A DNA stretch of 64,000 nt. It comes from Romboutsia lituseburensis. Lineage in GTDB: Bacteria > Bacillota > Clostridia > Peptostreptococcales > Peptostreptococcaceae. The position numbers and the translations under genes are program-made. A model generated the notes under the pieces. The model ran no database searches and had not been told where the DNA came from. It saw nothing but the letters and a program-made list of their open reading frames with translations. The DNA lies in assembly GCF_024723825.1 (NCBI RefSeq), contig NZ_JANQBQ010000001.1, positions 806,001-870,000 on the forward strand, given 5' to 3'. This document shows, piece after piece, positions 1-64,000 of the stretch. The number at the start of each line of letters is the position of its first letter. The stretch's first letter is position 1.

Positions 1-703
1 CAAGGTCTCCAATTTCATCATCAGATATATTTGTATTTTTAAGTTTAATACTATAATTACCATGTGCTAATTCATTTGCAAATTGTTTTAATTCTCTTAA
101 TGGCTGAATTAATGACTCTGCAAATCTAAGACTTAAAGATATAGCTATAAGTAATATACATATACCAGCTAGTATAAGCCCAAATGTAAGCTTGAAAATT
201 ATATTATCTATTTTGTCTAATGATACAGTATACCTAACTACCCCTTCTATTATGTTGTTTGTTTTAAGGGGTACTGAGATACTCATAACATGTTCATTTG
301 TTTCAGGCTGTCTATATGTATATGGTGTTAGGTCTTTAACATCTCTTAACGCTCTAGTTACATCTTCATACGATACTTTTTCTTTTACTCTAAATCCATA
401 AGGATCTATTATGACCTCTGAATTTTTATTTATTATCTCAATAGCATATATAGAGTTTTTTTCTGTATTTTGTTTTTCTACTATATTCTTTACTTTACTT
501 TCAAAACTTCCAGTGGAACTTGTAGGTGCATCATATACTGATTTAGTATACTCTTTTTGATTCATTAGACTTTGCCTAACATAATCATAATAATAATTTT
601 GAATATAAAATATAAATAAACCTTCAAATAATGCAACTGTTATAATTATTATTGTGAAATAATTTTTAATTATCTTTTTTCTTAACCCTTCAAAGTGTAA
701 CAC
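1..703 (-). CDS. Sensor histidine kinase, N-terminal part (truncated by the window edge)
   Basis: Membrane receptor half of a two-component system, partner of the response regulator encoded just upstream. Reading from a GTG at 703 (AAGGA nine bases upstream), the frame stays open to the window edge for 234 codons. It shows an N-terminal membrane segment (about residues 13-33), an extracytoplasmic sensor region of roughly 130 residues, a second membrane segment, and a HAMP linker (QPLRELKQFANELAHGNY, ending DDEIGDL). The HisKA and ATPase domains lie outside the window. The GTG follows the regulator's TAG by two bases, so the two are translated together. The signal is unknown. Confidence 0.85.
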   Translation of the reverse strand, partial: MLHFEGLRKKIIKNYFTIIIITVALFEGLFIFYIQNYYYDYVRQSLMNQKEYTKSVYDAPTSSTGSFESKVKNIVEKQNTEKNSIYAIEIINKNSEVIIDPYGFRVKEKVSYEDVTRALRDVKDLTPYTYRQPETNEHVMSISVPLKTNNIIEGVVRYTVSLDKIDNIIFKLTFGLILAGICILLIAISLSLRFAESLIQPLRELKQFANELAHGNYSIKLKNTNISDDEIGDL

Positions 704-705
704 TA

Positions 706-1404
706 CTAGTCTTCCTTTCTAAAGCAATATCCATATCCCCAAATAGTTTGTATATATTTAGGTTTTGATGGGTCATCTTCTATTTTATTTCTTATTCTTC
801 TTATATTTACGTCAACTATTTTAAAATCATACAAGTAGTTTGTCCCCCATACTTCATCTAGTATTTGATCTCTACTTAATGATTGTTTAGCATTAGTCAT
901 TAAGTATTTAACTATAGAAAATTCAGTTGGTGTAAGCTCTATTTCTTTTGCATTTTTAAATAATTTTCTCTTATCCAGATCAAGTACAAATGGTTCTGAT
1001 ACTATTTCATTAGTTTTTGATACATTATCTTCTTTTTTAATTCTTCTAAGTAGCGCAGATATTCTCACAAGTAATTCTTTTATACTAAATGGTTTAACCA
1101 TATAATCATCTGCACCTGATATAAATCCTTCTATCTTATCATCCTCTTGACCCTTTGCAGTAAGCATTATTATACCAACTTGGTCAAAATTTTGTCTTAT
1201 AAATTTACATACATCTGTTCCACTCATATCAGGAAGCATTACATCTAGTAAAGCTAATTTTATGTCTTTTTCTGTTGTCATTTTTTCTATAGCTTCACTT
1301 CCAGTTCCAGCTTCTATTACCTCGTAGCCTTCTCTCTTTAAATTTATACTTACGAAACTTCTAATACCTATTTCGTCTTCTAGTACTAATATTTTTTCCT
1401 TCAT
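706..1404 (-). CDS. OmpR/PhoB-family response regulator
   Basis: DNA-binding regulator of 232 residues. The receiver domain has the acidic pair D10-E11, phospho-acceptor D54 (in LALLDVMLPDM) and the conserved Lys104 (DDYMVKPFS). A winged-helix trans_reg_C domain follows (ELTPTEFSIVKYL ... VNIRRIRNKIE ... IWGYGYCF). The ATG at 1404 is preferred over an in-frame TTG five codons earlier because GGGAGG sits eight bases before it. It lies between the lipoprotein gene (18-bp gap) and the sensor kinase, so the operon is HD protein, lipoprotein, regulator, kinase. Targets are unknown. Confidence 0.93.
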   Translation of the reverse strand: MKEKILVLEDEIGIRSFVSINLKREGYEVIEAGTGSEAIEKMTTEKDIKLALLDVMLPDMSGTDVCKFIRQNFDQVGIIMLTAKGQEDDKIEGFISGADDYMVKPFSIKELLVRISALLRRIKKEDNVSKTNEIVSEPFVLDLDKRKLFKNAKEIELTPTEFSIVKYLMTNAKQSLSRDQILDEVWGTNYLYDFKIVDVNIRRIRNKIEDDPSKPKYIQTIWGYGYCFRKED

Positions 1405-1422
1405 TTTATTTCCTCCCAATTA

Positions 1423-2859
1423 CTATTTCTTTGAATTTTCATCATATATTAGTGAAAAATATTCTTTAATTGTGTTTGCATCTATTTTAAACTTTTTAAG
1501 TTCCTCTATATTATTTTGGTATAATATGAAACTATATTCATTATTATCTGCTAAAATTACACCACTTGATGCAGTTGAATTTTTCTTATCATCTCTTACA
1601 CTTTTATTTACTACAGCTATTGTAAATAAATTTTTAGGTTCAGAGTTTTGCTTGTCATAATAATAGAACTTAAATAAAGCTTCATCCTTAGAAAATTCAT
1701 GTTCAATATATGAGCTTTGAGCTAAATCGTTTGGTATAAATAATCTATAGTTATATTGATAATTATAATATATTTGACTTGTAAATACTAACCCTGAATC
1801 TGGCCCTTCTTTGCCATTCCATCTAGACCAATTTACAGTCGTTGAGTTTTTCGTAGTATATACATCACCACTACCTCTAAGTATAACAGGTATATCTATT
1901 ACCTTATCATTATTTATATCTTCTAATGGTATATAATACGGCTTTATTGTAGGCATATTATTATCATCAAATGCTTTTTTAAGCTTATTATGTTCATCTA
2001 CATACAGTATCTGAGTTGCATAATTGTTATCCTGTACAATTGGTATATCTAAAAATATGCCTTTATTTTCTACAGTCTTATCATCAATTTTTTCTGTAGA
2101 TACTGTCCCAATTGTAATATAGAAATTGGATAAAGTCTTTACATTTTCAAGTTCAGTATAACCTATTAGTTCTAATGAGTCATCAAACTTAGCTAAGCTT
2201 GCATAAGCTTTAGTTGTTTTAGAATCATGATGTATCATAAGAATTTCTGGTTTATTGTCATTATTCATGTCACCTATTTTTATCGTCATATCTAAATACT
2301 TTTCTCTATCATCTATCCATGTTGGGTCTAGTATATATGTTTTTTGTATTTCATTATTTTCAAAATTATATATGTACATATTAGTTTTTTTATTATTTTT
2401 AACTAATAATATAATTTCTTTACTTCCATCTCCATTTAAATCATAAAAATTAGCATACTCTATAGAATCTCCAAGTTCTAGTCTATTGTCTATTTCAGTA
2501 TATGTTCCATCATTATTTTTACTTAATATCATAAATCCAACTTGATTGGTTCTTTCTGTTAGATTTTCTTTTTTCTCAAATACAACTAATTCGTCTTTTT
2601 TGTCTCCATTTAAATCCACTTCATTAATTTTGCCTACCTCACTTGCATTTGAAGGCAAGATTAAGCTAGAGTTTAAAGGTAGTTTTAGTTCAATTGCTTT
2701 ATATAAAACTTCTTTATTTTCATCATACACAGGCTTATCTTTTAGCAAAGATTCTGGAGATTTCGATAATAGTGATTCACCAGATTTTGAGTCTATACTA
2801 CATCCAGTTGCTAATAATGTTACTAAGCTAGCACATGCTATCAACCTACATAATTTCAT
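1423..2859 (-). CDS. Lipoprotein with FG-GAP/VCBS-like calcium-binding repeats
   Basis: Predicted surface lipoprotein of 478 residues. The N-terminus MKLCRLIACASLVTLLATGC is a lipoprotein signal with the lipidated Cys at position 20. Asp/Asn-rich motifs VDLNGDKKDELVV, YDLNGDGSKEIIL and IGDMNNDNKPEIL resemble FG-GAP repeats, which form beta-propeller blades with Ca-binding loops. The ATG at 2859 has AGGAGG seven bases upstream, whereas an upstream in-frame start at 2910 has no ribosome site. Its place directly before the two-component genes suggests it modulates that sensor, but this is inference. The ligand is unknown. Confidence 0.8.
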   Translation of the reverse strand: MKLCRLIACASLVTLLATGCSIDSKSGESLLSKSPESLLKDKPVYDENKEVLYKAIELKLPLNSSLILPSNASEVGKINEVDLNGDKKDELVVFEKKENLTERTNQVGFMILSKNNDGTYTEIDNRLELGDSIEYANFYDLNGDGSKEIILLVKNNKKTNMYIYNFENNEIQKTYILDPTWIDDREKYLDMTIKIGDMNNDNKPEILMIHHDSKTTKAYASLAKFDDSLELIGYTELENVKTLSNFYITIGTVSTEKIDDKTVENKGIFLDIPIVQDNNYATQILYVDEHNKLKKAFDDNNMPTIKPYYIPLEDINNDKVIDIPVILRGSGDVYTTKNSTTVNWSRWNGKEGPDSGLVFTSQIYYNYQYNYRLFIPNDLAQSSYIEHEFSKDEALFKFYYYDKQNSEPKNLFTIAVVNKSVRDDKKNSTASSGVILADNNEYSFILYQNNIEELKKFKIDANTIKEYFSLIYDENSKK

Positions 2860-2869
2860 TAAAAACCTC

Positions 2870-3493
2870 CTAACTTTTATGAGTTTTACAATACTCCTTA
2901 AAACTTTCAATTCTTTTCTTTTCTAATTTAATAGTTTCTTCACTTAAATTTCCTCTTCCTAGTCTATCACAATAAGAAATTAATGCAACTTCTTTATAAT
3001 CTACATCTTCTAACATATGTTTAGGTTCAAAGAAAGGAAGATTTTTGTCATAGAATAATGGTTGCATATGCCATCTTATTAATTTCGATACTTCTTCATT
3101 AAATATTTTATCATCACTAACCAAATTTAAAAAGTCTTGTCCTATTTTTTCTCCTTCGATATCATGATTATACGATGTTATTCTTCCTTTTCTAATTCTC
3201 GTAGTGGTTAGCTTTCCTATATCATGAAGTAAACAAGCCCACATAAAAATTTTTTCATTTTTTGATAGTTGCTTTACTTCACTGCCCTTATCTACTACCA
3301 TTAATACATGATTAAGTGCACTTCCTTCTGGATGATATTTTAAATTTTGTTCGATTTTTCCTAAGTTCTTTATTTTATTAAAGGGTTCTTCGTCAAAGAA
3401 CCCTCTCTTTATTAAACTGTTTATATGCTCAGAAGGTTTTATTTTTTTTAGTAAAATTTCATTAACTTCATTAAATACATCTTTAGCATTCAT
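2870..3493 (-). CDS. HD-domain phosphohydrolase
   Basis: 207-residue cytosolic metal-dependent phosphohydrolase. The HD signature is ACLLHDIGKLTTTRI, with a preceding conserved His (ALNHVLMVVDKG) and later His/Asp residues (SYNHDIEGEKIG, IRWHMQP, SYCDRLGRGN). The arrangement resembles the HD domain of CCA-adding enzymes and related nucleotidases, without a nucleotidyltransferase domain. ATG at 3493 follows GAGGTG. It is the first gene of the four-gene operon and its stop is ten bases before the lipoprotein start. The substrate cannot be read from sequence. Confidence 0.82.
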   Translation of the reverse strand: MNAKDVFNEVNEILLKKIKPSEHINSLIKRGFFDEEPFNKIKNLGKIEQNLKYHPEGSALNHVLMVVDKGSEVKQLSKNEKIFMWACLLHDIGKLTTTRIRKGRITSYNHDIEGEKIGQDFLNLVSDDKIFNEEVSKLIRWHMQPLFYDKNLPFFEPKHMLEDVDYKEVALISYCDRLGRGNLSEETIKLEKKRIESFKEYCKTHKS

Positions 3494-3639
3494 ATTTTTC
3501 ACCTCAAGATTATTTTTTGATATTGTTTTACTTATTTTTACTATTATTTCAATAAAATAATACAAAATAAAAGCCTAGCATTTATTACTAAGCCTTTATT
3601 TTATATTTTAACACGTATTTAAATTATTTATTTATATTT

Positions 3640-4488
3640 TTATTTTTTAGGAAACTTATCTTCTGACCAAACTAAATTTTCAAATTTTTGTTTAGTATTT
3701 GGCTCAACTTTTTCCTCATTTAATTCCATATCTTCTATATCATCTATATATTCAACTTCTTGGGAGCTTCTAAAGTTTACTGAATCAAAATTATCCTTAA
3801 CTTCATAGTCCTCATTATTTTCTTGAATATCTATATCTTCTATTATTCTTTTGCTATCTTCCTCTACTTGTTTATTAGAATGTTTAACTCTTTTTTTCTT
3901 AGGACCAATTTGCTTTTTACTAGACTTTGTTTCTTCCGGTAATACATCATTAATGATAGGCTCTTGCTCTTGTATTTCATCTATCTCACTTGTCTTGGCA
4001 TTTGATGATTTACTCTTTTTCTTAGAATTTTTAGGTCTAGATTCACTATGTTTTGAATTATTTGTTTTTTTACCCTTCGGCGCCGAATTATTCTTTTTAC
4101 TATTTGTTGAGTTTTTACCTTTTGTTGTCTTAGTATTTTCTTCTACCTGCGTATCATCATTACTAGCATTATTCTTTTTATTATGTTTCGTATTTTTCTG
4201 TACATTATCTTTAGAGGTATTTGTTTCTTTTGAAGCATTTGAATGTTTTCCTTTTGAACTTGTTTTTGAATTTGATTTTTTAGATCCTAATGCAAAGTTT
4301 AATTTTAACCCATTAGATTTATTTTCTTTAGGTCTTTCTGTACTGTTTAATCCAAACTCTTCTCTTTTTTCTTCTGGTACTAAGTCATTTAATATTATTT
4401 CATTAAAATTTTCTTGGTATTTTTGTTTACTATCTACTTTTTTTTCTTTAGATGCCTTTTTACGATTTTTGCCATTCATTCTAAACAT
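3640..4488 (-). CDS. Low-complexity Lys/Ser/Asn-rich protein of unknown function
   Basis: 282 residues, strongly basic in the middle (runs of KKSNSK, SKKNNSAPKGKK, KNSKKKSKSS) and acidic at the C-terminus (EDIDIQENNEDYEVKD, YIDDIEDMELNEEK). There is no signal peptide, membrane segment or recognised domain. Composition suggests a disordered, nucleic-acid-binding or scaffold protein, but no function is assigned. The opposite-strand frame is open only because of the codon bias. The ATG is preceded by AGGGGGTG, and that ribosome site is one arm of an inverted repeat (4496-4540). It follows the RlmL-type methyltransferase gene on the same strand. Confidence 0.65.
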   Translation of the reverse strand: MFRMNGKNRKKASKEKKVDSKQKYQENFNEIILNDLVPEEKREEFGLNSTERPKENKSNGLKLNFALGSKKSNSKTSSKGKHSNASKETNTSKDNVQKNTKHNKKNNASNDDTQVEENTKTTKGKNSTNSKKNNSAPKGKKTNNSKHSESRPKNSKKKSKSSNAKTSEIDEIQEQEPIINDVLPEETKSSKKQIGPKKKRVKHSNKQVEEDSKRIIEDIDIQENNEDYEVKDNFDSVNFRSSQEVEYIDDIEDMELNEEKVEPNTKQKFENLVWSEDKFPKK

Positions 4489-4495
4489 TGAGACA

Positions 4496-4540
4496 CCCCC
4501 TTAAAATACTCTATATACTATATATATTATCTTAAGGGGG
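4496..4540 (-). promoter_or_regulatory. Inverted repeat that could sequester a ribosome binding site
   Basis: CCCCCTTAA at 4496-4504 and TTAAGGGGG at 4532-4540 are perfect 9-bp arms with a 27-base A/T loop. In the minus-strand transcript the 3' arm contains the AGGGGGTG ribosome site of the 4488 gene, so the hairpin would mask it. No T-run follows, so it is not a normal terminator for the upstream gene. Confidence 0.55.
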
Positions 4541-4557
4541 TAAATATAATTAATTTA

Positions 4558-5703
4558 TTAATTTTTTTTAGGTGGTCTTGGTCCTATGTATTGGTACAAG
4601 TTAGTTTTTAACATACCATTATATAGTTTTCTTCTCTTATCCGCTTCTTTTCCAAATTCCTGTTCAAATTCTTCATATGAAGTTATTAAGTAATAAGACC
4701 AGTTTTTAAGTTCTCTAAATGTATATCCTAAATGTTTATATAAACTTTGAACACTTTCTTTATCCTCAAGTCTCTCTCCATAAGGAGGATTCGTAACTAT
4801 AAATCCATATTCTTCATCACTCTTAAAATCAAGTGCATTGCCTACATTAAACTCTATGTACTCGTCTACTCCTGCAATTTCTGCATTTTCTTTAGCTATT
4901 TCTATGGCTTCTTCATCTATATCATATCCATATATTTTAAACTGTACATCTTCATCAATTTTATCATATGCATCTTTTCTTACATCCCACCAAATCTTTT
5001 TGTCCATAGTTCTCCACTTTTCAGATATAAATTCACGATTAAGACCTGGAGCCATATTTATTCCCATCATAGCAGCCTCTATTAAAATAGTTCCAGACCC
5101 ACACATAGGATCAACTAATGTTCTTCCTGGTCTCCAAGGATTTAAATACATTATACCAGCAGCTAATGTCTCTCTTATTGGTGCCTTATTAGCTTTTTCT
5201 CTATATCCTCTTTTATGAAGTGCATCTCCAGTTGTATCTATAGACAGTGTTACTTTATCTTTATGTATAAATACGTATATTGGATACTTTTCTTTATCTT
5301 CTTTTAAAAGCCCATCTTCTAAGTAACTTTTCTTTAAGCTTTCAACTATAGCCTTTTTTACTATTGATTGAATATCTGGAGTACTATACAGCTTTGATTT
5401 TATTGAAGATGCCTTTGATACTGGAAATTGTGATCCATATGGTATATATTCTGCCCAGTTTATTCTTTTAGTTCCTTCAAATAAATCATTAAAAGTTTTA
5501 GCTTCAAACTCAGCTATTTTAAGATGAACCCTTTCTGCACATCTTAGCCACATATTTGCTTTGGCTATTCCATCAGCTCCAGTCTTATATGTAATCCTTC
5601 CATCTTCCGTTTTTATTATTTCAAAACCTAAGTCTTTTATTTCTCTTGCTAACATTTTTTCCATACCGAAAAAGCAAGGTGATATTAATGTGTAATTGTT
5701 CAT
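4558..5703 (-). CDS. THUMP-domain class I rRNA methyltransferase (RlmL/YpsC-like)
   Basis: 381-residue SAM-dependent enzyme, probably making N2-methylguanosine in 23S rRNA. An N-terminal ferredoxin-like/THUMP region (about 1-160) precedes a Rossmann methyltransferase domain: motif I DPMCGSGTILIEAA, YGYDIDEEAIEIAKENA, and the base-methylating motif TNPPYGERL. Length matches the Firmicutes YpsC type, which is shorter than the bifunctional E. coli RlmL. The ATG at 5703 follows TAGGAGG, which overlaps the stop region of larE eight bases upstream, so the two genes are co-transcribed. Confidence 0.88.
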   Translation of the reverse strand: MNNYTLISPCFFGMEKMLAREIKDLGFEIIKTEDGRITYKTGADGIAKANMWLRCAERVHLKIAEFEAKTFNDLFEGTKRINWAEYIPYGSQFPVSKASSIKSKLYSTPDIQSIVKKAIVESLKKSYLEDGLLKEDKEKYPIYVFIHKDKVTLSIDTTGDALHKRGYREKANKAPIRETLAAGIMYLNPWRPGRTLVDPMCGSGTILIEAAMMGINMAPGLNREFISEKWRTMDKKIWWDVRKDAYDKIDEDVQFKIYGYDIDEEAIEIAKENAEIAGVDEYIEFNVGNALDFKSDEEYGFIVTNPPYGERLEDKESVQSLYKHLGYTFRELKNWSYYLITSYEEFEQEFGKEADKRRKLYNGMLKTNLYQYIGPRPPKKN

Positions 5704-5711
5704 GATGCCTC

Positions 5712-6521
5712 CTATTTTTGTATACCTTTATTCATGCTACCCATCTCATATCCTGCCATATCCAAGGTAACATATTCAAATCCTATATCTTTTAATTTTT
5801 TATTTGTTTTATTTAGTAAATCTTCATTAAAAAATTTATGTATTTCATCTTTTCCTACTTCTATCCTTGCAATATTTTCATGAATTCTCACTCTAAATTG
5901 ATTAAACCCTTGTTCTACTAAATATTCTTCACTTTTTTCTATCTTTCTAAGCACTTCTTTTGTAATTTTTGTTCCATAAGGAATTCTTGTTGCAAGACAT
6001 GCAAAAGCAGGCTTATTAAAAGTCTTTAAATTCATTTCTTTTGATAAAAATCTTATTTCTTCTTTAGTTAACTCACATTCTTTAAGAGGACTAATTATAT
6101 CCAATTCCTGTAAGGCTTTAAGACCCGGTCTAAAATCACCTAAATCATCTAAATTAGTTCCATCTAAAACATTGTTAATATTATGCTGTTTTGCAATATC
6201 TTTTACTGTACTAAATACTGCTTTTTTACAATGATAACATCTATCTGTATTATTATTTATAAATTCGTCTACTTCGAAATTTTCTATATCCACCACAATG
6301 TGTTTTACATCAAATTGTTTTGCATACTCTTTAGCTTCTTCAATCTCTCTATCTGAATGCATCATAGCATTTAGTGTAACTGCAATAACACTATCTCCTA
6401 GAGTTTCCGTTGCTACTTTAAGTAAAAAGTTACTATCTACGCCTCCGGAATATGCCACTGCTACACTTTCTAATTCTAGTAGTTTAGATTTAAGGTTATT
6501 TAGCTTTTCACTTACTTGCAT
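5712..6521 (-). CDS. larE: ATP-dependent sulfur transferase LarE
   Basis: 269-residue PP-loop ATPase that adds sulfur to pyridinium dicarboxylate in making the nickel-pincer (NPN) cofactor of lactate racemase. The PP-loop SGGVDS is at residues 25-30. Cys175 in PAFACLATRIPYGT corresponds to the sulfur-donating Cys176 of the Lactobacillus enzyme. Two more cysteines, C95 and C98 (DRCYHCKK), give the three-Cys set known from LarE types that use a [4Fe-4S] cluster instead of sacrificing a cysteine. No larA, larB or larC is in the window, and the partner is a methyltransferase gene. AAGGAGG precedes the ATG. Confidence 0.85.
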   Translation of the reverse strand: MQVSEKLNNLKSKLLELESVAVAYSGGVDSNFLLKVATETLGDSVIAVTLNAMMHSDREIEEAKEYAKQFDVKHIVVDIENFEVDEFINNNTDRCYHCKKAVFSTVKDIAKQHNINNVLDGTNLDDLGDFRPGLKALQELDIISPLKECELTKEEIRFLSKEMNLKTFNKPAFACLATRIPYGTKITKEVLRKIEKSEEYLVEQGFNQFRVRIHENIARIEVGKDEIHKFFNEDLLNKTNKKLKDIGFEYVTLDMAGYEMGSMNKGIQK

Positions 6522-6552
6522 ATAAAAACTACCTCCTTATGAATTTTATTTA

Positions 6553-6578
6553 TCAAACAATAAATATTTATTGTTTGA
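6553..6578. promoter_or_regulatory. Perfect 26-bp palindrome upstream of larE
   Basis: TCAAACAATAAAT followed directly by its exact reverse complement, centred 44 bases before the larE start. A second short dyad (CTCTATA-TTTA-TATAGAG) lies a little further upstream. Position and symmetry suggest an operator for a dimeric repressor. The rest of the 6522-6840 stretch is plain A/T-rich DNA with no gene. Confidence 0.5.
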
Positions 6579-6841
6579 TTTTAAGAGGTTTAAATATAAT
6601 ACTTCTCTATATTTATATAGAGTATAATACACTAATTATATAAAATATACATATATAAATCAAACTTAATTTGATATATTGTAGCTTTAAATTTATTTTA
6701 ATGTGTATTTGACATATTAAAATGACTATATATTTAATAAAAATAAAAATTAATATATATATAAATTACTATAAAAATTATTTAACTTTATATAAAGTAT
6801 AAGTTCTATAATTCATACCACCAAAGTTTTGATTAGTCCGA

Positions 6842-6888
6842 AAAATAGGATTAAAAGCTTCAAAGATAGAAGCTCTTAACCCTATTTT
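6842..6888 (-). terminator. Rho-independent terminator of the queK-qrtT operon
   Basis: Arms of about 20 bases (AAAATAGGATTAAAAGCTTC / GAAGCTCTTAACCCTATTTT, with G-U pairs) around a 7-base loop, ending in TTTTT on the minus strand, 33 bases after the ECF gene. Confidence 0.8.
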
Positions 6889-6920
6889 CATTATAGTAAA
6901 AACTTATATATACTATTTTC

Positions 6921-7487
6921 TTATTTATTGTTTACTATAGGTGAATTAAAACTCTTTGAAAGTTCATTAATAGATAATGATACTAATACTGTAGCTACAA
7001 ACTTATCTATATAATCTGTAAATACCTGTGTAACAAATACACTTAAAACATCATTAGCACCTAAAGCCTTTAGCACTTGAACTATATACGATGATCCAGA
7101 TGATGTAACACCTCCAAATAAATATGCTGCTATTAGCGAACTTATTATTGAAGTTGGAATCGAAAATATCATTACTCCTAGGATTCTTTTTTTACCATTT
7201 AGTAATCCTTTTTTGTACATAATTCCTGCAATAAGTCCTGTAGATATCTGAACTGGTGCAAAGTAAAGTGAATATATATCAAATGTCATCCCACTTAATA
7301 AACTTCCACAAACACCTGTCATCACTGCATATTTAGGACCTAAAATACAAGCTACCATTATCGTTCCTATAGAATCTAAGTATATTGGAAGCTTTAACAT
7401 AAGCGCTACAAAAGCTCCAATTATATTTATAGCAATTCCAAGGCTCATTAGACTTAATTTTCTTATATCCATACTCTTATTTTCCAT
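6921..7487 (-). CDS. qrtT: ECF transporter S component, probable queuosine/queuine salvage
   Basis: 188-residue hydrophobic substrate-binding subunit of an energy-coupling-factor transporter, with about six membrane helices and the family-typical stretch GIAINIIGAFVALML ... YLDSIGTIMVACILGP. It overlaps or abuts the nucleoside hydrolase gene, and both sit behind a preQ1-I riboswitch. This is the arrangement described for C. difficile queuosine salvage, where an ECF S component (QrtT) works with the hydrolase QueK. The function therefore comes from context. Start ATG at 7487 is chosen because it abuts the queK stop; the ribosome site is weak, and MDIRK at 7472 is an alternative. Confidence 0.7.
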   Translation of the reverse strand: MENKSMDIRKLSLMSLGIAINIIGAFVALMLKLPIYLDSIGTIMVACILGPKYAVMTGVCGSLLSGMTFDIYSLYFAPVQISTGLIAGIMYKKGLLNGKKRILGVMIFSIPTSIISSLIAAYLFGGVTSSGSSYIVQVLKALGANDVLSVFVTQVFTDYIDKFVATVLVSLSINELSKSFNSPIVNNK

Positions 7488-7488
7488 A

Positions 7489-8457
7489 TTATATAACGCC
7501 TTCAATAGAGTCTATAATATCACCGTATCCCTTAAATATCCTTTTTAAGAACATACCCATAAATTTATTTTTATCAACATCAGTCAATACAACAGCATTA
7601 TTTTCTTCTTTATAAAAATCAAAAGAATCTACTATTGATTGGCCCATAGCAATACCATCTTCAACTACCTCTACAAAAGATTCAAATCCTTTGCAAATAC
7701 TTCTATCTATAAAGTATGCTACCGCTAGTGGATCATTTATTACACAACCAATAATTTTTTCTTGCTCCCAATGAAAATCAATGTAAAATCTAGTTATTTC
7801 AGTTATATACTTAGATATATCTTTATCAAGTCTATTTATAAACTCAATTATATTTGGTGTAAGTACAATTTTTCTAGTTACATCTAATCCTACCATGTGA
7901 ATTTTTTTAGGTAAGTTCTTGTAAACATAATCTACTCCATGAGGATCAACCCAATAATTAAATTCTGCTACTGGAGAACAATTTCCATGAATTCTAAAAG
8001 TTCCTCCCATAGACACAAATTCATCTAAGTTATTAAAAGCTTTTTTATCTTTCATTAGTGCTTTAGCTATATTTGTAAGAGGTCCCAATGCTATAATAGA
8101 TACATTATCATTGTTATTTAGAGTGTCTATTATAAAATCTACTCCTCCTTCATAAAACTTAGCTTCATTTATATCTTCGTAGAAATTTTCGCCTAATCCA
8201 TCATCTCCATGAGTGTCCTGAGCTGTTACAAGTTCCCGTTTTAATGGATATTCTTCTCCTACATATACTGGAATATGTAAAGAAGAACAAATCTGAAGTG
8301 TTTTTAGAGCATTTTTTGCTCCTAATTTTGCAGGTACATTACCACTACATATAGTAATGCCTAATACCTCTAGCTCTGGTGAATTTAAAGCTAAAAGTAG
8401 TGCCAAAGAATCATCAATCCCTGGATCACAATCAATTATTACCTTTCTTTTTTGCAT
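7489..8457 (-). CDS. queK: Nucleoside hydrolase, probable queuosine hydrolase (QueK-like)
   Basis: 322-residue member of the inosine-uridine hydrolase family, which cleaves N-ribosidic bonds. The calcium-binding DCDPGIDDS motif is at residues 9-17, and VSIIALGPLTNIAKAL and later VAEFNYWVDPHG are also family motifs. The preQ1-I riboswitch upstream and the ECF gene downstream point to releasing queuine base from queuosine (as with QueK of C. difficile) rather than purine salvage. AGGAGG precedes the ATG. The specificity is inferred from context; the family membership is clear. Confidence 0.78.
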   Translation of the reverse strand: MQKRKVIIDCDPGIDDSLALLLALNSPELEVLGITICSGNVPAKLGAKNALKTLQICSSLHIPVYVGEEYPLKRELVTAQDTHGDDGLGENFYEDINEAKFYEGGVDFIIDTLNNNDNVSIIALGPLTNIAKALMKDKKAFNNLDEFVSMGGTFRIHGNCSPVAEFNYWVDPHGVDYVYKNLPKKIHMVGLDVTRKIVLTPNIIEFINRLDKDISKYITEITRFYIDFHWEQEKIIGCVINDPLAVAYFIDRSICKGFESFVEVVEDGIAMGQSIVDSFDFYKEENNAVVLTDVDKNKFMGMFLKRIFKGYGDIIDSIEGVI

Positions 8458-8552
8458 AACAAATTCCTCCTAAAAAGTTATTTAAAGGAGAACCTTACAA
8501 CCTATAAGGTCATAGCTAAGGGTAAAACTTATATACTGCCACTATATAAATA

Positions 8553-8588
8553 CCTTAGTTTTTTATACTTGGAGGTTCTCGAACAAGT
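8553..8588 (-). promoter_or_regulatory. PreQ1-I riboswitch aptamer controlling queK-qrtT
   Basis: On the minus strand, ACTTG, a 12-base loop (TTCGAGAACCTC), CAAGT, then ATAAAAAACTAAGG. This is the P1 stem, conserved C-containing loop and A-rich tail of preQ1-I aptamers, and the tail is the same as I recall for the B. subtilis queC aptamer. The aptamer's terminal CTAAGG can instead pair with CCTTAG at about 8516-8521, and GAGAACCT in the loop with AGGTTCTC nearer the gene. The expression platform thus runs to about 8485. Confidence 0.85.
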
Positions 8589-8780
8589 TGTAATATTAAT
8601 CCTTTAGATTCATACTACTTTTGTAAGTATATCATATATTAAATTGATTATCTATATAAATAGAATCTAAAATTAATCCAGAAATCGATTATCTACACAC
8701 TTACAAAATAGATTCTTATAGTTTAAATTTGAATTTTATTGGTATTTATTGTATTATATAAATTATTAGGGGTGATGACA

Positions 8781-9008
8781 ATGAATATCAATTATGACAT
8801 CTTACAAAATTTTCTTAGATGTAATAAAAATATCAAATTAAACTTTAGGGAAAACAGCAATATTTTAGATGTAGTATCTTATAGTCAAGTTATTTTAACT
8901 TTAGAATTGGATAATACTGACTTGGTGAGCAACAGTGAGGTAATTTATGATAGTATCACTAAGCTTGATGGTGTAACTATGTATATTCCTAAAATTTATA
9001 TAAAATAA
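8781..9008 (+). CDS. Small protein of unknown function
   Basis: 75 residues, MNINYDILQNF ... VTMYIPKIYIK, acidic to neutral, with no signal or membrane segment and no recognised domain. The ATG at 8781 is preceded by GGGGTGATG at good spacing, which favours it over an in-frame start at 8739. It is one of few plus-strand genes here and is followed by a hairpin terminator. It faces away from the riboswitch operon. Confidence 0.6.
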   Translation: MNINYDILQNFLRCNKNIKLNFRENSNILDVVSYSQVILTLELDNTDLVSNSEVIYDSITKLDGVTMYIPKIYIK

Positions 9009-9038
9009 ATTTAATAGACTAATTATTTTAAAATTTCT

Positions 9039-9081
9039 AATGATGTAAGTAGATTTTTTTTTAAAATTTACTTACATCATT
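9039..9081 (+). terminator. Hairpin terminator after the small plus-strand gene
   Basis: AATGATGTAAGTAGA / TTTACTTACATCATT arms around a T-rich loop, then TTTTG, 30 bases after the stop. Confidence 0.6.
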
Positions 9082-9108
9082 TTGTTATTTAAAGATAGTT
9101 AATTTAAT

Positions 9109-9219
9109 CTATTTCTCAATGTAATCTAATAAATTTCCATCTTTAATACTTATACAAACATCTGCCATACTAGCTATGTCATTATTATGATTTATCATAA
9201 TTAAGGTATGTCCAAATTT
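9109..9219 (-). pseudogene. Remnant of an ABC transporter ATPase, C-terminal end only
   Basis: 37 codons in frame to a TAG at 9109: KFGHTLIMINHNNDIAS, then ADVCISIKDGNLLDYIEK. The His of INH is the H-loop of an ABC ATPase and the rest is the usual C-terminal strand. Everything upstream has been replaced by an insertion-sequence end at 9223, so the gene was cut by a transposition or deletion event. Confidence 0.7.
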
Positions 9220-9222
9220 CTA

Positions 9223-9803
9223 GGGGCTGTAGATAGATTTGTGTAAATTCAAATCTATCTACAGTCCCTTTTTGAATTGGATTTGATATATTAAAAGGTA
9301 AATGTGGGAAACAGTATGGCATAGTTATAGATTCTTGGTATAATAATTAGGACAGACTATCCACATACTTTGAGTTTTCACCAGAAATAAGAAGAATTAT
9401 CTATACAACTAATGCATTGGAAGGATTCAATAGACAATTAATAAAGTGTACTAAAAATAGAACCGTATTTCCAACAGATGATGCATTAAGAAAAGCGTTA
9501 TATCTTTCAACTGAAGTGGTTATATAAAAATGGACATCACCTACAGCGAACTAGGGATCAACTTTGGCTCAGTTAGAGATACGATTTTCAGAAAAATTAA
9601 ATGAAATAAATCTAATGAATTAAAAATGTCAAAAAAAGACGAAAAATATTTTTGGTATAATATTTTATATTTAACAAATACTAATAAAAATATGAAATAA
9701 CCTATTATTAGTATTTCATTTAAAAAAATAATATTACTGAAAATGTAGAATTTCCAGCAATATTATAAATTAAACATCTTATTTACACAAATCTATGCAT
9801 TGT
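9223..9803 (+). mobile_element. Degenerate IS256-family insertion sequence remnant
   Basis: The plus strand encodes the C-terminal part of an IS256-type (mutator) transposase from about 9327 to 9620: DSWYNN, stop, DRLSTYFEFSPEIRR, IIYTTNALEGFNRQL, FPTDDALRKALYL, stop, KWTSPTAN, stop. It has three in-frame stops and is inactive. The left end GGGGCTGTAGATAGATTTGT is mirrored by ACACAAATCTAT near 9785-9796 at the right end. A second inverted copy of the left end immediately follows the first (9248-9267), so ends have been rearranged. The element abuts the distal end of the CRISPR array. A hairpin AAATACTAATAA/TTATTAGTATTT is at about 9676-9718. Confidence 0.75.
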
Positions 9804-9807
9804 CTCG

Positions 9808-11022
9808 GTTTAATACATCTCATGTTAAGGTTAATCCACGCTAGGCGAGTTTATAAGATTAATAGAAATATTGTTTAAATACATCTCATGTTAAGGTTAA
9901 TCTAAATCTGAAAAAAATAAGATAGCCTTTTTTATATGGTTTAAATACATCTCATGTTAAGGTTAATCGTTATTATTTGGATTAAATTTTTTCATTATAT
10001 CACTGTTTAAATACATCTCATGTTAAGGTTAATCAAATTGAATACATGTAATATAGTAAACTATTAAGAGGTTTAAATACATCTCATGTTAAGGTTAATC
10101 AGAGGACGCTATCGAAGAAGGGGACCCCGTAGAGCTGTTTAAATACATCTCATGTTAAGGTTAATCAAGTTATAAAGCCGATACCAATGAAAGGACTTTT
10201 GGGGTTTAAATACATCTCATGTTAAGGTTAATCAACTTTAAATTTTTCTAAAGCTTTATTTGCTAATGCGTTTAAATACATCTCATGTTAAGGTTAATCA
10301 TGAAGGAAATATTAACTTGCGGAAATGTTGTTAAGTTTAAATACATCTCATGTTAAGGTTAATCTAATAATAGAAAACTATAATCCACCATTCATACTTA
10401 AGTTTAAATACATCTCATGTTAAGGTTAATCATGGAGAGTTTAAGAAAAGAGTTAGGTGAAAAATTGTTTAAATACATCTCATGTTAAGGTTAATCTTAA
10501 TTAAATTTATCATTAAGGGGGACGAATAGACAGTTTAAATACATCTCATGTTAAGGTTAATCGCTTGATATTATAATAGACGCTCTAAACATGTTTACGT
10601 TTAAATACATCTCATGTTAAGGTTAATCTTACAAGATATTTGCAACGAGGTAAACAAAGTACTGTTTAAATACATCTCATGTTAAGGTTAATCGTTTATT
10701 CACAATGTTAAAAAGAAAGGGTGTTTATAGTTTAAATACATCTCATGTTAAGGTTAATCTTATACATTACCAAGCATATGTAAAAGCATACTTAGTTTAA
10801 ATACATCTCATGTTAAGGTTAATCACGAATAAAAGGAAAAAATATATATAAATTAACTAAGTTTAAATACATCTCATGTTAAGGTTAATCAAGGTAATTC
10901 GGCTAAGATGGTTGAGGACGTAATGAGTTTAAATACATCTCATGTTAAGGTTAATCTCATATAGAAGTTGATGAAGATGGACATTGTAGTTAGTTTAAAT
11001 ACATCTCATGTTAAGGTTAATC
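9808..11022 (-). CRISPR. Type I-B CRISPR array, 19 repeats and 18 spacers
   Basis: 30-bp repeats, in plus orientation beginning GTTTAAATACATCTC and ending GTTAAGGTTAATC. Repeats start at 9808 (29 bp, one A missing), 9873, 9939, 10005, 10071, 10137, 10204, 10270, 10335, 10402, 10467, 10533, 10599, 10664, 10730, 10795, 10861, 10927 and 10993. Spacers are 35-37 bp and all distinct. Transcription is on the minus strand: the crRNA-sense repeat ends TGTATTTAAAC, a strong promoter lies at 11036-11064 beside cas2, and the degenerate repeat is at the far end at 9808. Apart from that terminal copy the repeats are identical, which points to an active or recently active array. Confidence 0.97.
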
Positions 11023-11035
11023 TTATGTAATTTCA

Positions 11036-11064
11036 ATTTTATTTCAAATCTGAATATATGTCAA
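11036..11064 (-). promoter_or_regulatory. Pre-crRNA promoter in the CRISPR leader
   Basis: Minus strand TTGACA (11059-11064), 17-base spacer, TAAAAT (11036-11041), a near-consensus vegetative promoter. The predicted start is about 7 bases before the first repeat. The leader is 11023-11197. Confidence 0.8.
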
Positions 11065-11092
11065 TCCCTTAAAATCACTTAAATTATATGGA

Positions 11093-11199
11093 AATTTACC
11101 AAGTAAAACTTAAATTATATAAAATTTAATATAATATAGTTGTAACCATTGAAATAACTAGATTCATAATCCATATCAATATTTTCCACTTGGTAAATT
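11093..11199. repeat. 12-bp inverted repeat framing the CRISPR leader
   Basis: AATTTACCAAGT at 11093-11104 and its exact reverse complement ACTTGGTAAATT at 11188-11199, the latter overlapping the cas2 stop codon. Separated by 83 bases of A/T-rich DNA. Possibly a leader-binding site for adaptation proteins. Confidence 0.55.
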
Positions 11200-11488
11200 A
11201 AATTATTAAATCTTCACCTGTATTATTCTGTTCTTTTCCAAGTACTTCTTCTCCAAACACACTATCATTCAAAAGCTTAATAATACAAACAAAATCCTCT
11301 TCTTTATCTAAAACTTTGTTTAAATCATTTTTGAAGGTTATCATATCCGAAGGAGTTATTTCTCCTCTGAAAACAGATTTTTGAAAATGAGATAAATATT
11401 TTTTGCATACTTTAAATACTTTATTTACTCTCTTTTCTCCAACATCATAAAAAACAAATGCATAGTTATAGTTCATGTTTTTACTCAT
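11198..11488 (-). CDS. cas2: CRISPR-associated endoribonuclease Cas2
   Basis: 96 residues. Cas2 forms the adaptation complex with Cas1 and bridges two Cas1 dimers during spacer insertion. The N-terminal strand AFVFYDVGEKRVNKVFK carries the conserved Asp after the first strand, followed by CKKYLSHFQKSVFRGE, typical of type I-B Cas2. AGGAG precedes the ATG, and the start overlaps the end of cas1 within two bases. It is the last gene of the operon, next to the CRISPR leader. Confidence 0.95.
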   Translation of the reverse strand: MSKNMNYNYAFVFYDVGEKRVNKVFKVCKKYLSHFQKSVFRGEITPSDMITFKNDLNKVLDKEEDFVCIIKLLNDSVFGEEVLGKEQNNTGEDLII

Positions 11489-11489
11489 A

Positions 11490-12488
11490 TTAAATCTTCT
11501 CCTTTAAGCTAAAAGGTACAAATTCTTTATCTTCCATTATATATTTTATAAGTTTATAACAGTCTAGCTTGATAGCTGTTCTATAAGTTACTTTTCTCTT
11601 TAATCTATTGTGCATAAATACTGATTCCATTCTTTCTTCAAATGCAGTTATAAAAATATTTCTACCCTCTTCACTAAGTAAACAGTAATTAACTTTTTTA
11701 TCAAAATGTTTAGTAACTTGAATCTTTTTATTATTAACTAAATCAAATATAGTCCTATAAACTAAAACTGGTTTAAATACCTCACTTATATCTAAGCTTA
11801 GTGAAAATCTTCCTTCAGATGGTTCATGTAAATAACTTATTCTTTGATCTAGATGTGTTCTATATATGGAAGATATAGTCTTTGTGTATAATAAGCTATT
11901 TCCAAATGAAACTAATGCATTAATAGGGTTATCTGGTGGTCTTTTTACTCTTTTATTCATTATAAACTCTTCTGGTAGAAAATTTTTAAATTCTCTATAA
12001 AATTTTTCCCATAACTCACCTTCCACACACATTAGTTCTCTTATATTCTTACTGTTCTCAACTCTATCAAAAAAGATTTCTTTTATCCAATCTACGGTTC
12101 CTTTTACTTCTTTTTTCCCATGTTTATAATAATGATAAAGAACTTCTATTATATTAATACCTATACCTCTAACAATAGCTTTACTTATATCTAATCGGTT
12201 ACTTTCGAATTTTTTTACCTGTTTAACTAATAATTTCCCACTATTGTATTGATTCTTAGGATAATATGTACCACTATAACCTTCATAATAATTAAAGAAA
12301 TGAACTATTATATTATTACGTGCTAAAAAGTCTAATAGTTTTGTATTTATACTTACTTCGTTTAAACAATATATTTCTTTTGTATTTTCTACAGGTATAT
12401 AAACGTTTTTGCCGTTTTTTCTAAAGCAGAGTGAGTTATCTTTTCTTGTTAATTCCCCCATAGAAGTTATATAACGTGTACTTCCCAT
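11490..12488 (-). CDS. cas1: CRISPR-associated integrase Cas1, type I-B
   Basis: 332 residues; inserts new spacers at the leader end of the array. The catalytic set is visible: Glu in CVEGELWEKFY, His in RISYLHEPSEGR and Asp in SLDISEVFKPVL. NSLLYTKTISSIYRTHLDQ is the typical alpha-helical core. The ATG at 12488 follows AGGAGG and is preferred to an in-frame start seven codons earlier. The ribosome site lies at the end of cas4, eight bases away. Confidence 0.95.
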   Translation of the reverse strand: MGSTRYITSMGELTRKDNSLCFRKNGKNVYIPVENTKEIYCLNEVSINTKLLDFLARNNIIVHFFNYYEGYSGTYYPKNQYNSGKLLVKQVKKFESNRLDISKAIVRGIGINIIEVLYHYYKHGKKEVKGTVDWIKEIFFDRVENSKNIRELMCVEGELWEKFYREFKNFLPEEFIMNKRVKRPPDNPINALVSFGNSLLYTKTISSIYRTHLDQRISYLHEPSEGRFSLSLDISEVFKPVLVYRTIFDLVNNKKIQVTKHFDKKVNYCLLSEEGRNIFITAFEERMESVFMHNRLKRKVTYRTAIKLDCYKLIKYIMEDKEFVPFSLKEKI

Positions 12489-12496
12489 ATTTCCTC

Positions 12497-12991
12497 CTAT
12501 ATATAGCAATACTCATAGTACGCACATTTTTTACATTTAGGTTTATTTAACACCTTAGGTATAACATCTGTATCAATTAGATTTTCTATATCGTCAATGT
12601 ATTGGTTTAACTCTTCTTCTATTTCTTCATTTAACTCTAAATGTATTATTTTTCTATCAGTTTTATTTTTTTCTATAAATTCTAACTTGCCTTTTCTATA
12701 TATGCCCTTGTCCTTTAATATTTTCAAATAAAATATCAATTGCCATTTAGCTGCATCTATATCAGCATCTGATTTTTTTACTTCTGTAAGATATTCTGAG
12801 GTAAGCTTGTCTAGTTTTATATTATCTATTGATATTTCTGTGTTTTCCAATTCTCCTGCTTTACTTTCATGTATTGCTTTTCCTATTTTAACTATTTCAC
12901 TATTATCCTCTAAGTTGAGTCTATTTCCATGAAGGTAGCATTGCCTTTTACAGTGAAAATAGTAGTTTACTAAAGTCCCATTTACTTTCAC
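12497..12991 (-). CDS. cas4: CRISPR-associated exonuclease Cas4
   Basis: 164 residues, a RecB-type Fe-S nuclease that selects PAM-bearing prespacers. The cluster cysteines are the first Cys of FHCKRQCYLHGNR and the C-terminal CKKCAYYEYC. The nuclease core includes IGKAIHESKAGE and the QLIFYLKIL region. Starts at GTG and overlaps the cas3 stop by one base (TAGTG), with AGGAG ten bases upstream. Standard length for Cas4a. Confidence 0.93.
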   Translation of the reverse strand: MKVNGTLVNYYFHCKRQCYLHGNRLNLEDNSEIVKIGKAIHESKAGELENTEISIDNIKLDKLTSEYLTEVKKSDADIDAAKWQLIFYLKILKDKGIYRKGKLEFIEKNKTDRKIIHLELNEEIEEELNQYIDDIENLIDTDVIPKVLNKPKCKKCAYYEYCYI

Positions 12992-15558
12992 TATATAAAA
13001 TCTCCTATTCCAGTAGTTAATTTTTCTTTGTCTACTTTTCCATCTCTAAAGTACTTTTCACCATCTTCTATGAAATAAAGTTCTCCGACCCTATCATTGT
13101 AAGGAATATTTGTTTTCTTCACTTGGTATATAAAATAATTAAGCAAACTTCTTGCTTCTGATAATTTAACTTGCTTCTCTGCATATTCTAATTTTTTATC
13201 CAAAAGAAGCTTTCTATAATTATCCCAAATTTCCTTACCATCTAATATTAAGTTATCTTCTGTTTTTATTCTTGTAGATAAATATACAGACATGCTCCAC
13301 ATATCCTCTGATATAAGTTCCATTCTAGATTTTATTTTTTTGAAATTTAATCCTCCAACATCTTGTGAGAAAAAGTTATCTAAATTAAACTCACATAACG
13401 ATTTATTATATGTTTTTATTGCATCTAATACTGGTGAGTAGTAATTTTCAAACTTTTTATTTATTAGTATTTCTTTCATATTTTCATCTTCTAATGTAAA
13501 CTCTTTATTCATTCTAAGATCATTTTTATATATGAAATTTGCTTTGTCTATATTGAAAAAATAGATAATTCCGGATTTTTTACATGAGCGATTTATTCTC
13601 CCCATAAATTGTTCTTCGCTATCTAACTTTGATATATCTTTATATCCTTTATCCATATCAATATCGACACCAGCTTCTACTACTTGAGTAGCTACTAATA
13701 TAATGTCATCTGTTTTATCTACAAGATCAAGTATTCTTTGTCTCTCTATAGAATTATCGTCACCTGTTATTAGCTCAATTTTTGATTGAATTTCTTCGTC
13801 TTCTTTTAATTTATTATAAAAATCATAAGCACTTTGTTTTTTTATAAATTCCACTATTATTTTATTCTTAGCAAAACTACTCTCTTTTACATGATTATAT
13901 AATTCGTCTATGTCCTTATCTATTAAATCATATATAACTTTTACTCTATCTTTAAATAATGGATGATTAAAATATTTCTCTCTATTTACAATTAAATTAG
14001 TAGTATTTTCAACTTCATTTGTAAGATAATTTAAATTTGGTAGAGTTGCCGACATAATTATTACTTTCATATTTAATATTTTTGCAAATCCTTTTAAGAA
14101 TGTAATTATCTCTGTCCAAATTGTATTTTTATAACTTTGTATTTCGTCTAAGACAATTACACTATTAGCTAGTTGATAAAAAGCAAATGATGATTCTTTT
14201 TTATTATCAAACATAGTATTGAATAAGCTTACATGTGTTGTAAGTATCATTGGATAATTTAAGAATTGTCTATTTAATAATGCTTTTGCATAATATTCAT
14301 AATCAAACTCTTCACTAGATTCTTCTTTTTTTGATGAATACTTTTCAACTTTTATAGGATTTATAGAATTTACTACAGCTATATTTTTAAATATATCCTC
14401 ATTTGAACCAAATATATTTTTCATAGTTTTTATATTTTGCTCTATAAGTGTGTTATATGGATAAATATAATATATTTTATTCATGTAGTTATTACTTTCT
14501 AATAGCTTAAAACTAAGATTTAGAGATACATTACTTTTTCCACTTCCTGTAGGAGCTTCTAAAAAGTATATATTACTCTCTAAGTTTTTACTAAGTTCAT
14601 TCTGTGCATCTAAAAACATTTCTGTTCTTAATATATTTATATTTCTCTCATTTGTAAGATCTTTTTCTTTCTTGTATTCTTTTTCCTCATATTTACTTAT
14701 ACTTTTGTATATTTCTCCATTTTTATAAATATCATAGAACAGAGAAATATCATTTATTTCACCAAATTCATCAAGCTCTAGATTATTCATAAATTCTGTA
14801 GTTGCATAAAAATCACAAGCTACTAATAAGGAGAATACAAGCTTTACATAAGTATATATGTAAATACTTTCTTCTTCGCTATTTTCTTTTAGTTGCTTTC
14901 TTACATTTGAGCATTTTATTTTCATTTTTTTATATAAAGGACTTATATTTTTGTTATATATTTCTTTGTAATTTTCATTTCCTAAAGACTCTATTACTTT
15001 GCTTGCATCTCCTGGGTAATCTTCATGAAATGAATCTACAAATTCATTGAATCCACTTAGATCTCCGTGATGTCTCGATATTATATAGGAATTTAAAAAT
15101 AGTATGTGAGATAATTTTTTAAATGTTTTTTTATCTAACTTCTTATATTTGTCTACTTCTTCAATAAAATAATCTAAGTAAAGTATCGAAGATATAATGG
15201 AGTGTTTACTTCCTAGATTTTCAAATATTTCTTTATTTATTATTTTATTATTCATTTTCTCACATTGAAACTTTGGATTTATTTTTCCTATATCGTGGAA
15301 GTTAATTGTATTTACCAACAGCTTTCTAAATAATGTCTTTACTGATTTATCTGTATTACCTAAGTACAGTTCTTCAAAATTCTTAAATATATTTCCTATG
15401 TTTTTTGCAGCATCTATTTTTAAAAAATATTTATTACATCTATCTATGTGTTCTTTTAGTGTTTCATTTTCACCTGATTTTATATGTGCATAAAAATCTA
15501 TATTATCTTTGATTAATAACTCTATATTTATTAAATCTTCTCTTTTAAAGTAATTCAT
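12991..15558 (-). CDS. cas3: CRISPR helicase-nuclease Cas3 (HD plus DExD/H)
   Basis: 855-residue effector that unwinds and degrades DNA marked by Cascade. The N-terminal HD nuclease has IDRCNKYFLKI and NFHDIGKINPKFQ, then SRHHGDLSGF. The helicase has Walker A EAPTGSGKSNVS (about residue 332), motif II VLDEIQSYKN, motif III SATLPNLN and motif VI EEQFMGRINRSC. All motifs are intact and HD and helicase are fused in one chain, so the interference machinery looks active. Translated with cas4 and 40 bases from cas5. Confidence 0.96.
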   Translation of the reverse strand: MNYFKREDLINIELLIKDNIDFYAHIKSGENETLKEHIDRCNKYFLKIDAAKNIGNIFKNFEELYLGNTDKSVKTLFRKLLVNTINFHDIGKINPKFQCEKMNNKIINKEIFENLGSKHSIISSILYLDYFIEEVDKYKKLDKKTFKKLSHILFLNSYIISRHHGDLSGFNEFVDSFHEDYPGDASKVIESLGNENYKEIYNKNISPLYKKMKIKCSNVRKQLKENSEEESIYIYTYVKLVFSLLVACDFYATTEFMNNLELDEFGEINDISLFYDIYKNGEIYKSISKYEEKEYKKEKDLTNERNINILRTEMFLDAQNELSKNLESNIYFLEAPTGSGKSNVSLNLSFKLLESNNYMNKIYYIYPYNTLIEQNIKTMKNIFGSNEDIFKNIAVVNSINPIKVEKYSSKKEESSEEFDYEYYAKALLNRQFLNYPMILTTHVSLFNTMFDNKKESSFAFYQLANSVIVLDEIQSYKNTIWTEIITFLKGFAKILNMKVIIMSATLPNLNYLTNEVENTTNLIVNREKYFNHPLFKDRVKVIYDLIDKDIDELYNHVKESSFAKNKIIVEFIKKQSAYDFYNKLKEDEEIQSKIELITGDDNSIERQRILDLVDKTDDIILVATQVVEAGVDIDMDKGYKDISKLDSEEQFMGRINRSCKKSGIIYFFNIDKANFIYKNDLRMNKEFTLEDENMKEILINKKFENYYSPVLDAIKTYNKSLCEFNLDNFFSQDVGGLNFKKIKSRMELISEDMWSMSVYLSTRIKTEDNLILDGKEIWDNYRKLLLDKKLEYAEKQVKLSEARSLLNYFIYQVKKTNIPYNDRVGELYFIEDGEKYFRDGKVDKEKLTTGIGDFI

Positions 15559-15598
15559 AAAGTTCCTCCTACAAATAAGGAAGGGTTTCCCCTCCCTC

Positions 15599-16363
15599 TT
15601 AAAAGAATACTATATTCTTATTGTTTATTTTATATATATCACTTACAGTAATAGAGTCTATACACATATTACTAAATACAAAACTTTCTAACTCATACAT
15701 ATTAGTTGCTTCATATAATGCTATTGGCAATCTTTCACTATATTTAAACAAATCCTCTTCTTCATCATTTTCCATATCAAATTCAACATAACTTTTAGGG
15801 CATAATGAGTCTATTTTATCAATATCATCATATTCCACAATATCTTCTACATCATATAATTCTATTTCACTTATATTTGCATAATGATCATTTTTACCTA
15901 AGTATGGTTGATACACTGTTTTGTAATTAGCAATGTAATCGCTTAATTTATTGGCTTCTTCATTATCTAATAATACATAAATGTTCCATTTAGGATTTTC
16001 TAACCATTGTTCTTTTACTATTAAGTTGCATAAATTTTTGTCTTTATCTTTATTGTAATCTCCTATTGAATTATTAAAAAATTGTACTTTTTTAGGAGTA
16101 TAAGCCTTCTCATTCAGTGGTTCTATAGATACCCTTAATGCATTTAGCTTACTATAAAACTCAGGATATGGGTCTTTGTAACTTTTTATATTGTCTAAGT
16201 TATATCTGTGTTGATTATACCCACCATATCCAAGTATTGCACCAAACATACCTAATAGGGCAACTTTATGAATACTTCCATAGGTAAAATAATAATATGA
16301 GTTAACTTCGGGCTTTTTAAAAAATGCTGTTTTCCCTGATAATTTAAATTTTAAAGCCTTCAT
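15599..16363 (-). CDS. cas5: Cascade subunit Cas5, type I-B
   Basis: 254-residue RAMP protein that caps the 5' handle of the crRNA in Cascade. The N-terminus MKALKFKLSGKTAFFKKPEV and the family-typical LLGMFGAILGYGGYNQ identify Cas5b/h. The acidic middle (MENDEEEDLFKYSE) is variable in the family. Three bases separate it from the cas7 stop. Confidence 0.92.
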   Translation of the reverse strand: MKALKFKLSGKTAFFKKPEVNSYYYFTYGSIHKVALLGMFGAILGYGGYNQHRYNLDNIKSYKDPYPEFYSKLNALRVSIEPLNEKAYTPKKVQFFNNSIGDYNKDKDKNLCNLIVKEQWLENPKWNIYVLLDNEEANKLSDYIANYKTVYQPYLGKNDHYANISEIELYDVEDIVEYDDIDKIDSLCPKSYVEFDMENDEEEDLFKYSERLPIALYEATNMYELESFVFSNMCIDSITVSDIYKINNKNIVFF

Positions 16364-16366
16364 AAT

Positions 16367-17314
16367 CTATACCTCTTTTTGTGTAAATATATTAATTTTT
16401 TTAGCTCCTTCTATTTCAGATTCTATATTAGTTGTGTAAGGATTATAATAAATTTCCACTTTTAATATTCTATCTTTTAATGAATTTAGCAATTCAGAGC
16501 AATTTAATTTAATTGTATTCTTCTCGTCCCCTTTAGTAAACTCAATAAACTCATCTAAATTAGGTAAGTATAAGTCTGATTCTGTTTCTACAAATAGTGC
16601 AAACTCATTATCACATCCTGCTTTTGCATTAGTTGCAAATGATGTAGCTGATACTAAAGCTGCTTTCTTAAATTTGCTATAGTCTTCTTCTGTGTATCCA
16701 TCTGTTACACCGAGTTCTTTAAATTCTTTATATGCCATAGTATTTATAGTAAATGGATAGAAGTAATGAGCTTCATTACTTACAATTTTTGTTCCTAATG
16801 TTGAGTTTTTAGCTTCTTCTGAATCCTCTTTTTTATTATCTTTTGATGCATCTCTAAATGGAGACAATATTTGTTGTTCTTCAGGGCTTGTTCCATCAAA
16901 CTTATTAAATCCTTGCCCAATTTGTACCGCTCCTGTGATAGATATATTATTTCCTGATTCTGCAAATGTTGCTCCGAAATTTTTTACATCTAATGCATTA
17001 AATAAATTTGTTAGAACTACTTTACTATCTTTGCAATTTTTCAAATCATCTACATTAAATAAATGTTCATATCTTTCTTTCAACGAACGAGGTACTAGTG
17101 ATATTTCTCCCTTATTCTCTGATAATTTCATTGTCTTTATATAAAGTACTTTTTCCCCTTGATTCTCCCACATTTTTTTCATTGGATACTTTAATGCCTT
17201 ATCACTTCCAAATGTTTCTCCATCAGATGTTGTCTTTGGATAACCTGTAAAATCAGCATTCCAATTTGCCATTTTAGATACTATTCCTATTGCTCCATAA
17301 ACTCTCTTATTCAT
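16367..17314 (-). CDS. cas7: Cascade backbone subunit Cas7 (Csh2-like), type I-B
   Basis: 315 residues; several copies wrap the spacer part of the crRNA. N-terminal MNKRVYGAIGIVSKMANWNA matches Csh2/Cas7 of type I-B, and the glycine-containing segments GAVQIGQGFN and the C-terminal VEIYYNPYTT are family features. Its start overlaps the cas8b stop by one base (TAATG), so subunits are translated coupled. The thumb-like region contacts crRNA every sixth base, which matters for the mismatches in the candidate regulatory guide upstream of cas6. Confidence 0.93.
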   Translation of the reverse strand: MNKRVYGAIGIVSKMANWNADFTGYPKTTSDGETFGSDKALKYPMKKMWENQGEKVLYIKTMKLSENKGEISLVPRSLKERYEHLFNVDDLKNCKDSKVVLTNLFNALDVKNFGATFAESGNNISITGAVQIGQGFNKFDGTSPEEQQILSPFRDASKDNKKEDSEEAKNSTLGTKIVSNEAHYFYPFTINTMAYKEFKELGVTDGYTEEDYSKFKKAALVSATSFATNAKAGCDNEFALFVETESDLYLPNLDEFIEFTKGDEKNTIKLNCSELLNSLKDRILKVEIYYNPYTTNIESEIEGAKKINIFTQKEV

Positions 17315-19056
17315 TATTTATCCTCCTTGTTACTTTCATAAATTAGATTACTATGCAAATATCCTGCTATTATCATATCTTGATTTACTTTTCCTTGTGG
17401 CTCATATGATACTATCATGGCATATAGATTTTTTACTCTTCTTCCATGCATATCTATATCATAGTTATATCTTTTATATAAATTTCTTAATTTTTCTTTT
17501 ATTGCTTCATTATTTTTTGCATTTATAAATGGATTTGCTAGTGAATGTGGTTTATTTTTACCTTTACTTTTTGATAATAAATAGTTCACAAATTGTCCTA
17601 CTGAAAAATAATATTCCTCATCTGATTCAAAAGAACTTGTATCTGCACAGTTTATCTTTGTTCTAAGGTTATTCTTTAGTTCTAACACTATATCTCCCAT
17701 ATCATTTCCTCCTTTAAAATAACTTTTTATAGCTTGTCTCAAATTGAATTGATGTGATGCTTTTGGTATATATCCGTTTGTAATTGAGTTCTTTATTAAA
17801 TCTAATGATACTTTATTTAATACACCATATACTCCATTTTCATTCCCTTTATAAATCCAATTAAAAATAGCTTGTCTTGATAATAATAAATTTCTTTTTA
17901 TAACACTATCTTTAAGTGATATATCTTTAGCTTCTGTATAATAGTTATTTATCAAGTATTTTGAGAAAAATACATTATCTATAATAAATTGCAAATCTTT
18001 TCTATTTTTACAGCTACCATATTGTAAATCTGATTTTAATTTATCTTGTAAGCTTAATACGTCTTTAAAATTAAGAGGCTTACTTAATTTATACTTATAT
18101 GATGTTACTAAATCATAAGAATGTATCTCTACTTCTTTCCCTTTTTTTATTCTCATATACATACCTTCAAAATCTGCTTCTGGTAATTCACCATTTTTAA
18201 ATGATTTAATACCATCTTCATTAAGATATATATTGGTTTTTCCTTTAGTTGCATAGTTCATTAGGTAATCAAAAAATTTCTTTTGCAATAAGATATCCTT
18301 GTTATCTACCATATATGGTACTTTTACTTTCCTTGTTTTGTTTTCTAAATATGGCTTATTAGAATTTAAATTCATGTTATCATTAGGTACCCCATACAAA
18401 GTATCTTCAACTTTTTCATTAAAATCGTTTTTACTGTAGATATTAGGTATTAAGTATCTTTTGCCTTCTGTTATGTACATTTCCATAGTAACTATTACAA
18501 ATATTTTTAGATAATCTTTGCCTTTTATATCAATACCTAGTTCATCAAGATTAAAAATATTGTCTTTTATCCAATTTTTAATCTTATTTAATAATTCTTG
18601 ATCTATTGCTTCTAATTGAGATTCTACTGTTTCGTATATTTGTTTAGCTTTAGTTTTAGTATATTTTAAATAAGGATTAGATAAAGTTTTATAATAATTA
18701 TCTATTATTTCTTCTGTAAGTTTTCCATTGCTTAAACTTTCTTTTTTTATAATGAAAGATAAATAATTATTTCCTTGTATAATTTTTTTACTATCCATTG
18801 GTTTTTGCATGTCGATAAGTTTACTATTATAATCATAATTACAAATCTCATTGAAGTGTAAATTATTTCTTCCTTCAACTTCACCCGTTTTTTTATTGTA
18901 TTTAATATCTATTGAATGCTCTATTTTGAAATCGTTTTCACCTTCTGTTGAAAGTAGTATATATTTTCCATCAGATGGTATGTAATTATCTAGTATTAGC
19001 TTGTCCTCATATTTTTCATATTCTTTTGTAAATACTTCAATACAATCTTTTAACAC
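17314..19056 (-). CDS. cas8b: Cascade large subunit Cas8b
   Basis: 580 residues, the large subunit that reads the PAM and recruits Cas3. Large subunits diverge fast, so identification rests on position between cas6 and cas7, on length, and on a type I-B-like N-terminus (MLKDCIEVFTKEYEKYEDKL) with a C-terminal helical domain (KNEAIKEKLRNLYKRYNYDI) that may act as the small subunit. AGGAGG-type ribosome site; 12 bases from cas6. Confidence 0.9.
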   Translation of the reverse strand: MLKDCIEVFTKEYEKYEDKLILDNYIPSDGKYILLSTEGENDFKIEHSIDIKYNKKTGEVEGRNNLHFNEICNYDYNSKLIDMQKPMDSKKIIQGNNYLSFIIKKESLSNGKLTEEIIDNYYKTLSNPYLKYTKTKAKQIYETVESQLEAIDQELLNKIKNWIKDNIFNLDELGIDIKGKDYLKIFVIVTMEMYITEGKRYLIPNIYSKNDFNEKVEDTLYGVPNDNMNLNSNKPYLENKTRKVKVPYMVDNKDILLQKKFFDYLMNYATKGKTNIYLNEDGIKSFKNGELPEADFEGMYMRIKKGKEVEIHSYDLVTSYKYKLSKPLNFKDVLSLQDKLKSDLQYGSCKNRKDLQFIIDNVFFSKYLINNYYTEAKDISLKDSVIKRNLLLSRQAIFNWIYKGNENGVYGVLNKVSLDLIKNSITNGYIPKASHQFNLRQAIKSYFKGGNDMGDIVLELKNNLRTKINCADTSSFESDEEYYFSVGQFVNYLLSKSKGKNKPHSLANPFINAKNNEAIKEKLRNLYKRYNYDIDMHGRRVKNLYAMIVSYEPQGKVNQDMIIAGYLHSNLIYESNKEDK

Positions 19057-19068
19057 ATTCCCACCTCC

Positions 19069-19767
19069 TTATAACCATCTATAGTTCATGAATCCGGCAC
19101 CCCTTGAATTGCATTCTAACAATCCTACACCAAGCGACATATAAGCCAATTCTTGTGCTATCTCATTATCTGATATATTTAAAGAGATTTTATCTCCAAG
19201 TAGCTTTACATTTTTAATATTCATTGTACAAGGTTTTCTATTTTTAAACTCCAATGTTGTATAAAACTCAAAATCCTCATCAATTTTTGTGTTGTTTATT
19301 CTATTGTACTTTTTTATTAAATTCTCAATTAATCTTTTTTCAAAATCTCTTAATGAGAGGTTGTTCTTCCAATAACCATTATCACTTTTCATTATCATAG
19401 GTGATATAGAGTATATTTTTTCTATAAACTTTTTAGGAATTATCTTTATTTTTGTAGTAAGGCATTTAATAGTGTCATTAAATTCATTCGCTAATATCTT
19501 TTGAAGATATCTTGCTAATTCTTCATTTATTGTTCTTATTGTGAATGTATATATTTGATTAGATTTGTATATCTTGTCTTTAGGAATTGGATATAATGAA
19601 TCGAAACAGTAATTTTTATATTCATTAGTTTTATGAAATTCTAACCAATCTTTATTTTTAGATAGTGAACTATCTATTATTTTGCATATTTCACATTGGG
19701 CATCTTGAGTTAAGATATTTTTTAAAGTAAATACCTTACAACTTATTTGATATACTTGTATTTTCAT
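19069..19767 (-). CDS. cas6: Pre-crRNA endoribonuclease Cas6
   Basis: 232 residues; cuts the repeat 8 bases from its 3' end to give the ATTTAAAC-type handle. The C-terminal glycine-rich loop SLGVGLLECNSRGAGFM is the diagnostic Cas6 motif, following two ferredoxin-like RAMP folds. First gene of the cas operon, with AGGAG before the ATG. It is preceded by a 150-base leader that contains a repeat-like segment (19806-19849), a possible Cas6 substrate. Confidence 0.94.
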   Translation of the reverse strand: MKIQVYQISCKVFTLKNILTQDAQCEICKIIDSSLSKNKDWLEFHKTNEYKNYCFDSLYPIPKDKIYKSNQIYTFTIRTINEELARYLQKILANEFNDTIKCLTTKIKIIPKKFIEKIYSISPMIMKSDNGYWKNNLSLRDFEKRLIENLIKKYNRINNTKIDEDFEFYTTLEFKNRKPCTMNIKNVKLLGDKISLNISDNEIAQELAYMSLGVGLLECNSRGAGFMNYRWL

Positions 19768-19805
19768 ATTTTACTCCTTTTTTAGTAATTACACCATGTG
19801 TTGTG

Positions 19806-19849
19806 GTTTAATATAGATTGATTTACCTCTATACAAAATTTAAATACAC
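19806..19849 (-). ncRNA. Candidate crRNA-like regulatory RNA (CreR-type) in the cas operon leader
   Basis: In the minus-strand transcript GTGTATTTAAAT (19849-19838) matches the 3' end of the CRISPR repeat (ATGTATTTAAAC) in 10 consecutive bases. AACAT a few bases upstream also matches the repeat. The next 17 bases (19837-19821, TTTGTATAGAGGTAAAT) would be the guide. They match plus-strand DNA at 19895-19911 (TTAGTGTAGAGATAAAT) at 14 of 17 positions, with mismatches at 3, 6 and 12. That site is just inside the cas promoter and is preceded by TTTCA. TATTAAAC at 19813-19806 resembles the end of the degenerate terminal repeat. Cas autoregulation by such RNAs is known in other type I systems; this instance is inferred from sequence only. 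Confidence 0.6.
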
Positions 19850-19891
19850 CTAAATATGTTGATGTTTATATAACTACTTATATTTATTTTT

Positions 19892-19911
19892 TCATTAGTG
19901 TAGAGATAAAT
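19892..19911 (+). promoter_or_regulatory. Candidate Cascade operator within the cas promoter
   Basis: TCA at 19892-19894 (preceded by TT, giving TTTCA, a PAM reported for clostridial I-B systems) followed by the 17-base site partly matched by the leader guide. It lies at about +6 to +22 of the predicted transcript, and a bound Cascade reaching further upstream would cover the -10 box. Confidence 0.5.
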
Positions 19912-19923
19912 ATTTGTACTTAA

Positions 19924-19952
19924 AGAGTAGTCCACTTTTTCTCATATGTCAA
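19924..19952 (-). promoter_or_regulatory. cas operon promoter
   Basis: Minus strand TTGACA (19947-19952), 17-base spacer, TACTCT (19924-19929). Perfect -35 and a weak -10. It gives a leader of about 150 bases before cas6. Confidence 0.6.
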
Positions 19953-20141
19953 CTAGTGTATTTTTTTATACAAACTTACGGTGTGAGGGTCTAATATTTC
20001 CATTTTACTTATATCTTTATTATTAATGCCTTGAAGGTGTTTAAGTAAAGCTGAATATATTTTATACTTTCTAATATTTTTTTCATTCTTGAGAGCTAAT
20101 TTTAGTTCTTCTATTTTATCATTTTTGTGCAAATATTTTAC
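19953..20141 (-). pseudogene. Fragment of an IS630-like transposase N-terminal helix-turn-helix
   Basis: The minus frame ending at TAG 19953 reads LKNEKNIRKYKIYSALLKHL, then QGINNKDISKMEI and PHTV, which resembles the N-terminal homeodomain-like DNA-binding part of IS630-family transposases. No catalytic DDE part follows: the fragment stops where the cas promoter begins. It is probably debris of an insertion upstream of the cas operon. Confidence 0.45.
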
Positions 20142-20146
20142 AAGTC

Positions 20147-20206
20147 AAAAGCCTATATAATTAAATTCAAAACTTTTAGTCTCTAAATTTAACTATACTG
20201 GCTTTT
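20147..20206 (-). terminator. Terminator of the GntR/ABC exporter operon
   Basis: AAAAGCCTATATAATTAAAT and the matching arm ATTTAACTATACTGGCTTTT, ending in TTTT on the minus strand, 20 bases after the permease stop. Confidence 0.65.
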
Positions 20207-20225
20207 ATCACTTATTTTTAAATTA

Positions 20226-20870
20226 TTATTTTATTTCTTTATTTTCATATATTTTTATTGATATAGTAGTAGATATAGCTAAAACTATAAAATTTAATAC
20301 AAATGCTATTAAAGGAATTCCAACATTATTTATCATTTCTATTGTTTTTTCCATAGCCTCTGGAGAATCTGCTAGATAACCTATTACTCCAGATGGTATC
20401 ATCATTAAAATCATCATTATTAATATAGTTACTGTTCTACCTTTATTTATTCCAAACTTAAGTAAAATAGGTATAACGATACACATTGCAATAACCCCAA
20501 CAGTTCCTCCTGTAACTAATAAGAGATTTAGTTGAATTAAATTTTGATTAAGCTTAAGTGCTACAAAGTATTCAATAGATACAATTATAATACTTATAAA
20601 CAATGCAATTATACCCATTAAATACCTAGATATTACATACTCTTTTTTCTTTACAGGAATTACACATATTAGATTATCTATTCCGTTCATATCTTCATAT
20701 GCCATTACTTGATATACCGTCAAGACTATAATCATTCCAAATAACATATTTAAGAATGTAGGATTAAAAGTAGAAACTACTATCCATATAGCTGCTATAA
20801 GCCATATTTGTTTAAATACTGATTTTAAATTTAAAAAACTCATCTTTGTAAGATTCATTATATTATTCAT
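20226..20870 (-). CDS. ABC-2 type permease
   Basis: 214 residues with about six hydrophobic helices (WLIAAIWIVVSTF, GMIIVLTVYQVMAY, YLMGIIALFISIIIVS and others). It is the membrane half of an exporter of the YtrB/BcrA type, directly downstream of the ATPase (three-base gap), with the motif FNPTFLNMLFGMI typical of ABC-2 membrane proteins controlled by GntR/YtrA regulators. GGGGG precedes the ATG. The substrate is unknown; related systems answer to cell-wall stress or peptide antibiotics. Confidence 0.8.
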   Translation of the reverse strand: MNNIMNLTKMSFLNLKSVFKQIWLIAAIWIVVSTFNPTFLNMLFGMIIVLTVYQVMAYEDMNGIDNLICVIPVKKKEYVISRYLMGIIALFISIIIVSIEYFVALKLNQNLIQLNLLLVTGGTVGVIAMCIVIPILLKFGINKGRTVTILIMMILMMIPSGVIGYLADSPEAMEKTIEMINNVGIPLIAFVLNFIVLAISTTISIKIYENKEIK

Positions 20871-20873
20871 AAT

Positions 20874-21725
20874 TTACCCCCTTGTATAGTACATTAAAAT
20901 ATCCTCTAAGTTAGCTTTATCATACACAACTTCTTCTCCAAACACTTCATATGCTGATTTTGCATTTGATGTTAGACCTTCAAACCCAAACTGATTTTCT
21001 TTAAAGCTAACTAGTTCTTTCTTTGTATCATCGTCTATTAGATTTTTATTACCTCTTATTATCTTGTGATTATCTAATATAATATCTTTTTCACCCTTTA
21101 GCATTATTTTTCCATTATATATAAACACTAAATAGTCAGATACTTTATCTAAATCTGAAGTTATATGAGTAGAATAAAATACAGTTGCTTCTTCTTTTTC
21201 TATATGATCTTGTAATATTTCTAAAAATTCATTTCTAACTAGAGGATCTAAGTTAGCTGTTGGTTCATCCATTATTATTATTTTAGGGTGATGCGAAAGA
21301 GCCATTATAAGTTCAAACTTTTTTTGTTGACCTTTAGATAACTCTTTATATCTTTTATTTTCATTTAATTTGAACTTTTCTAGGTATTTTTGATATACTT
21401 TTTCATCCCAATTTTTATAAAACATAGATACACCTTTTTTTATATCTTTTATTTTCGATTCTGGAATATATCCGGATACATCGCCAACATATCCTATGAT
21501 CTGTTTTATATCTATATCATCAGATTTATATTCTTTTCCAAATATTTTTATACTACCACTATCTTTAAAAATCATATTTAAAATCAACTTTATAGTAGTA
21601 GTTTTTCCACTTCCATTAGGACCTATAAATCCTGTAATAAAACCTTTTTCTATGTTTAAATTTTCTATATTTAACTCAAATTCATTTAAAGTTTTTGTTA
21701 CATTACTAATCTCTATAGCACTCAT
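20874..21725 (-). CDS. ABC exporter ATP-binding protein
   Basis: 283 residues. Walker A GPNGSGKTTTIKL, a signature LSKGQQKKFEL, Walker B IIIMDEPTANLDP and H-loop STHITSD are all present, followed by a C-terminal extension ending YEVFGEEVVYDKANLEDIL, as in BcrA-type exporters. The ATG at 21725 has AGGAGGAG upstream and replaces an in-frame start eight codons earlier that lies inside the regulator gene. Second gene of a GntR-ATPase-permease operon. Confidence 0.9.
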   Translation of the reverse strand: MSAIEISNVTKTLNEFELNIENLNIEKGFITGFIGPNGSGKTTTIKLILNMIFKDSGSIKIFGKEYKSDDIDIKQIIGYVGDVSGYIPESKIKDIKKGVSMFYKNWDEKVYQKYLEKFKLNENKRYKELSKGQQKKFELIMALSHHPKIIIMDEPTANLDPLVRNEFLEILQDHIEKEEATVFYSTHITSDLDKVSDYLVFIYNGKIMLKGEKDIILDNHKIIRGNKNLIDDDTKKELVSFKENQFGFEGLTSNAKSAYEVFGEEVVYDKANLEDILMYYTRG

Positions 21726-21735
21726 ATTTCTCCTC

Positions 21736-22110
21736 CTAAACTTCTTCATATATACTTTTAAATATTTCTATACCTTCTTCTAAACTTACCCCTACAGACT
21801 TAGCTTGTTTTATTATTTCTTCTAGTTTGCTTTCAATTTCATACATGGCCATTTCCTTTAATCTTTCTGTGTTTTGCTGAGCTACAAAAGTACCTTTACC
21901 TGCTACAGTTTGTAAGAATCCTTCTTTTTCTAATTCCTCATAAGCTCTTTTAGTAGTTATTATACTTACTTTAAGTTCTTTAGCCAGATTTCTTATTGAT
22001 GGTAATCCTTCTCCTGGTGTTAAGCATCCACTTAATATTTGCGCCTTTATTTGATTTTGAATTTGTTCATATAAAGGTATCGTCGATGAGTTACTAACGT
22101 TTATATTCAA
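21736..22110 (-). CDS. GntR-family (YtrA-type) transcriptional regulator
   Basis: 124 residues. The N-terminal winged helix begins IPLYEQIQNQIKAQI and continues LPSIRNLAKELKVSIITTKRA and AGKGTFVAQQN; a short C-terminal helical dimer region of the YtrA subfamily follows. Start is TTG at 22110 because GAGGTGAT lies just upstream. The in-frame ATG at 22176 falls inside the operator and has no ribosome site. Probably represses its own operon. Confidence 0.87.
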   Translation of the reverse strand: MNINVSNSSTIPLYEQIQNQIKAQILSGCLTPGEGLPSIRNLAKELKVSIITTKRAYEELEKEGFLQTVAGKGTFVAQQNTERLKEMAMYEIESKLEEIIKQAKSVGVSLEEGIEIFKSIYEEV

Positions 22111-22153
22111 TTTATCACCTCTATTTAATACACTGTATATATCTGTATATAAA

Positions 22154-22176
22154 GTGTATATATTATCTATATACAC
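22154..22176. promoter_or_regulatory. Operator of the GntR/ABC operon
   Basis: GTGTATATA-TTATC-TATATACAC, a perfect 9-bp dyad 44 bases before the regulator start, with related half-sites (TATACAC, ACAGTGTAT) between it and the gene. This is typical of YtrA autoregulation. Confidence 0.6.
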
Positions 22177-22218
22177 ATAATAACACTTAAGTTACACTTA
22201 GTCTATATTTTTTTATAA

Positions 22219-22263
22219 AAAAACTCCTATTGAGTAATATAGCTTTACTCAATAGGAGTTTTT
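22219..22263 (-). terminator. Terminator after the ArsC-family gene
   Basis: AAAAACTCCTATTGAGTAA / TTACTCAATAGGAGTTTTT with a short loop. It can work in both directions and sits between the ArsC-family gene and the GntR operon promoter. Confidence 0.8.
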
Positions 22264-22265
22264 AT

Positions 22266-22619
22266 TTATAATAATTTATCTTTCCATTCATCTTCTTTAA
22301 AACCAATAACAACATTTTTACCGTTAAATGCTATAGGTCTTTTTATAAGCATTCCATCACTAGCTAATATTTCTAAAAGCTTTTCATCAGATTCTGTTTT
22401 AACAATATCTTTTAACCCTAGCTCTCTATACTTTACTCCACTAGTGTTAAAAAATTTCTTTAATTCATATCCGCTTATTTCATACATATTTTTCAATTCA
22501 TCTTTTGTTGGAGGATTTTTAACTATTTCTATATCCTCAAAGTCTATGTTATTTTCTTTAAGCCAAGCCTTGGCTTTTCTTACAGTCGATCATTTTGAAT
22601 ATCCATAAAATTTTATCAT
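22266..22619 (-). CDS. ArsC/Spx-family thiol oxidoreductase, candidate selenoprotein with in-frame UGA
   Basis: 117-residue thioredoxin-fold protein of the ArsC/YffB family. The frame from ATG 22619 (after GGTGAT) reads MIKFYGYSK-UGA-STVRKAKAWLKENN, then continues uninterrupted through NMYEISGYELKKFFNTSG, GMLIKRPIAFNGK and VVIGFKEDEW to the stop. The UGA (22590-22592, codon 10) is exactly where the family has its single catalytic cysteine (YGxxxC). The second Cys of CxxC types is Val here, as in YffB-like members. Downstream of the UGA the RNA can form AAGCCAA-GGC-UUGGCUU with a G opening the apical loop, 21 bases after the UGA, which fits bacterial SECIS rules. The alternative is a nonsense mutation. 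A conventional caller would see only the last 76 codons (22266-22496). Confidence 0.65.
22560..22576 (-). promoter_or_regulatory. Candidate bacterial SECIS hairpin
   Basis: Minus-strand RNA: 7-bp stem AAGCCAA/UUGGCUU with the three-base loop GGC, inside the coding region, 14-30 bases after the in-frame UGA. Confidence 0.55.
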
Positions 22620-22683
22620 AAGTATCACCCTTTGCTGTTTATTATATTTTATATATACCCAAACATTTTATATTAAATCAAAT

Positions 22684-23982
22684 TTAATTCCAAGGAACTA
22701 CTTCAACTTCTCCAAACCATCTTTCTTTTAAACGATTTGAATATTCTCCTTTATATCCTATAAACGATAAAACTATTAGCTCTACATATCTTGTCCCAAT
22801 TTGAATTATATTCCACATGTCTTCAACAGTAAGTGTAGCTCTGTTATCTTTTCTAGTTGGATGTACTATTTTATTTCTAAAATAAATTATCAAATCGATT
22901 CCATCATCAAATCTAGCCCTTATCCAATCATCGAACAGTTCTAGCTCATCACTACTATATGGTATTTTGCATAAATCTAATACCATCTTTATATTTTTAG
23001 CAGCACTATTCATATCAAATTCTTCATTATTTAATATTTTTTCCTGCTCTACTAAAATCATATATGATAATGTTTCTAGGGCTATTTGTATAGATATTAT
23101 ATTGTTTTCTATAGTAATTTCACCTAAAGACTCTATGTACCAATCAATAACAGTTTTTATAACAGGACCACAATATCCATCTTCTAGTTTTTTAGTCATT
23201 AAAGACATATACTTTTCTATATTATGATGATTAGCTAATGTGTCTGTCCACGTAGGTACAAATTTATAGGGACTTATTATATTTTCTCGCCATAATCTGT
23301 ATACATTATTATTATTTTGATATCCTTTAACTAGACAAATTCCTACGTATCTACCGCACATAAAACTTAGTGCAAATGAAAGCCTATCTATGAAATTTAG
23401 CATATTATTTGTTCTAAATAATTTTTTATCTTTTCTTTCTATTCTACCAATATGAGTTATTATACTCCCCGATTTTGCTTTTAATTCTTCGTACAACTCT
23501 TTTCTATAATCATACCTTTTATCTATTGTTATGACAAAGTCATTTAATTCAAATTGTATCCTACCCACAAACAACTTATCCACGTGTTTTATAAGAGTTC
23601 CAGGAAATTTATCTAAATTAACTATATGAAAATCAATATATTCTACATATGAATTTTTAGATTTTATGTAATTATCATTAGCATATCCCTCTATGTTAAA
23701 ATCATTTATAGTATTTATTGTTATAGATATTGGTTTATACCCATACATTTCTAATATTGCATCATCATAGTCTAAATCTAAATCAATGTCTTCATCTTCT
23801 ACCGATAATATTTGAGCTTTAAAATTCATAGATACTGGAGGTGTCATTTTGTAATATATTATTCCACTACATCTATATTTTTTATCCAAGTAAATACAAA
23901 ATCTACCTTGATAAATACTTATATCTTCATCTACTTTATACCTTAAATAATCCGAAGATATAGCATTGTTAACTACCTTCAT
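22684..23982 (-). CDS. HEPN-like protein, possible ApeA-type RNase
   Basis: 432 residues. The N-terminal half (about 1-190) looks beta-rich (YQGRFCIYLDKKYRCSG, SVEDEDIDLDLDY). The C-terminal half is helical and contains RNKIVHP near residue 380, an Rx4H motif typical of HEPN RNase domains, preceded by WIRARFDDGIDLIIYF. This beta-rich plus HEPN layout resembles ApeA and other HEPN proteins used in abortive phage defence. There is no antitoxin-like neighbour. The assignment rests on the motif and layout only. GGTGGG precedes the ATG. Confidence 0.5.
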   Translation of the reverse strand: MKVVNNAISSDYLRYKVDEDISIYQGRFCIYLDKKYRCSGIIYYKMTPPVSMNFKAQILSVEDEDIDLDLDYDDAILEMYGYKPISITINTINDFNIEGYANDNYIKSKNSYVEYIDFHIVNLDKFPGTLIKHVDKLFVGRIQFELNDFVITIDKRYDYRKELYEELKAKSGSIITHIGRIERKDKKLFRTNNMLNFIDRLSFALSFMCGRYVGICLVKGYQNNNNVYRLWRENIISPYKFVPTWTDTLANHHNIEKYMSLMTKKLEDGYCGPVIKTVIDWYIESLGEITIENNIISIQIALETLSYMILVEQEKILNNEEFDMNSAAKNIKMVLDLCKIPYSSDELELFDDWIRARFDDGIDLIIYFRNKIVHPTRKDNRATLTVEDMWNIIQIGTRYVELIVLSFIGYKGEYSNRLKERWFGEVEVVPWN

Positions 23983-24207
23983 AGCTAGCCCACCTTTACT
24001 ATTTCTTTAATTCTATATAATTATAACATAATCACTCATATAATATGTAAAATAACTTATAATTAATTGTTTATTCATTATTTTATGTTTATGTTTTAAT
24101 TAAAAAGTAACAATATTATTTAAATGTATTTATTATCTCAAAATTATCGAATTGTATAATATATTAGTTCATTAAAATAGAATTAATGTATAAATTAAAA
24201 TATAAAT

Positions 24208-24242
24208 AAAAGGTGCTATAAATAATAAATTTAACACCTTTT
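24208..24242 (-). terminator. Terminator of the dehydratase activase gene
   Basis: AAAAGGTG / CACCTTTT arms, then TTTTATTTATATTTT on the minus strand. Confidence 0.7.
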
Positions 24243-24250
24243 ATTTTAAA

Positions 24251-27200
24251 CTATATATTTTCAAATGCGGTTGAAAGCATTAATTTTATTCTATTAAGCT
24301 GATTAGTCTCACTAGCTGATGGGTCATAATCAATAGGTATTATATTTGCATTTTTATAAATTCTTTTAAGCTCCTTTATTTGTCCTTTTCCAGTTATATG
24401 ATTAGGGAGGCATCCAAAGGGCTGCATACATATAATATTATTTATTCCATCCTCAATTAGTTCTATCATCTCACCTGTTAATAGCCAACCTTCACCAGTT
24501 TGGTTGCAAGTTGAAATCACTTTTTTGGTACTTGTAGCCACATTAGTTATTTTTTGAGGACAACTAAATCTTTTACTTTTTATTAGCTCTTCCTTATAAG
24601 TTTTCTGATAATTTTCCATAAACCATATAATAGATTTGCCTATTGCTTTAGTTATCCATTTGCCTTCTAAGTACTGATATTTAAAAACTGTATTTAGTGA
24701 ACAACTATAAAAAAAGTTTATAAGCTCTGGAACAACAGCTTCTGCACCCTCATTTTCTATAATATCAACTAAGTAGTTATTAGCAAGTGGGTGAAATTTG
24801 ACTAAAATTTCTCCAACTAGGCCTACCTTTGGTTTCTTTATATCTACTAATTCTAAATTATCAAAATCATAGATTATTTCTTTAATATTTCTATTAAAGG
24901 TTTTTATATTTGCCTTATTCAATGAATCTTTGCATATTTTTACCCATTTATCATAAAGATTGTTACTGCTACCATTCACTTTCTCGTAAGGTCTTACTCT
25001 ATACAAAACTTTCATAAGTAAGTCTCCGTATATTGCACCCATAAATATTCTATTTATAAGTTTTAAATTAACATTTTTTATTAGTCCATTTTTTTCTATT
25101 CCATTAACACTTAAAGATATTACAGGCACTTCTTTAAATCCAGCATCATACATTGCTTTTCTTAAAAATCCTATATAATTTGTAGCCCTGCATCCTCCAC
25201 CTGTCTGAGTTATTGCAACAGATGTACTGTTTAAATCATATTCCCCTGATTTTAATGCATTTATTATCTGACCTATTACAATTATAGCTGGATAGCAAGC
25301 ATCATTATTTACATATCTTAACCCTTCCTCTACAATATGACTTCCCGTTGAATTTAATACTTCTAGTTTAAATCCACTTATATTAACAGCTTCTTCAAAG
25401 AATTGAAAATGTATAGGAGACATTTGCGGAGCTAATATTGTGTGATTTTTAGCTAAAACACCTTTTTTATATTCAATTTTTTTATTTTCTATATATTCAT
25501 TATTATCATTTAGCTCTCTTTCTAACATTGCAGCTTTTAATGATCTCAATCTTATCTTAGCTGCCCCTAAATTATTACCTTCATCTATTTTTATAACCGT
25601 ATAAATTTTACTACCTTCATTTAAAATTTCTTGTACTTGATCTATGGTTACAGCATCTATCCCACATCCAAAAGAATTTAATTGAACTAACTCTAAATCT
25701 TTTTCATTTTTTACAAAACTTGCAGCTCTATAAAGTCTTGAATGATAAACCCATTGGTCTACAACTCTTAATGGTCTTTTTACAACACCTAAATGGCTTA
25801 CAGAGTCCTCTGTTAATACTGCCATACCTAGTGAGTTTATTACTTCTGGTATTCCATGGTTTATTTCTGGATCTAGATGATAAGGTCTACCACATAGAAC
25901 AATAGCTTTCATATTTCTTTCTTTAATTTCTAAAAGTGCTTTTTCACCTTCATTTTCAATATCTCTTTTAAAATTTTCTTGTTCTTCACTTGCCTTATCT
26001 ACCGCTTTTTCTACATTTACTTTTAATATATTTCCAAAAACTTTAGATAATTCTTCATAAAGTCTAGCTTTAAGTTTGCTCTTATTATTTAAGCTTAAAA
26101 ATGGATTTATATAAGTTACATTCTTTTCTCTAATTTCTTCAATATTATTTTTTATAACTTCAGAATATGATATAACTACTGGACAATTATAATAATTATT
26201 TGCATTCAAATCCTCTTTTTTCTCATTTGTTATACACGGATAAAATATATGCTTTATTCCTTGTTCTATCAATGATTCTATATGACCGTGAGCAAATTTT
26301 GCAGGATAACATACAGTTTCTGATGCAATAGAAGTTATCCCCTTTTCATAAATATCTTTTGAAGATCTACTAGATAGAACTACCCTAAATCCTAGCTCTG
26401 TAAAAAATGTATGCCAAAAAGGATAATCTTCATATATGTTCAATACTCTAGGTATTCCTATTTCCCCCATAAAAGCTTCTTCTTTTAATAATGGCTTATA
26501 CTTAAATACTCTGTTATATTTATACTTGAATAAATTTATAGATTTATTTACTTTTTTATTTTTATTGTAAATAATTTCTCCTTTTTCACATCGATTTCCA
26601 GACACAAAAACCTCTTGTTCTGAAAACTTATTTATAGTCAATAAGCAATTGTTTGAACACCCTCCGCACCTATTTACACTTACATCTAGATTTATATTTT
26701 TTAGCTCTTCTTTTTTCAATAAATTAGTTTCATATCCATATTTGTATTTTTCTTTCGCTATTAAAGCTGCTCCAAAAGCTCCCATAACTCCAGCAATAGA
26801 TGGTCTTATTACATCTTTACCTATAAGTTTTTCAAAACTTCTTAAAACTAAATCATTATAAAATGTCCCTCCTTGAACTACTATATGTTTTCCTATTTCA
26901 TTTACATCTCTTATTTTAATTACTTTAAACAGTGCATTTTTTATTACTGAATATGAAAGGCCTGCCGAAATATCAGCTATAGTTGCACCTTCTTTTTGTG
27001 CTTGCTTTACTCTAGAATTCATAAATACTGTACACCTAGATCCCAAATCAACAGGAGACTTTGAATATATACCTTTTTTAGCAAACTCTTTTATATCCAT
27101 TGATAAAGATGTTGCAAAAGTTTCTAAAAATGATCCACAACCTGAAGAACAAGCTTCATTTAATATGATACTGTCTATAACTCCATTTTTTATTTTTAAG

Positions 27201-28483
27201 CATTTCATGTCCTGCCCGCCTATATCTAGAATAAAATCAACATCTTTATTAAAAAATTTAGCTGATTTATAGTGCGCTATAGTTTCTATTTCTCCATAGT
27301 CTATTTTCAAGGCTTTTTTTATCAATCCTTCACCATATCCAGTTACAGTAGACGATACTATATTACATTTATTTGGAAGTATATCATATACTTCGTTCAT
27401 TACATCTATAACTGCTTCTAATGGTCTTCCTTCATTACTGCTATAGTGTGTATACAACAAATTCCCCTTATCATCTATCAAAGCTACTTTAGTGGTTGTC
27501 GAACCTGCATCTATTCCTAAAAAACAGTCACCTTCAAAATCTTGTATCCCTTTAATCTTAATTATATTTTTTTCATGTCTTTTTATAAATTCTTTATATT
27601 CTAAATTATCCTTAAATAAAGGCTCTAATTTATTTACATTATCAAAATCTTCAATATCTAGATTTTGTATTTTTTTTATTAAATCATTTAAGTTTATAAT
27701 GTCTTCTTTTTCAGATAATAAACTCGCTCCCATAGCTACGTAAAGTTGTGCATCTTCTGGAAAAATTATGTCTTTGTTATCTAGTTTTAGTACTTTTTTA
27801 AAACATTCTCTAAGCTGTGATAAAAAATATAGTGGTCCTCCCAAAAAAGCTATTTTACCTTTAATTTTTCTCCCACAAGCTAATACACTTACTGTCTGCA
27901 TAACAACTGCATTGAAAATACTCATAGCAATATCACTTTTCTTAGCTCCATCATTTATAAGAGGCTGTATATCTGTTTTAGCAAATACCCCACATCTCGA
28001 TGCTATAGGATAAATTACTTTATAGTCTTTTGCCATTTCATTTAGACCTATAGCATCAGTTTGTAAAAGAGATGCCATTTGATCTATAAATGCACCTGTT
28101 CCACCTGCACAGATACCATTCATTCTTTGGTCAATTCCTCCGCTTAGATATGTTATTTTTGCGTCTTCTCCTCCAAGTTCTATTACAACATCTGTTTGAG
28201 GGTAAAAATATTCAATTGCTTTTGTAGATGCTATGACCTCTTGAATAAATTTAATATCTAGCTTTGTAGAGATATCTATACCTCCTGAGCCAGTTATAGC
28301 AATAGTAACTTTTGAATTTTCTAACTTACTATAAATATTAACTAAAACTTCTTTTACAGATTTTTTTACATCTGAGTAATGTCTTTTATATTCTTTATAT
28401 ACTATATTATTGTTAGCACTAAGCACTACTGTTTTAACTGTAGTTGAACCAATATCAATACCTATGCGAAATACTTCATCCAT
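24251..28483 (-). CDS. Giant 2-hydroxyacyl-CoA dehydratase activase-related protein (two ATPase domains plus HgdB-like region)
   Basis: 1410-residue cytosolic Fe-S ATPase related to HgdC/BadFG. The first ASKHA domain starts [16 protein letters not shown] (with [15 protein letters not shown]); a second starts [17 protein letters not shown] near 320 (with [17 protein letters not shown]). A Cys cluster RCGGCSNNC follows near 610, then a DUF2229 region ([15 protein letters not shown]) and a C-terminal region related to dehydratase subunits ([34 protein letters not shown]). Members of this fused family are widespread in clostridia; their exact substrate is unsettled. GGGGGGAT precedes the ATG. It is monocistronic. 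Confidence 0.88.
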
Positions 28484-28687
28484 TTCTATCCCCCCAAATG
28501 CATAAATATATTTGACTATATTTTTAATAAAATCCTATTTATCTAATATTAAAATTTATGCATTTTAGATATCTTATATGTTGGATAATTTATTTAATGT
28601 ATTTTTTTATCATTTTTTCTTATTCATTATTTTTTTTAATATTTTATCAATTTAATATTTTATATAAGTAATTAATTTCCACATAAA

Positions 28688-28716
28688 AAAATAGGTCATT
28701 TAATATGACCTATTTT
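28688..28716 (-). terminator. Terminator of the Na/Pi transporter gene
   Basis: AAAATAGGTCAT-TTA-ATATGACCTATTTT, followed by a T-run on the minus strand. The rest of 28484-28725 is A/T-rich and holds no other feature. Confidence 0.8.
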
Positions 28717-28725
28717 GAAATAATT

Positions 28726-30321
28726 TTAATTGTAAATTCTTTTGGCTATATTTGAACAATGATCTGATATTCTTTCTAAATTTGTTATTAAGTCAAGATA
28801 TAAAATTCCAGAATCTATATTACAATCATTATTATTTAATCTATATATATGATTTACTCTTATAGACTTTTCTATTTTATTAACCTCTTCTTCTGTTTTT
28901 ATTATTTTACGTGCAATATTAGAATCTTTAGTTTCTATAAGTTTTATAATACTTTCACAGTTTTCTTTTACCTTTTCATACATCTGATTGATTTCTTTAG
29001 TTCCTTCATCAGACATATCTATTTTTTTATCAATCGATTCTATTGATATCTCTGCTATATTTTCTGAATGTGCACCTATTCTTTCTATATCATTTATAGT
29101 GTTAAACAAATTATCTATATCGTCTATTGATTCTTTTGTAATAGATGTTTTAGATAGCTTTAATAAATAATTAGATATATTTTTTTGTAATTCTTTTATT
29201 TTTGTCTCCATCTCTAAAGCGTTGTGAGCCTCTTTAGAATCTTTTTTAAAAAAACTATTTAATGATGTATTCAAACAATCTTTTGATAAATCCGCCATTT
29301 TTAAAGTTTCTTTAATAGTATTACCAAATGCTATAGATGGTGTTTCTAGAATTCTTTCATCGAGAAATGTTTCATTTTCTTTTTCATCTGCACCTTCTGG
29401 TATTATTCTCATTGCTATTTTTACTATATATTTCGCAAATGGAAGTAAAATTATTACTGAAATTATATTAAATAAAGTATGAGTATTAGCTAGTTGTCTA
29501 GCTACATCATTTGGGTTAATTTTTGTTACAATTGATACTACTGGCTTATTTAAGAATAATAAAAATATTATTGTTCCTATTATATTAAATAATAAATGCA
29601 TTATTGCAGCTCGTTTAGCATTTCTATTTGCTCCTATACTTGAAATTAGAGAAGTAACACAGGTACCTATATTTTGACCATATAGTATAGGAAGTGCCGA
29701 ACTTAATGGTATTAATCCTTGAGCAGCTAGTGCTATTAGCATTCCCATTGAAGCACTTGAACTTTGAACAATGGCTGTTATAACTAAACCTAAAAGCAGT
29801 CCAAGTATTGGTCTTTGTCCAAAACTAATAAGTGCATCTGTAAATCCTTTATATTCAGCTAAAGGATTTACTGCATCTTTCATAAATTCCATCCCTGTAA
29901 ATAATATACCAAATCCCAATAATATTTCTGCAATATTTTTTACTTTAGGTTTTGATGAAAAAAGGTATAATACAATCCCTATCCCTAATGTTATTGGTGC
30001 TAACCCTTCTAAATTAAAACTTACTAACTGAGCTGTTACTGTAGTACCAATATTAGCTCCCATTATAACTCCTATAGCTTGGGAAAGCCCCATAAGTCCT
30101 GCATTTACAAATCCTACAACCATTACAGTTGTTGCACTAGAACTTTGAATAATAGCTGTAACAACTGTTCCTACTAAAACTCCCATTATTATATTGCTAG
30201 TCAAAAGTTCTATTATTCTTTTTAATTTATCTCCAGCTGATTTTTGTAATCCCTCTCCCATAAGGCTCATGCCATATAAAAAAAGTCCTAAACCTCCAAT
30301 AAGACTTATTGCTATATTCAA
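28726..30321 (-). CDS. Na+/phosphate cotransporter family protein with PhoU-like tail
   Basis: 531 residues. Two inverted membrane repeats each contain the QSSSA motif (AIIQSSSATTVMVVGF and AIVQSSSASMGMLIAL), the signature of NptA/YjbB-type Na/Pi transporters, and a C-terminal cytosolic PhoU-like helical domain starts near residue 340 (EMETKIKELQKNISNYL). Start is TTG at 30321, seven bases after GGAGG; the ATG two codons earlier is too close to the ribosome site. Likely moves phosphate out of or into the cell with sodium. Single gene. Confidence 0.9.
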   Translation of the reverse strand: MNIAISLIGGLGLFLYGMSLMGEGLQKSAGDKLKRIIELLTSNIIMGVLVGTVVTAIIQSSSATTVMVVGFVNAGLMGLSQAIGVIMGANIGTTVTAQLVSFNLEGLAPITLGIGIVLYLFSSKPKVKNIAEILLGFGILFTGMEFMKDAVNPLAEYKGFTDALISFGQRPILGLLLGLVITAIVQSSSASMGMLIALAAQGLIPLSSALPILYGQNIGTCVTSLISSIGANRNAKRAAIMHLLFNIIGTIIFLLFLNKPVVSIVTKINPNDVARQLANTHTLFNIISVIILLPFAKYIVKIAMRIIPEGADEKENETFLDERILETPSIAFGNTIKETLKMADLSKDCLNTSLNSFFKKDSKEAHNALEMETKIKELQKNISNYLLKLSKTSITKESIDDIDNLFNTINDIERIGAHSENIAEISIESIDKKIDMSDEGTKEINQMYEKVKENCESIIKLIETKDSNIARKIIKTEEEVNKIEKSIRVNHIYRLNNNDCNIDSGILYLDLITNLERISDHCSNIAKRIYN

Positions 30322-30502
30322 AATCATACCTCCTTTAGTGCTTAAACTCTCTAGGTATATGATTATCTATTTTAGAATTTATAATACATTAATATAACTA
30401 TAAAAATAGTTTTATTTTCTAATTTCCTTATCTTACATAATATAAAATAATTATTTTGGTTAAATTATTATTGCTAGATAATTTTTCACTTAGGAGGACA
30501 TC

Positions 30503-30676
30503 ATGGCAAAGAATAAAAACATTAAAGACCCTAAACAGTGCAAAAATGTAGCACAATCAAGCTTAGAGATAGCAGAGGAACTTAATATTGAACCTCGTTT
30601 AAGACCTTCAAAAACAGGTTCTGTTAGTCAAAACACTGCTAGACCTATAAAATCTCATAAAAATACATCTAAGTAA
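30503..30676 (+). CDS. Small basic protein resembling small acid-soluble spore proteins
   Basis: 57 residues beginning MAKNKNIKDPKQCKN, then SLEIAEELNIEPRL and GSVSQNTARP. The LEIAEELNI segment resembles the KxEVAxELGI helix of alpha/beta-type SASPs and recurs in the protein at 56581-56787 (LEVAEELGI). It is too short to call confidently. AGGAGG precedes the ATG at good spacing. Upstream CATAATATA (30436-30444) fits a sporulation sigma -10 box. Confidence 0.55.
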   Translation: MAKNKNIKDPKQCKNVAQSSLEIAEELNIEPRLRPSKTGSVSQNTARPIKSHKNTSK

Positions 30677-30740
30677 TTTAAAGCATCTAAAGTTAGTTTT
30701 AATTGGCACGTTAAATAAACTCCGTACTTAGTAAAAAGTA

Positions 30741-30778
30741 AAAAAAGTAGACTTAAGAGTTCTTAAGTCTACTTTTTT
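30741..30778. terminator. Bidirectional terminator
   Basis: AAAAAAGTAGACTTAAGA / TCTTAAGTCTACTTTTTT between convergent genes (small plus-strand protein and the Gate-domain transporter). Confidence 0.85.
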
Positions 30779-30790
30779 GTTTATGTAATT

Positions 30791-32002
30791 CTAACATAAA
30801 ATAACGAATATAAAGTGAGCTGCCATACCTGCACAAAGCCCACCAATAGTATGAGAAAGTATCGCTTTACTAGTTAATCCTCTAGCATCTAAAGCGTCCA
30901 TCATACCTACATGAGTACTTAAGTACCCACTCCAGCACATTCCCATAGCAGTAAATACAGCTATATCGTTAGGAGTTATAACATTATCCGCTATAAATTT
31001 TGGTACTAAACTCATTGCAGCACCAACCGCACCTAATGATGTAATAGGAAATGCTATAGCTTGTGATGATGTAAATCCAAACATAGGCTCTAATATAAAT
31101 CTTAACTTTTCTCCTATAACAGGAAGTAATGCTATACCTTCATATGCTACACCTTTATAAACTTCTTTTCCTGTTGCTGGATCTACAGAAGGTCCAAAAG
31201 TTAATAACATGACTAACGTACATACTATTAATACTCCTGGAATAATAGCTAAACCTAACTCTACTCCTGACTTTCCACCTTCCAACATTGCATCCAATAC
31301 TCTTTGAAATATGCTTCCATCTCTAATTTCTCTATATTCTTGTGAATCTTTTAATTGTATATTTTTTTTGCAATCTTCATTTACAAGTGAGACTGCAACT
31401 TCTTCTATAGAATTACTTTCTTCATTTTTTAAATAGAACTTTTTAGTAAAATGTAGCATTATCCTAACACTTACTACACTACCTATTATTGCAGCTACAT
31501 TACCTATTATTGCTGGTACTACATATTCTTCACCTTGAGATATCATAAATGTTGTTACAATAAGACCCATTCCAAAAGATGTTCCTAAGTTGCATAACGC
31601 AGGAACTTGATATTCTTTAAAATATTTAGTAAAGGCTTTATCTTTGCTAAATGAAATTATTGCAGGATTGTCAGATAAGTAAGTCGTTATAGCTCCAGCT
31701 ATACTCGCTCCGGGTAGTCCATATAAGGGTTTCATAAAAATGGCAAATAATTTATTTAAAAGTGAAATAACTCCAAATTCTGATAATAGTGCACTAAGCG
31801 CACCTGCTAATACAGCCATTGCCATTATTAAAAATACTGTGTTTAAAAGTAAATCGTGTGCTGTGCTCATTATAACTTTAAACATTACACCAGCACCCAT
31901 TATACTAGCTATGTATCCAAATCCAGCTAGTAGTAGCGCTAAAAATACGAAAGTTTCAAGCCCAATGGCCTTTACTCTCCTTCTCTCTACGCTCTTTTCC
32001 AT
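30791..32002 (-). CDS. YjiH-family nucleoside-transporter/Gate-domain membrane protein
   Basis: 403 residues, about ten membrane helices. Two Gate (nucleoside-recognition) regions: GAITTYLSDNPAIISFSKD with CNLGTSFGMGLIVTTF, and GVELGLAIIPGVLIV with SLGAVGAAMSLVPKFI. The substrate is unproven; homologues are annotated from the fold only. The ATG at 32002 follows AGGGGATG and replaces an in-frame start three codons upstream. Single gene with terminators on both sides. Confidence 0.82.
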   Translation of the reverse strand: MEKSVERRRVKAIGLETFVFLALLLAGFGYIASIMGAGVMFKVIMSTAHDLLLNTVFLIMAMAVLAGALSALLSEFGVISLLNKLFAIFMKPLYGLPGASIAGAITTYLSDNPAIISFSKDKAFTKYFKEYQVPALCNLGTSFGMGLIVTTFMISQGEEYVVPAIIGNVAAIIGSVVSVRIMLHFTKKFYLKNEESNSIEEVAVSLVNEDCKKNIQLKDSQEYREIRDGSIFQRVLDAMLEGGKSGVELGLAIIPGVLIVCTLVMLLTFGPSVDPATGKEVYKGVAYEGIALLPVIGEKLRFILEPMFGFTSSQAIAFPITSLGAVGAAMSLVPKFIADNVITPNDIAVFTAMGMCWSGYLSTHVGMMDALDARGLTSKAILSHTIGGLCAGMAAHFIFVILC

Positions 32003-32147
32003 GTAAATCATCCCCTTATTAAATTTTAAAATCTGACTTTGACTTTACTTAAAGCCTAAGTTTACATTTATTGTATTTGGTATATTATATAATAAAATTC
32101 ATGCTTATTCTAGTTTTTTTTCATTTTTTAGTATTTTTTGTCATCTT

Positions 32148-32196
32148 AAACAAAATACCTATACCTCATAATGCATGAAGTATAGGCATTTTGTTT
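32148..32196 (-). terminator. Terminator of the GAPDH gene
   Basis: Long hairpin AAACAAAATACCTATACCTC / GAAGTATAGGCATTTTGTTT just after the gap stop, followed by AAG on the minus strand; U-run weak but stem strong. Confidence 0.7.
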
Positions 32197-32217
32197 ATTT
32201 ATGACTATTTTTTTATA

Positions 32218-33249
32218 TTAATTATTTGATTGTTTAAACATATTTCTTGCAATATGATTTACTAAATCTACTGTTCTAGTTGAGTATCCCCATTCATTAT
32301 CATACCAAGAAACAACTTTAATCATTTTATTATCCATAACCATTGTAGACAATCCATCAACTATCGAAGATCTTTCATCTTGTTTATAATCAACTGATAC
32401 TAGTGGTTTTTCACAATATCCTAATATTCCTTTTAATGTAGTTTGAGATGCATTTTTTAATGCATTATTTACTTTTTCTATTGTTACGTCTGTTTTTAAT
32501 TCACATACTAAATCAACTAATGAAACCGTAGGCGTTGGAACCCTTACAGCAAATCCATTTAATTTACCTTCTAACTGAGGTAAGACTTTTGACACAGCTT
32601 TTGCTGCCCCTGTTGTAGTTGGTATCATAGATTCACCTGCTGCCCTTGCTCTTCTTAAATCTTTATGATTTTTATCTAATATTTGCTGATCATTAGTGTA
32701 TGAATGTATAGTTGTCATTAACCCTTTTTCTATACCAAAAGCTTCATCTATTGCTTTTGCTAGTGGTGCTAAACAATTTGTAGTACACGATGCATTAGAT
32801 ACTATATTATGAACCTTATCATTATACTTTTCTTCATTTACACCCATTACTATAGTTAAATCTTCATCACTTCCTGGAGCTGTTATTATTACTTTTTTAG
32901 CTCCTGCATCAATATGTTTTTGAGCTTGTTCTCTTTTTGTAAATATACCTGTAGATTCTACAACAATATCTACTCCTAGCTCTTTCCAAGGTATATCCTT
33001 AGGGTCATTATTTCTTAAAATCTTTATTTCTTTTGAATTTATTAATAAAGTCTCATCGTCCTTAGCTTCAACTTCACCTTTAAATGTTCCATAACAAGAA
33101 TCATATGTGAATAGATGTGCTAAAGTCTCAGCTGTTCCTCTTGCATTTATTGCTACTATTTCAATATTTTCATCAAGTCTTTCACCAGCTATTCTTAAGA
33201 CAGCCCTTCCTATTCTTCCAAATCCATTTATTCCTATTTTTATCTTCAT
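32218..33249 (-). CDS. gap: Glyceraldehyde-3-phosphate dehydrogenase
   Basis: 343-residue glycolytic/gluconeogenic enzyme. Rossmann motif GINGFGRIGRAVLR, catalytic Cys155 in SNASCTTNC, and the C-terminal WYDNEWGYSTR are intact. The second strand of the cofactor fold ends AINARGTAE, lacking the Asp (AIND) that fixes NAD ribose in most GapA/GapC enzymes. B. subtilis GapB, which prefers NADP, also lacks it, so this may be a GapB-like paralogue. AGGGGGAC precedes the ATG. A dyad upstream (33313-33351) suggests repressor control. Confidence 0.93.
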   Translation of the reverse strand: MKIKIGINGFGRIGRAVLRIAGERLDENIEIVAINARGTAETLAHLFTYDSCYGTFKGEVEAKDDETLLINSKEIKILRNNDPKDIPWKELGVDIVVESTGIFTKREQAQKHIDAGAKKVIITAPGSDEDLTIVMGVNEEKYNDKVHNIVSNASCTTNCLAPLAKAIDEAFGIEKGLMTTIHSYTNDQQILDKNHKDLRRARAAGESMIPTTTGAAKAVSKVLPQLEGKLNGFAVRVPTPTVSLVDLVCELKTDVTIEKVNNALKNASQTTLKGILGYCEKPLVSVDYKQDERSSIVDGLSTMVMDNKMIKVVSWYDNEWGYSTRTVDLVNHIARNMFKQSNN

Positions 33250-33312
33250 AATTATGTCCCCCTAGTTCGTCATTTATTATATACTAATTCATTTTTTTAC
33301 TCTTTATTTTAA

Positions 33313-33351
33313 ATATAGTATACACTATACGTTTAAAATTGTATACTATAT
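33313..33351. promoter_or_regulatory. Dyad upstream of gap, probable operator
   Basis: ATATAGTATAC (33313-33323) and GTATACTATAT (33341-33351), perfect 11-bp arms separated by 17 bases, about 65-100 bases before the gap start and overlapping TATACT-like -10 boxes. Confidence 0.5.
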
Positions 33352-33365
33352 ATTTTATTTTTTAT

Positions 33366-33413
33366 AATAAAAGAGGAATAGTATCATTTAAGATATACTA
33401 TTCCTCTTTTATT
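33366..33413 (-). terminator. Terminator of the YitT-family gene
   Basis: AATAAAAGAGGAATAGTATC / GATATACTATTCCTCTTTTATT hairpin, usable in both directions. Confidence 0.8.
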
Positions 33414-33442
33414 ATTGAAACATATAATAATTTATTAAATTA

Positions 33443-34060
33443 TTATATAGTTTCAGTAATCTTTTGTGAATTATTATTATGATAATATATTAAATCTATA
33501 ACTTTACCACTTATTGTAACTGCAATTAACGAGTAGAATATATCAAATAATGATAAATACGTAAGTGATAAAATCAATACTACAACATCACCTAATAGAT
33601 ATACAATACCTATATTTAAAGATGTAGTCTTAGCAATCACTAATGCTAAAGCATCGTCTCCTCCTGCTGCTGCTCCTGCCTTTACTATAAGACCCACACC
33701 TAATCCAACACTTATACCTGCTAGTATTGTTGCTAATAGCATACTGTGTATTTGAGGTATTATTGGACCTATATATTCAAAGCATTCATATAAAAATGAG
33801 AAACTTACTGATGCTATCACCGAGTAAATAAAGAATTTTTTCCCGAAAAATTTATACCCTATTAATAGAAGTGCTCCATCGATAATAATATTCGCTATAG
33901 AAGGCTCTATATTAAATACATTCTTTAGCAGTAGTAAAAGTCCTAACACTCCACCTTCAGTTATGTTGTTTAAATAATAAAAATTGTAAAATCCAAAAGC
34001 TAATATAAAAGATCCTAATAAAATCTTTCCTAAGCTTTCTAAAAATCGCCGCCTGGCCAT
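33443..34060 (-). CDS. YitT-family membrane protein without the usual C-terminal domain
   Basis: 205 residues with five to six membrane helices. The segments LAFGFYNFYYLNNITEGGVLGLLLLL and GLGVGLIVKAGAAAGGDDALAL are typical of the YitT/DUF161 membrane domain (EGG and GG.D motifs). Usual YitT proteins are about 280 residues and end in a soluble DUF2179 domain, which is missing here. The transported substrate is unknown. AAGGAAGGG precedes the ATG. Confidence 0.8.
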   Translation of the reverse strand: MARRRFLESLGKILLGSFILAFGFYNFYYLNNITEGGVLGLLLLLKNVFNIEPSIANIIIDGALLLIGYKFFGKKFFIYSVIASVSFSFLYECFEYIGPIIPQIHSMLLATILAGISVGLGVGLIVKAGAAAGGDDALALVIAKTTSLNIGIVYLLGDVVVLILSLTYLSLFDIFYSLIAVTISGKVIDLIYYHNNNSQKITETI

Positions 34061-34395
34061 AATATCCCTTCCTTTTTCTTGGTTTACTTCATTATATTAC
34101 ACCAATTAGCCTTTGTATACTGGAATTTTTTAATCTTAAATTATACAATTTTTATTTTTAAATTTCAATAGTTTTTTTATATTTTTTTCATAAAAATTCA
34201 AGTTTTGTTTAGAAGCCAGTATTTTCAATGGCTACATATTTTATTTTTTTATATAAGTTTATATTAGCTACTATTTTAATTTAGTATACATAAATCTTTG
34301 TTCATATAACTTTTTTATTTGTTTAGAAATACTATCCTACTGTAAATTTTATTTTTTAAATTTTTTTAATAATCTGTAAAATATTTTAAACATAA
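34061..34395. other. A/T-rich intergenic stretch
   Basis: No open frame with a ribosome site, no clear hairpin and no repeat was seen between the YitT gene start and the next terminator. It presumably holds the YitT promoter. Confidence 0.5.
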
Positions 34396-34425
34396 AAAAA
34401 GCATTATTTAAAAATAATGCTTTTT
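34396..34425 (-). terminator. Terminator after the 44-codon gene
   Basis: AAAAAGCATTATTT / AAATAATGCTTTTT hairpin ending in TTTTT. Confidence 0.75.
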
Positions 34426-34457
34426 CTATATTTTACATCTTGGAGTTTTTTAGGGCA

Positions 34458-34592
34458 CTATTTACTATCTATGATAGTTCTAGTTGTATCTATATCTTTC
34501 GCCACACATCTTTGGCTGTTAATTCTCTCATTTACTAATATATAACTTGTTATTTCTTTCATTGTTTTTGCTAATTTATTTAAAAATATCAT
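34458..34592 (-). CDS. 44-residue small protein of unknown function
   Basis: MIFLNKLAKTMKEITSYILV, then NERINSQRCVAKDIDTT. GGGAGAG lies upstream at usable spacing, a good promoter (TTGACT, 17 bases, TACAAT) lies at about 34630-34658, and a terminator follows, so the unit looks transcribed on its own. An N-terminal amphipathic helix with a later Cys recalls small peptide precursors, but no agr or processing genes are next to it. Function unknown. Confidence 0.4.
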   Translation of the reverse strand: MIFLNKLAKTMKEITSYILVNERINSQRCVAKDIDTTRTIIDSK

Positions 34593-34623
34593 CTTCTTTT
34601 CTCTCCCTTTTTCTTTTGATAAA

Positions 34624-34641
34624 TATATTGTATACAATATA
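34624..34641. promoter_or_regulatory. 18-bp perfect palindrome over the promoter of the small gene
   Basis: TATATTGTATACAATATA covers the -10 box (TACAAT) of the putative promoter, typical of a repressor operator. Confidence 0.5.
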
Positions 34642-34780
34642 CTGTATGTAGTCAATGTTTTTTATCAACTTTTTATAAGTTTAATTTTTGTCAATAATTA
34701 AACTTCATTTACTATCGTTTTCATTGAAGAATAGCCTTTTCTTGACAGAAAATTTCAAATTTAAATTACTATTTTCAAAA

Positions 34781-34808
34781 AAAATACATCGTATAAACGA
34801 TGCATTTT
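34781..34808 (-). terminator. Terminator of the acetyltransferase gene
   Basis: AAAATACATCG / CGATGCATTTT with eight T's following on the minus strand. Confidence 0.75.
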
Positions 34809-34810
34809 AT

Positions 34811-35332
34811 CTATATGTATTTTTCCATTCTTATATCACTATGCCATGTACCATTATAGTACACAATGTTTTTATGCTCACCTATTTTTTCATATCCCAT
34901 TGTTTTATATAATTCAATTGCTTTTTTATTATATTCAAATACACCTAATTCAATTCGCTTCTGGTTTAGCAGCTTACTAATTTCTTCTATATATCCCATA
35001 GCCTGTTTTGCTATACCTCTACCTCTATATTCAGACTCTCCTATACATATACCAATCCATACACTGTTTTTTTCTTTTTTGTACAATCCAAAAAAGTCTG
35101 TTTCTATACTAATATACCCAATCTTTTTATAATCACACGATATTATATATATCTTCTTATTACCATTTGATTTAAATCCATTTATTATACTATCTACTTT
35201 TATATCATCCATTTTACCCTTTGTAAAATTAGGTCTAATAAGGTATTTTATATCACTTTGATTATCCCAATGTGCTATTAATTCAAAATCTTCAAAGTCA
35301 TTTTCATTTATTTCTATAAATTTAATCTCCAT
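34811..35332 (-). CDS. GNAT-family N-acetyltransferase
   Basis: 173 residues. Acetyl-CoA-binding motif A is VWIGICIGESEYRGRGIAKQ and motif B VFEYNKKAIELYKTMGYEKIGE. The N-terminal IAHWDNQSDIKYLIRPNF resembles acetyltransferases acting on small amines or peptide N-termini. The acceptor is unknown. AAAGGGC precedes the ATG. Single gene. Confidence 0.88.
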   Translation of the reverse strand: MEIKFIEINENDFEDFELIAHWDNQSDIKYLIRPNFTKGKMDDIKVDSIINGFKSNGNKKIYIISCDYKKIGYISIETDFFGLYKKEKNSVWIGICIGESEYRGRGIAKQAMGYIEEISKLLNQKRIELGVFEYNKKAIELYKTMGYEKIGEHKNIVYYNGTWHSDIRMEKYI

Positions 35333-35586
35333 TCAAATGCCCTTTCTTCTAAGAATATACTTAACTATTAATTATTTTAATTTTCTAATTATTATATATT
35401 ATATACTATTTTGTTCTTGTTTTGAAACTAATTCTGCATTTTGTATTCAATCATATATCTTAAATTTATTTAAATCTTCTAAGTCTTTTTATTAAAATAA
35501 TGGGTATAATATAAAATGTTATTCTTTACAAAGCATAACCTAAAAGTTAAAATATAATAAGTATATAAAGCAAGGAGTTGATTAGT

Positions 35587-35844
35587 ATGTCATGCCCAAA
35601 TTGCAAGTGCAATAAATCTAAAGCATCAAATATTGATCCTGAGGAGTATCAAGAATTAAAGGAATATTTCCAAGATGAAATAATCGATTTTAAAATTATA
35701 GATTATATAAACGATAATAACGAGCATAGCTCTTATGTTGAGGTCGAATTTGAAGATTACATAGTTGAGTTAGAAAATATTAATACATCAAATTTAACTT
35801 TAGATACTGTTATAGATACTATAATAAAAAATAATCTTAAGTAA
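35587..35844 (+). CDS. Small acidic protein with CPNCKC motif
   Basis: 85 residues, MSCPNCKCNKSKASNIDPEE, then an acidic body (EVEFEDYIVELENIN). The N-terminal cysteines could bind a metal. No family recognised. The ATG at 35587 has AAGGAG upstream; a TTG three codons earlier is less likely. A strong bidirectional terminator follows. Confidence 0.6.
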   Translation: MSCPNCKCNKSKASNIDPEEYQELKEYFQDEIIDFKIIDYINDNNEHSSYVEVEFEDYIVELENINTSNLTLDTVIDTIIKNNLK

Positions 35845-35845
35845 T

Positions 35846-35891
35846 AATAAAAAGACTTTAGAAGTTATTTAACTTCTAAAGTCTTTTTATT
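35846..35891. terminator. Bidirectional terminator
   Basis: AATAAAAAGACTTTAGAAGTT / AACTTCTAAAGTCTTTTTATT between convergent genes. Confidence 0.85.
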
Positions 35892-36447
35892 ATTTTATAT
35901 CATTTTTTTGAGTTTCTATTTTCATCTTAATTATTTCTAACTGACTTTTATCTTGTAATATTTTCTGATTCAACGCCAGTAATTTAGTCTCTAAAGATAT
36001 TTTAGCCTTTTCATTGTCTATGCTTTCCATATCATTTTCTAATTTTTCTTTCATAGCTTCTAACACTTGAATTTTATCTTCTAACTTTTCACATAATAAT
36101 TCAGGATTTTTATATACTTTTATTTGCTTCTTTTCTATTGCCCATATTACTTTGAAATACGCGTAACTCACTACCATATTTACAACTATATCAAATACTG
36201 TTTGATTCATATGGTTAGATATCATTGATACTATCATAAAACTAAGTATATTAAATAAGAATAAATTATTTAATATTCTCTTATTTTGAGCATAGTGTTC
36301 TAGTCCTTTTTCTTTCATAAATGTATATGGTATAGCTAAAGTTACTATAGGGGCTATAAACAATATGTTAGACTCTAAGGCAGCATATACAACACTTAAA
36401 GCTGTTAAAAGAGTTATTGTTTTACTCGCAATGTCTATTCTTTTCAT
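35890..36447 (-). CDS. Membrane protein with C-terminal coiled coil, function unknown
   Basis: 185 residues. Hydrophobic helices at the N-terminus (ITLLTALSVVYAALE, ILFIAPIVTLAIPYTF, LFLFNILSFMIVSMI, and around VNMVVSYAYFKVIW) are followed by a charged coiled coil (EKLEDKIQVLEAMKEKLEND and KISLETKLLALNQKIL). No enzyme motif. ATG at 36447 is used; TTG at 36453 is closer to the AAGGAG and possible. Confidence 0.6.
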   Translation of the reverse strand: MKRIDIASKTITLLTALSVVYAALESNILFIAPIVTLAIPYTFMKEKGLEHYAQNKRILNNLFLFNILSFMIVSMISNHMNQTVFDIVVNMVVSYAYFKVIWAIEKKQIKVYKNPELLCEKLEDKIQVLEAMKEKLENDMESIDNEKAKISLETKLLALNQKILQDKSQLEIIKMKIETQKNDIK

Positions 36448-36701
36448 TACCAATTAATCTCCTTAATAAAAATTTCTACTTATTAATATGTATTAATATT
36501 ACCTATAAAAATGATACTCTTATTTTAAAAAATCATTTTACTTTTAAATAATATTGTTTTATATTATTATAATAAAAAAATACTTTCTTGTATATACTTT
36601 AAAACTTATTAATTAACTAACTATATACTTAATTTTATATTCAAATTTACTGTATTTATTTTTATTTTATAATTTAACTATTGATATAAGTACATTCATT
36701 T

Positions 36702-37019
36702 TTAAAAAATACCACTGTAATGATATTCATCTTTCCACACAAAATCAGTTGTAATCTTGAAATCATTGCTAACACTAAAAGTATTGTAATAGATATTTAC
36801 AACACTAAATTTTGAAGATAACTTTTTATTGATAATTATATTATAATTATCAACCTTATAAACATTATCACAATCTGTAATCTCATCCAGAGTTACATAA
36901 AAAACTGCTCCATTTCAAGTAATACCCTTTAAATAAACACGAATGCATTTATTTTGACTAAAATCTTTCAACATCTTGTCAAATTCTTGCTTTGCACTAT
37001 CTGAAATATTTATAATCAT
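36702..37019 (-). CDS. HesB/IscA-like protein, candidate selenoprotein with in-frame UGA
   Basis: 105 codons from ATG 37019 (GGAGG five bases upstream). It reads MIINISDSAKQEFDKML, NKCIRVYLKGIT-UGA-NGA, VFYVTLDEITDCDNVYKVD and FSVSNDFKITTDF. The pattern RVYLKG..x..VFYVTLDE matches the HesB/IscA fold, and the UGA (36915-36917, codon 35) is at the position of the first conserved cysteine (GxGCxG). HesB-like selenoproteins are an established family in clostridia, so the UGA is most simply selenocysteine. No SECIS hairpin as good as in the ArsC-like gene was seen; the best is a 4-bp stem AGUU/AACU. The alternative is a pseudogene, but the frame is otherwise intact. Confidence 0.65.
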
Positions 37020-37114
37020 AATAACCTCCAAATTTAGTACTCTAAAGTATATGATTTACTATAATCTTAAATTTAAAAATAATTTTATATATAAAATAGC
37101 TTCATATGTTACTT

Positions 37115-37149
37115 AAAAAGCACCTACTATATTAAGTAGGTGCTTTTTT
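37115..37149 (-). terminator. Original terminator of the ABC-F gene
   Basis: AAAAAGCACCTACT / AGTAGGTGCTTTTTT, just after the displaced 3' end of the ABC-F gene. Confidence 0.85.
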
Positions 37150-37166
37150 ATACTTATCTCACTAAA

Positions 37167-37436
37167 TTACTTTGCACCTTTGTACATTTCTTTTAATTGA
37201 GCTTGTATATCCTTATTATCTAAGTACTCATCAAGAGTAGTTTTTCTATCCATTATTCCATTTGGAGTTATTTCTATTATTCTATTTGCAAGAGTTTGTA
37301 TCATCTCATGGTCATGAGAGTTAAATATTAATACTCCTGGGAATTTTTCTAAACCTTTATTTACAGAAGTTATTGATTCTAAGTCTAAGTGGTTAGTTGG
37401 GTCATCTAAAACTAATACGTTAGCATTTGATAACAT
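37167..37436 (-). pseudogene. Displaced 3' end of the ABC-F ATPase gene
   Basis: About 90 codons (VLVLDDPTNHLDLESI, then FNSHDHEMIQTLANRIIE) nearly identical to the C-terminus of the ABC-F protein at 44402-46027, but ending KEMYKGAK instead of KEMYGNTK. It keeps the native terminator. The prophage inserted within the gene cut this piece off. Homology stops abruptly at 37436, where element DNA begins. It may still be read from an in-frame ATG but would be only half an ATPase domain. Confidence 0.9.
37345..37436. repeat. Left 92-bp direct repeat (attachment-site copy)
   Basis: Identical base for base to 44580-44671, ending GCATTTGATAACAT. Outside it the two ABC-F copies differ by scattered substitutions on one side and are unrelated on the other. 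The recombination core must lie within this repeat. Confidence 0.85.
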
Positions 37437-37579
37437 AAGTCTGTCCAATACTTAACTTAGAGCGAAAATAGGCTTTAATTATTTAAAAGCACTATAATTT
37501 CTATATTTTATATAGATAATGATACTATAAGATTTGGACAGGTTCAAGCATTATTTTCTTATATTATCTAATATAGATT

Positions 37580-38215
37580 TTATAGTGCCTTTTCATTAGC
37601 ATTAATTAAAGCATAATCCTCTTTATACATCCATTTATATCCCTTGTGTTTATTTCTTTGTCCCTTACAACACATCACTATTGCCGAATTATGAAATCCT
37701 AGTTCATCTAATTCCCTTATATTTTCGTACTCATTTATGAAAGTGCTATCTAATGCCAATTGGACTACATTTCTTCTTAATGTAGAAGTTGCCCCCCTAC
37801 GAGCATTCCCTATTTTATCTTTTGCTACTTGGTTATGCTTTTTACCCGTTCTTACTTTAGATAACTTAGACTTTGTTTCTTCTGAAAAAGTCCTTCCTTT
37901 TAAGCATCCATACTTCCCAAATTGTGGCTTACTAAATAATTCATATCCTTCATCCAAAATCAGTTCGTGGACAAGTTGTTCCAACTGTATCATTAATTCT
38001 TCGTCAAAACTTTCTTCTATTATATATGTAGTTACATTATTTTTGCCTATTTGATTTATGTATTCTTTATATTTACTATCTCTATTTGCAAAATCTCTAC
38101 CTCTTGCTCTACTTCCTTTACCTACATATATAACTTGATTTTTATATACGTGAATGTATACATAATATAATCCGTACTTATCTTTATAATCTTTATGTCT
38201 ATATAAATTGAACAT
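37580..38215 (-). CDS. GIY-YIG homing endonuclease-like protein
   Basis: 211 residues. The N-terminal GIY-YIG domain shows YYVYIHVYKNQVIYVGKGS, followed by the catalytic Arg region (RARGRDFANRD), and the C-terminal NUMOD3-like (GRTFSEETKSKLSKVRTGKK) and NUMOD1-like (IRELDELGFHNSAIVMCCKG) DNA-binding motifs typical of homing nucleases in phage genomes. It lies next to the left junction. GGAG precedes the ATG. Probably a selfish passenger of the phage. Confidence 0.82.
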   Translation of the reverse strand: MFNLYRHKDYKDKYGLYYVYIHVYKNQVIYVGKGSRARGRDFANRDSKYKEYINQIGKNNVTTYIIEESFDEELMIQLEQLVHELILDEGYELFSKPQFGKYGCLKGRTFSEETKSKLSKVRTGKKHNQVAKDKIGNARRGATSTLRRNVVQLALDSTFINEYENIRELDELGFHNSAIVMCCKGQRNKHKGYKWMYKEDYALINANEKAL

Positions 38216-38409
38216 AACCTTATTTCTCCTTTATTGGAATTATACAGAGAAGTAATCGAAATGTAACATTTTTTGAGGTACTATTTTTATCAATTTGAAT
38301 AAGTTTTTTTGAGCCATCCTGTTGCCCATCTAAGCCGTTCCATTTGTGTTTTAATACTAATATATGCCTTGAATTTAGAATGGGAAAGTTATGTACTTTT
38401 GGACATAAA
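38216..38409. other. Prophage intergenic stretch before the homing nuclease
   Basis: A 68-codon minus frame is open here but has no ribosome site and low coding character. The piece KWNGLDGQQDGSKK hints at an eroded phage gene, too weak to call. Confidence 0.3.
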
Positions 38410-38436
38410 AAAAAGAAGGAAATCAACCTTCTTTTT
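38410..38436 (-). terminator. Terminator of the prophage acetyltransferase gene
   Basis: AAAAAGAAGG / CCTTCTTTTT followed by T's on the minus strand. Confidence 0.75.
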
Positions 38437-38440
38437 AAAC

Positions 38441-38989
38441 CTAATCTAAATATTTGAACATAAATGTATTTATTAATTTACCATCGTTATAATTCTTATG
38501 TACAAGACTAAATCCTTTTTCTTCATAAAATCTATTTAAGTCATCACCTTCTATAAATTTTGATTTAGCTATTAAATAAACGCCTGATACTCCAAATCCT
38601 TTTAGTATCTTAAATAGTTCGTCTAGTGCTTTACTTCCGTATCCTTTACGTCGCTCGTCTTCAATAATTTCAATTTTATCTATATAGCAATTAACTTCTT
38701 TAAATAAATTTTTATATACATCTAATTTTATATCTCCTGCTTCTGATTTATCTTTAAATACATCTAATAATTCAATAGCAGCATCAGATATAGCATTTAC
38801 ATTTTCAAATACATTCTCATAAGTTCCGTCAGTCTTTGGTAATATATATGCGTCTATTTCACCAATATCTTCACGTTCGTACTCATAATCTTCTTCATCT
38901 TCGTTGTCTTTTACTATCTTTGGATTAATATTTAGCACGCCATCTATTTCACAATACTCCTCTAACGATAAAAATATCCTATATTCCAT
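38441..38989 (-). CDS. Prophage GNAT-like acetyltransferase
   Basis: 182 residues. The acetyl-CoA motif IIEDERRKGYGSKALDELFKI, preceded by a beta strand (YIDKIEI) and followed by VYLIAKSKFIEGDDLNRFYEE and EKGFSLV, fits GNAT. The acidic N-terminal half is unique. Phage genomes often carry such enzymes for unknown targets. AGGAGG precedes the ATG. Confidence 0.7.
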   Translation of the reverse strand: MEYRIFLSLEEYCEIDGVLNINPKIVKDNEDEEDYEYEREDIGEIDAYILPKTDGTYENVFENVNAISDAAIELLDVFKDKSEAGDIKLDVYKNLFKEVNCYIDKIEIIEDERRKGYGSKALDELFKILKGFGVSGVYLIAKSKFIEGDDLNRFYEEKGFSLVHKNYNDGKLINTFMFKYLD

Positions 38990-39138
38990 AAGAATCGCCT
39001 CCTAACTATATTACTAATTATAGTATATATGTATAAAGAAGGCAATTAAACCATTAACATTAGATGTCTATAAGTTTACATAAGTTCTTTCATTTGCACC
39101 AAAGTTATAATGACATAAAAATAGGCAAAAAAATAAAA

Positions 39139-39158
39139 GGTAGAGCCTAAGCCCTACC
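39139..39158 (-). terminator. Terminator overlapping the stop of the 240-residue gene
   Basis: GGTAGAGCCTAAGCCCTACC (with a G-U pair), then TTTTATTTTTTT on the minus strand. Confidence 0.65.
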
Positions 39159-39876
39159 CTAAATTACCTTCACATAATATTCTTTTATCATTGTATGTAA
39201 GTTCTTCTGTGAAGTTTGTATTACCTCTTACTATCATATCCTCTGTAAGTATCAATCTATCCTTAGTACCATCACAATAGTATAAAGGTTCTTTATCTAA
39301 AGATGTGTCTATCTTCATACCTACTTCATATTCTTTATAAGAAGAATATATTTGTTTTAAGTTTTTATAATATACTAAATCTTGATTTACCCAAATAAAC
39401 CCAAATTTCTTACAAGACTTATCTAGCAATAAAGTGTATTCAACAACTCTTTCTCCGACACTTCCATTATTCTCATATCCATATCCTGCCTCAACTACAA
39501 TTTTATATTTATTAGTTCCTTCTACATCTTTAAGATAAATTGTACGGTCAAATGATTTTGGTCTAGTTACTTCTTGCAATGTAACCATATTGGCTAATTT
39601 ATCTTTGTCCATCTTTTGAAGAGTTAGAGTTCCTTCTGTTAATATATAAATAGAAGTTTCATCTTCCCCCACTATAATCGCACTAATACTTTGATAATTA
39701 AGTTCGTCACTCATATACAAATTATCTAATCCATATATTTTAGTTACTACAAAGTTAGGGTTACTATATAAATCTATCATTATCATAGGAACACCACTAT
39801 TTTGTGTCTGAACTATGGACTCACAAGTTATACCTTCAACTCTAACTTTATTAATATCTAAATGTTTTAAATACAT
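39154..39876 (-). CDS. Prophage protein of unknown function
   Basis: 240 residues, no signal peptide, mixed alpha/beta composition (KIYGLDNLYMSDELNYQ, TGTK-free beta strands such as YKIVVEAGYGYEN). It is three bases downstream of the tail-fibre-like gene and translated with it (AAGAGGT before the ATG), so a baseplate or tail role is plausible but not shown. Confidence 0.55.
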   Translation of the reverse strand: MYLKHLDINKVRVEGITCESIVQTQNSGVPMIMIDLYSNPNFVVTKIYGLDNLYMSDELNYQSISAIIVGEDETSIYILTEGTLTLQKMDKDKLANMVTLQEVTRPKSFDRTIYLKDVEGTNKYKIVVEAGYGYENNGSVGERVVEYTLLLDKSCKKFGFIWVNQDLVYYKNLKQIYSSYKEYEVGMKIDTSLDKEPLYYCDGTKDRLILTEDMIVRGNTNFTEELTYNDKRILCEGNLG

Positions 39877-39879
39877 ATC

Positions 39880-40311
39880 CTATACCTCTTTCTTACACCA
39901 AAAACCTTTGTATCCAACTGGCTTTGTTGCACTTTCTAATATATTTGCTTTGTCATTGTGTTCGTGAGCTGATGGTGTAAATGTACTTGGCTTACCTAAG
40001 ATGTTGTTCCAATGTACCGAACCACTACCATCCCCTCCACCACTTGTTGCTAATGTAAGTATTATTTGAGGTATAGATATGTATTTACCTTCTACCGTTT
40101 TCATTAATCCACTTTGAGCCAACATATCATATTTAGATAATTCTTCATATGTTACCTCTACCTCATTGCCATTGAATAGTTTTGATAACTTTAATGTCTT
40201 TCCTGTCTTTGGGTCTTTCATTAACTCACTTTGAACCATTCTGTCATACTTAGATAGTTCTTCATAAGAAACTTCTCTAGTATCTTGTACCATTTCATTT
40301 TGTAACTGCAT
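39880..40311 (-). CDS. Short phage tail-fibre-like protein
   Basis: 143 residues. The C-terminal motif VHWNNILGKPSTFTPSAHEH is the repeat seen in phage tail fibres (W-NI-GKP-FTPSAH). The N-terminal part has two copies of a 16-residue unit: EVSYEELSKYDRMVQSELMK and EVTYEELSKYDMLAQSGLMK. It ends soon after the motif, so it is a truncated or reduced fibre. AAAGGTG precedes the ATG. Confidence 0.65.
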   Translation of the reverse strand: MQLQNEMVQDTREVSYEELSKYDRMVQSELMKDPKTGKTLKLSKLFNGNEVEVTYEELSKYDMLAQSGLMKTVEGKYISIPQIILTLATSGGGDGSGSVHWNNILGKPSTFTPSAHEHNDKANILESATKPVGYKGFWCKKEV

Positions 40312-40965
40312 AATATCACCTTTGTATAAGCATCGTGCCTATACCCTTTCTTTTTTAATTTTTTAAATTTATTTATAATTTCTTACAATTATTTTAGTTT
40401 TGATTTATAAAGCTTGATTAACCTTACAGCTGTATTATGCATATTTTTTAATCAGATGTAACAGTTTCTAAATGTATTTTTTAAATATTCTGATATTTAA
40501 TCCTAGTAAGCTATTGCAACTGTTTCGCCTATCATATATACTATTAATAGCTTAGTTGTATACTAAACTTTTTGTTCATTTTTTTTGTGTTTTTTCACCT
40601 TTTATGTGGACGTGGCGAAAAAAAATCTCATTTAGGGCATTTTGTGTAAATTTAGGCTTCCCCCCTCCTGCCACCCCTTCGAACTTTTAGAATTTTAGGG
40701 CGTGGGGGGTATAACCGTTGCAATCACTACATCCTAGCCTTTTACCTTACTTTATTCTATTTTATTTCTATGTTATTATACACCTACATTAAGCCCTAAA
40801 ACTATCTATAAATACACCAAAACAACTACTTTTTATGATATATTTTCATCATTTTTTAATCATTTTTAATAGTTTTTTTGACACTTTTTATAGAGTTTTT
40901 TAGTAATAATTAAAGATAAATCTACCTAAATAAACTTACCTTTAACTACTACTAATACTCACTTA
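40312..40965. other. Non-coding prophage stretch with a G/C-rich patch
   Basis: 654 bases with no supported gene. At 40608-40710 lies a G/C-rich patch unusual for this DNA: GGACGTGGCG, CTTCCCCCCTCCTGCCACCCC split by A/T, and GGGCGTGGGGGG. Such patches occur at phage cos sites near the small terminase gene, but no terminase remains here. The rest is A/T-rich and may hold the promoter for the late genes. Confidence 0.4.
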
Positions 40966-42222
40966 TTATCCTATATCGTCATCTTCTACATATATATTCC
41001 TTAAATCTAAGGGTATATCAAAACTTCTACGTTCTTGTTCTTCTCTAAATTTTCGTTTATTTCTTTCGGCTCTTGCTTTTATCTTTTCATATATATTTTT
41101 ATACTCAACTTCTGTTTCTTCTTCATCTAAATTATTAATTACTTCTACTACATCTTCACCTAATATATTTTCTGCTATCTCTAATCCTTGTCGCATTATT
41201 TCTTGTTCTTCTACTTCTGTATACTTAACATCAATATAATTTTCTTCTTTATTAAACATATTAGACACTACTTTATTACATTGTTCTATTGCATCATTAG
41301 TAACTTTATTCACAAATTCTTTAAATTCATATTCCTTAGTATAATCCTCTATATCAACATATTCTACATCAATAACTCCATCTATAATGTCTTCTGAATT
41401 ATCACCAAATACATTAATGATTTTAATATCTCCTCTTAATATACCTACAACATCATATGATTTTATACTCATACCTATTTCTTGACACTTAAATTCTATA
41501 TAATCTTCGTAGTGTTCACTTTCATACTCGCTATTATTGATAAAGTTTAATATGAATTCTATAATATCTTTCTTTGCCCTTACTTTAGGCTCTCCAATAG
41601 TTGGAATAATGCTTTCTTCTAAATATTCGCTAACTATTCTATTTTCTTCTTTATAATATGATATTGAACTACCATCTGCAATTACTTCATCATCACTATT
41701 TACAAGTAAGGATATTACCTTTTTTTCTATTTTTTCATTTTCATTTTTTATTAAATAACTAAACCCAATTTTACATTCTTGATGACCCTTTATTTCTGAA
41801 TTAAATTCTATACACTCATTTTCAAAATCATCATTATCCATCTTTATATCTATATCTTTTTCCATTGTTTCATCTGTTTTTGTCATTACTTCTTTAAATA
41901 GTTCTTCATCTGTTTTCTTAGGTAGTTTACCTGTAAACATACAATTAAACAATGACATCCTACTAATTTCACTTTTTAATTCTTGCTTTCTATCTTTAAA
42001 TTTAGTTTCCATAACTGTTATAGCCCCATCTATCTCTATCATCGCTATATTAGTTTCTTCTATAAATAAAGCATTACCATAGCCTTTTAGTTTTGTTGTA
42101 GCTATGCCTTGCTCCTTCATAACCTTCTTTATCTTATATAAGCTAAACTTATTATCATACATCTCTACTAAATCTTTAACTTTGTAATACACTTTATTAC
42201 TATAAATAATTCTATTTATCAT
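40966..42222 (-). CDS. Prophage protein of unknown function, 418 residues
   Basis: The N-terminus (YYKVKDLVEMYDNKFSLYKI) looks like a helix-turn-helix of the MerR/excisionase kind. The rest is acidic (DDFENECIEFNSE, DEEETEVEYKN) with a charged C-terminal helix (IKARAERNKRKFREEQERR). No enzyme motif is recognised. Its position, after the antirepressor and before the structural genes, is that of replication or regulatory genes. GGAGGAAG precedes the ATG. Confidence 0.6.
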   Translation of the reverse strand: MINRIIYSNKVYYKVKDLVEMYDNKFSLYKIKKVMKEQGIATTKLKGYGNALFIEETNIAMIEIDGAITVMETKFKDRKQELKSEISRMSLFNCMFTGKLPKKTDEELFKEVMTKTDETMEKDIDIKMDNDDFENECIEFNSEIKGHQECKIGFSYLIKNENEKIEKKVISLLVNSDDEVIADGSSISYYKEENRIVSEYLEESIIPTIGEPKVRAKKDIIEFILNFINNSEYESEHYEDYIEFKCQEIGMSIKSYDVVGILRGDIKIINVFGDNSEDIIDGVIDVEYVDIEDYTKEYEFKEFVNKVTNDAIEQCNKVVSNMFNKEENYIDVKYTEVEEQEIMRQGLEIAENILGEDVVEVINNLDEEETEVEYKNIYEKIKARAERNKRKFREEQERRSFDIPLDLRNIYVEDDDIG

Positions 42223-42329
42223 TTTAACTCTTCCTCCACATTTTAATTTTTTAATATTTAGGTGTAGACATATTTTCTACACCTTATTTTCATACAGTTA
42301 TCATTATCAATTAATATTTAAATATATAC

Positions 42330-43046
42330 TTATGCTAATCTGTCAGTCATATTATTTAATTCATATTCATCCATTTTTTTCTTTATTAACTTTGTTATAG
42401 CTACTTCACCTTTACCAAGTAAAACTGTTTGATTTACAAACCCTTTAGGTGTTTCTACCTTATTATATTTGAAATATTTTCTATTAACATAAATTTGATA
42501 AGGTTGATTATTTTTCATTAATATCCCATTATCCCTTAAAAATGCAAATAATTTCTTTTGACCAATTTCTTTTCCATTTATCTTTAAATCCTTACTATTT
42601 AACAATTTAGCAAATGTATTCATATCTGTTGTATCACTAGATTTCATTACTGCTCTTGCAAATATTACTAGAGGTTCATTTACTTCTATTTGTTGTTGCA
42701 AGTTATCTTTTATTATTTGTTCCATTTTATTGAAAGTATCTATATATTTTAGTTTCCATTGCAATGCTTTCTTTCCTGTGAACCCCATAGCCAATAAACT
42801 AAATCCACTCTTTGTTATAAGATACTCTTTTTGCTCTCTTTTATAACTATCTTCATATAAACTCTCTATAAAAAGATGTCGCCAATTTTGGCTTGATGTA
42901 TCCATTTGCTCTATAATCTCTTCAATACTTCTTATTACTTTTGAATGCTCTTTTCTAAAGTTACTAGCAATCTCTCTTGAAGAAACCACTTGTACTTCAT
43001 TAACCTCAATTATTTTTATGTCTTTACTACTTATTAATTGTTGCAT
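42330..43046 (-). CDS. Rha-family regulator with KilAC antirepressor domain
   Basis: 238 residues. The N-terminal Rha domain includes VVSSREIASNFRKEHSKVIR, EYLITKSGFSLLAMGFTGKK and ALQWKLKYIDTFNKME. A C-terminal KilAC/ANT domain follows (IGQKKLFAFLRDNGILMKNN, QPYQIYVNRKYF). Such proteins antagonise phage repressors or regulate lysogeny. It supports phage origin of the island. AAAGGG precedes the ATG. Confidence 0.88.
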   Translation of the reverse strand: MQQLISSKDIKIIEVNEVQVVSSREIASNFRKEHSKVIRSIEEIIEQMDTSSQNWRHLFIESLYEDSYKREQKEYLITKSGFSLLAMGFTGKKALQWKLKYIDTFNKMEQIIKDNLQQQIEVNEPLVIFARAVMKSSDTTDMNTFAKLLNSKDLKINGKEIGQKKLFAFLRDNGILMKNNQPYQIYVNRKYFKYNKVETPKGFVNQTVLLGKGEVAITKLIKKKMDEYELNNMTDRLA

Positions 43047-43111
43047 ACTACATCTACCCTTTCTTATTTATTTGAATTTTCTGATACTTTATTTTATAAA
43101 AATATTCTATA

Positions 43112-43318
43112 TTACGCTTCCAATATATCTATAATCTCTTGTATCATATAATCTAATTCTTCTTCATATACACTAGATATTTGTTTACCGTATTTATAAG
43201 CATAACTTATTGTTGTATCACTTACTCCTAACCTTCTAGCTATCTTAGTTTTAGTTAAACCCACATCTATAAGTTTTTTTATCTTTTCTACCGTTCTATT
43301 TGATTTATTATCGTTCAT
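43112..43318 (-). CDS. Small helix-turn-helix protein of the prophage
   Basis: 68 residues, MNDNKSNRTVEKIKKLIDVG followed by LTKTKIARRLGVSDTTISYA, a classic resolvase/Xre-like helix-turn-helix, and an acidic helical tail. The ATG at 43318 follows AGAGGT. Probably a control protein for the integration or early genes. Confidence 0.7.
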   Translation of the reverse strand: MNDNKSNRTVEKIKKLIDVGLTKTKIARRLGVSDTTISYAYKYGKQISSVYEEELDYMIQEIIDILEA

Positions 43319-43460
43319 TTTTATACCTCTCAACTTCTATTTTTCTAGCTTTTATCTTGTCTTACATTTATATTATACATTTTTATTTCACAGGTGTAAC
43401 AGACTGTTCAACAGTTTTTAAATTTATTTTAAGACTTTAAATTTTAATATTTTAAACAAA

Positions 43461-43490
43461 AAAAGAGTATGCTATTTTACATACCCTTTT
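43461..43490 (-). terminator. Terminator after the DUF2326-like fragment
   Basis: AAAAGAGTATG / CATACCCTTTT arms with a T-run on the minus strand. Confidence 0.7.
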
Positions 43491-43503
43491 GTAAATGCTA
43501 CTT

Positions 43504-43995
43504 TTATATTAAAAAGAACTTTTCTTCATTTGAAAGTCTTAATACTATTTCCTCTGGCTTTATTCCCAATTCACTAATTCTATCCTTAAGTATTGGGAAT
43601 ACATACTGTCCCTTAAAGTTACGTGTTTGCTCCACGATATTCCTTAACTCTTTTAAGTCAATATTCTCTAACTTATCGTGTATCTCAAATCTTGGCATAT
43701 GATAGTTTTTCTCAATAATCAAATCTATATGTGCTAAATCAAAGCAAGTAATCATTGCTTTCTTTATCCCTGTTCCTGGCTTACCATTCATACCAATTAT
43801 CTTTATAGGAAACCCATCTTCATTGTTGTTTAATACTATCGCAAATGGTTCTCCAATTATTTTGGTTGTAAGTTCATTAAAGTAATGATTTAAAATATCT
43901 TCAATCTCTTTTTTCTTTTCTACATTGTTATGCTCTTCAACCTTTTTACTAGAATTATTTTCTTTTTCTTCTATCTTCTTTCTTATCATTTGCAT
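43504..43995 (-). pseudogene. C-terminal fragment of a DUF2326 (SMC/RecN-like) ATPase
   Basis: About 150 codons: FAIVLNNNEDGFPIKIIGMN, TGIKKAMITCFDLAHIDLI, MPRFEIHDKLENIDLKEL and FKGQYVFPILKDRIS. These are motifs of the C-terminal ATPase half of DUF2326 proteins, including the Asp of the Walker B region (IHDKLEN). The N-terminal Walker A and coiled-coil halves are absent, and the frame starts inside the end of the integrase fragment without a clear ribosome site. This marks an internal deletion. DUF2326 ATPases occur in three-component defence systems on mobile elements. Confidence 0.55.
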
Positions 43996-44296
43996 TGACT
44001 AACTTAACTGCAAAACCTAAATTCTTAGATACAATTTCTTCATCCACTAAATATGTGTATAAGGCTCTAATTGAAGAAATATATCCATTTTGACTTTTCA
44101 TCTTTAATCCTCTATCCTTATTGAACTTTGCAAACTCCTTAATATGAATAGCTTTAATGTTATCTAATTTTGTACTATCACACATATATTTACTGAATGT
44201 TTTAAGAGAGTTCCTATAACTTCTTATGGTTTCTTTACTTGCACCTCTTATGTCTAATTCAAGTAAAAATTCCTCAATAGCATCTTTTAATTGCAT
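43955..44296 (-). pseudogene. Truncated tyrosine integrase, N-terminal domain only
   Basis: 113 codons: MQLKDAIEEFLLELDIRGAS, KETIRSYRNSLKTFSKYM and NGYISSIRALYTYLVDEEIV form the SAM-like core-binding domain of phage/XerD-type integrases. The catalytic domain with RHRY residues is missing; the frame ends in KKEDRRKRK and runs into the DUF2326 fragment. It lies immediately inside the right attachment repeat, as expected for the integrase of this element. AGGAGG precedes the ATG but inside a terminator-like hairpin. Confidence 0.75.
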
Positions 44297-44300
44297 TAAA

Positions 44301-44382
44301 AAAAGCACCTCCTGTGTTAGATAGCATTTTTAAAAGTTAACATATAACTTTTAATACTATCTAATACACATTAAGTGCTTTT
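44301..44382 (-). terminator. Element-borne terminator of ABC-F that contains the integrase ribosome site
   Basis: Minus strand: AAAAGCAC ... CTATCTAA arms pairing across the region (GTGCTTTT at 44375-44382 with AAAAGCAC at 44301-44308; TGTGTTAGATAG at 44313-44324 with CTATCTAATACACA), plus an inner AAAAGTT/AACTTTT hairpin, ending in a seven-T run. The AGGAGG of the integrase lies in the 3' arm. Confidence 0.7.
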
Positions 44383-44401
44383 AAATAATTATCTTATTAA
44401 A

Positions 44402-46027
44402 TTACTTTGTATTTCCATACATTTCTTTTAATTGTTTTTGTATATCCTTATTTTCTAAGTACTCATCAAGAGTAGTTTTTCTATCCATTAATCCATTTGG
44501 AGTTATTTCTATTATTCTATTTGCAAGAGTTTGTATCATCTCGTGGTCATGAGAGTTAAATATTAATACTCCTGGGAACTTTTCTAAACCTTTATTTACA
44601 GAAGTTATTGATTCTAAGTCTAAGTGGTTAGTTGGGTCATCTAAAACTAATACGTTAGCATTTGATAACATTAACTTAGATAACATACATCTAACTTTTT
44701 CTCCCCCAGATAAAACTTGAGATTGCTTTAAAGCTTCTTCTCCAGAGAATAACATTCTACCTAGGAATCCTCTTATAAAACTTTCACTCTTTTCTTCTGA
44801 GTATTGTCTTAACCAGTCAACTAATGAATATTCTATTCCATCGAAGTATTGGTTATGATTTTTAGGAAGATATGATTGAGATGTAGTTACTCCCCATTTG
44901 AAAGTACCTTCATCTGCTGTATCTTCTCCCATTATTATGTTGAATAAAGTAGTTATAGCTATTTCATCACCCATAAATGCTACTTTATCTTCTTTATCTA
45001 ATCTGAAAGATACATTATCTAAAACTTTAACGCCATCTACAGTTTTAGTTAATCCTTCAACTTCTAAAACTTCATTACCGATTTCTCTTTCAGGAGTAAA
45101 TCCAACATATGGATATCTTCTTCTTGATGGTTGTATTTCATCTAGTTCTATCTTGTCTAATTGTTTCTTTCTAGATGTAGCTTGCTTTGCTTTAGATGCA
45201 TTTGAACTGAATCTTGCGATGAACTCTTTTAATTGAGCTATTTTTTCTTCAGCTTTTTTATTTTGATCTTTAGCTAATTGTAAAGCTAATTGACTTGATT
45301 CATACCAGAAATCGTAGTTACCTACATACATTTGTATCTTACCAAAGTCAACATCAACTATGTTTGTACATATTTGATTTAAGAAATGTCTATCATGCGA
45401 TACAACTATTACGATAGAATCTTCTAGACCCATTATAAACTCATTTAACCAGTTTATAGATTGGAAGTCTAAGTGGTTTGTAGGTTCATCCATTATTAGT
45501 ATTTCAGGCTTACCAAATAGTGCTTGAGCTAATAACACTTTTACCTTTTCTCCACCAACTAATTCTTTCATTTGTTTATAATGTAATTCTTTAGGTATTC
45601 CAAGACCCATTAATAATCTTTCTGCATTAGTTTCTGCATCCCATCCGTCAAGTTCAGCAAACTCACCTTCAAGTTCAGCAGCTTTTATACCATCTTCTTC
45701 TGAGAAATCTTCTTTCATGTATAATGCGTCTTTTTCTTTCATTATAGCATAAAGTCTTTCATGACCCATTATAACTACATCCAATACAGTATTTTCTTCA
45801 TATTTGAAGTGATCCTGTCTAAGAACTGACATTCTTTCCTTTTCTGTTATTGAAATACTTCCTGTATTTGCTTCTATATCACCAGCTAATATTTTAAGGA
45901 AAGTAGATTTTCCTGCACCATTAGCTCCTATTATCCCGTAACAATTACCTTTAGTGAATTTTAAGTTAACATCTTTGAATAACTCTTTATCACCAAATCT
46001 AAGTCCAACATTTGTAACTTGTAACAT
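44402..46027 (-). CDS. ABC-F family ATPase (ribosome-associated), 3' end supplied by the prophage
   Basis: 541 residues with two ABC domains and no membrane part. First Walker A is GANGAGKSTFLK, signature VGGEKVKVLLAQALF, Walker B LIMDEPTNHLDF. The linker SNASKAKQATSRKKQLDK is typical of ABC-F. The second signature is LSGGEKVRCMLSKLML and Walker B VLVLDDPTNHLDLE. The second Walker A region reads FMGDEIAITTLFNII, degenerate, with no GxxGxGK. ABC-F proteins act at the ribosomal exit site in translation or antibiotic protection. Length and sequence are closest to the YkpA/YbiT group. The last ~90 codons lie inside the mobile element. Confidence 0.9.
   Translation of the reverse strand: MLQVTNVGLRFGDKELFKDVNLKFTKGNCYGIIGANGAGKSTFLKILAGDIEANTGSISITEKERMSVLRQDHFKYEENTVLDVVIMGHERLYAIMKEKDALYMKEDFSEEDGIKAAELEGEFAELDGWDAETNAERLLMGLGIPKELHYKQMKELVGGEKVKVLLAQALFGKPEILIMDEPTNHLDFQSINWLNEFIMGLEDSIVIVVSHDRHFLNQICTNIVDVDFGKIQMYVGNYDFWYESSQLALQLAKDQNKKAEEKIAQLKEFIARFSSNASKAKQATSRKKQLDKIELDEIQPSRRRYPYVGFTPEREIGNEVLEVEGLTKTVDGVKVLDNVSFRLDKEDKVAFMGDEIAITTLFNIIMGEDTADEGTFKWGVTTSQSYLPKNHNQYFDGIEYSLVDWLRQYSEEKSESFIRGFLGRMLFSGEEALKQSQVLSGGEKVRCMLSKLMLSNANVLVLDDPTNHLDLESITSVNKGLEKFPGVLIFNSHDHEMIQTLANRIIEITPNGLMDRKTTLDEYLENKDIQKQLKEMYGNTK
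44580..44671. repeat. Right 92-bp direct repeat (attachment-site copy)
   Basis: Identical to 37345-37436; inside the coding region of the intact ABC-F gene, around codons for SNANVLVLDDPTNHLD. From 44672 upward the sequence is chromosomal ABC-F DNA without a counterpart at the left end. Confidence 0.85.
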
Positions 46028-46268
46028 TCGTGTATTTTCCTTTCTTCGTATCTAAATTAATTTTCTATTATACAACATTATTTATAATATAACAAATATT
46101 TATTTTAGTCAACTAAGTAAACAGTTATTTCTAAGCCTTTTGTATAACTATTTTTAAAGTTTCTTATCTATATAATAATTGTTATTTTTTTGTTAATTAT
46201 TGTTTATAATAAGTTCTATCTATTTTTTATTATGTAAAGTTTTCGTTCTATTTTTATATGTTTTTAAT

Positions 46269-47288
46269 TTATATTTTAGCAAAATTACAAGATGGATAAG
46301 TACATACTTCACAACTCATACAAAGTCCACCATGCCCATATTTTACTATATCTACTTTTGTTAATTTCTCGTCTATTAATACCCTAGGTAATATGACATC
46401 AAATACTGTTGTTTTGTTGTACATTGCACACCCAGGTATACCCATTATTGGTATATCTTTATTATATGCAAGTAAAAACATAGCACCTGGAAGTATTGGT
46501 GCTCCATATGTAACTATTTCTGCTCCACTTTCCTTTATAGCAGTTGGAGTAACATCATCTGGATCAACGCTCATTCCACCTGTACAACATATAAGTTCTG
46601 CGCCTTGATTTATAAAATCATTTATAGCATTTTTTATCATGTATTTATCATCAGAACATATTGCTTGCCCTATAACTTGGCATCCAAATTTTTCAACTTT
46701 TTCTTTTATAACTGGTCCAAATTTATCTACTATTCTTTTATGATAGATCTCATTCCCAGTTGTTACTATTGCTACTTTCTTTGGTTTAAATTTAATTACA
46801 TCTACTATTTTTTTAGCTTTTACAACTTCTTTAGCTTCTATTAATTTTTTTGCATCAATAAGTAAAGGTATGACTCTTGTGCCTGCAACTTTTAGTCCTT
46901 TCTTAACTACAAAATTATTATGTAACGTAGATAACACTATATCATCTATTAAATTTAATTTTAATAATGTGTCAACATCTACTTTTAATAACCCATATGT
47001 ATTTGCTATGAAGTCTATCTTACCTTCTTTAATTTCACTAAATTCTAAATTTTTTCCGGCTGTTAAGTCCTTTAAAACAACTGCTGCATCATTTTCATGA
47101 ACAAGGCCATCAATTTTTTCCCATACATATAAGTTGTCTTTTCCCATAGATAATAAAACTTCTATATCTTCTTCTTTTACTACATGCCCCTTTTTAAAAG
47201 CTCTACCTTTAAATTTTCCTGGTACTATTTTTGTAATGTCATGACATAATATATGTCCGATAGCATCTACTGTCTTTATTTTCTTCAT
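46269..47288 (-). CDS. MoeA-like molybdopterin-binding protein of the selenium-dependent hydroxylase set
   Basis: 339 residues. The MoCF-binding domain spans about 170-310: KVAIVTTGNEIYHKRI, ELICCTGGMSVDPDDVTPTA and GIPGCAMYNKTTVFDVILP. The N-terminal region resembles MoeA-type segments. It ends CMSCEVCTYPSCNFAKI, four Cys that could bind a metal cluster. In clostridia this gene type accompanies yqeC and mocA and serves the maturation of selenium-dependent molybdenum hydroxylases (such as xanthine dehydrogenase). Two bases after mocA; AGAGGTG before the ATG. Confidence 0.82.
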   Translation of the reverse strand: MKKIKTVDAIGHILCHDITKIVPGKFKGRAFKKGHVVKEEDIEVLLSMGKDNLYVWEKIDGLVHENDAAVVLKDLTAGKNLEFSEIKEGKIDFIANTYGLLKVDVDTLLKLNLIDDIVLSTLHNNFVVKKGLKVAGTRVIPLLIDAKKLIEAKEVVKAKKIVDVIKFKPKKVAIVTTGNEIYHKRIVDKFGPVIKEKVEKFGCQVIGQAICSDDKYMIKNAINDFINQGAELICCTGGMSVDPDDVTPTAIKESGAEIVTYGAPILPGAMFLLAYNKDIPIMGIPGCAMYNKTTVFDVILPRVLIDEKLTKVDIVKYGHGGLCMSCEVCTYPSCNFAKI

Positions 47289-47289
47289 T

Positions 47290-47865
47290 TTACACCTCTA
47301 ATTTTTTGTAGTCTTCTTTCGTGTCTATATCAAATAACATACTTTCTGGAACTTCTATATACTTTATATTAGAAGTTTTATTTATTATTTTTTTACCCTT
47401 TTCATCATTTTTTAATTTTAATAATTCTTCTTTTTTAGAAAAAGGAAATATGACAGGATTTCCAGTTTTATTTTTACATTTAGGAATTATTATATAATCT
47501 AGATTTTTATAGAAAGCAGAAATCATATTCTTTATGTATATTTCGTCTACTAAGGGCTGATCTCCAACAAAAAACATGTATCCGTCACAAGGCTTGCTAT
47601 TTAAAATTCCTAGCTTTATAGATTCACTCTGACCTATATAAGGTTTTTCATTATGCACATATTTAAATTCATAGTTTTTGCTAATCTTTTTTATTTCATT
47701 ATATTGACTTATGACAATTACCTCATAAAATAAGCAATTTTTAACTGCTTCAAATACATATTGTATTATAGGTTCATTCTTGTAATTTAATAATAACTTA
47801 TTAGCACCCATTCTAGTAGATAAACCGGATGCCATTATAATGGCTGTTATTTTATTGTTTATCAA
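47290..47865 (-). CDS. mocA: MocA/YgfJ-family molybdenum-cofactor nucleotidyltransferase
   Basis: 191 residues; probably makes the cytosine-dinucleotide form of Moco for hydroxylases. NTP-transferase motif IIMASGLSTRMGANKLLL (with the usual GGxxxRMG replaced by SGLSTRMG), MFFVGDQPLVDEIYIKNMI and CKNKTGNPVIFP are typical. Starts at TTG with AAGGAG upstream. Middle gene of the yqeC-mocA-moeA-like operon. Confidence 0.83.
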   Translation of the reverse strand: MINNKITAIIMASGLSTRMGANKLLLNYKNEPIIQYVFEAVKNCLFYEVIVISQYNEIKKISKNYEFKYVHNEKPYIGQSESIKLGILNSKPCDGYMFFVGDQPLVDEIYIKNMISAFYKNLDYIIIPKCKNKTGNPVIFPFSKKEELLKLKNDEKGKKIINKTSNIKYIEVPESMLFDIDTKEDYKKLEV

Positions 47866-47891
47866 TAGTTTCTCCTTTATATGATATTAGA

Positions 47892-48638
47892 TTAATAGTC
47901 TTTAAAAAGTTTAAATACTTCTAATTTTGTACTTCCATAATATATTTTTATATCTTTATTTTGTTTTGTTATTTTTTTTGCCAGTTGGATACTTAAATCT
48001 TCATAGTATTTATTTTCAACTTTGTTTATAAATAATATTTTATCTCCAATAGCATTTTTAAACAATCCATTTTTGTTTAAAATTATTTTATATAACATAT
48101 CTAAATTGATGTATTTATCATTTATGTTTTTACTATCTATTAAATTTTTTAATTTTTTTAATCTATGTATATTTTCATCACTTATTTCCATCTTGTATGA
48201 GGTTATATCTAAGATTCCAATAGTCTTAGTAGTTTTATTATAGACTACTGGCTCATTTTCATTCCAGCCCTTAAGCTTTTTTCTTTTAGATCCATCCCCT
48301 TCAATAAGTAGTAAATCAAATGTTTGCTCTAAGGCTTTCAATTCATTAAAGTCAAGCCCGATAATTTTATTTTCATTATTTATATATTTTCCGATTACTG
48401 TAACTCCATTTTTATTTTTATAAATATCACTATTATTTACATTTTGTAAAAAATAGATTCTATCATATAAATCTTTATTTGGCATGTAAATTTTAGTTGT
48501 TGTTGTTAATAATATAGAACATTCATATCTTAACTCTTTAGATATATAATTTATAAAAGATGTTTTACCTCCTGCACCTATTACAGTTATAATATCTTTC
48601 TTTTTTATATTGAAAATTTTTGCTACATCATTATTCAT
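47892..48638 (-). CDS. yqeC: Selenium-dependent hydroxylase accessory protein YqeC
   Basis: 248 residues. P-loop IITVIGAGGKTSFINYISK, then ILLTTTTKIYMPN and LLIEGDGSKRKKLKGW, the hallmarks of YqeC, which co-occurs with selenium-dependent molybdenum hydroxylases. ATG at 48638 follows GAGTG. First gene of the operon. No hydroxylase structural gene lies in the window. Confidence 0.85.
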   Translation of the reverse strand: MNNDVAKIFNIKKKDIITVIGAGGKTSFINYISKELRYECSILLTTTTKIYMPNKDLYDRIYFLQNVNNSDIYKNKNGVTVIGKYINNENKIIGLDFNELKALEQTFDLLLIEGDGSKRKKLKGWNENEPVVYNKTTKTIGILDITSYKMEISDENIHRLKKLKNLIDSKNINDKYINLDMLYKIILNKNGLFKNAIGDKILFINKVENKYYEDLSIQLAKKITKQNKDIKIYYGSTKLEVFKLFKDY

Positions 48639-48764
48639 ATTTTTCACTCTTTTTTATTATAATTTATTGACTATGTTCATTCTAATTTTTAGTTTTATAT
48701 TTTTATTTTAACTCAATGATACTAAAGTAAAGTTAAATACTCAATCTATTATAAAAAGGTAATA

Positions 48765-48806
48765 AAAAAACCCTAAAAAAATTATATCATTTTTCTAGGG
48801 TTTTTT
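48765..48806 (-). terminator. Terminator of the queT/FtsZ-like operon
   Basis: AAAAAACCCTAxAAAAA / TTTTTCTAGGGTTTTTT hairpin directly after the FtsZ-like gene. Confidence 0.8.
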
Positions 48807-48809
48807 ATA

Positions 48810-49553
48810 TTAGTTACAAACTAATCCTATTTTTATTTTTTCTTGAGACTTTTCTCTTATATATAATGAGAATATCGTTTCATAAGATTCTTTATTACTA
48901 TCTTGTATTTTCATTAACAAGTCGTTTAGTATTATTAACATTTTTTCTTCTTCGCAATAGTTAGAGTCCATTTCTACAAGTATTACTTGTTTCTTACCAA
49001 CAAACTCTTCACCTGATTCTATAGTATTTTCTAATAGAACATTAACTATTCCATCATTATTTACACTCTTATCAAATTCTCCACAAGAATATTTTATACC
49101 TTTTTCCGAACATAAAGTTTCTTTGAGATCACTTAAATCTATATTTATCATACAAGAGTCTGATATAGAATCTAATAACATGTTCATAACATTTAATAAT
49201 GTATCTGTATTTTCATCATTTATTTTAAACTCTCTATTTAAATTCACATCATCTTTATTTTCTTTTTTAGCAGAGTCTAGTCCAACACTTAGCACTCTTC
49301 TTTCATCTGCCATATAACCTATAGCATTAACTATTTGTAATGACTTTTTATCTTCACTATTATGTGTCAAAAATAATACATCTACTCCATCTAATAGTTC
49401 TCTAACATAGTCCTTATCAACATCTTGATTAACAGTTATCTTTTCTAAATCCATATTATGTACTATTTTATCTGATATAGAATCTAATGTTTTTATACCA
49501 TCTTCACCTATACCTATCATTTTAGCACTTTCTATTTTTTCGATTTCGTTCAT
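48810..49553 (-). CDS. Divergent FtsZ-like protein lacking the GTP-binding signature
   Basis: 247 residues. It aligns by eye with FtsZ: AKMIGIGEDGIKTLDSI (FtsZ VIGVGGGGxNAVNRM), DGVDVLFLTHNSEDKKSLQI (FtsZ ADMVFITAGMGGGTGTGA), ERRVLSVGL (LTVGVVT), and SCMINIDLSDLKETLCSEKG (LINLDFADVKTVMSNxG). The tubulin signature GGGTGTG is replaced by HNSEDKK, so GTP binding of the normal kind is unlikely. It is shorter than FtsZ (about 350-390). AAGGAG precedes the ATG, 28 bases after queT, without an intervening terminator. The role is unknown. Confidence 0.6.
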   Translation of the reverse strand: MNEIEKIESAKMIGIGEDGIKTLDSISDKIVHNMDLEKITVNQDVDKDYVRELLDGVDVLFLTHNSEDKKSLQIVNAIGYMADERRVLSVGLDSAKKENKDDVNLNREFKINDENTDTLLNVMNMLLDSISDSCMINIDLSDLKETLCSEKGIKYSCGEFDKSVNNDGIVNVLLENTIESGEEFVGKKQVILVEMDSNYCEEEKMLIILNDLLMKIQDSNKESYETIFSLYIREKSQEKIKIGLVCN

Positions 49554-49581
49554 TTTTACTCCTTACTAATTACATAAAATA

Positions 49582-50085
49582 TTAAGATATATTTTTTAGC
49601 AATTTTAAATATTTATTATTAAATACTTTGAATAAAGGAACGCCTATTATAGTTATTACTACGAATTGACCAAATCCTACTTGTAATATAGAAAGAATTA
49701 ATGGTAATCCAAAGAATCCATATAGTACAACTCCTCCTATTATTATAGCATTTACTATTGTTGGCCACAATGACGCTATTAATATATATCCAGGCTTATC
49801 TTTCATTTTCTTTCCTGTAAAGTATACTAAATATGCACTTATAAGTGTCGCAAGTGTTCCAAATACCATATCTGGAACTCCTAGGCCTCCAAATAAGTTA
49901 GCAAGAAAACAACCTATTGTTAAAGCAATTATATATTCACCACCTATTAAAGGAAGTAGGTTCATTACTTCTGCAATTCTAAATTGTATCGGTCCATAAC
50001 TTATCGCACCTAATGCTATTGTTAGTGATGCATACAAAGCTGCAACAACAGCTAATCTTACCATTTTTTTAGTTTTTTCTCTCAT
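49582..50085 (-). CDS. queT: QueT-family queuosine precursor ECF transporter S component
   Basis: 167 residues, about five membrane helices. The family motif ISYGPIQFRIAEVMNLLPL near the N-terminus and FLANLFGGLGVPDMVFG are characteristic of QueT. It imports preQ1, preQ0 or queuine using a shared ECF module. A preQ1-I riboswitch with a terminator precedes it. AGGAG before the ATG. Confidence 0.92.
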   Translation of the reverse strand: MREKTKKMVRLAVVAALYASLTIALGAISYGPIQFRIAEVMNLLPLIGGEYIIALTIGCFLANLFGGLGVPDMVFGTLATLISAYLVYFTGKKMKDKPGYILIASLWPTIVNAIIIGGVVLYGFFGLPLILSILQVGFGQFVVITIIGVPLFKVFNNKYLKLLKNIS

Positions 50086-50223
50086 ATTTTTCTCCTAATA
50101 TTGATTATTTTGTAGCCTTTCTAACTAGGAAAATTTATTTATTATCTTTTAAAGTTATATATTTAATTATGTCCTTATAGTAAGATACAATTCACTTTAA
50201 AAGCTATACATTTAAACAAAATA

Positions 50224-50248
50224 AAACCGTAGTTTTCATCTACGGTTT
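50224..50248 (-). terminator. Riboswitch-controlled terminator before queT
   Basis: AAACCGTAG / CTACGGTTT with a short loop, then TTTTATTTT on the minus strand. Its 5' arm CCGTAG can pair instead with CTACGG of the aptamer tail, giving an antiterminator when preQ1 is absent. Confidence 0.85.
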
Positions 50249-50288
50249 TTTGCACAAAAAAATTATACATTATTTAAATGCTTTTTTA

Positions 50289-50327
50289 CCGTAGTTTTAT
50301 TTACAGACAGGAGGCTTCCGAACTGTC
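50289..50327 (-). promoter_or_regulatory. PreQ1-I riboswitch aptamer controlling queT
   Basis: Minus strand GACAG, loop TTCGGAAGCCTC, CTGTC, then TGTAAATAAAACTACGG: P1 stem, 12-base loop with the ligand-pairing C, and A-rich tail, as in the other aptamer at 8553-8588. Confidence 0.88.
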
Positions 50328-50396
50328 TTATTAAGTTTACCTAAGTATTATATACCATAATATATTTAAATTCAAACTTTTTTATCTCAATGGTGT

Positions 50397-50981
50397 CTAT
50401 TTTAAAATCTTGCTTGCTTCAATCATTCTTTGTAGTGCTGTTATAAGTATAATAAATGCAAATATATTAATAACTATTCCTAAGTAAGTGCTACTTAACA
50501 TCATTATTGAAAACATTATGAATCCTTCACTTCTCTCAGCAACTCCTGCTTGATAATAAAATGACTTTATTCCATTTTTCTCACTTACTGCTCCTACGGT
50601 CAAAAATATTACCATAGATAATAAAATACAACTCAAAAGAATTATTAAGTTAAACCTTACATCTACAAATTTTATTCCTGTTACAATTATTATTCCTATT
50701 TCAACTATTCTATCACTGGTTATATCAAGTACTGTACCAAAGCTAGATGATGAGTTAGTTTTTCTTGCTATTGCTCCATCAACAGCATCTAAATATCCTG
50801 ATAACCAAAGAATTAAAACTGCGATTATATTTTGGTCAAAATATAATAATATTGATGAAAATATTCCAAGTAACAAAGCTAATATAGTTACACTATCCGC
50901 ACTTAATTTTAGCTTAATAAAAAAATCCGCTCCTTTTTCTATAAATGGATTAACATATTTCCTTGCATGTGTATCTAACAT
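50397..50981 (-). CDS. CDP-alcohol phosphatidyltransferase family protein
   Basis: 194-residue membrane enzyme. The catalytic motif DAVDGAIAR, eight residues, then GTVLDITSD is complete (D-x2-DG-x2-AR-x8-G-x3-D-x3-D). It joins a CDP-activated lipid to an alcohol; glycerol-phosphate and inositol-type acceptors are known in the family, and this one cannot be told. It is the third gene of an operon with a CCG-domain Fe-S protein and a TVP38 protein. AAAGGG precedes the ATG. Confidence 0.85.
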   Translation of the reverse strand: MLDTHARKYVNPFIEKGADFFIKLKLSADSVTILALLLGIFSSILLYFDQNIIAVLILWLSGYLDAVDGAIARKTNSSSSFGTVLDITSDRIVEIGIIIVTGIKFVDVRFNLIILLSCILLSMVIFLTVGAVSEKNGIKSFYYQAGVAERSEGFIMFSIMMLSSTYLGIVINIFAFIILITALQRMIEASKILK

Positions 50982-50994
50982 AATATACCCTTTC

Positions 50995-51648
50995 TTAATC
51001 GATTTCTTTTAATTTATTATTTAAAAACTTCTTTTTAAGTAATATTGATATTGCAAAAAGTAATATAAGCATAGCTATTGATATATAAAAACTTGTACTA
51101 CTTATATCCAAAGCACTTGATCCTATATTAGTAAATACTGCAATTCCAGGTATTGTTCCAAGTAATGTAGCTAATAAAAATTGTTTATAGTCAACACTAG
51201 TAAGTCCCGCTCCATAGCTTATTATATCAAATGGAAAAAGCGGAATTAATCTTAATAAAAATATTATATAAAATCCATTTGCGTTTATTAATTTTTCTAT
51301 CTTTGACAACTTATCATTAGAAATTTTCTTTAGCAAATCATACCCTATATATCTTGCTAGAAAAAATGCAATACTGCCTCCTAACAAAGCACCGATTGTA
51401 GTATATATATATCCTTTATAAAATCCAAAAATAAGACCCGATGATATGGCTAATATAGAATCTGGGAAAAATGTTAAAGGAACGATAGCAAACATTACAA
51501 TGTATACTATTGGCGCAAATATTTTAAAAGAGTTTATATAATCTCTAATTGTATATATATCAATATTGTTTTTTATAATTTTAGATGATATAAATATAAA
51601 AAATATAACTGTAATTAGTAATAGTATTTTCTTTAAATTTTTATTCAT
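50995..51648 (-). CDS. TVP38/TMEM64 (DedA-related) membrane protein
   Basis: 217 residues, about six membrane helices. Family motifs FFPDSILAISSGLIFGFYKG, ALLGGSIAFFLARYIGYDLL, RLIPLFPFDIISYGAGLTSV and TLLGTIPGIAVFTNIGS are present. Proteins of this superfamily act in lipid-carrier recycling or ion handling. The start overlaps the Fe-S protein gene by eight bases, with AGGAG inside it. A paralogue is at 54260. Confidence 0.88.
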   Translation of the reverse strand: MNKNLKKILLLITVIFFIFISSKIIKNNIDIYTIRDYINSFKIFAPIVYIVMFAIVPLTFFPDSILAISSGLIFGFYKGYIYTTIGALLGGSIAFFLARYIGYDLLKKISNDKLSKIEKLINANGFYIIFLLRLIPLFPFDIISYGAGLTSVDYKQFLLATLLGTIPGIAVFTNIGSSALDISSTSFYISIAMLILLFAISILLKKKFLNNKLKEID

Positions 51649-52462
51649 AATTTCTCCTATAATTTGCCTTATATCTATTTTCCCAAGTTTTAAAACTAGA
51701 TATATGTTTTTGAGTGAACATTTTTTTGTTTACAACATCTTCATTGAATAATAAATCTAGTATATGAATAGAATTCTTCCCACCTTCTAACATAGATTTA
51801 GCACATGTTTCACAATAAGATATTACGTTATCACAATCAGTTTGTTCACATCTTCTTTTTATTTGCTCTACTCTTTTGTTATCATCTACAAATATAGATC
51901 CACAGCAATTTGAATTTTTTTTATTTTTTTCAAATTCTATATACTTAATTCCTAATTGATTTAATATAAATCTACAACTTTCATATATAGACTCATTACC
52001 TCTTACTGCACAAGAATCTTGAATTATAAAAATTTCCTCTATATCTATGTAGTTGTTGAGTAATTTTTTATCAATACCTTTTTCTTTTATAAATTCTAAT
52101 AAAAAGGTTACCTTGATATTTTTAGAATTTTCTTTTATAGTTTTATAACAATTAGGACAAGCTGTTATAACTTCTTTTATATTATTATCATTTAGCATAT
52201 TATCTAAAGTTTTATAATACTTGTTAAACGAGTCATAATCTTTTATCATAATACTTGGCTTGTAACAACATGACAAACTAATCCCTAAATCATCTATATG
52301 TTTTTTTAAATACTCATATATTTTTATAATAATATCTTGTCTATATCCACTTAAACTACATCCTGGCATAAATATAACATTGCTATTATCATTTAAAAAT
52401 GTTTTTCTAAATATTTTATTATTACTGTTTAATTGATGAAACTTAAACGATAATTTACCCAT
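51641..52462 (-). CDS. CCG-domain Fe-S protein (HdrB-like)
   Basis: 273 residues with two cysteine-rich CCG-like domains: MPGCSLSGYR, SLSCCYKPSI, ITACPNCYKTIKE, then IQDSCAVRGNE, SNCCGSIFVDD and ISYCETCAKSML. Such domains bind a noncubane or [4Fe-4S] cluster and transfer electrons to thiols in heterodisulfide reductases and related enzymes. The partner redox protein is not adjacent. GGAGAG precedes the ATG. First gene of a three-gene operon. Confidence 0.82.
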   Translation of the reverse strand: MGKLSFKFHQLNSNNKIFRKTFLNDNSNVIFMPGCSLSGYRQDIIIKIYEYLKKHIDDLGISLSCCYKPSIMIKDYDSFNKYYKTLDNMLNDNNIKEVITACPNCYKTIKENSKNIKVTFLLEFIKEKGIDKKLLNNYIDIEEIFIIQDSCAVRGNESIYESCRFILNQLGIKYIEFEKNKKNSNCCGSIFVDDNKRVEQIKRRCEQTDCDNVISYCETCAKSMLEGGKNSIHILDLLFNEDVVNKKMFTQKHISSFKTWENRYKANYRRNYE

Positions 52463-52717
52463 ATCTCTCTCCTTTCTAGCCTATAATTATTTTTAAAATT
52501 AAATATTTATTTTAAATTTAAAAAATATAACCTCAATCTTGTTATTTTAACATATTTTAAATATAAAACCTAAAAAACACAGTTATTTATATTATGTTTT
52601 TTTCTATATTTACTTTTGTAAGTATAGATTTTTTCTATTTTATAAGAATACATAAGAATATCATTTAGATTGTAAGTTTTCTAAATAGTTTAAATTATAT
52701 AAATTTTTCTTCTGATA

Positions 52718-52746
52718 TTGAATTAACAAAAGTAGTATGCTACATT
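52718..52746 (+). promoter_or_regulatory. Predicted glpT promoter
   Basis: TTGAAT (52718-52723), 17 bases, TACATT (52741-52746). It gives an untranslated leader of about 138 bases that contains a terminator. Confidence 0.5.
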
Positions 52747-52800
52747 TATTTTGAGAAGAACTTTTAAACTTAATTTAATACAAGTGCAATAGAGAACAGG

Positions 52801-52860
52801 AGTCAAGCACATAACTAGAAATAACTTTATATAGTTATCTTTTCTAGTATAGGCTTGACT
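52801..52860 (+). terminator. Leader terminator upstream of glpT (attenuator)
   Basis: AGTCAAGC / GCTTGACT outer arms and ACTAGAA-ATAACT / AGTTAT-TTCTAGT inner arms, followed by TTTTT, 30 bases before the glpT start. There is no plus-strand gene upstream, so it acts within the glpT leader. B. subtilis glp leaders have such terminators overridden by GlpP with glycerol-3-phosphate. Confidence 0.75.
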
Positions 52861-52890
52861 TTTTTGTGCAAAAAAGGGGGGAAATATTAA

Positions 52891-54219
52891 ATGTTTAATT
52901 TTTTAAAGCCAGCACCTTCTGTTGAAAGGTTATCTGAAGAAAAGATACCAGCTACTTATAAGAGGTATCGTATTCAGATGTTTATAAGTATTTATGTTGG
53001 TTATCTTATTTATTACTTTGTTAGAAGCAACTTTGCATTATCTAAGGTTTATCTTTTAGATCAAGGTTTCAGCAAAACTCAAATTGGATTTGTTGCATCT
53101 GCATTAGGCCTTTCTTACGGAATCAGTAAATTCGTAATGGGAAATGTTTCTGACAGATCTAATCCAAGATACTTCTTAGCAATCGGTCTTATATTATCAG
53201 GGGTAACAAACTTATTCCTACCAAATGCTACGAATATTACCTTTATGTTTATTTTAATGTTGCTTAATGGATGGTTCCAAGGAATGGGATGGCCTCCTTG
53301 CGGTAGAATAATGACTCACTGGTTTTCTGATAGTGAACGTGGTGTAAAGATGTCAATTTGGAATACTGCTCATAATATAGGTGGAGGTTTCATTGCTACT
53401 GTTGTATTAATAGGCGTATCTTTATTTGGAACTTGGAAAGGTGCTTTTTACTTACCTGGCATTATAGCTATAATTGGTGGTTTTATTTACATAGTATTTG
53501 CAAGAGATACTCCACAATCAGTTGGGTTACCACCTATTGAAGAATATAAAAATGACTATCCTGAATATGATGTAGAAGTTGAAGATGCTGAATCTGAACT
53601 TACAGCAAAAGAAATATTATTTAAATATGTCTTAAACAATAAGTTCTTATGGTGTATAGCTCTTGCAAACGTTTTTGTATATTTAGTTAGATATGGAGTT
53701 ATAAACTGGGTTCCTACTTATTTACAAGAAGTTAAAAACTTCAACCCAAAAGATTCATCTATTGCATTCGCATTGTTTGAATATGCCGCTATACCAGGTA
53801 CTATACTAGTTGGATGGATAAGTGATCACATATTTCATGGTAGACGTGCTCCTATAGGTATAATTTGTATGATTGGTGTTACTATAGCTACATTTATATA
53901 CTGGAAAAGTTCAAGTCCAATTGCTATCAACTGTGCTTTAGCATCAATAGGTGCTTTAATTTATGGACCTGTTATGTTAATAGGTGTAAGTGCACTTGAT
54001 TTAGTGCCTAAGAAAGCTGCTGGAACTGCTGCTGGATTTACTGGTTTATTTGGATATATGGGTGGTCAAGTTTTAGCTGAAATGTTAATGGGTATTATAG
54101 TTGATAGATTCAGTTGGGATGGTGGATTTATATTATTAATCATTTCGTCTGTATTAGCTATATTCTTCTTGTCATTTACATGGAACACTCATAATATAAA
54201 AGAAAGAGCAAATGCTTAA
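52891..54219 (+). CDS. glpT: Glycerol-3-phosphate transporter GlpT
   Basis: 442-residue major-facilitator antiporter taking up glycerol-3-phosphate for phosphate. Twelve membrane helices. N-terminus MFNFLKPAPSVERLSEEKIP, GWFQGMGWPPCGRIMTHWFS, WNTAHNIGGG, TPQSVGLPPIEEY and KKAAGTAAGFTGLFGY follow B. subtilis GlpT closely. GGGGGG precedes the ATG. Also the usual entry route for fosfomycin. Controlled by a leader terminator. Confidence 0.95.
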   Translation: MFNFLKPAPSVERLSEEKIPATYKRYRIQMFISIYVGYLIYYFVRSNFALSKVYLLDQGFSKTQIGFVASALGLSYGISKFVMGNVSDRSNPRYFLAIGLILSGVTNLFLPNATNITFMFILMLLNGWFQGMGWPPCGRIMTHWFSDSERGVKMSIWNTAHNIGGGFIATVVLIGVSLFGTWKGAFYLPGIIAIIGGFIYIVFARDTPQSVGLPPIEEYKNDYPEYDVEVEDAESELTAKEILFKYVLNNKFLWCIALANVFVYLVRYGVINWVPTYLQEVKNFNPKDSSIAFALFEYAAIPGTILVGWISDHIFHGRRAPIGIICMIGVTIATFIYWKSSSPIAINCALASIGALIYGPVMLIGVSALDLVPKKAAGTAAGFTGLFGYMGGQVLAEMLMGIIVDRFSWDGGFILLIISSVLAIFFLSFTWNTHNIKERANA

Positions 54220-54221
54220 AT

Positions 54222-54255
54222 AAAAAATGAATTGGCAAAAGCCAATTCATTTTTT
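54222..54255. terminator. Bidirectional terminator after glpT
   Basis: AAAAAATGAATTGGC-AAAA-GCCAATTCATTTTTT between convergent genes. Confidence 0.88.
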
Positions 54256-54259
54256 ATTT

Positions 54260-54961
54260 TTAATTTATAGTTTTATTATTTTTTTCATTATATATTTTTT
54301 TAATCATAAAGGCTAATATGCTTAAAGCAAATAATATCATAATTCCCATCATAACTATTTTTGAAGATCCTGTAAGCATACCACCAACATATGAGTAAAT
54401 AATAGTAGCAGGTAGTTGTCCTATTCCTGTTGCTATTAAAAATGACATAAAGCTCATAGAAGTAAGTCCCGCTGCATAACTTACGAGGTCAAATGACATA
54501 AACGGTAAAAGCCTTGCTATTAATATAGTATGTTTTCCATATCTTTCAAAGAAATTATCCACATTCTCTAGAGCATATTTACTAGTTAATTTTTCTACAA
54601 CATCTCTTCCTAAAAACTTAGCAATATAAAAACAAAGTGCTGCTCCTGCCATTGCACTAGTCCAAGATAAAATTGCTCCATAAACCCACCCAAATAACGC
54701 TGCATTAGCAAATGTTATTAAAAATGCTGGAAGTGGAGCTGCAACTGATTGAAGTAGCATCAGCAAAAATGATATTATAGGAGCCCATATTCCAAATGAT
54801 AAAATGTATTCTTTTATAGCATCTAAATTAACCATACTTAGATAAAATATCATCTGATTTACATTTTGCTTTACCGTTGGAATAAATAGGTATATACCTA
54901 ATACAATTAGTATTGCTAATAGCTTTATTAATAATTTTTTCTTATTTTCTATTTTTCTCAC
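54260..54961 (-). CDS. TVP38/TMEM64 (DedA-related) membrane protein, second copy
   Basis: 233 residues, about six membrane helices. Motifs FITFANAALFGWVYGAILSW, AMAGAALCFYIAKFLGRDVV, RLLPFMSFDLVSYAAGLTSM and GIGQLPATIIYSYVGG match the paralogue at 50995. The start is probably GTG at 54961; its ribosome site is unclear and may lie in the end of the upstream rhodanese gene eight bases away. The pairing with a sulfurtransferase lipoprotein recurs in clostridia. Confidence 0.85.
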   Translation of the reverse strand: MRKIENKKKLLIKLLAILIVLGIYLFIPTVKQNVNQMIFYLSMVNLDAIKEYILSFGIWAPIISFLLMLLQSVAAPLPAFLITFANAALFGWVYGAILSWTSAMAGAALCFYIAKFLGRDVVEKLTSKYALENVDNFFERYGKHTILIARLLPFMSFDLVSYAAGLTSMSFMSFLIATGIGQLPATIIYSYVGGMLTGSSKIVMMGIMILFALSILAFMIKKIYNEKNNKTIN

Positions 54962-54968
54962 TCCAAAC

Positions 54969-55973
54969 TTATTTAACTACTTCATTATTTTTATCTGCTG
55001 CCCATTCATAGTATGAAGAATCATAGTTTCTAACATTACCATATCCTGCATTTTTTAATGCAAGTGCCATATGAGCAGATCTTATTCCTGATGTACAGTA
55101 CGTAACTATCTTATCAGTTTTTTCAATTTTATTTTCTTTCATTATTTTATCTATCTCATCATTTGACTTTATAGTACCATCTTCATTGTATAATTTGTTA
55201 AATGCTATATTTATACTTCCTGGTAAATGGCCTCCTCTTGCCTCTCCAAACTTAGTAGCACCTTTATATTCATCTTCTTCTCTAGTATCTATTATTTTTA
55301 CATCTTTAATTTCTTTTTTAAGTTCTTCAGTTGTTATATTAGCATTATTATTTATTTTTATATCTTCTAATTTTATATATTCTTTATTTGAATCATTTTC
55401 TGAGTTTTCTATTTTTGAATCTTTACTTATTTCTTTATTTTCTTTTTGCCATAAATCAAATCCGCCATTTAACATTCTAGCATCTATACCTACTCTTTTA
55501 AGACACCAAACTATTCTTCCATCTTCTCCCCAACCATCTTTATTAGCATATACTACTACTTGACTATCTTTTTGTATTCCTATTGTAGCTAAAACTTTAT
55601 ATAAAGTTGGCTCTTCATCTATTAAATTGCCCCAATCTTTATCTCCTGATTTTCCAATCATTTTAGCCAACTCTTGCCACTGTACATTTACTGCACCTGG
55701 TATATGACCATTATTATAATCCTTATCACTTCTTCCGTCTATTATAAATAATTTTTTATTGTCTTTAATATTTTTTTCTAACCAAGATACACTTGTAAAG
55801 TAATCATTATTTTCGTATGTATAATCATCTTTAGTTGTTAATTCTATATTTTGTTCTACTTTTATACTTTCTGATTTTTTTTCTTGATCATTTTTTTGAT
55901 TTGAACATCCTACAAATGCACTTCCTATCATCATAACTGATATTATTATAGCTAAACGTTTATTATACTTCAT
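54969..55973 (-). CDS. Rhodanese lipoprotein with two sulfurtransferase domains
   Basis: 334 residues. Signal peptide with lipobox SAFVGC (lipidated Cys near 23). The N-terminal rhodanese domain (FIIDGRSDKDYNNGHIPGAV) has no active-site Cys in its loop (VYANKDGWGEDG). The C-terminal domain (IIDTREEDEYKG, GGHLPGSINIAF) has the catalytic Cys in VTYCTSGIRSAHMAL, six-residue loop CTSGIR. This is the two-domain thiosulfate or mercaptopyruvate sulfurtransferase layout, placed outside the membrane. Operon with the TVP38 gene. GGAGGA precedes the ATG. Confidence 0.88.
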   Translation of the reverse strand: MKYNKRLAIIISVMMIGSAFVGCSNQKNDQEKKSESIKVEQNIELTTKDDYTYENNDYFTSVSWLEKNIKDNKKLFIIDGRSDKDYNNGHIPGAVNVQWQELAKMIGKSGDKDWGNLIDEEPTLYKVLATIGIQKDSQVVVYANKDGWGEDGRIVWCLKRVGIDARMLNGGFDLWQKENKEISKDSKIENSENDSNKEYIKLEDIKINNNANITTEELKKEIKDVKIIDTREEDEYKGATKFGEARGGHLPGSINIAFNKLYNEDGTIKSNDEIDKIMKENKIEKTDKIVTYCTSGIRSAHMALALKNAGYGNVRNYDSSYYEWAADKNNEVVK

Positions 55974-56131
55974 ATGTATTATTCCTCCAAAATTCTTTTT
56001 TCGCTCTTAACCTTGATATATTAACACATTTTTATTATAAAATTTATTAATATTAGTCATTATAGTTTTTTTATATATAAATATATCAGCCTATAGATTT
56101 AATCTATTATATATTTTTAACGTGAATATGT

Positions 56132-56159
56132 AACGTTTATTTAGTTAGTTCATATAATA
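56132..56159 (+). promoter_or_regulatory. Candidate sigma-K/sigma-E type promoter
   Basis: AAC (56132-56134), 16 bases, CATATAATA (56151-56159) matches the mother-cell pattern AC-N16-CATAnnnTA, 30 bases before the gene. Confidence 0.4.
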
Positions 56160-56188
56160 AAATAGTACTACTTTTTTATGGAGGTCTT

Positions 56189-56539
56189 ATGCCTAAAACT
56201 AATTATTTTTATAGAGACTTTGATATTAATAATCACTGTAATAATTTAGCTAATCAATATCTTATACTCGTTACTATATTTGCTGCTATAATTTCTCAAG
56301 AAATTGAAAACGACGAAGATTTAGGTATATTAGGTTCCTTTTTAATTTCTTTAGGAGAAGAAATTTCTTTAGCTTCTGAAACTAGAATTGCTTGTAAAGC
56401 TAAGTTTGAAGATGAAGGATACTTATCAGGGCAAATTGAGGATGTGTTCGATAGAGGATTTAAAGATAATGAGAATAAAAATTTGCGTAAAGTTAAAAAA
56501 AAATACATAAAAAAAATCAATAAAAATCATAAAAAATAA
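56189..56539 (+). CDS. Small protein of unknown function, possibly sporulation-related
   Basis: 116 residues: MPKTNYFYRDFDINNHCNNL, a hydrophobic stretch (LILVTIFAAIISQEI), GILGSFLISLGEEISLASET, and a very basic tail (KKKYIKKINKNHKK). No domain recognised. GGAGG precedes the ATG. The promoter-like element and neighbouring spore-type genes suggest expression in sporulation. Confidence 0.6.
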   Translation: MPKTNYFYRDFDINNHCNNLANQYLILVTIFAAIISQEIENDEDLGILGSFLISLGEEISLASETRIACKAKFEDEGYLSGQIEDVFDRGFKDNENKNLRKVKKKYIKKINKNHKK

Positions 56540-56578
56540 AGGCTATAGTTTTTTAATTTAAACTACAGCCTTTATTTT
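56533..56578. terminator. Bidirectional terminator
   Basis: AAAATAAAGGCTATAGTTT / AAACTACAGCCTTTATTTT between convergent small genes. Confidence 0.8.
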
Positions 56579-56580
56579 AT

Positions 56581-56787
56581 TTATTCTTTAGCATTCTTTT
56601 GATCATTTTTTAAATTTCTATGCTTAGTCATAGTTTTATTACTAAACTTTGGATCTCCTTGAGATGCTATCTCTGCATTGACTTCAGTATTGTTGCATCC
56701 ATTTATTCCTAATTCTTCAGCAACTTCTAATTTTTCTTTTTTATAATTATCCATCTTTTGATTATTAGGTACTTTTTTATGAGTCAT
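56581..56787 (-). CDS. Small protein resembling small acid-soluble spore proteins
   Basis: 68 residues starting MTHKKVPNNQKMDNYKKEKL, then EVAEELGINGC and ASQGDPKFSNKTMTKHRN. The KxKLEVAEELGI segment and a later S-x-x-MTK recall alpha/beta SASPs, which coat spore DNA, but the usual SxxNGxVGGxMTK motif is weak. Similar to the protein at 30503-30676. Start at 56787 because AAAGGATG lies before it; an upstream in-frame ATG has no ribosome site. Confidence 0.55.
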   Translation of the reverse strand: MTHKKVPNNQKMDNYKKEKLEVAEELGINGCNNTEVNAEIASQGDPKFSNKTMTKHRNLKNDQKNAKE

Positions 56788-57038
56788 GTTGCCACATCCT
56801 TTTGGTTTTATTTCTATATTTATTATTTCACTAATGCAGTTTAAAATTCTTGTAAAATTTTTCATATGAATTATTTAATAAACATTGTATATATTTGAAT
56901 TGAAATAAAATTTGTATATTTTTGTTTTTATGTCGATTTTTATATTTTTTTGTAACTTTTTATATTATTTCTAATATATTATAGTACATAGGTTATTAAG
57001 TATTTCCTATGGAATTTACAAATATAAGGAGTGACATT

Positions 57039-57749
57039 ATGTCTGGTTGTCAATCAAATAGAAACGGTTGGGAATTTAATGAACATGAATTTAAACATCA
57101 TGAAAAAAAAGAAGAGTGCTGTTGTAAGGAAAGTATGAAAAAAGCTTTAGAATTATTATCAAGTAGAAGATTAAAAGGAATTGACTTTGATCATTTTGTT
57201 TTTATAGGTGAGAAATTTTTAGTTGGTGCTAATATAAGAACTGATTTTGCAGGTAATGATAATATCAATAATCCATCAAATCTTGGTGTTCCATTTAAAG
57301 GTTTAGATATTTGTAATTGTGACTTAATTTCATTAGGAACGACTTCAAACATCTTTTATCCTATCCCAAATAATACTCCTAGCGATGTTGAAATTCCTTC
57401 ATTTTCTTTAAATCATATGTCTTTATGTGATTTGCAGGCTGTTGTATTTAATTATGAACATAATCCAAGTAAAGATTTGGAAGATGAATTATCTGAATTA
57501 CTTGATGAGTTCCATAAAAAATGTCAATTAAAATGTGAAGATTGTTGCTGTAATAAAGGAATATTTAATGCTATTTTCAACAAATTCAATTCTAATAATC
57601 TTATTAACTTTACTGCTGGATGGTTAGCTGCCACTAATGCTAAGGTTCTAGGAAAAATAGATAATGTATTAGTACTTTCAAGTACAGCTCCATCTACTCA
57701 TAGAATTTACCTTGTTTGTTTAGATGCAATCGGATTTATAGGTTATTAA
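57039..57749 (+). CDS. Cysteine-rich protein, probable spore coat or exosporium component
   Basis: 236 residues. Cys-rich clusters KKEECCCKESMKK, DICNCDLISL and CQLKCEDCCCNKGIF resemble spore-surface proteins of C. difficile and relatives, where disulfides cross-link the coat. No signal peptide, fitting mother-cell synthesis. ATG at 57039 follows AAGGAG; an in-frame ATG at 57009 is less likely. CATAGGTTA at 56987-56995 fits a sigma-K -10 box. Exact identity not known. Confidence 0.6.
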   Translation: MSGCQSNRNGWEFNEHEFKHHEKKEECCCKESMKKALELLSSRRLKGIDFDHFVFIGEKFLVGANIRTDFAGNDNINNPSNLGVPFKGLDICNCDLISLGTTSNIFYPIPNNTPSDVEIPSFSLNHMSLCDLQAVVFNYEHNPSKDLEDELSELLDEFHKKCQLKCEDCCCNKGIFNAIFNKFNSNNLINFTAGWLAATNAKVLGKIDNVLVLSSTAPSTHRIYLVCLDAIGFIGY

Positions 57750-57810
57750 AAATATTTATAACCTTTAAATATAGCTTTACTAAAATTGTAACTTCTTGAT
57801 TTATAACTTA

Positions 57811-57850
57811 AAATAAGGGCTTTATTTATAAAAATAGAGCCCTTATATTT
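57811..57850. terminator. Bidirectional terminator
   Basis: AAATAAGGGCTxTATTT / AAATAGAGCCCTTATATTT between the convergent 57039 and 57878 genes. Confidence 0.75.
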
Positions 57851-57877
57851 ATATAATTAAACATTAATAAATATTTT

Positions 57878-59443
57878 CTATATATTTACTGAACTTATCT
57901 TTGATGTTGGATAAATTGTTATACATGAATCTTCATTGTCTACAATCATTATACCATTACCTACGTATTCTATATTTCCAATTATATCGTCTTTAGATAA
58001 ACTACCATCTTTATCAATTGTATCTACAGTATCATTTTCTAAGTCCTCATTTGACGTATTTATGCTAGCATCCCCTATCACACTAGAAAAATCATTTTCT
58101 ATATTTAATGATTGTATCGCTGAGCCGCTATTTATATATTTTATCTGTTTAATTGATTCATTTTTTATATTTCCTATATTAGTTATCTCCTCTGTAGTTT
58201 CTTTACTTATAACATGTACTGTCTCTTCTGCATTTACAACAGTATTTAATTGTTCATTTTTTATACTTATAAGATCCTTTATATTCTTTATATTTTCAGA
58301 CCTACATTCAACTAAATTGTTTACATATTCTACATCTAACGTTTTTATAGATGTTTCCTTAGATTTATTTATATCTTTTACAACTTGACTTATATTGTTT
58401 TCAAATTGTATATTGCCTAATAAATTTTCAACATTACTATCTAATATGCTTAGTGTTTTTTTAGATATTTGCAATGGTTCAAATGTTCCATCATCTAATA
58501 TAACGCCTATATACATTTCACCTGTAGGGTCTAATCTTAGTGGCTTTGAGTTTATATCTTCTTTATCAACATATTTATTTACAGGTTCTATACATAATAT
58601 ATCGATAGTTTTGGGCTTAATTATTTGATCATTATAATTTATATTTCCTATCACATCATGCGTATATATAGGATATACATCAGAAATCACATCACATTCA
58701 TTGGTTGTAATATCTTTTACTGCATTTGTACTAGATTTATTTATCATAATGTCTTGATTTTCTATATTTATATCAGTAACTACATTTAAAGTTTTTGTTT
58801 TTATAGGTTTTGCTACTTCAACTTCTTTAGCTTTATCAGTTAGAACATTTATTTTTTCAATATCTATTTCAGTTACTACATCTTGATAATATATGTCAAT
58901 TGAGTTAACTACCTCTCTACTTTGTGATGATACACTTGTATTTTTCAAAACTTTTGTTTTATGTAGGTCTAGAGATAGCTCACTATTTTCAGCTAATGTA
59001 CTCTTTTTTTCTTTGCCTATATTACTATTTAATCTTATAGATTCTATGTTTTTACTATTATCATAAATATAATCTTCTATATTTTTATCTCTCGGTCTTT
59101 TTCCACCTCTTCTTTGATAATTAGAGTTATACAAGTATTTAGAATTATATATATCTATGTTTTTTAATCCATTCATAATTCTACCTTTTATTAATTCATC
59201 TGCTCGTATATTTATTTTAACTATATCATTTAAAGATATTGCTACATTTTTATATATTATAATATTATTACTAATATCTATTTCATTTTTTTCATTACTT
59301 AATAATTCCAAAGTCGTTTCAGATCCATCTGTGGTACTAATCTCTATATATATAGAGAAGCAATAATTATTGGCTAATTTAGTAATAATATCCTCTATCT
59401 TTATAAATATATCTACTATAGACTTATTTTCATATTTTTCCAA
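57878..59443 (-). CDS. Repetitive protein of unknown function in the spore-gene cluster
   Basis: 521 residues. The N-terminal ~110 (IFIKIEDIITKLANNYCFSI, VAISLNDIVKINIRADELI) looks folded; a basic patch (YQRRGGKRPRDKN) follows; then about 330 residues with irregular recurrence of V-x-D-I units (VNSIDIYYQDVVTEIDI, NVVTDINIENQDI, AVKDITTNECDV). A short conserved-looking segment is LDPTGEMYIGVILDDGTFEP, and IGNIEYVGNGIMIVD ends the protein. No family recognised. Start is TTG at 59443 with GGGGTG nine bases upstream. Confidence 0.6.
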   Translation of the reverse strand: MEKYENKSIVDIFIKIEDIITKLANNYCFSIYIEISTTDGSETTLELLSNEKNEIDISNNIIIYKNVAISLNDIVKINIRADELIKGRIMNGLKNIDIYNSKYLYNSNYQRRGGKRPRDKNIEDYIYDNSKNIESIRLNSNIGKEKKSTLAENSELSLDLHKTKVLKNTSVSSQSREVVNSIDIYYQDVVTEIDIEKINVLTDKAKEVEVAKPIKTKTLNVVTDINIENQDIMINKSSTNAVKDITTNECDVISDVYPIYTHDVIGNINYNDQIIKPKTIDILCIEPVNKYVDKEDINSKPLRLDPTGEMYIGVILDDGTFEPLQISKKTLSILDSNVENLLGNIQFENNISQVVKDINKSKETSIKTLDVEYVNNLVECRSENIKNIKDLISIKNEQLNTVVNAEETVHVISKETTEEITNIGNIKNESIKQIKYINSGSAIQSLNIENDFSSVIGDASINTSNEDLENDTVDTIDKDGSLSKDDIIGNIEYVGNGIMIVDNEDSCITIYPTSKISSVNI

Positions 59444-59594
59444 ATGTTAATTCACCCCTTATTAATTAAATATAATCATAATTATTTAATTTATATTTAT
59501 GTTCTAAAATATTTTCTTATTACATAAATACTTGCTAAAACATTTTAGAAATATCCTATTCTACACTAAAACACCCTTTATATAACTTTAATTA

Positions 59595-59638
59595 AAAATA
59601 TATAAGACCTATTTTATTAAACAGGTCTTATATATTTT
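59595..59638 (-). terminator. Terminator of the Cys-rich 303-residue gene
   Basis: AAAATATATAAGACCT / AGGTCTTATATATTTT hairpin just after the stop. Confidence 0.8.
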
Positions 59639-59654
59639 AATTTTTATTAAGCTA

Positions 59655-60566
59655 TTAGCATCCGCTTGGTTTTATAGTTCCATCACTACATTGTATTCTT
59701 CCTGGTGCTGTATATACAACTAATTCTTCTTTAACTATTGCATAAACTTTTTCTGTTACTAAAAGTGAAGAGAATATATCAGCTTTAAATTCTCTATTTG
59801 GATTAGTATTTTTATCTGGGTTAAATTTTTCCTGTGGAGATACACAATCAACACCTATACAGCCATCAAAGTTCAATTTCATATTTACACATTTTTGATC
59901 TGCTGGTAAACATATTTTACCTATAAAATCTAATGGTGTTGTTTCTAAATTTGATATGTTTAATATTGGTCCACTATAATGTGTACATGCTTCAAAGTCT
60001 TCGCATCCTATTTTTCCAGTTACAGTTATTACTAAATTACATACATAAAACTCTACTCCTATTTGAGCGATTCTTATTTTTTTACCATCCATACAGCAAC
60101 TAGGTTTAGTTGCTATAAATTTTTTATTTTTATAAGAGTTATAAAGTTCTTTTCCACAGCATTCACACTCAGGGGCACAATCATCTGGTACAAAATCTAT
60201 TTCTTGATTGTCTATATATGATTTTAAAAATGGCTCTTTATCGCTATTCATTAATCCTATAAAATCATATTCAACTAATATATCATTTACACATATTTCA
60301 TTTGCACCATATCCTACTCCTGGCTTATTTTTAACTTCAAATACTAAATCTTTTATTAATTTCATTGTACCTGATTTTAAGCAAACATAATCATATATTC
60401 TTTCTGTTAATACAGGTATACATCTAGCATTTGATACATCAACTGGACATCTAAATTCAAGTGGTTCACAACATTGATTTGCACACTTATTTGGCTTCGG
60501 TGTTGGAGGTGTTGGTTCACATTCTTCACAGCAATTATTTACTTGATTAGTTTTGTTTTCTTCCAT
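59655..60566 (-). CDS. Cysteine-rich protein, probable spore surface component
   Basis: 303 residues with about 28 cysteines, many in pairs: NNCCEECEPTPPTPKPNKCA, NQCCEPLEF, CAPECECCGKELY, KPSCCMDGKK and DGCIGVDCVSP. A proline-rich N-terminal segment precedes two beta-rich halves (ICVNDILVEYDFIGL and GVEFYVCNLVITVTGKIGC). No signal peptide. Composition fits a disulfide-linked coat or exosporium protein; DUF-type identity not known. GGAGAG precedes the ATG. Confidence 0.6.
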   Translation of the reverse strand: MEENKTNQVNNCCEECEPTPPTPKPNKCANQCCEPLEFRCPVDVSNARCIPVLTERIYDYVCLKSGTMKLIKDLVFEVKNKPGVGYGANEICVNDILVEYDFIGLMNSDKEPFLKSYIDNQEIDFVPDDCAPECECCGKELYNSYKNKKFIATKPSCCMDGKKIRIAQIGVEFYVCNLVITVTGKIGCEDFEACTHYSGPILNISNLETTPLDFIGKICLPADQKCVNMKLNFDGCIGVDCVSPQEKFNPDKNTNPNREFKADIFSSLLVTEKVYAIVKEELVVYTAPGRIQCSDGTIKPSGC

Positions 60567-60750
60567 GTCAAATATCCTCTCCTGTTAATAAATTTTAAAA
60601 AGAGTATTTCTCTTCTTATTAAAATATATGGATATTTGTAGATACGTGTTACTGTTTATTCGCATATTTTATTATTTTTGTTCAATAAACGTATAAAGCG
60701 CTTAATTTTAAAATATAAATATTAGTATAAGTACTTTTTGGAGGGGTGTT

Positions 60751-61767
60751 ATGTCTTTTTTTAATGATGCGTATATATTTATTAGAAAATCAGATAAAAC
60801 AATAAATGTATTTGATCTTAATAAACATATTTTATATAATAGATTAGATTCTAATCTTAATAATCTATATTCTGATATTATAATTGATGGAGATTTTTCT
60901 TTTGCTGATACATGGTTTGATATAACTGATAATGATACTATATATGGAGTAATTAATGATAAAAAAGGTAAATTAATTAATATAAATATAACTAATGATA
61001 ATTTTATTAATACTACAATATTTAAATATGACCATTATAATTATTTTATCAAATTTCCATATATAAAAAATTTATTAGGCTCAAATCATATTATTTATTA
61101 TGTAATTAACAAAAATAAACCAACAAAGTTAATTCATATTTATAAGCAAAATAATGTATATAAAAAAAATATTATAGACTATATTAACCATAATATACTT
61201 ACTAATTTTATAATAACTTGGAATTATAATATTCCTACTATATTTTACTTTAAGGTTGTAGATAACTCCGAAGAACTCTTTACATCTACATTTGATTTAA
61301 CTAGACTTAAATGGTCTAATCCTATTCAAATAACAAACTCAAAAAAAAATAAGATTTATTTATCTGTTATTCAATCTAAAGAATGCGTTTATCATATTTC
61401 ATATTCAGAAGATAACAGCGGAAAATATATATATAGATATTTTTCATTACATATTGATGATTATACTTTTAAAACTTATAACCCTAACTACCTAAGTTCT
61501 AATATTATGTGTTTATTCCCTAGTTTAGTCGAATCTAATTCCATATTATATGCTTACTGGGTAGAGTATTATAACTTATATACTTGCAAGTCATATGATT
61601 TCGGCGCAACCTGGAGTAAACCTACATTAATAAATTACTCCTCTTCTAAACCAGTTTTAATATATGGATTTAAATCTAACTTAAAAAGCGATAAAAAATA
61701 TAATCTATCTTCATTTTTCACTTTTAAAGGTTGTTTTGATATAAACGCAATTTTACCTAAATATTAA
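60751..61767 (+). CDS. Beta-propeller-like protein with an Asp-box (BNR) motif
   Basis: 338 residues, no signal peptide, rich in aromatic beta strands. CKSYDFGATWSKP is an Asp-box (S-x-D-x-G-x-x-W) as found in sialidase-type beta-propellers; weaker repeats are TFDLTRLKWSNPIQI and FADTWFDIT. The catalytic arginine triad of sialidases cannot be recognised, so enzymatic activity is doubtful. GGAGGGGTG precedes the ATG. CATATTTTA at 60663-60671 resembles a sporulation -10 box, and the divergent neighbour is the Cys-rich protein, so a spore-surface role is plausible. Confidence 0.6.
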   Translation: MSFFNDAYIFIRKSDKTINVFDLNKHILYNRLDSNLNNLYSDIIIDGDFSFADTWFDITDNDTIYGVINDKKGKLININITNDNFINTTIFKYDHYNYFIKFPYIKNLLGSNHIIYYVINKNKPTKLIHIYKQNNVYKKNIIDYINHNILTNFIITWNYNIPTIFYFKVVDNSEELFTSTFDLTRLKWSNPIQITNSKKNKIYLSVIQSKECVYHISYSEDNSGKYIYRYFSLHIDDYTFKTYNPNYLSSNIMCLFPSLVESNSILYAYWVEYYNLYTCKSYDFGATWSKPTLINYSSSKPVLIYGFKSNLKSDKKYNLSSFFTFKGCFDINAILPKY

Positions 61768-61836
61768 GTATATTGACTTAATTAAAAAATTCACTTCACT
61801 TAATTCATTGTATGGACACTATTTTTCTTTATACAT

Positions 61837-61874
61837 AAAAAAGCTAAGGTTTAGTATGTAAAACCTTAGCTTTT
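61837..61874 (-). terminator. Terminator of the secreted-protein gene
   Basis: AAAAAAGCTAAGGTTT / AAACCTTAGCTTTT hairpin just after the stop. Confidence 0.85.
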
Positions 61875-61883
61875 CCTTTACTA

Positions 61884-62345
61884 TTAATTACAAGAATTTT
61901 TTCCTTTTCCATGCCTATTGCCCTTATTAGGATTATTTTGCATTTCTTCTCTATGCAACTTTCTTTGTTCTCTTCTTTCTTTAACTTGTGATTTAAAATC
62001 TTCATCCATATACTTATAAACTTTATCAACTATTTGATAATATTTATTTAATTCATCTTCAGTTAAATCTTTTTTGTGATTTCGATGATATTTATCATAC
62101 ATGTCTTTTTCTTCTTGAGTTAATTCATTGTATCCCTTTTCTATCAGCTTTTGTTGTTCTTCTGTTAAGTTATTACACATATTATTTTTTTGTTTTTGAT
62201 ACCCATTACCTCTATTAGAGTTATCTACATTCTCTTTTATGCTACTATTTGATGGTGTATTTTGGTCACTTTCATTAGCTTGTACAGTAAATGCTCCTAA
62301 TCCTAATAATGATACTACACTTAAAGCTATCAATGATTTTTTCAT
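61884..62345 (-). CDS. Secreted small charged protein downstream of a two-component system
   Basis: 153 residues. A signal peptide MKKSLIALSVVSLLGLGAFT ends VQANES (cleavage after VQA likely). The mature part is strongly charged and helical: LTEEQQKLIEKGYNELTQEE, DLTEDELNKYYQIVD and KERREQRKLHREEMQ, with LTxEQ motifs reminiscent of periplasmic Spy/CpxP-like helices, though homology is not established. ATG at 62345 follows GGAGG. Last gene of the operon with the sensor kinase, 62 bases downstream, so probably its co-regulated effector. Confidence 0.7.
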   Translation of the reverse strand: MKKSLIALSVVSLLGLGAFTVQANESDQNTPSNSSIKENVDNSNRGNGYQKQKNNMCNNLTEEQQKLIEKGYNELTQEEKDMYDKYHRNHKKDLTEDELNKYYQIVDKVYKYMDEDFKSQVKERREQRKLHREEMQNNPNKGNRHGKGKNSCN

Positions 62346-62407
62346 TTTTATTACCTCCAATAATATTTGATCTAGCTTTATTATAAGAGGCAAATGTCAC
62401 ACTAATG

Positions 62408-63898
62408 TCACAAACTAATTTTTTTTAATTTTATCCAAAATACTACTCCATCATCTGTGTTTTTAGCTCCACATTCTCCATCATGTAGCTCCATTATTTC
62501 TTTTACTATAGCTAGCCCTAAACCTATTCGATTACTATTATAAGTTCTTGCTTTATCTAATCTTACAAATGAATACCATATTTTCTGTAAATCTTCTTCT
62601 TTTATCTTGTTGCCACTATTGTAAATATATATATATACATCCTCATCTATTAATTCTGTATATACTTTTATTTTATTTTCATTTGTAACATAATTTATTG
62701 CATTATCAATTAAATTATTTAAAACTTGCTCTATCCTTATTTTGTCTCCAATAGCATAAGGTGCATTTTTTAATTCTTCATCTATATCAACCATTATCTC
62801 TATTTCTTTTTCTTTTAATACAAACTCTTGTTTTTTAACTACTTTTTTTATTAGCTCATTTATATTTAGCTTTTCTTTTTTTAAATTAAAGGTTTTTGAC
62901 TCTAATTTATACAAATCTAATAAATCATTTACCATTAATCCCATCTTTTCACTTTCTTCACATATAACATCAATATAAAAATTTTTATCTTCCTCATTAT
63001 CTAAAATATTGCTTTTTAGTCCCTGAGCATATCCACTTATAACCGTTATCGGTGTTTTAAGCTCATGAGATACACTCGATACAAATTCTCTTTTAAGTTT
63101 CTCTTGTTTAATTTTATTTTCTATCATTATTTCTAATTCTTCATTTTTAGATTTTAAGTCATTCATAGTAATTTTTATTTTATAAGATAGATAATTTATA
63201 CTGTTTCCAAGTTCCTCGATTTCATCTCTTGTTTGTATCTCTGCTTTTTCACTAAAATCTAAATTATACATCTTATTACTTATTTTAGTTAATTTAATTA
63301 TCGGCTTTGTAAATTTATTTGAAAAATATACCGCCATAAATATACTTAGTGTAATTATAGGTATAAATATCATTAATAAAAAATTTGATGCGATATCAAC
63401 ACTATTTTTTATAGCGCTAATTGGTGTTTTACATATTATTGAATAAAAACCATCCTCACTTGGCACTATTGTAGCTAAAAATTCAATACCTTGTGACTTA
63501 TCTTTCATGATATATGATGATATATTTTTTCCTACTTTATATTCATGAGTTATTGAACATCGATTTTTTTTTGAACCTAGTGGCTTATTTAGAGAATTCT
63601 GTCCTCTATGCCCATGCATTGAACTATACTTATTTGTAAAAGTTAGTGAATCATATTGATCATATATATCAACACTTATATTTTTACTTTCACCATATTT
63701 ATTTATATAGTCATTTAACTTTTCTTCATTACTTTCACTTACTAAAACTTTAATTTCATTTCCAAATTCACTTAATAGCTTACTTGTATGTTTTATATAG
63801 AAGTCTTCAAAACCAAATTTAAATATAAAAATTCCTATTAATATTATTGAATTTATTAATATTATTCCAGCTAAGAGTTTGTTTTTTATAGATTTCAA
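62408..63898 (-). CDS. Sensor histidine kinase
   Basis: 496 residues. Membrane segments at about 9-27 and 172-193 enclose an extracellular sensor domain of ~145 residues; then HAMP (FTKPIIKLTKISNKMYNLDF), a coiled linker, HisKA with phospho-His278 in SSVSHELKTPITVISGY, N-box NNLIDNAINYV, F-box FVRLDKARTYNSNRIG and G-box GLGLAIVKEIMELHDG. Start is TTG at 63898 after GGAGGAG; a longer start is less likely since it lies inside the regulator gene. Partner of the regulator just upstream. The signal is unknown. Confidence 0.92.
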   Translation of the reverse strand: MKSIKNKLLAGIILINSIILIGIFIFKFGFEDFYIKHTSKLLSEFGNEIKVLVSESNEEKLNDYINKYGESKNISVDIYDQYDSLTFTNKYSSMHGHRGQNSLNKPLGSKKNRCSITHEYKVGKNISSYIMKDKSQGIEFLATIVPSEDGFYSIICKTPISAIKNSVDIASNFLLMIFIPIITLSIFMAVYFSNKFTKPIIKLTKISNKMYNLDFSEKAEIQTRDEIEELGNSINYLSYKIKITMNDLKSKNEELEIMIENKIKQEKLKREFVSSVSHELKTPITVISGYAQGLKSNILDNEEDKNFYIDVICEESEKMGLMVNDLLDLYKLESKTFNLKKEKLNINELIKKVVKKQEFVLKEKEIEIMVDIDEELKNAPYAIGDKIRIEQVLNNLIDNAINYVTNENKIKVYTELIDEDVYIYIYNSGNKIKEEDLQKIWYSFVRLDKARTYNSNRIGLGLAIVKEIMELHDGECGAKNTDDGVVFWIKLKKISL

Positions 63899-63899
63899 T

Positions 63900-64000
63900 T
63901 TATTCTCCTCCAAATTTATATCCAAATCCTCTTATTGTTTTTAATAAATATGCTTTTTCACCTAACTTATTTCTTAATCTGTTTATATGTGTATCTAAAG
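63900..64000 (-). CDS. OmpR-family response regulator, C-terminal end (truncated by the window edge)
   Basis: 33 codons to a TAA at 63900: LDTHINRLRNKLGEKAYLLK, then TIRGFGYKFGGE, the recognition helix and wing of a winged-helix OmpR/PhoB regulator. Its stop overlaps the start region of the sensor kinase, so they are translated together. Confidence 0.88.
   Translation of the reverse strand, partial: LDTHINRLRNKLGEKAYLLKTIRGFGYKFGGE

Follow-up and report, generated by a model that had tools for sequence, protein, structure and literature searches.

A probable CreR-type autorepressor RNA in the leader of a clostridial type I-B cas operon

Introduction

CreR (cas-regulating RNA; Liu et al. 2023) has been described for type I-B, I-E, and V-A systems, according to the passages on it in three reviews (PMC12737573, PMC13131331, and PMC12948488), and those passages in the first two present it as sensing crRNA load and anti-CRISPRs. 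CreTA/CreA of type I-B haloarchaea (PMC9458426) has a psiR1-psiS-psiR2 unit that keeps the crRNA handle in psiR1, has lost it in psiR2, and partially matches a site behind a PAM. In scaRNA-Cas9 of Francisella novicida, as outlined in the same paper (PMC9458426), a degenerate repeat and a match of ~15 bp make a Cas effector act as a repressor. In type I-B systems, repression without interference has been seen with spacers as long as 24 nt in Haloarcula hispanica (PMC10989794) and 26 nt in Parageobacillus (PMC10551041).

Here, we compare with these systems the cas leader in a 64,000-nucleotide stretch of the Romboutsia lituseburensis genome (the window). The locus resembles CreR, as the reviews' passages outline it, in three respects: its mini-CRISPR is linked to the cas operon of a type I-B system, its guide is partially complementary to the region of the cas promoter, and autorepression is predicted. 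It differs from that outline in that the unit lies downstream of the promoter, in the probable cas 5' untranslated region (UTR), with its target on the opposite strand. With CreTA/CreA, it shares the psiR1-psiS-psiR2 order, the handle retained in psiR1 but not in psiR2, and the partial match behind a PAM. In contrast to CreTA/CreA, its target is the cas leader, a toxin was not found, the PAM is TCA rather than TTC, and a small hairpin absent from the haloarchaeal repeats is retained in the clostridial ones. The likeness to scaRNA-Cas9, in the outline cited above, extends to the degenerate repeat and short match, but there the effector is type II and the target is a separate lipoprotein operon. 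With a complete I-B operon, a mini-CRISPR linked to cas, a PAM-flanked site in the promoter region, and a match below the length needed for interference, the locus is very probably best classed as a CreR autorepressor.

Results

On its minus strand, the window contains a complete type I-B operon (cas6-cas8b-cas7-cas5b-cas3-cas4-cas1-cas2, 19767 to 11198, from NCBIfam profiles), in which cas6 (TIGR01877) occupies 19069 to 19767 and the genes from cas8b to cas2 occupy 11198 to 19056. Downstream of the operon lies a minus-strand CRISPR array (9805 to 11022) with 19 copies of the native repeat GATTAACCTTAACATGAGATGTATTTAAAC; no other array with this type of repeat was found in the genome. The leader of this array (11080 to 11200) contains the motif ACTTGGTAAATTT. 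Elsewhere in the window, two 300-base stretches 7.2 kb apart (37137 to 37436 and 44372 to 44671) are 94% identical.

Outside the array and upstream of cas6, the cas leader contains a degenerate mini-CRISPR, psiR1-psiS-psiR2 (19867 to 19783). Along the minus strand, the order is TTGACA, TACTCT, the target region, psiR1, the guide, psiR2, GGAG, and the cas6 start at 19767. Within psiR1 (19867 to 19838), the minus-strand sequence TGTATTTAAA (19848 to 19839) is identical over 10 bases to the native repeat at its 3' end, the match that the original prediction had noted and assigned to the crRNA 5' handle. The 3' end of psiR1 reads TGTATTTAAAT (19848 to 19838) and retains the 8-nt handle ATTTAAAT (19845 to 19838), and its GTGT can pair with an upstream ACAT or ACAC to form a hairpin. 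The guide, psiS, is 25 nt long (19837 to 19813), and its first 17 nt (19837 to 19821) match the target. The original prediction had placed the repeat-like handle correctly but overlooked psiR2 (19812 to 19783), which completes the unit. This second repeat begins ATTAAACCACAACACATGGTGT, agrees with the consensus repeat at 16 of 22 positions, and keeps a 4-bp stem (ACAC-ATG-GTGT) without the handle part; the same element is present in a sister genus (G067), where the stem is ACAC-GTG-GTGT. The ACAC/GTGT stem is a compensated form of the ACAT/ATGT of the repeat, and across loci the psiR stems stay paired despite changes on both sides (ACAT/ATGT, ACAC/GTGT, GCAT/ATGC, and ACAA/TTGT). By the rules of crRNA processing, Cas6 cuts after both GTGT stems would release a mature CreR RNA of 55 nt (19845 to 19791, minus strand), and the GGAG ribosome-binding site of cas6 (19777 to 19774) lies 13 nt past the predicted psiR2 cut site. 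The leader gave no match in Rfam, and a plasmid search found no similar leader.

The guide TTTGTATAGAGGTAAAT (19837 to 19821, minus strand) matches a protospacer-like target, TTAGTGTAGAGATAAAT (19895 to 19911, plus strand), at 14 of 17 positions, with mismatches at 3, 6, and 12, just as originally reported. The mismatch at position 3 falls in the seed, and this locus matches less well than the sister genus; because of this seed mismatch, repression may be weaker here than in relatives. Directly 5' of the target is TTTCA (19890 to 19894), which had been proposed as its PAM and which works as one in the type I-B system of C. pasteurianum (PMC4860712); the 3-base flank TCA (19892 to 19894, plus strand) recurs in 28 of the 30 loci described below. 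From these regulator sites and the function of TTTCA in C. pasteurianum, we infer that TCA is the PAM. A search for phage matches to array spacers, aimed at establishing the PAM, left one usable case, in a relative, with a flank of AATTGA and not TCA: a spacer from the array of G013 (locus L031) matches an smc-like gene of Clostridioides phage AR1074-1, with the seed fully matched and AATTGA as the 5' flank. The range of PAMs used in interference may extend beyond the TCA seen at the regulator sites.

The probable cas promoter consists of a -35 element, TTGACA (19952 to 19947, minus strand), 17 nt before a weak -10 element, TACTCT (19929 to 19924), which aligns with a -10-like TATACT in G067. 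A consensus promoter scan listed no cas promoter, the TACTCT -10 included. The target does lie between the cas promoter and the guide, as the original prediction held, but the 17-bp protospacer lies downstream of TACTCT and covers the predicted transcription start, not the -10 box that bound Cascade had been proposed to reach. Just before the promoter, a 58-codon open stretch ending LKHLQGINNKDISKMEILDPHTVSLYIKKYTS (~20140 to 19950, minus strand), which we take to resemble the N terminus of an IS630-like helix-turn-helix transposase, gave no Pfam match.

The nearest relative, G067, belongs to a different genus, and its Cas6 is 70% identical. Its leader holds the same parts in the same order, and its guide TTTATATAGAGTTAAAT and target TTTATTTAGAGATAAAT are mismatched at positions 6 and 12 only. 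Position 4 is compensated, being G in both guide and target in R. lituseburensis and A in both in G067. Guide and target thus change jointly at this position, a positive outcome for the comparison of cas leaders that had been suggested as a check for covariation. The two loci also differ at positions 3 and 6 of the target and at position 12 of the guide.

We searched for Cas6 across the family, the order, the class, and two additional families, which yielded 100 distinct leaders and 30 loci (that of R. lituseburensis included) with mini-CRISPR units; sites were chosen by plain match over 17 bases. These ~30 clostridial I-B leaders, from 19 genera, hold equivalent units whose guides are nearly all different, each matching its own cas leader, and guide length is mostly 21 to 30 nt (median, 27; 25 in R. 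lituseburensis). Among the 29 relatives, mismatches occur at positions 6, 12, and 18 in 16, 17, and 18 cases, respectively, other positions from 1 to 15 are mismatched in at most one case, and the background level is reached from position ~22. Every sixth base is free in Cascade R-loops, and the sites therefore bear Cascade's mark: the six-base mismatch rhythm is, at the level of sequence, the signature of a Cascade R-loop.

Because the list of loci had first been drawn with a score that ignored positions 6 and 12, we added two controls. Repeats inside true arrays of the same leaders were scored identically, and a qualifying TCA-flanked site (at least 13 of 15) was found for 27 of 35 solitary pseudo-repeats versus 2 of 93 array repeats (p = 2e-18); the two qualifying array repeats were both at an array end and both already among the thirty loci. 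With positions 6, 12, and 18 ignored, 21 of the 35 had perfect matches, compared to 1 of 35 for any of five alternative phases, in agreement with the tolerance at every sixth base by which the mismatches at 6 and 12 had originally been explained. When neither flank nor phase was required, the best site was still TCA flanked in 26 of 35. In Clostridium neonatale, a solitary repeat that precedes cas6 (L002) was rejected as a CreR candidate; it has no target and looks like a one-repeat array, because the array-leader motif ACTTGGTAAATTT precedes it.

To evaluate chance at the single locus, we used 3000 dinucleotide shuffles of the intergenic region as the null. A TCA-flanked site with at least 14 of 15 matches at positions other than 6 and 12 arose in 0 of 3000 shuffles, a site with the same match and any flank in 1, and one with any flank and at least 14 of 17 in 31 (1%); the repeat-end 10-mer appeared on the cas strand in 25 of 3000. 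In a blind test on an 800-base leader at 14 of 17, with no rule for flank or phase, p was 0.025. The target is the sole TCA-flanked site in the 64-kb window that reaches even 12 of 15, and in the 3.9-Mb genome it is the sole site with at most one mismatch to TCATTTGTNTAGAGNTAAAT (TCA plus guide, with 6 and 12 free).

The 30 loci show two layouts. In 25, the mini-CRISPR is upstream and the target downstream on the same strand; the clearest of these have the target just ahead of a TTGACA-TATAAT promoter, and a strict scan found a terminator-like hairpin between mini-CRISPR and target in 6 of them. In the other five (R. lituseburensis, G067, G555, G824, and G767), the mini-CRISPR stands directly before cas6, its target is farther upstream and on the other strand, and no terminator was found; in these loci, the CreR would belong to the cas mRNA, judging from the predicted promoter. 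The target lies ~180 to 210 nt upstream of psiR1 in G555, G824, and G767, where the promoter is unclear.

CreTA is known from type I-B systems (PMC9458426), and a similar addiction module, with the guided site governing a hidden toxin and not cas, would suit the three relatives of the same layout that have short ORFs between target and mini-CRISPR, as well as G316, in which a second target precedes a small DUF3791-like gene. In the window, however, the target is located at the cas promoter, and only the mini-CRISPR stands between it and cas6. The 45 bp from PAM to handle hold no ORF with a ribosome-binding site that could encode a toxin (a non-coding toxin would escape such a sequence check), and we regard this explanation as very unlikely. 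Still less probable is that guide and target act as an inverted repeat, forming a long-range stem in the cas 5' UTR that governs translation or termination. Both arms do pair in the predicted fold of the cas leader RNA, but that fold is no better than those of shuffles (z -0.69), the guide and target are direct repeats in 25 relatives, where such a stem is impossible, and a stem accounts for neither the TCA, the sixth-base mismatches, nor the handle. Least probable, and strongly disfavoured, is a functionless remnant of an old array with a chance or self-targeting match, for which the AT-rich DNA, the 1% of shuffles reaching a bare 14 of 17, and the one solitary repeat without a target in C. 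neonatale could be cited, but the unit is conserved with covariation from one genus to another, and the TCA flank and the controls for phase and for array repeats also speak against this reading.

Discussion

The unit, its site, the PAM, the 6-nt mismatch rhythm, and the conservation with covariation, as read from these genomes, make it highly probable that the leader unit is a CreR-type autorepressor of the cas operon. The leader transcript would bear psiR1-psiS-psiR2, from which Cas6 would cut a crRNA-like RNA of ~55 nt with a crRNA 5' handle. As the guide of type I-B Cascade, this RNA would form a short R-loop at the TCA-flanked site over the cas transcription start and block the promoter. 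With ~17 nt paired and a 25-nt guide, repression without Cas3 cutting would be expected from the published short-spacer repression in type I-B systems; the original view that the match is too short for cutting accords with the published limits of 24 to 26 nt, given 17 nt matched within a 25-nt guide. The outcome would be a homeostatic loop, in which free Cascade switches cas off and cas is released when Cascade is scarce or is taken up by many crRNAs or by anti-CRISPRs. The covariation with G067 and the ~30 leaders with guides matching their own leader support the reading of this operon as autoregulated. Against a CreR role stand the seed mismatch at position 3 in a match of 14/17, the weak -10, the promoter's absence from the scan, the AATTGA flank of the spacer match, and the ability of the guide to pair with the target copy in its own transcript.

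Judging from the predicted promoter, the R. lituseburensis unit apparently sits in the cas 5' UTR as part of the cas mRNA. Its position on the coding strand, with the promoter on one side and cas6 on the other, makes the cas mRNA the probable source of the guide. We consider it possible, if not quite probable, that the unit is a self-excising autorepressor: Cas6 would cut the guide out of its own message, so that guide supply would follow cas transcription and the mRNA would be trimmed right ahead of the ribosome-binding site. In the commoner clostridial layout, the unit stays ahead of the cas promoter. The same transcript would carry the complement of the guide, and guide and target copy could pair until Cas6 separates them. 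This uncommon 5' UTR layout may be a variant of its own.

If the CreR assignment holds across these loci, crRNA-like autoregulation would extend to many clostridial type I-B systems (19 genera sampled). The signature of a match ending near 21 nt with each sixth base free would offer a simple finder for such regulators, and the loci that carry it would provide natural data on the shortest Cascade pairing that represses without cutting. A CreR brake on cas expression may also matter where native clostridial I-B systems are used to edit genomes.

In G555, G824, and G767 (L065, L091, and L093), the interval from the CreR target to psiR1 contains short lysine-rich ORFs, and some of these have a plausible ribosome-binding site. 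The two that were searched had no Pfam match; CreT-like toxins or leader peptides are possible identities for these ORFs. In G316 (L044), the CreR guide has two TCA-flanked targets (~380 and 102 bases upstream of cas6). One, with mismatches at 12 and 18, is at the cas leader; the other immediately precedes an ORF of 71 aa whose match to DUF3791 is weak (E 0.003, below the cut-off). A single guide may there control both cas and a possible toxin-antitoxin-like gene.
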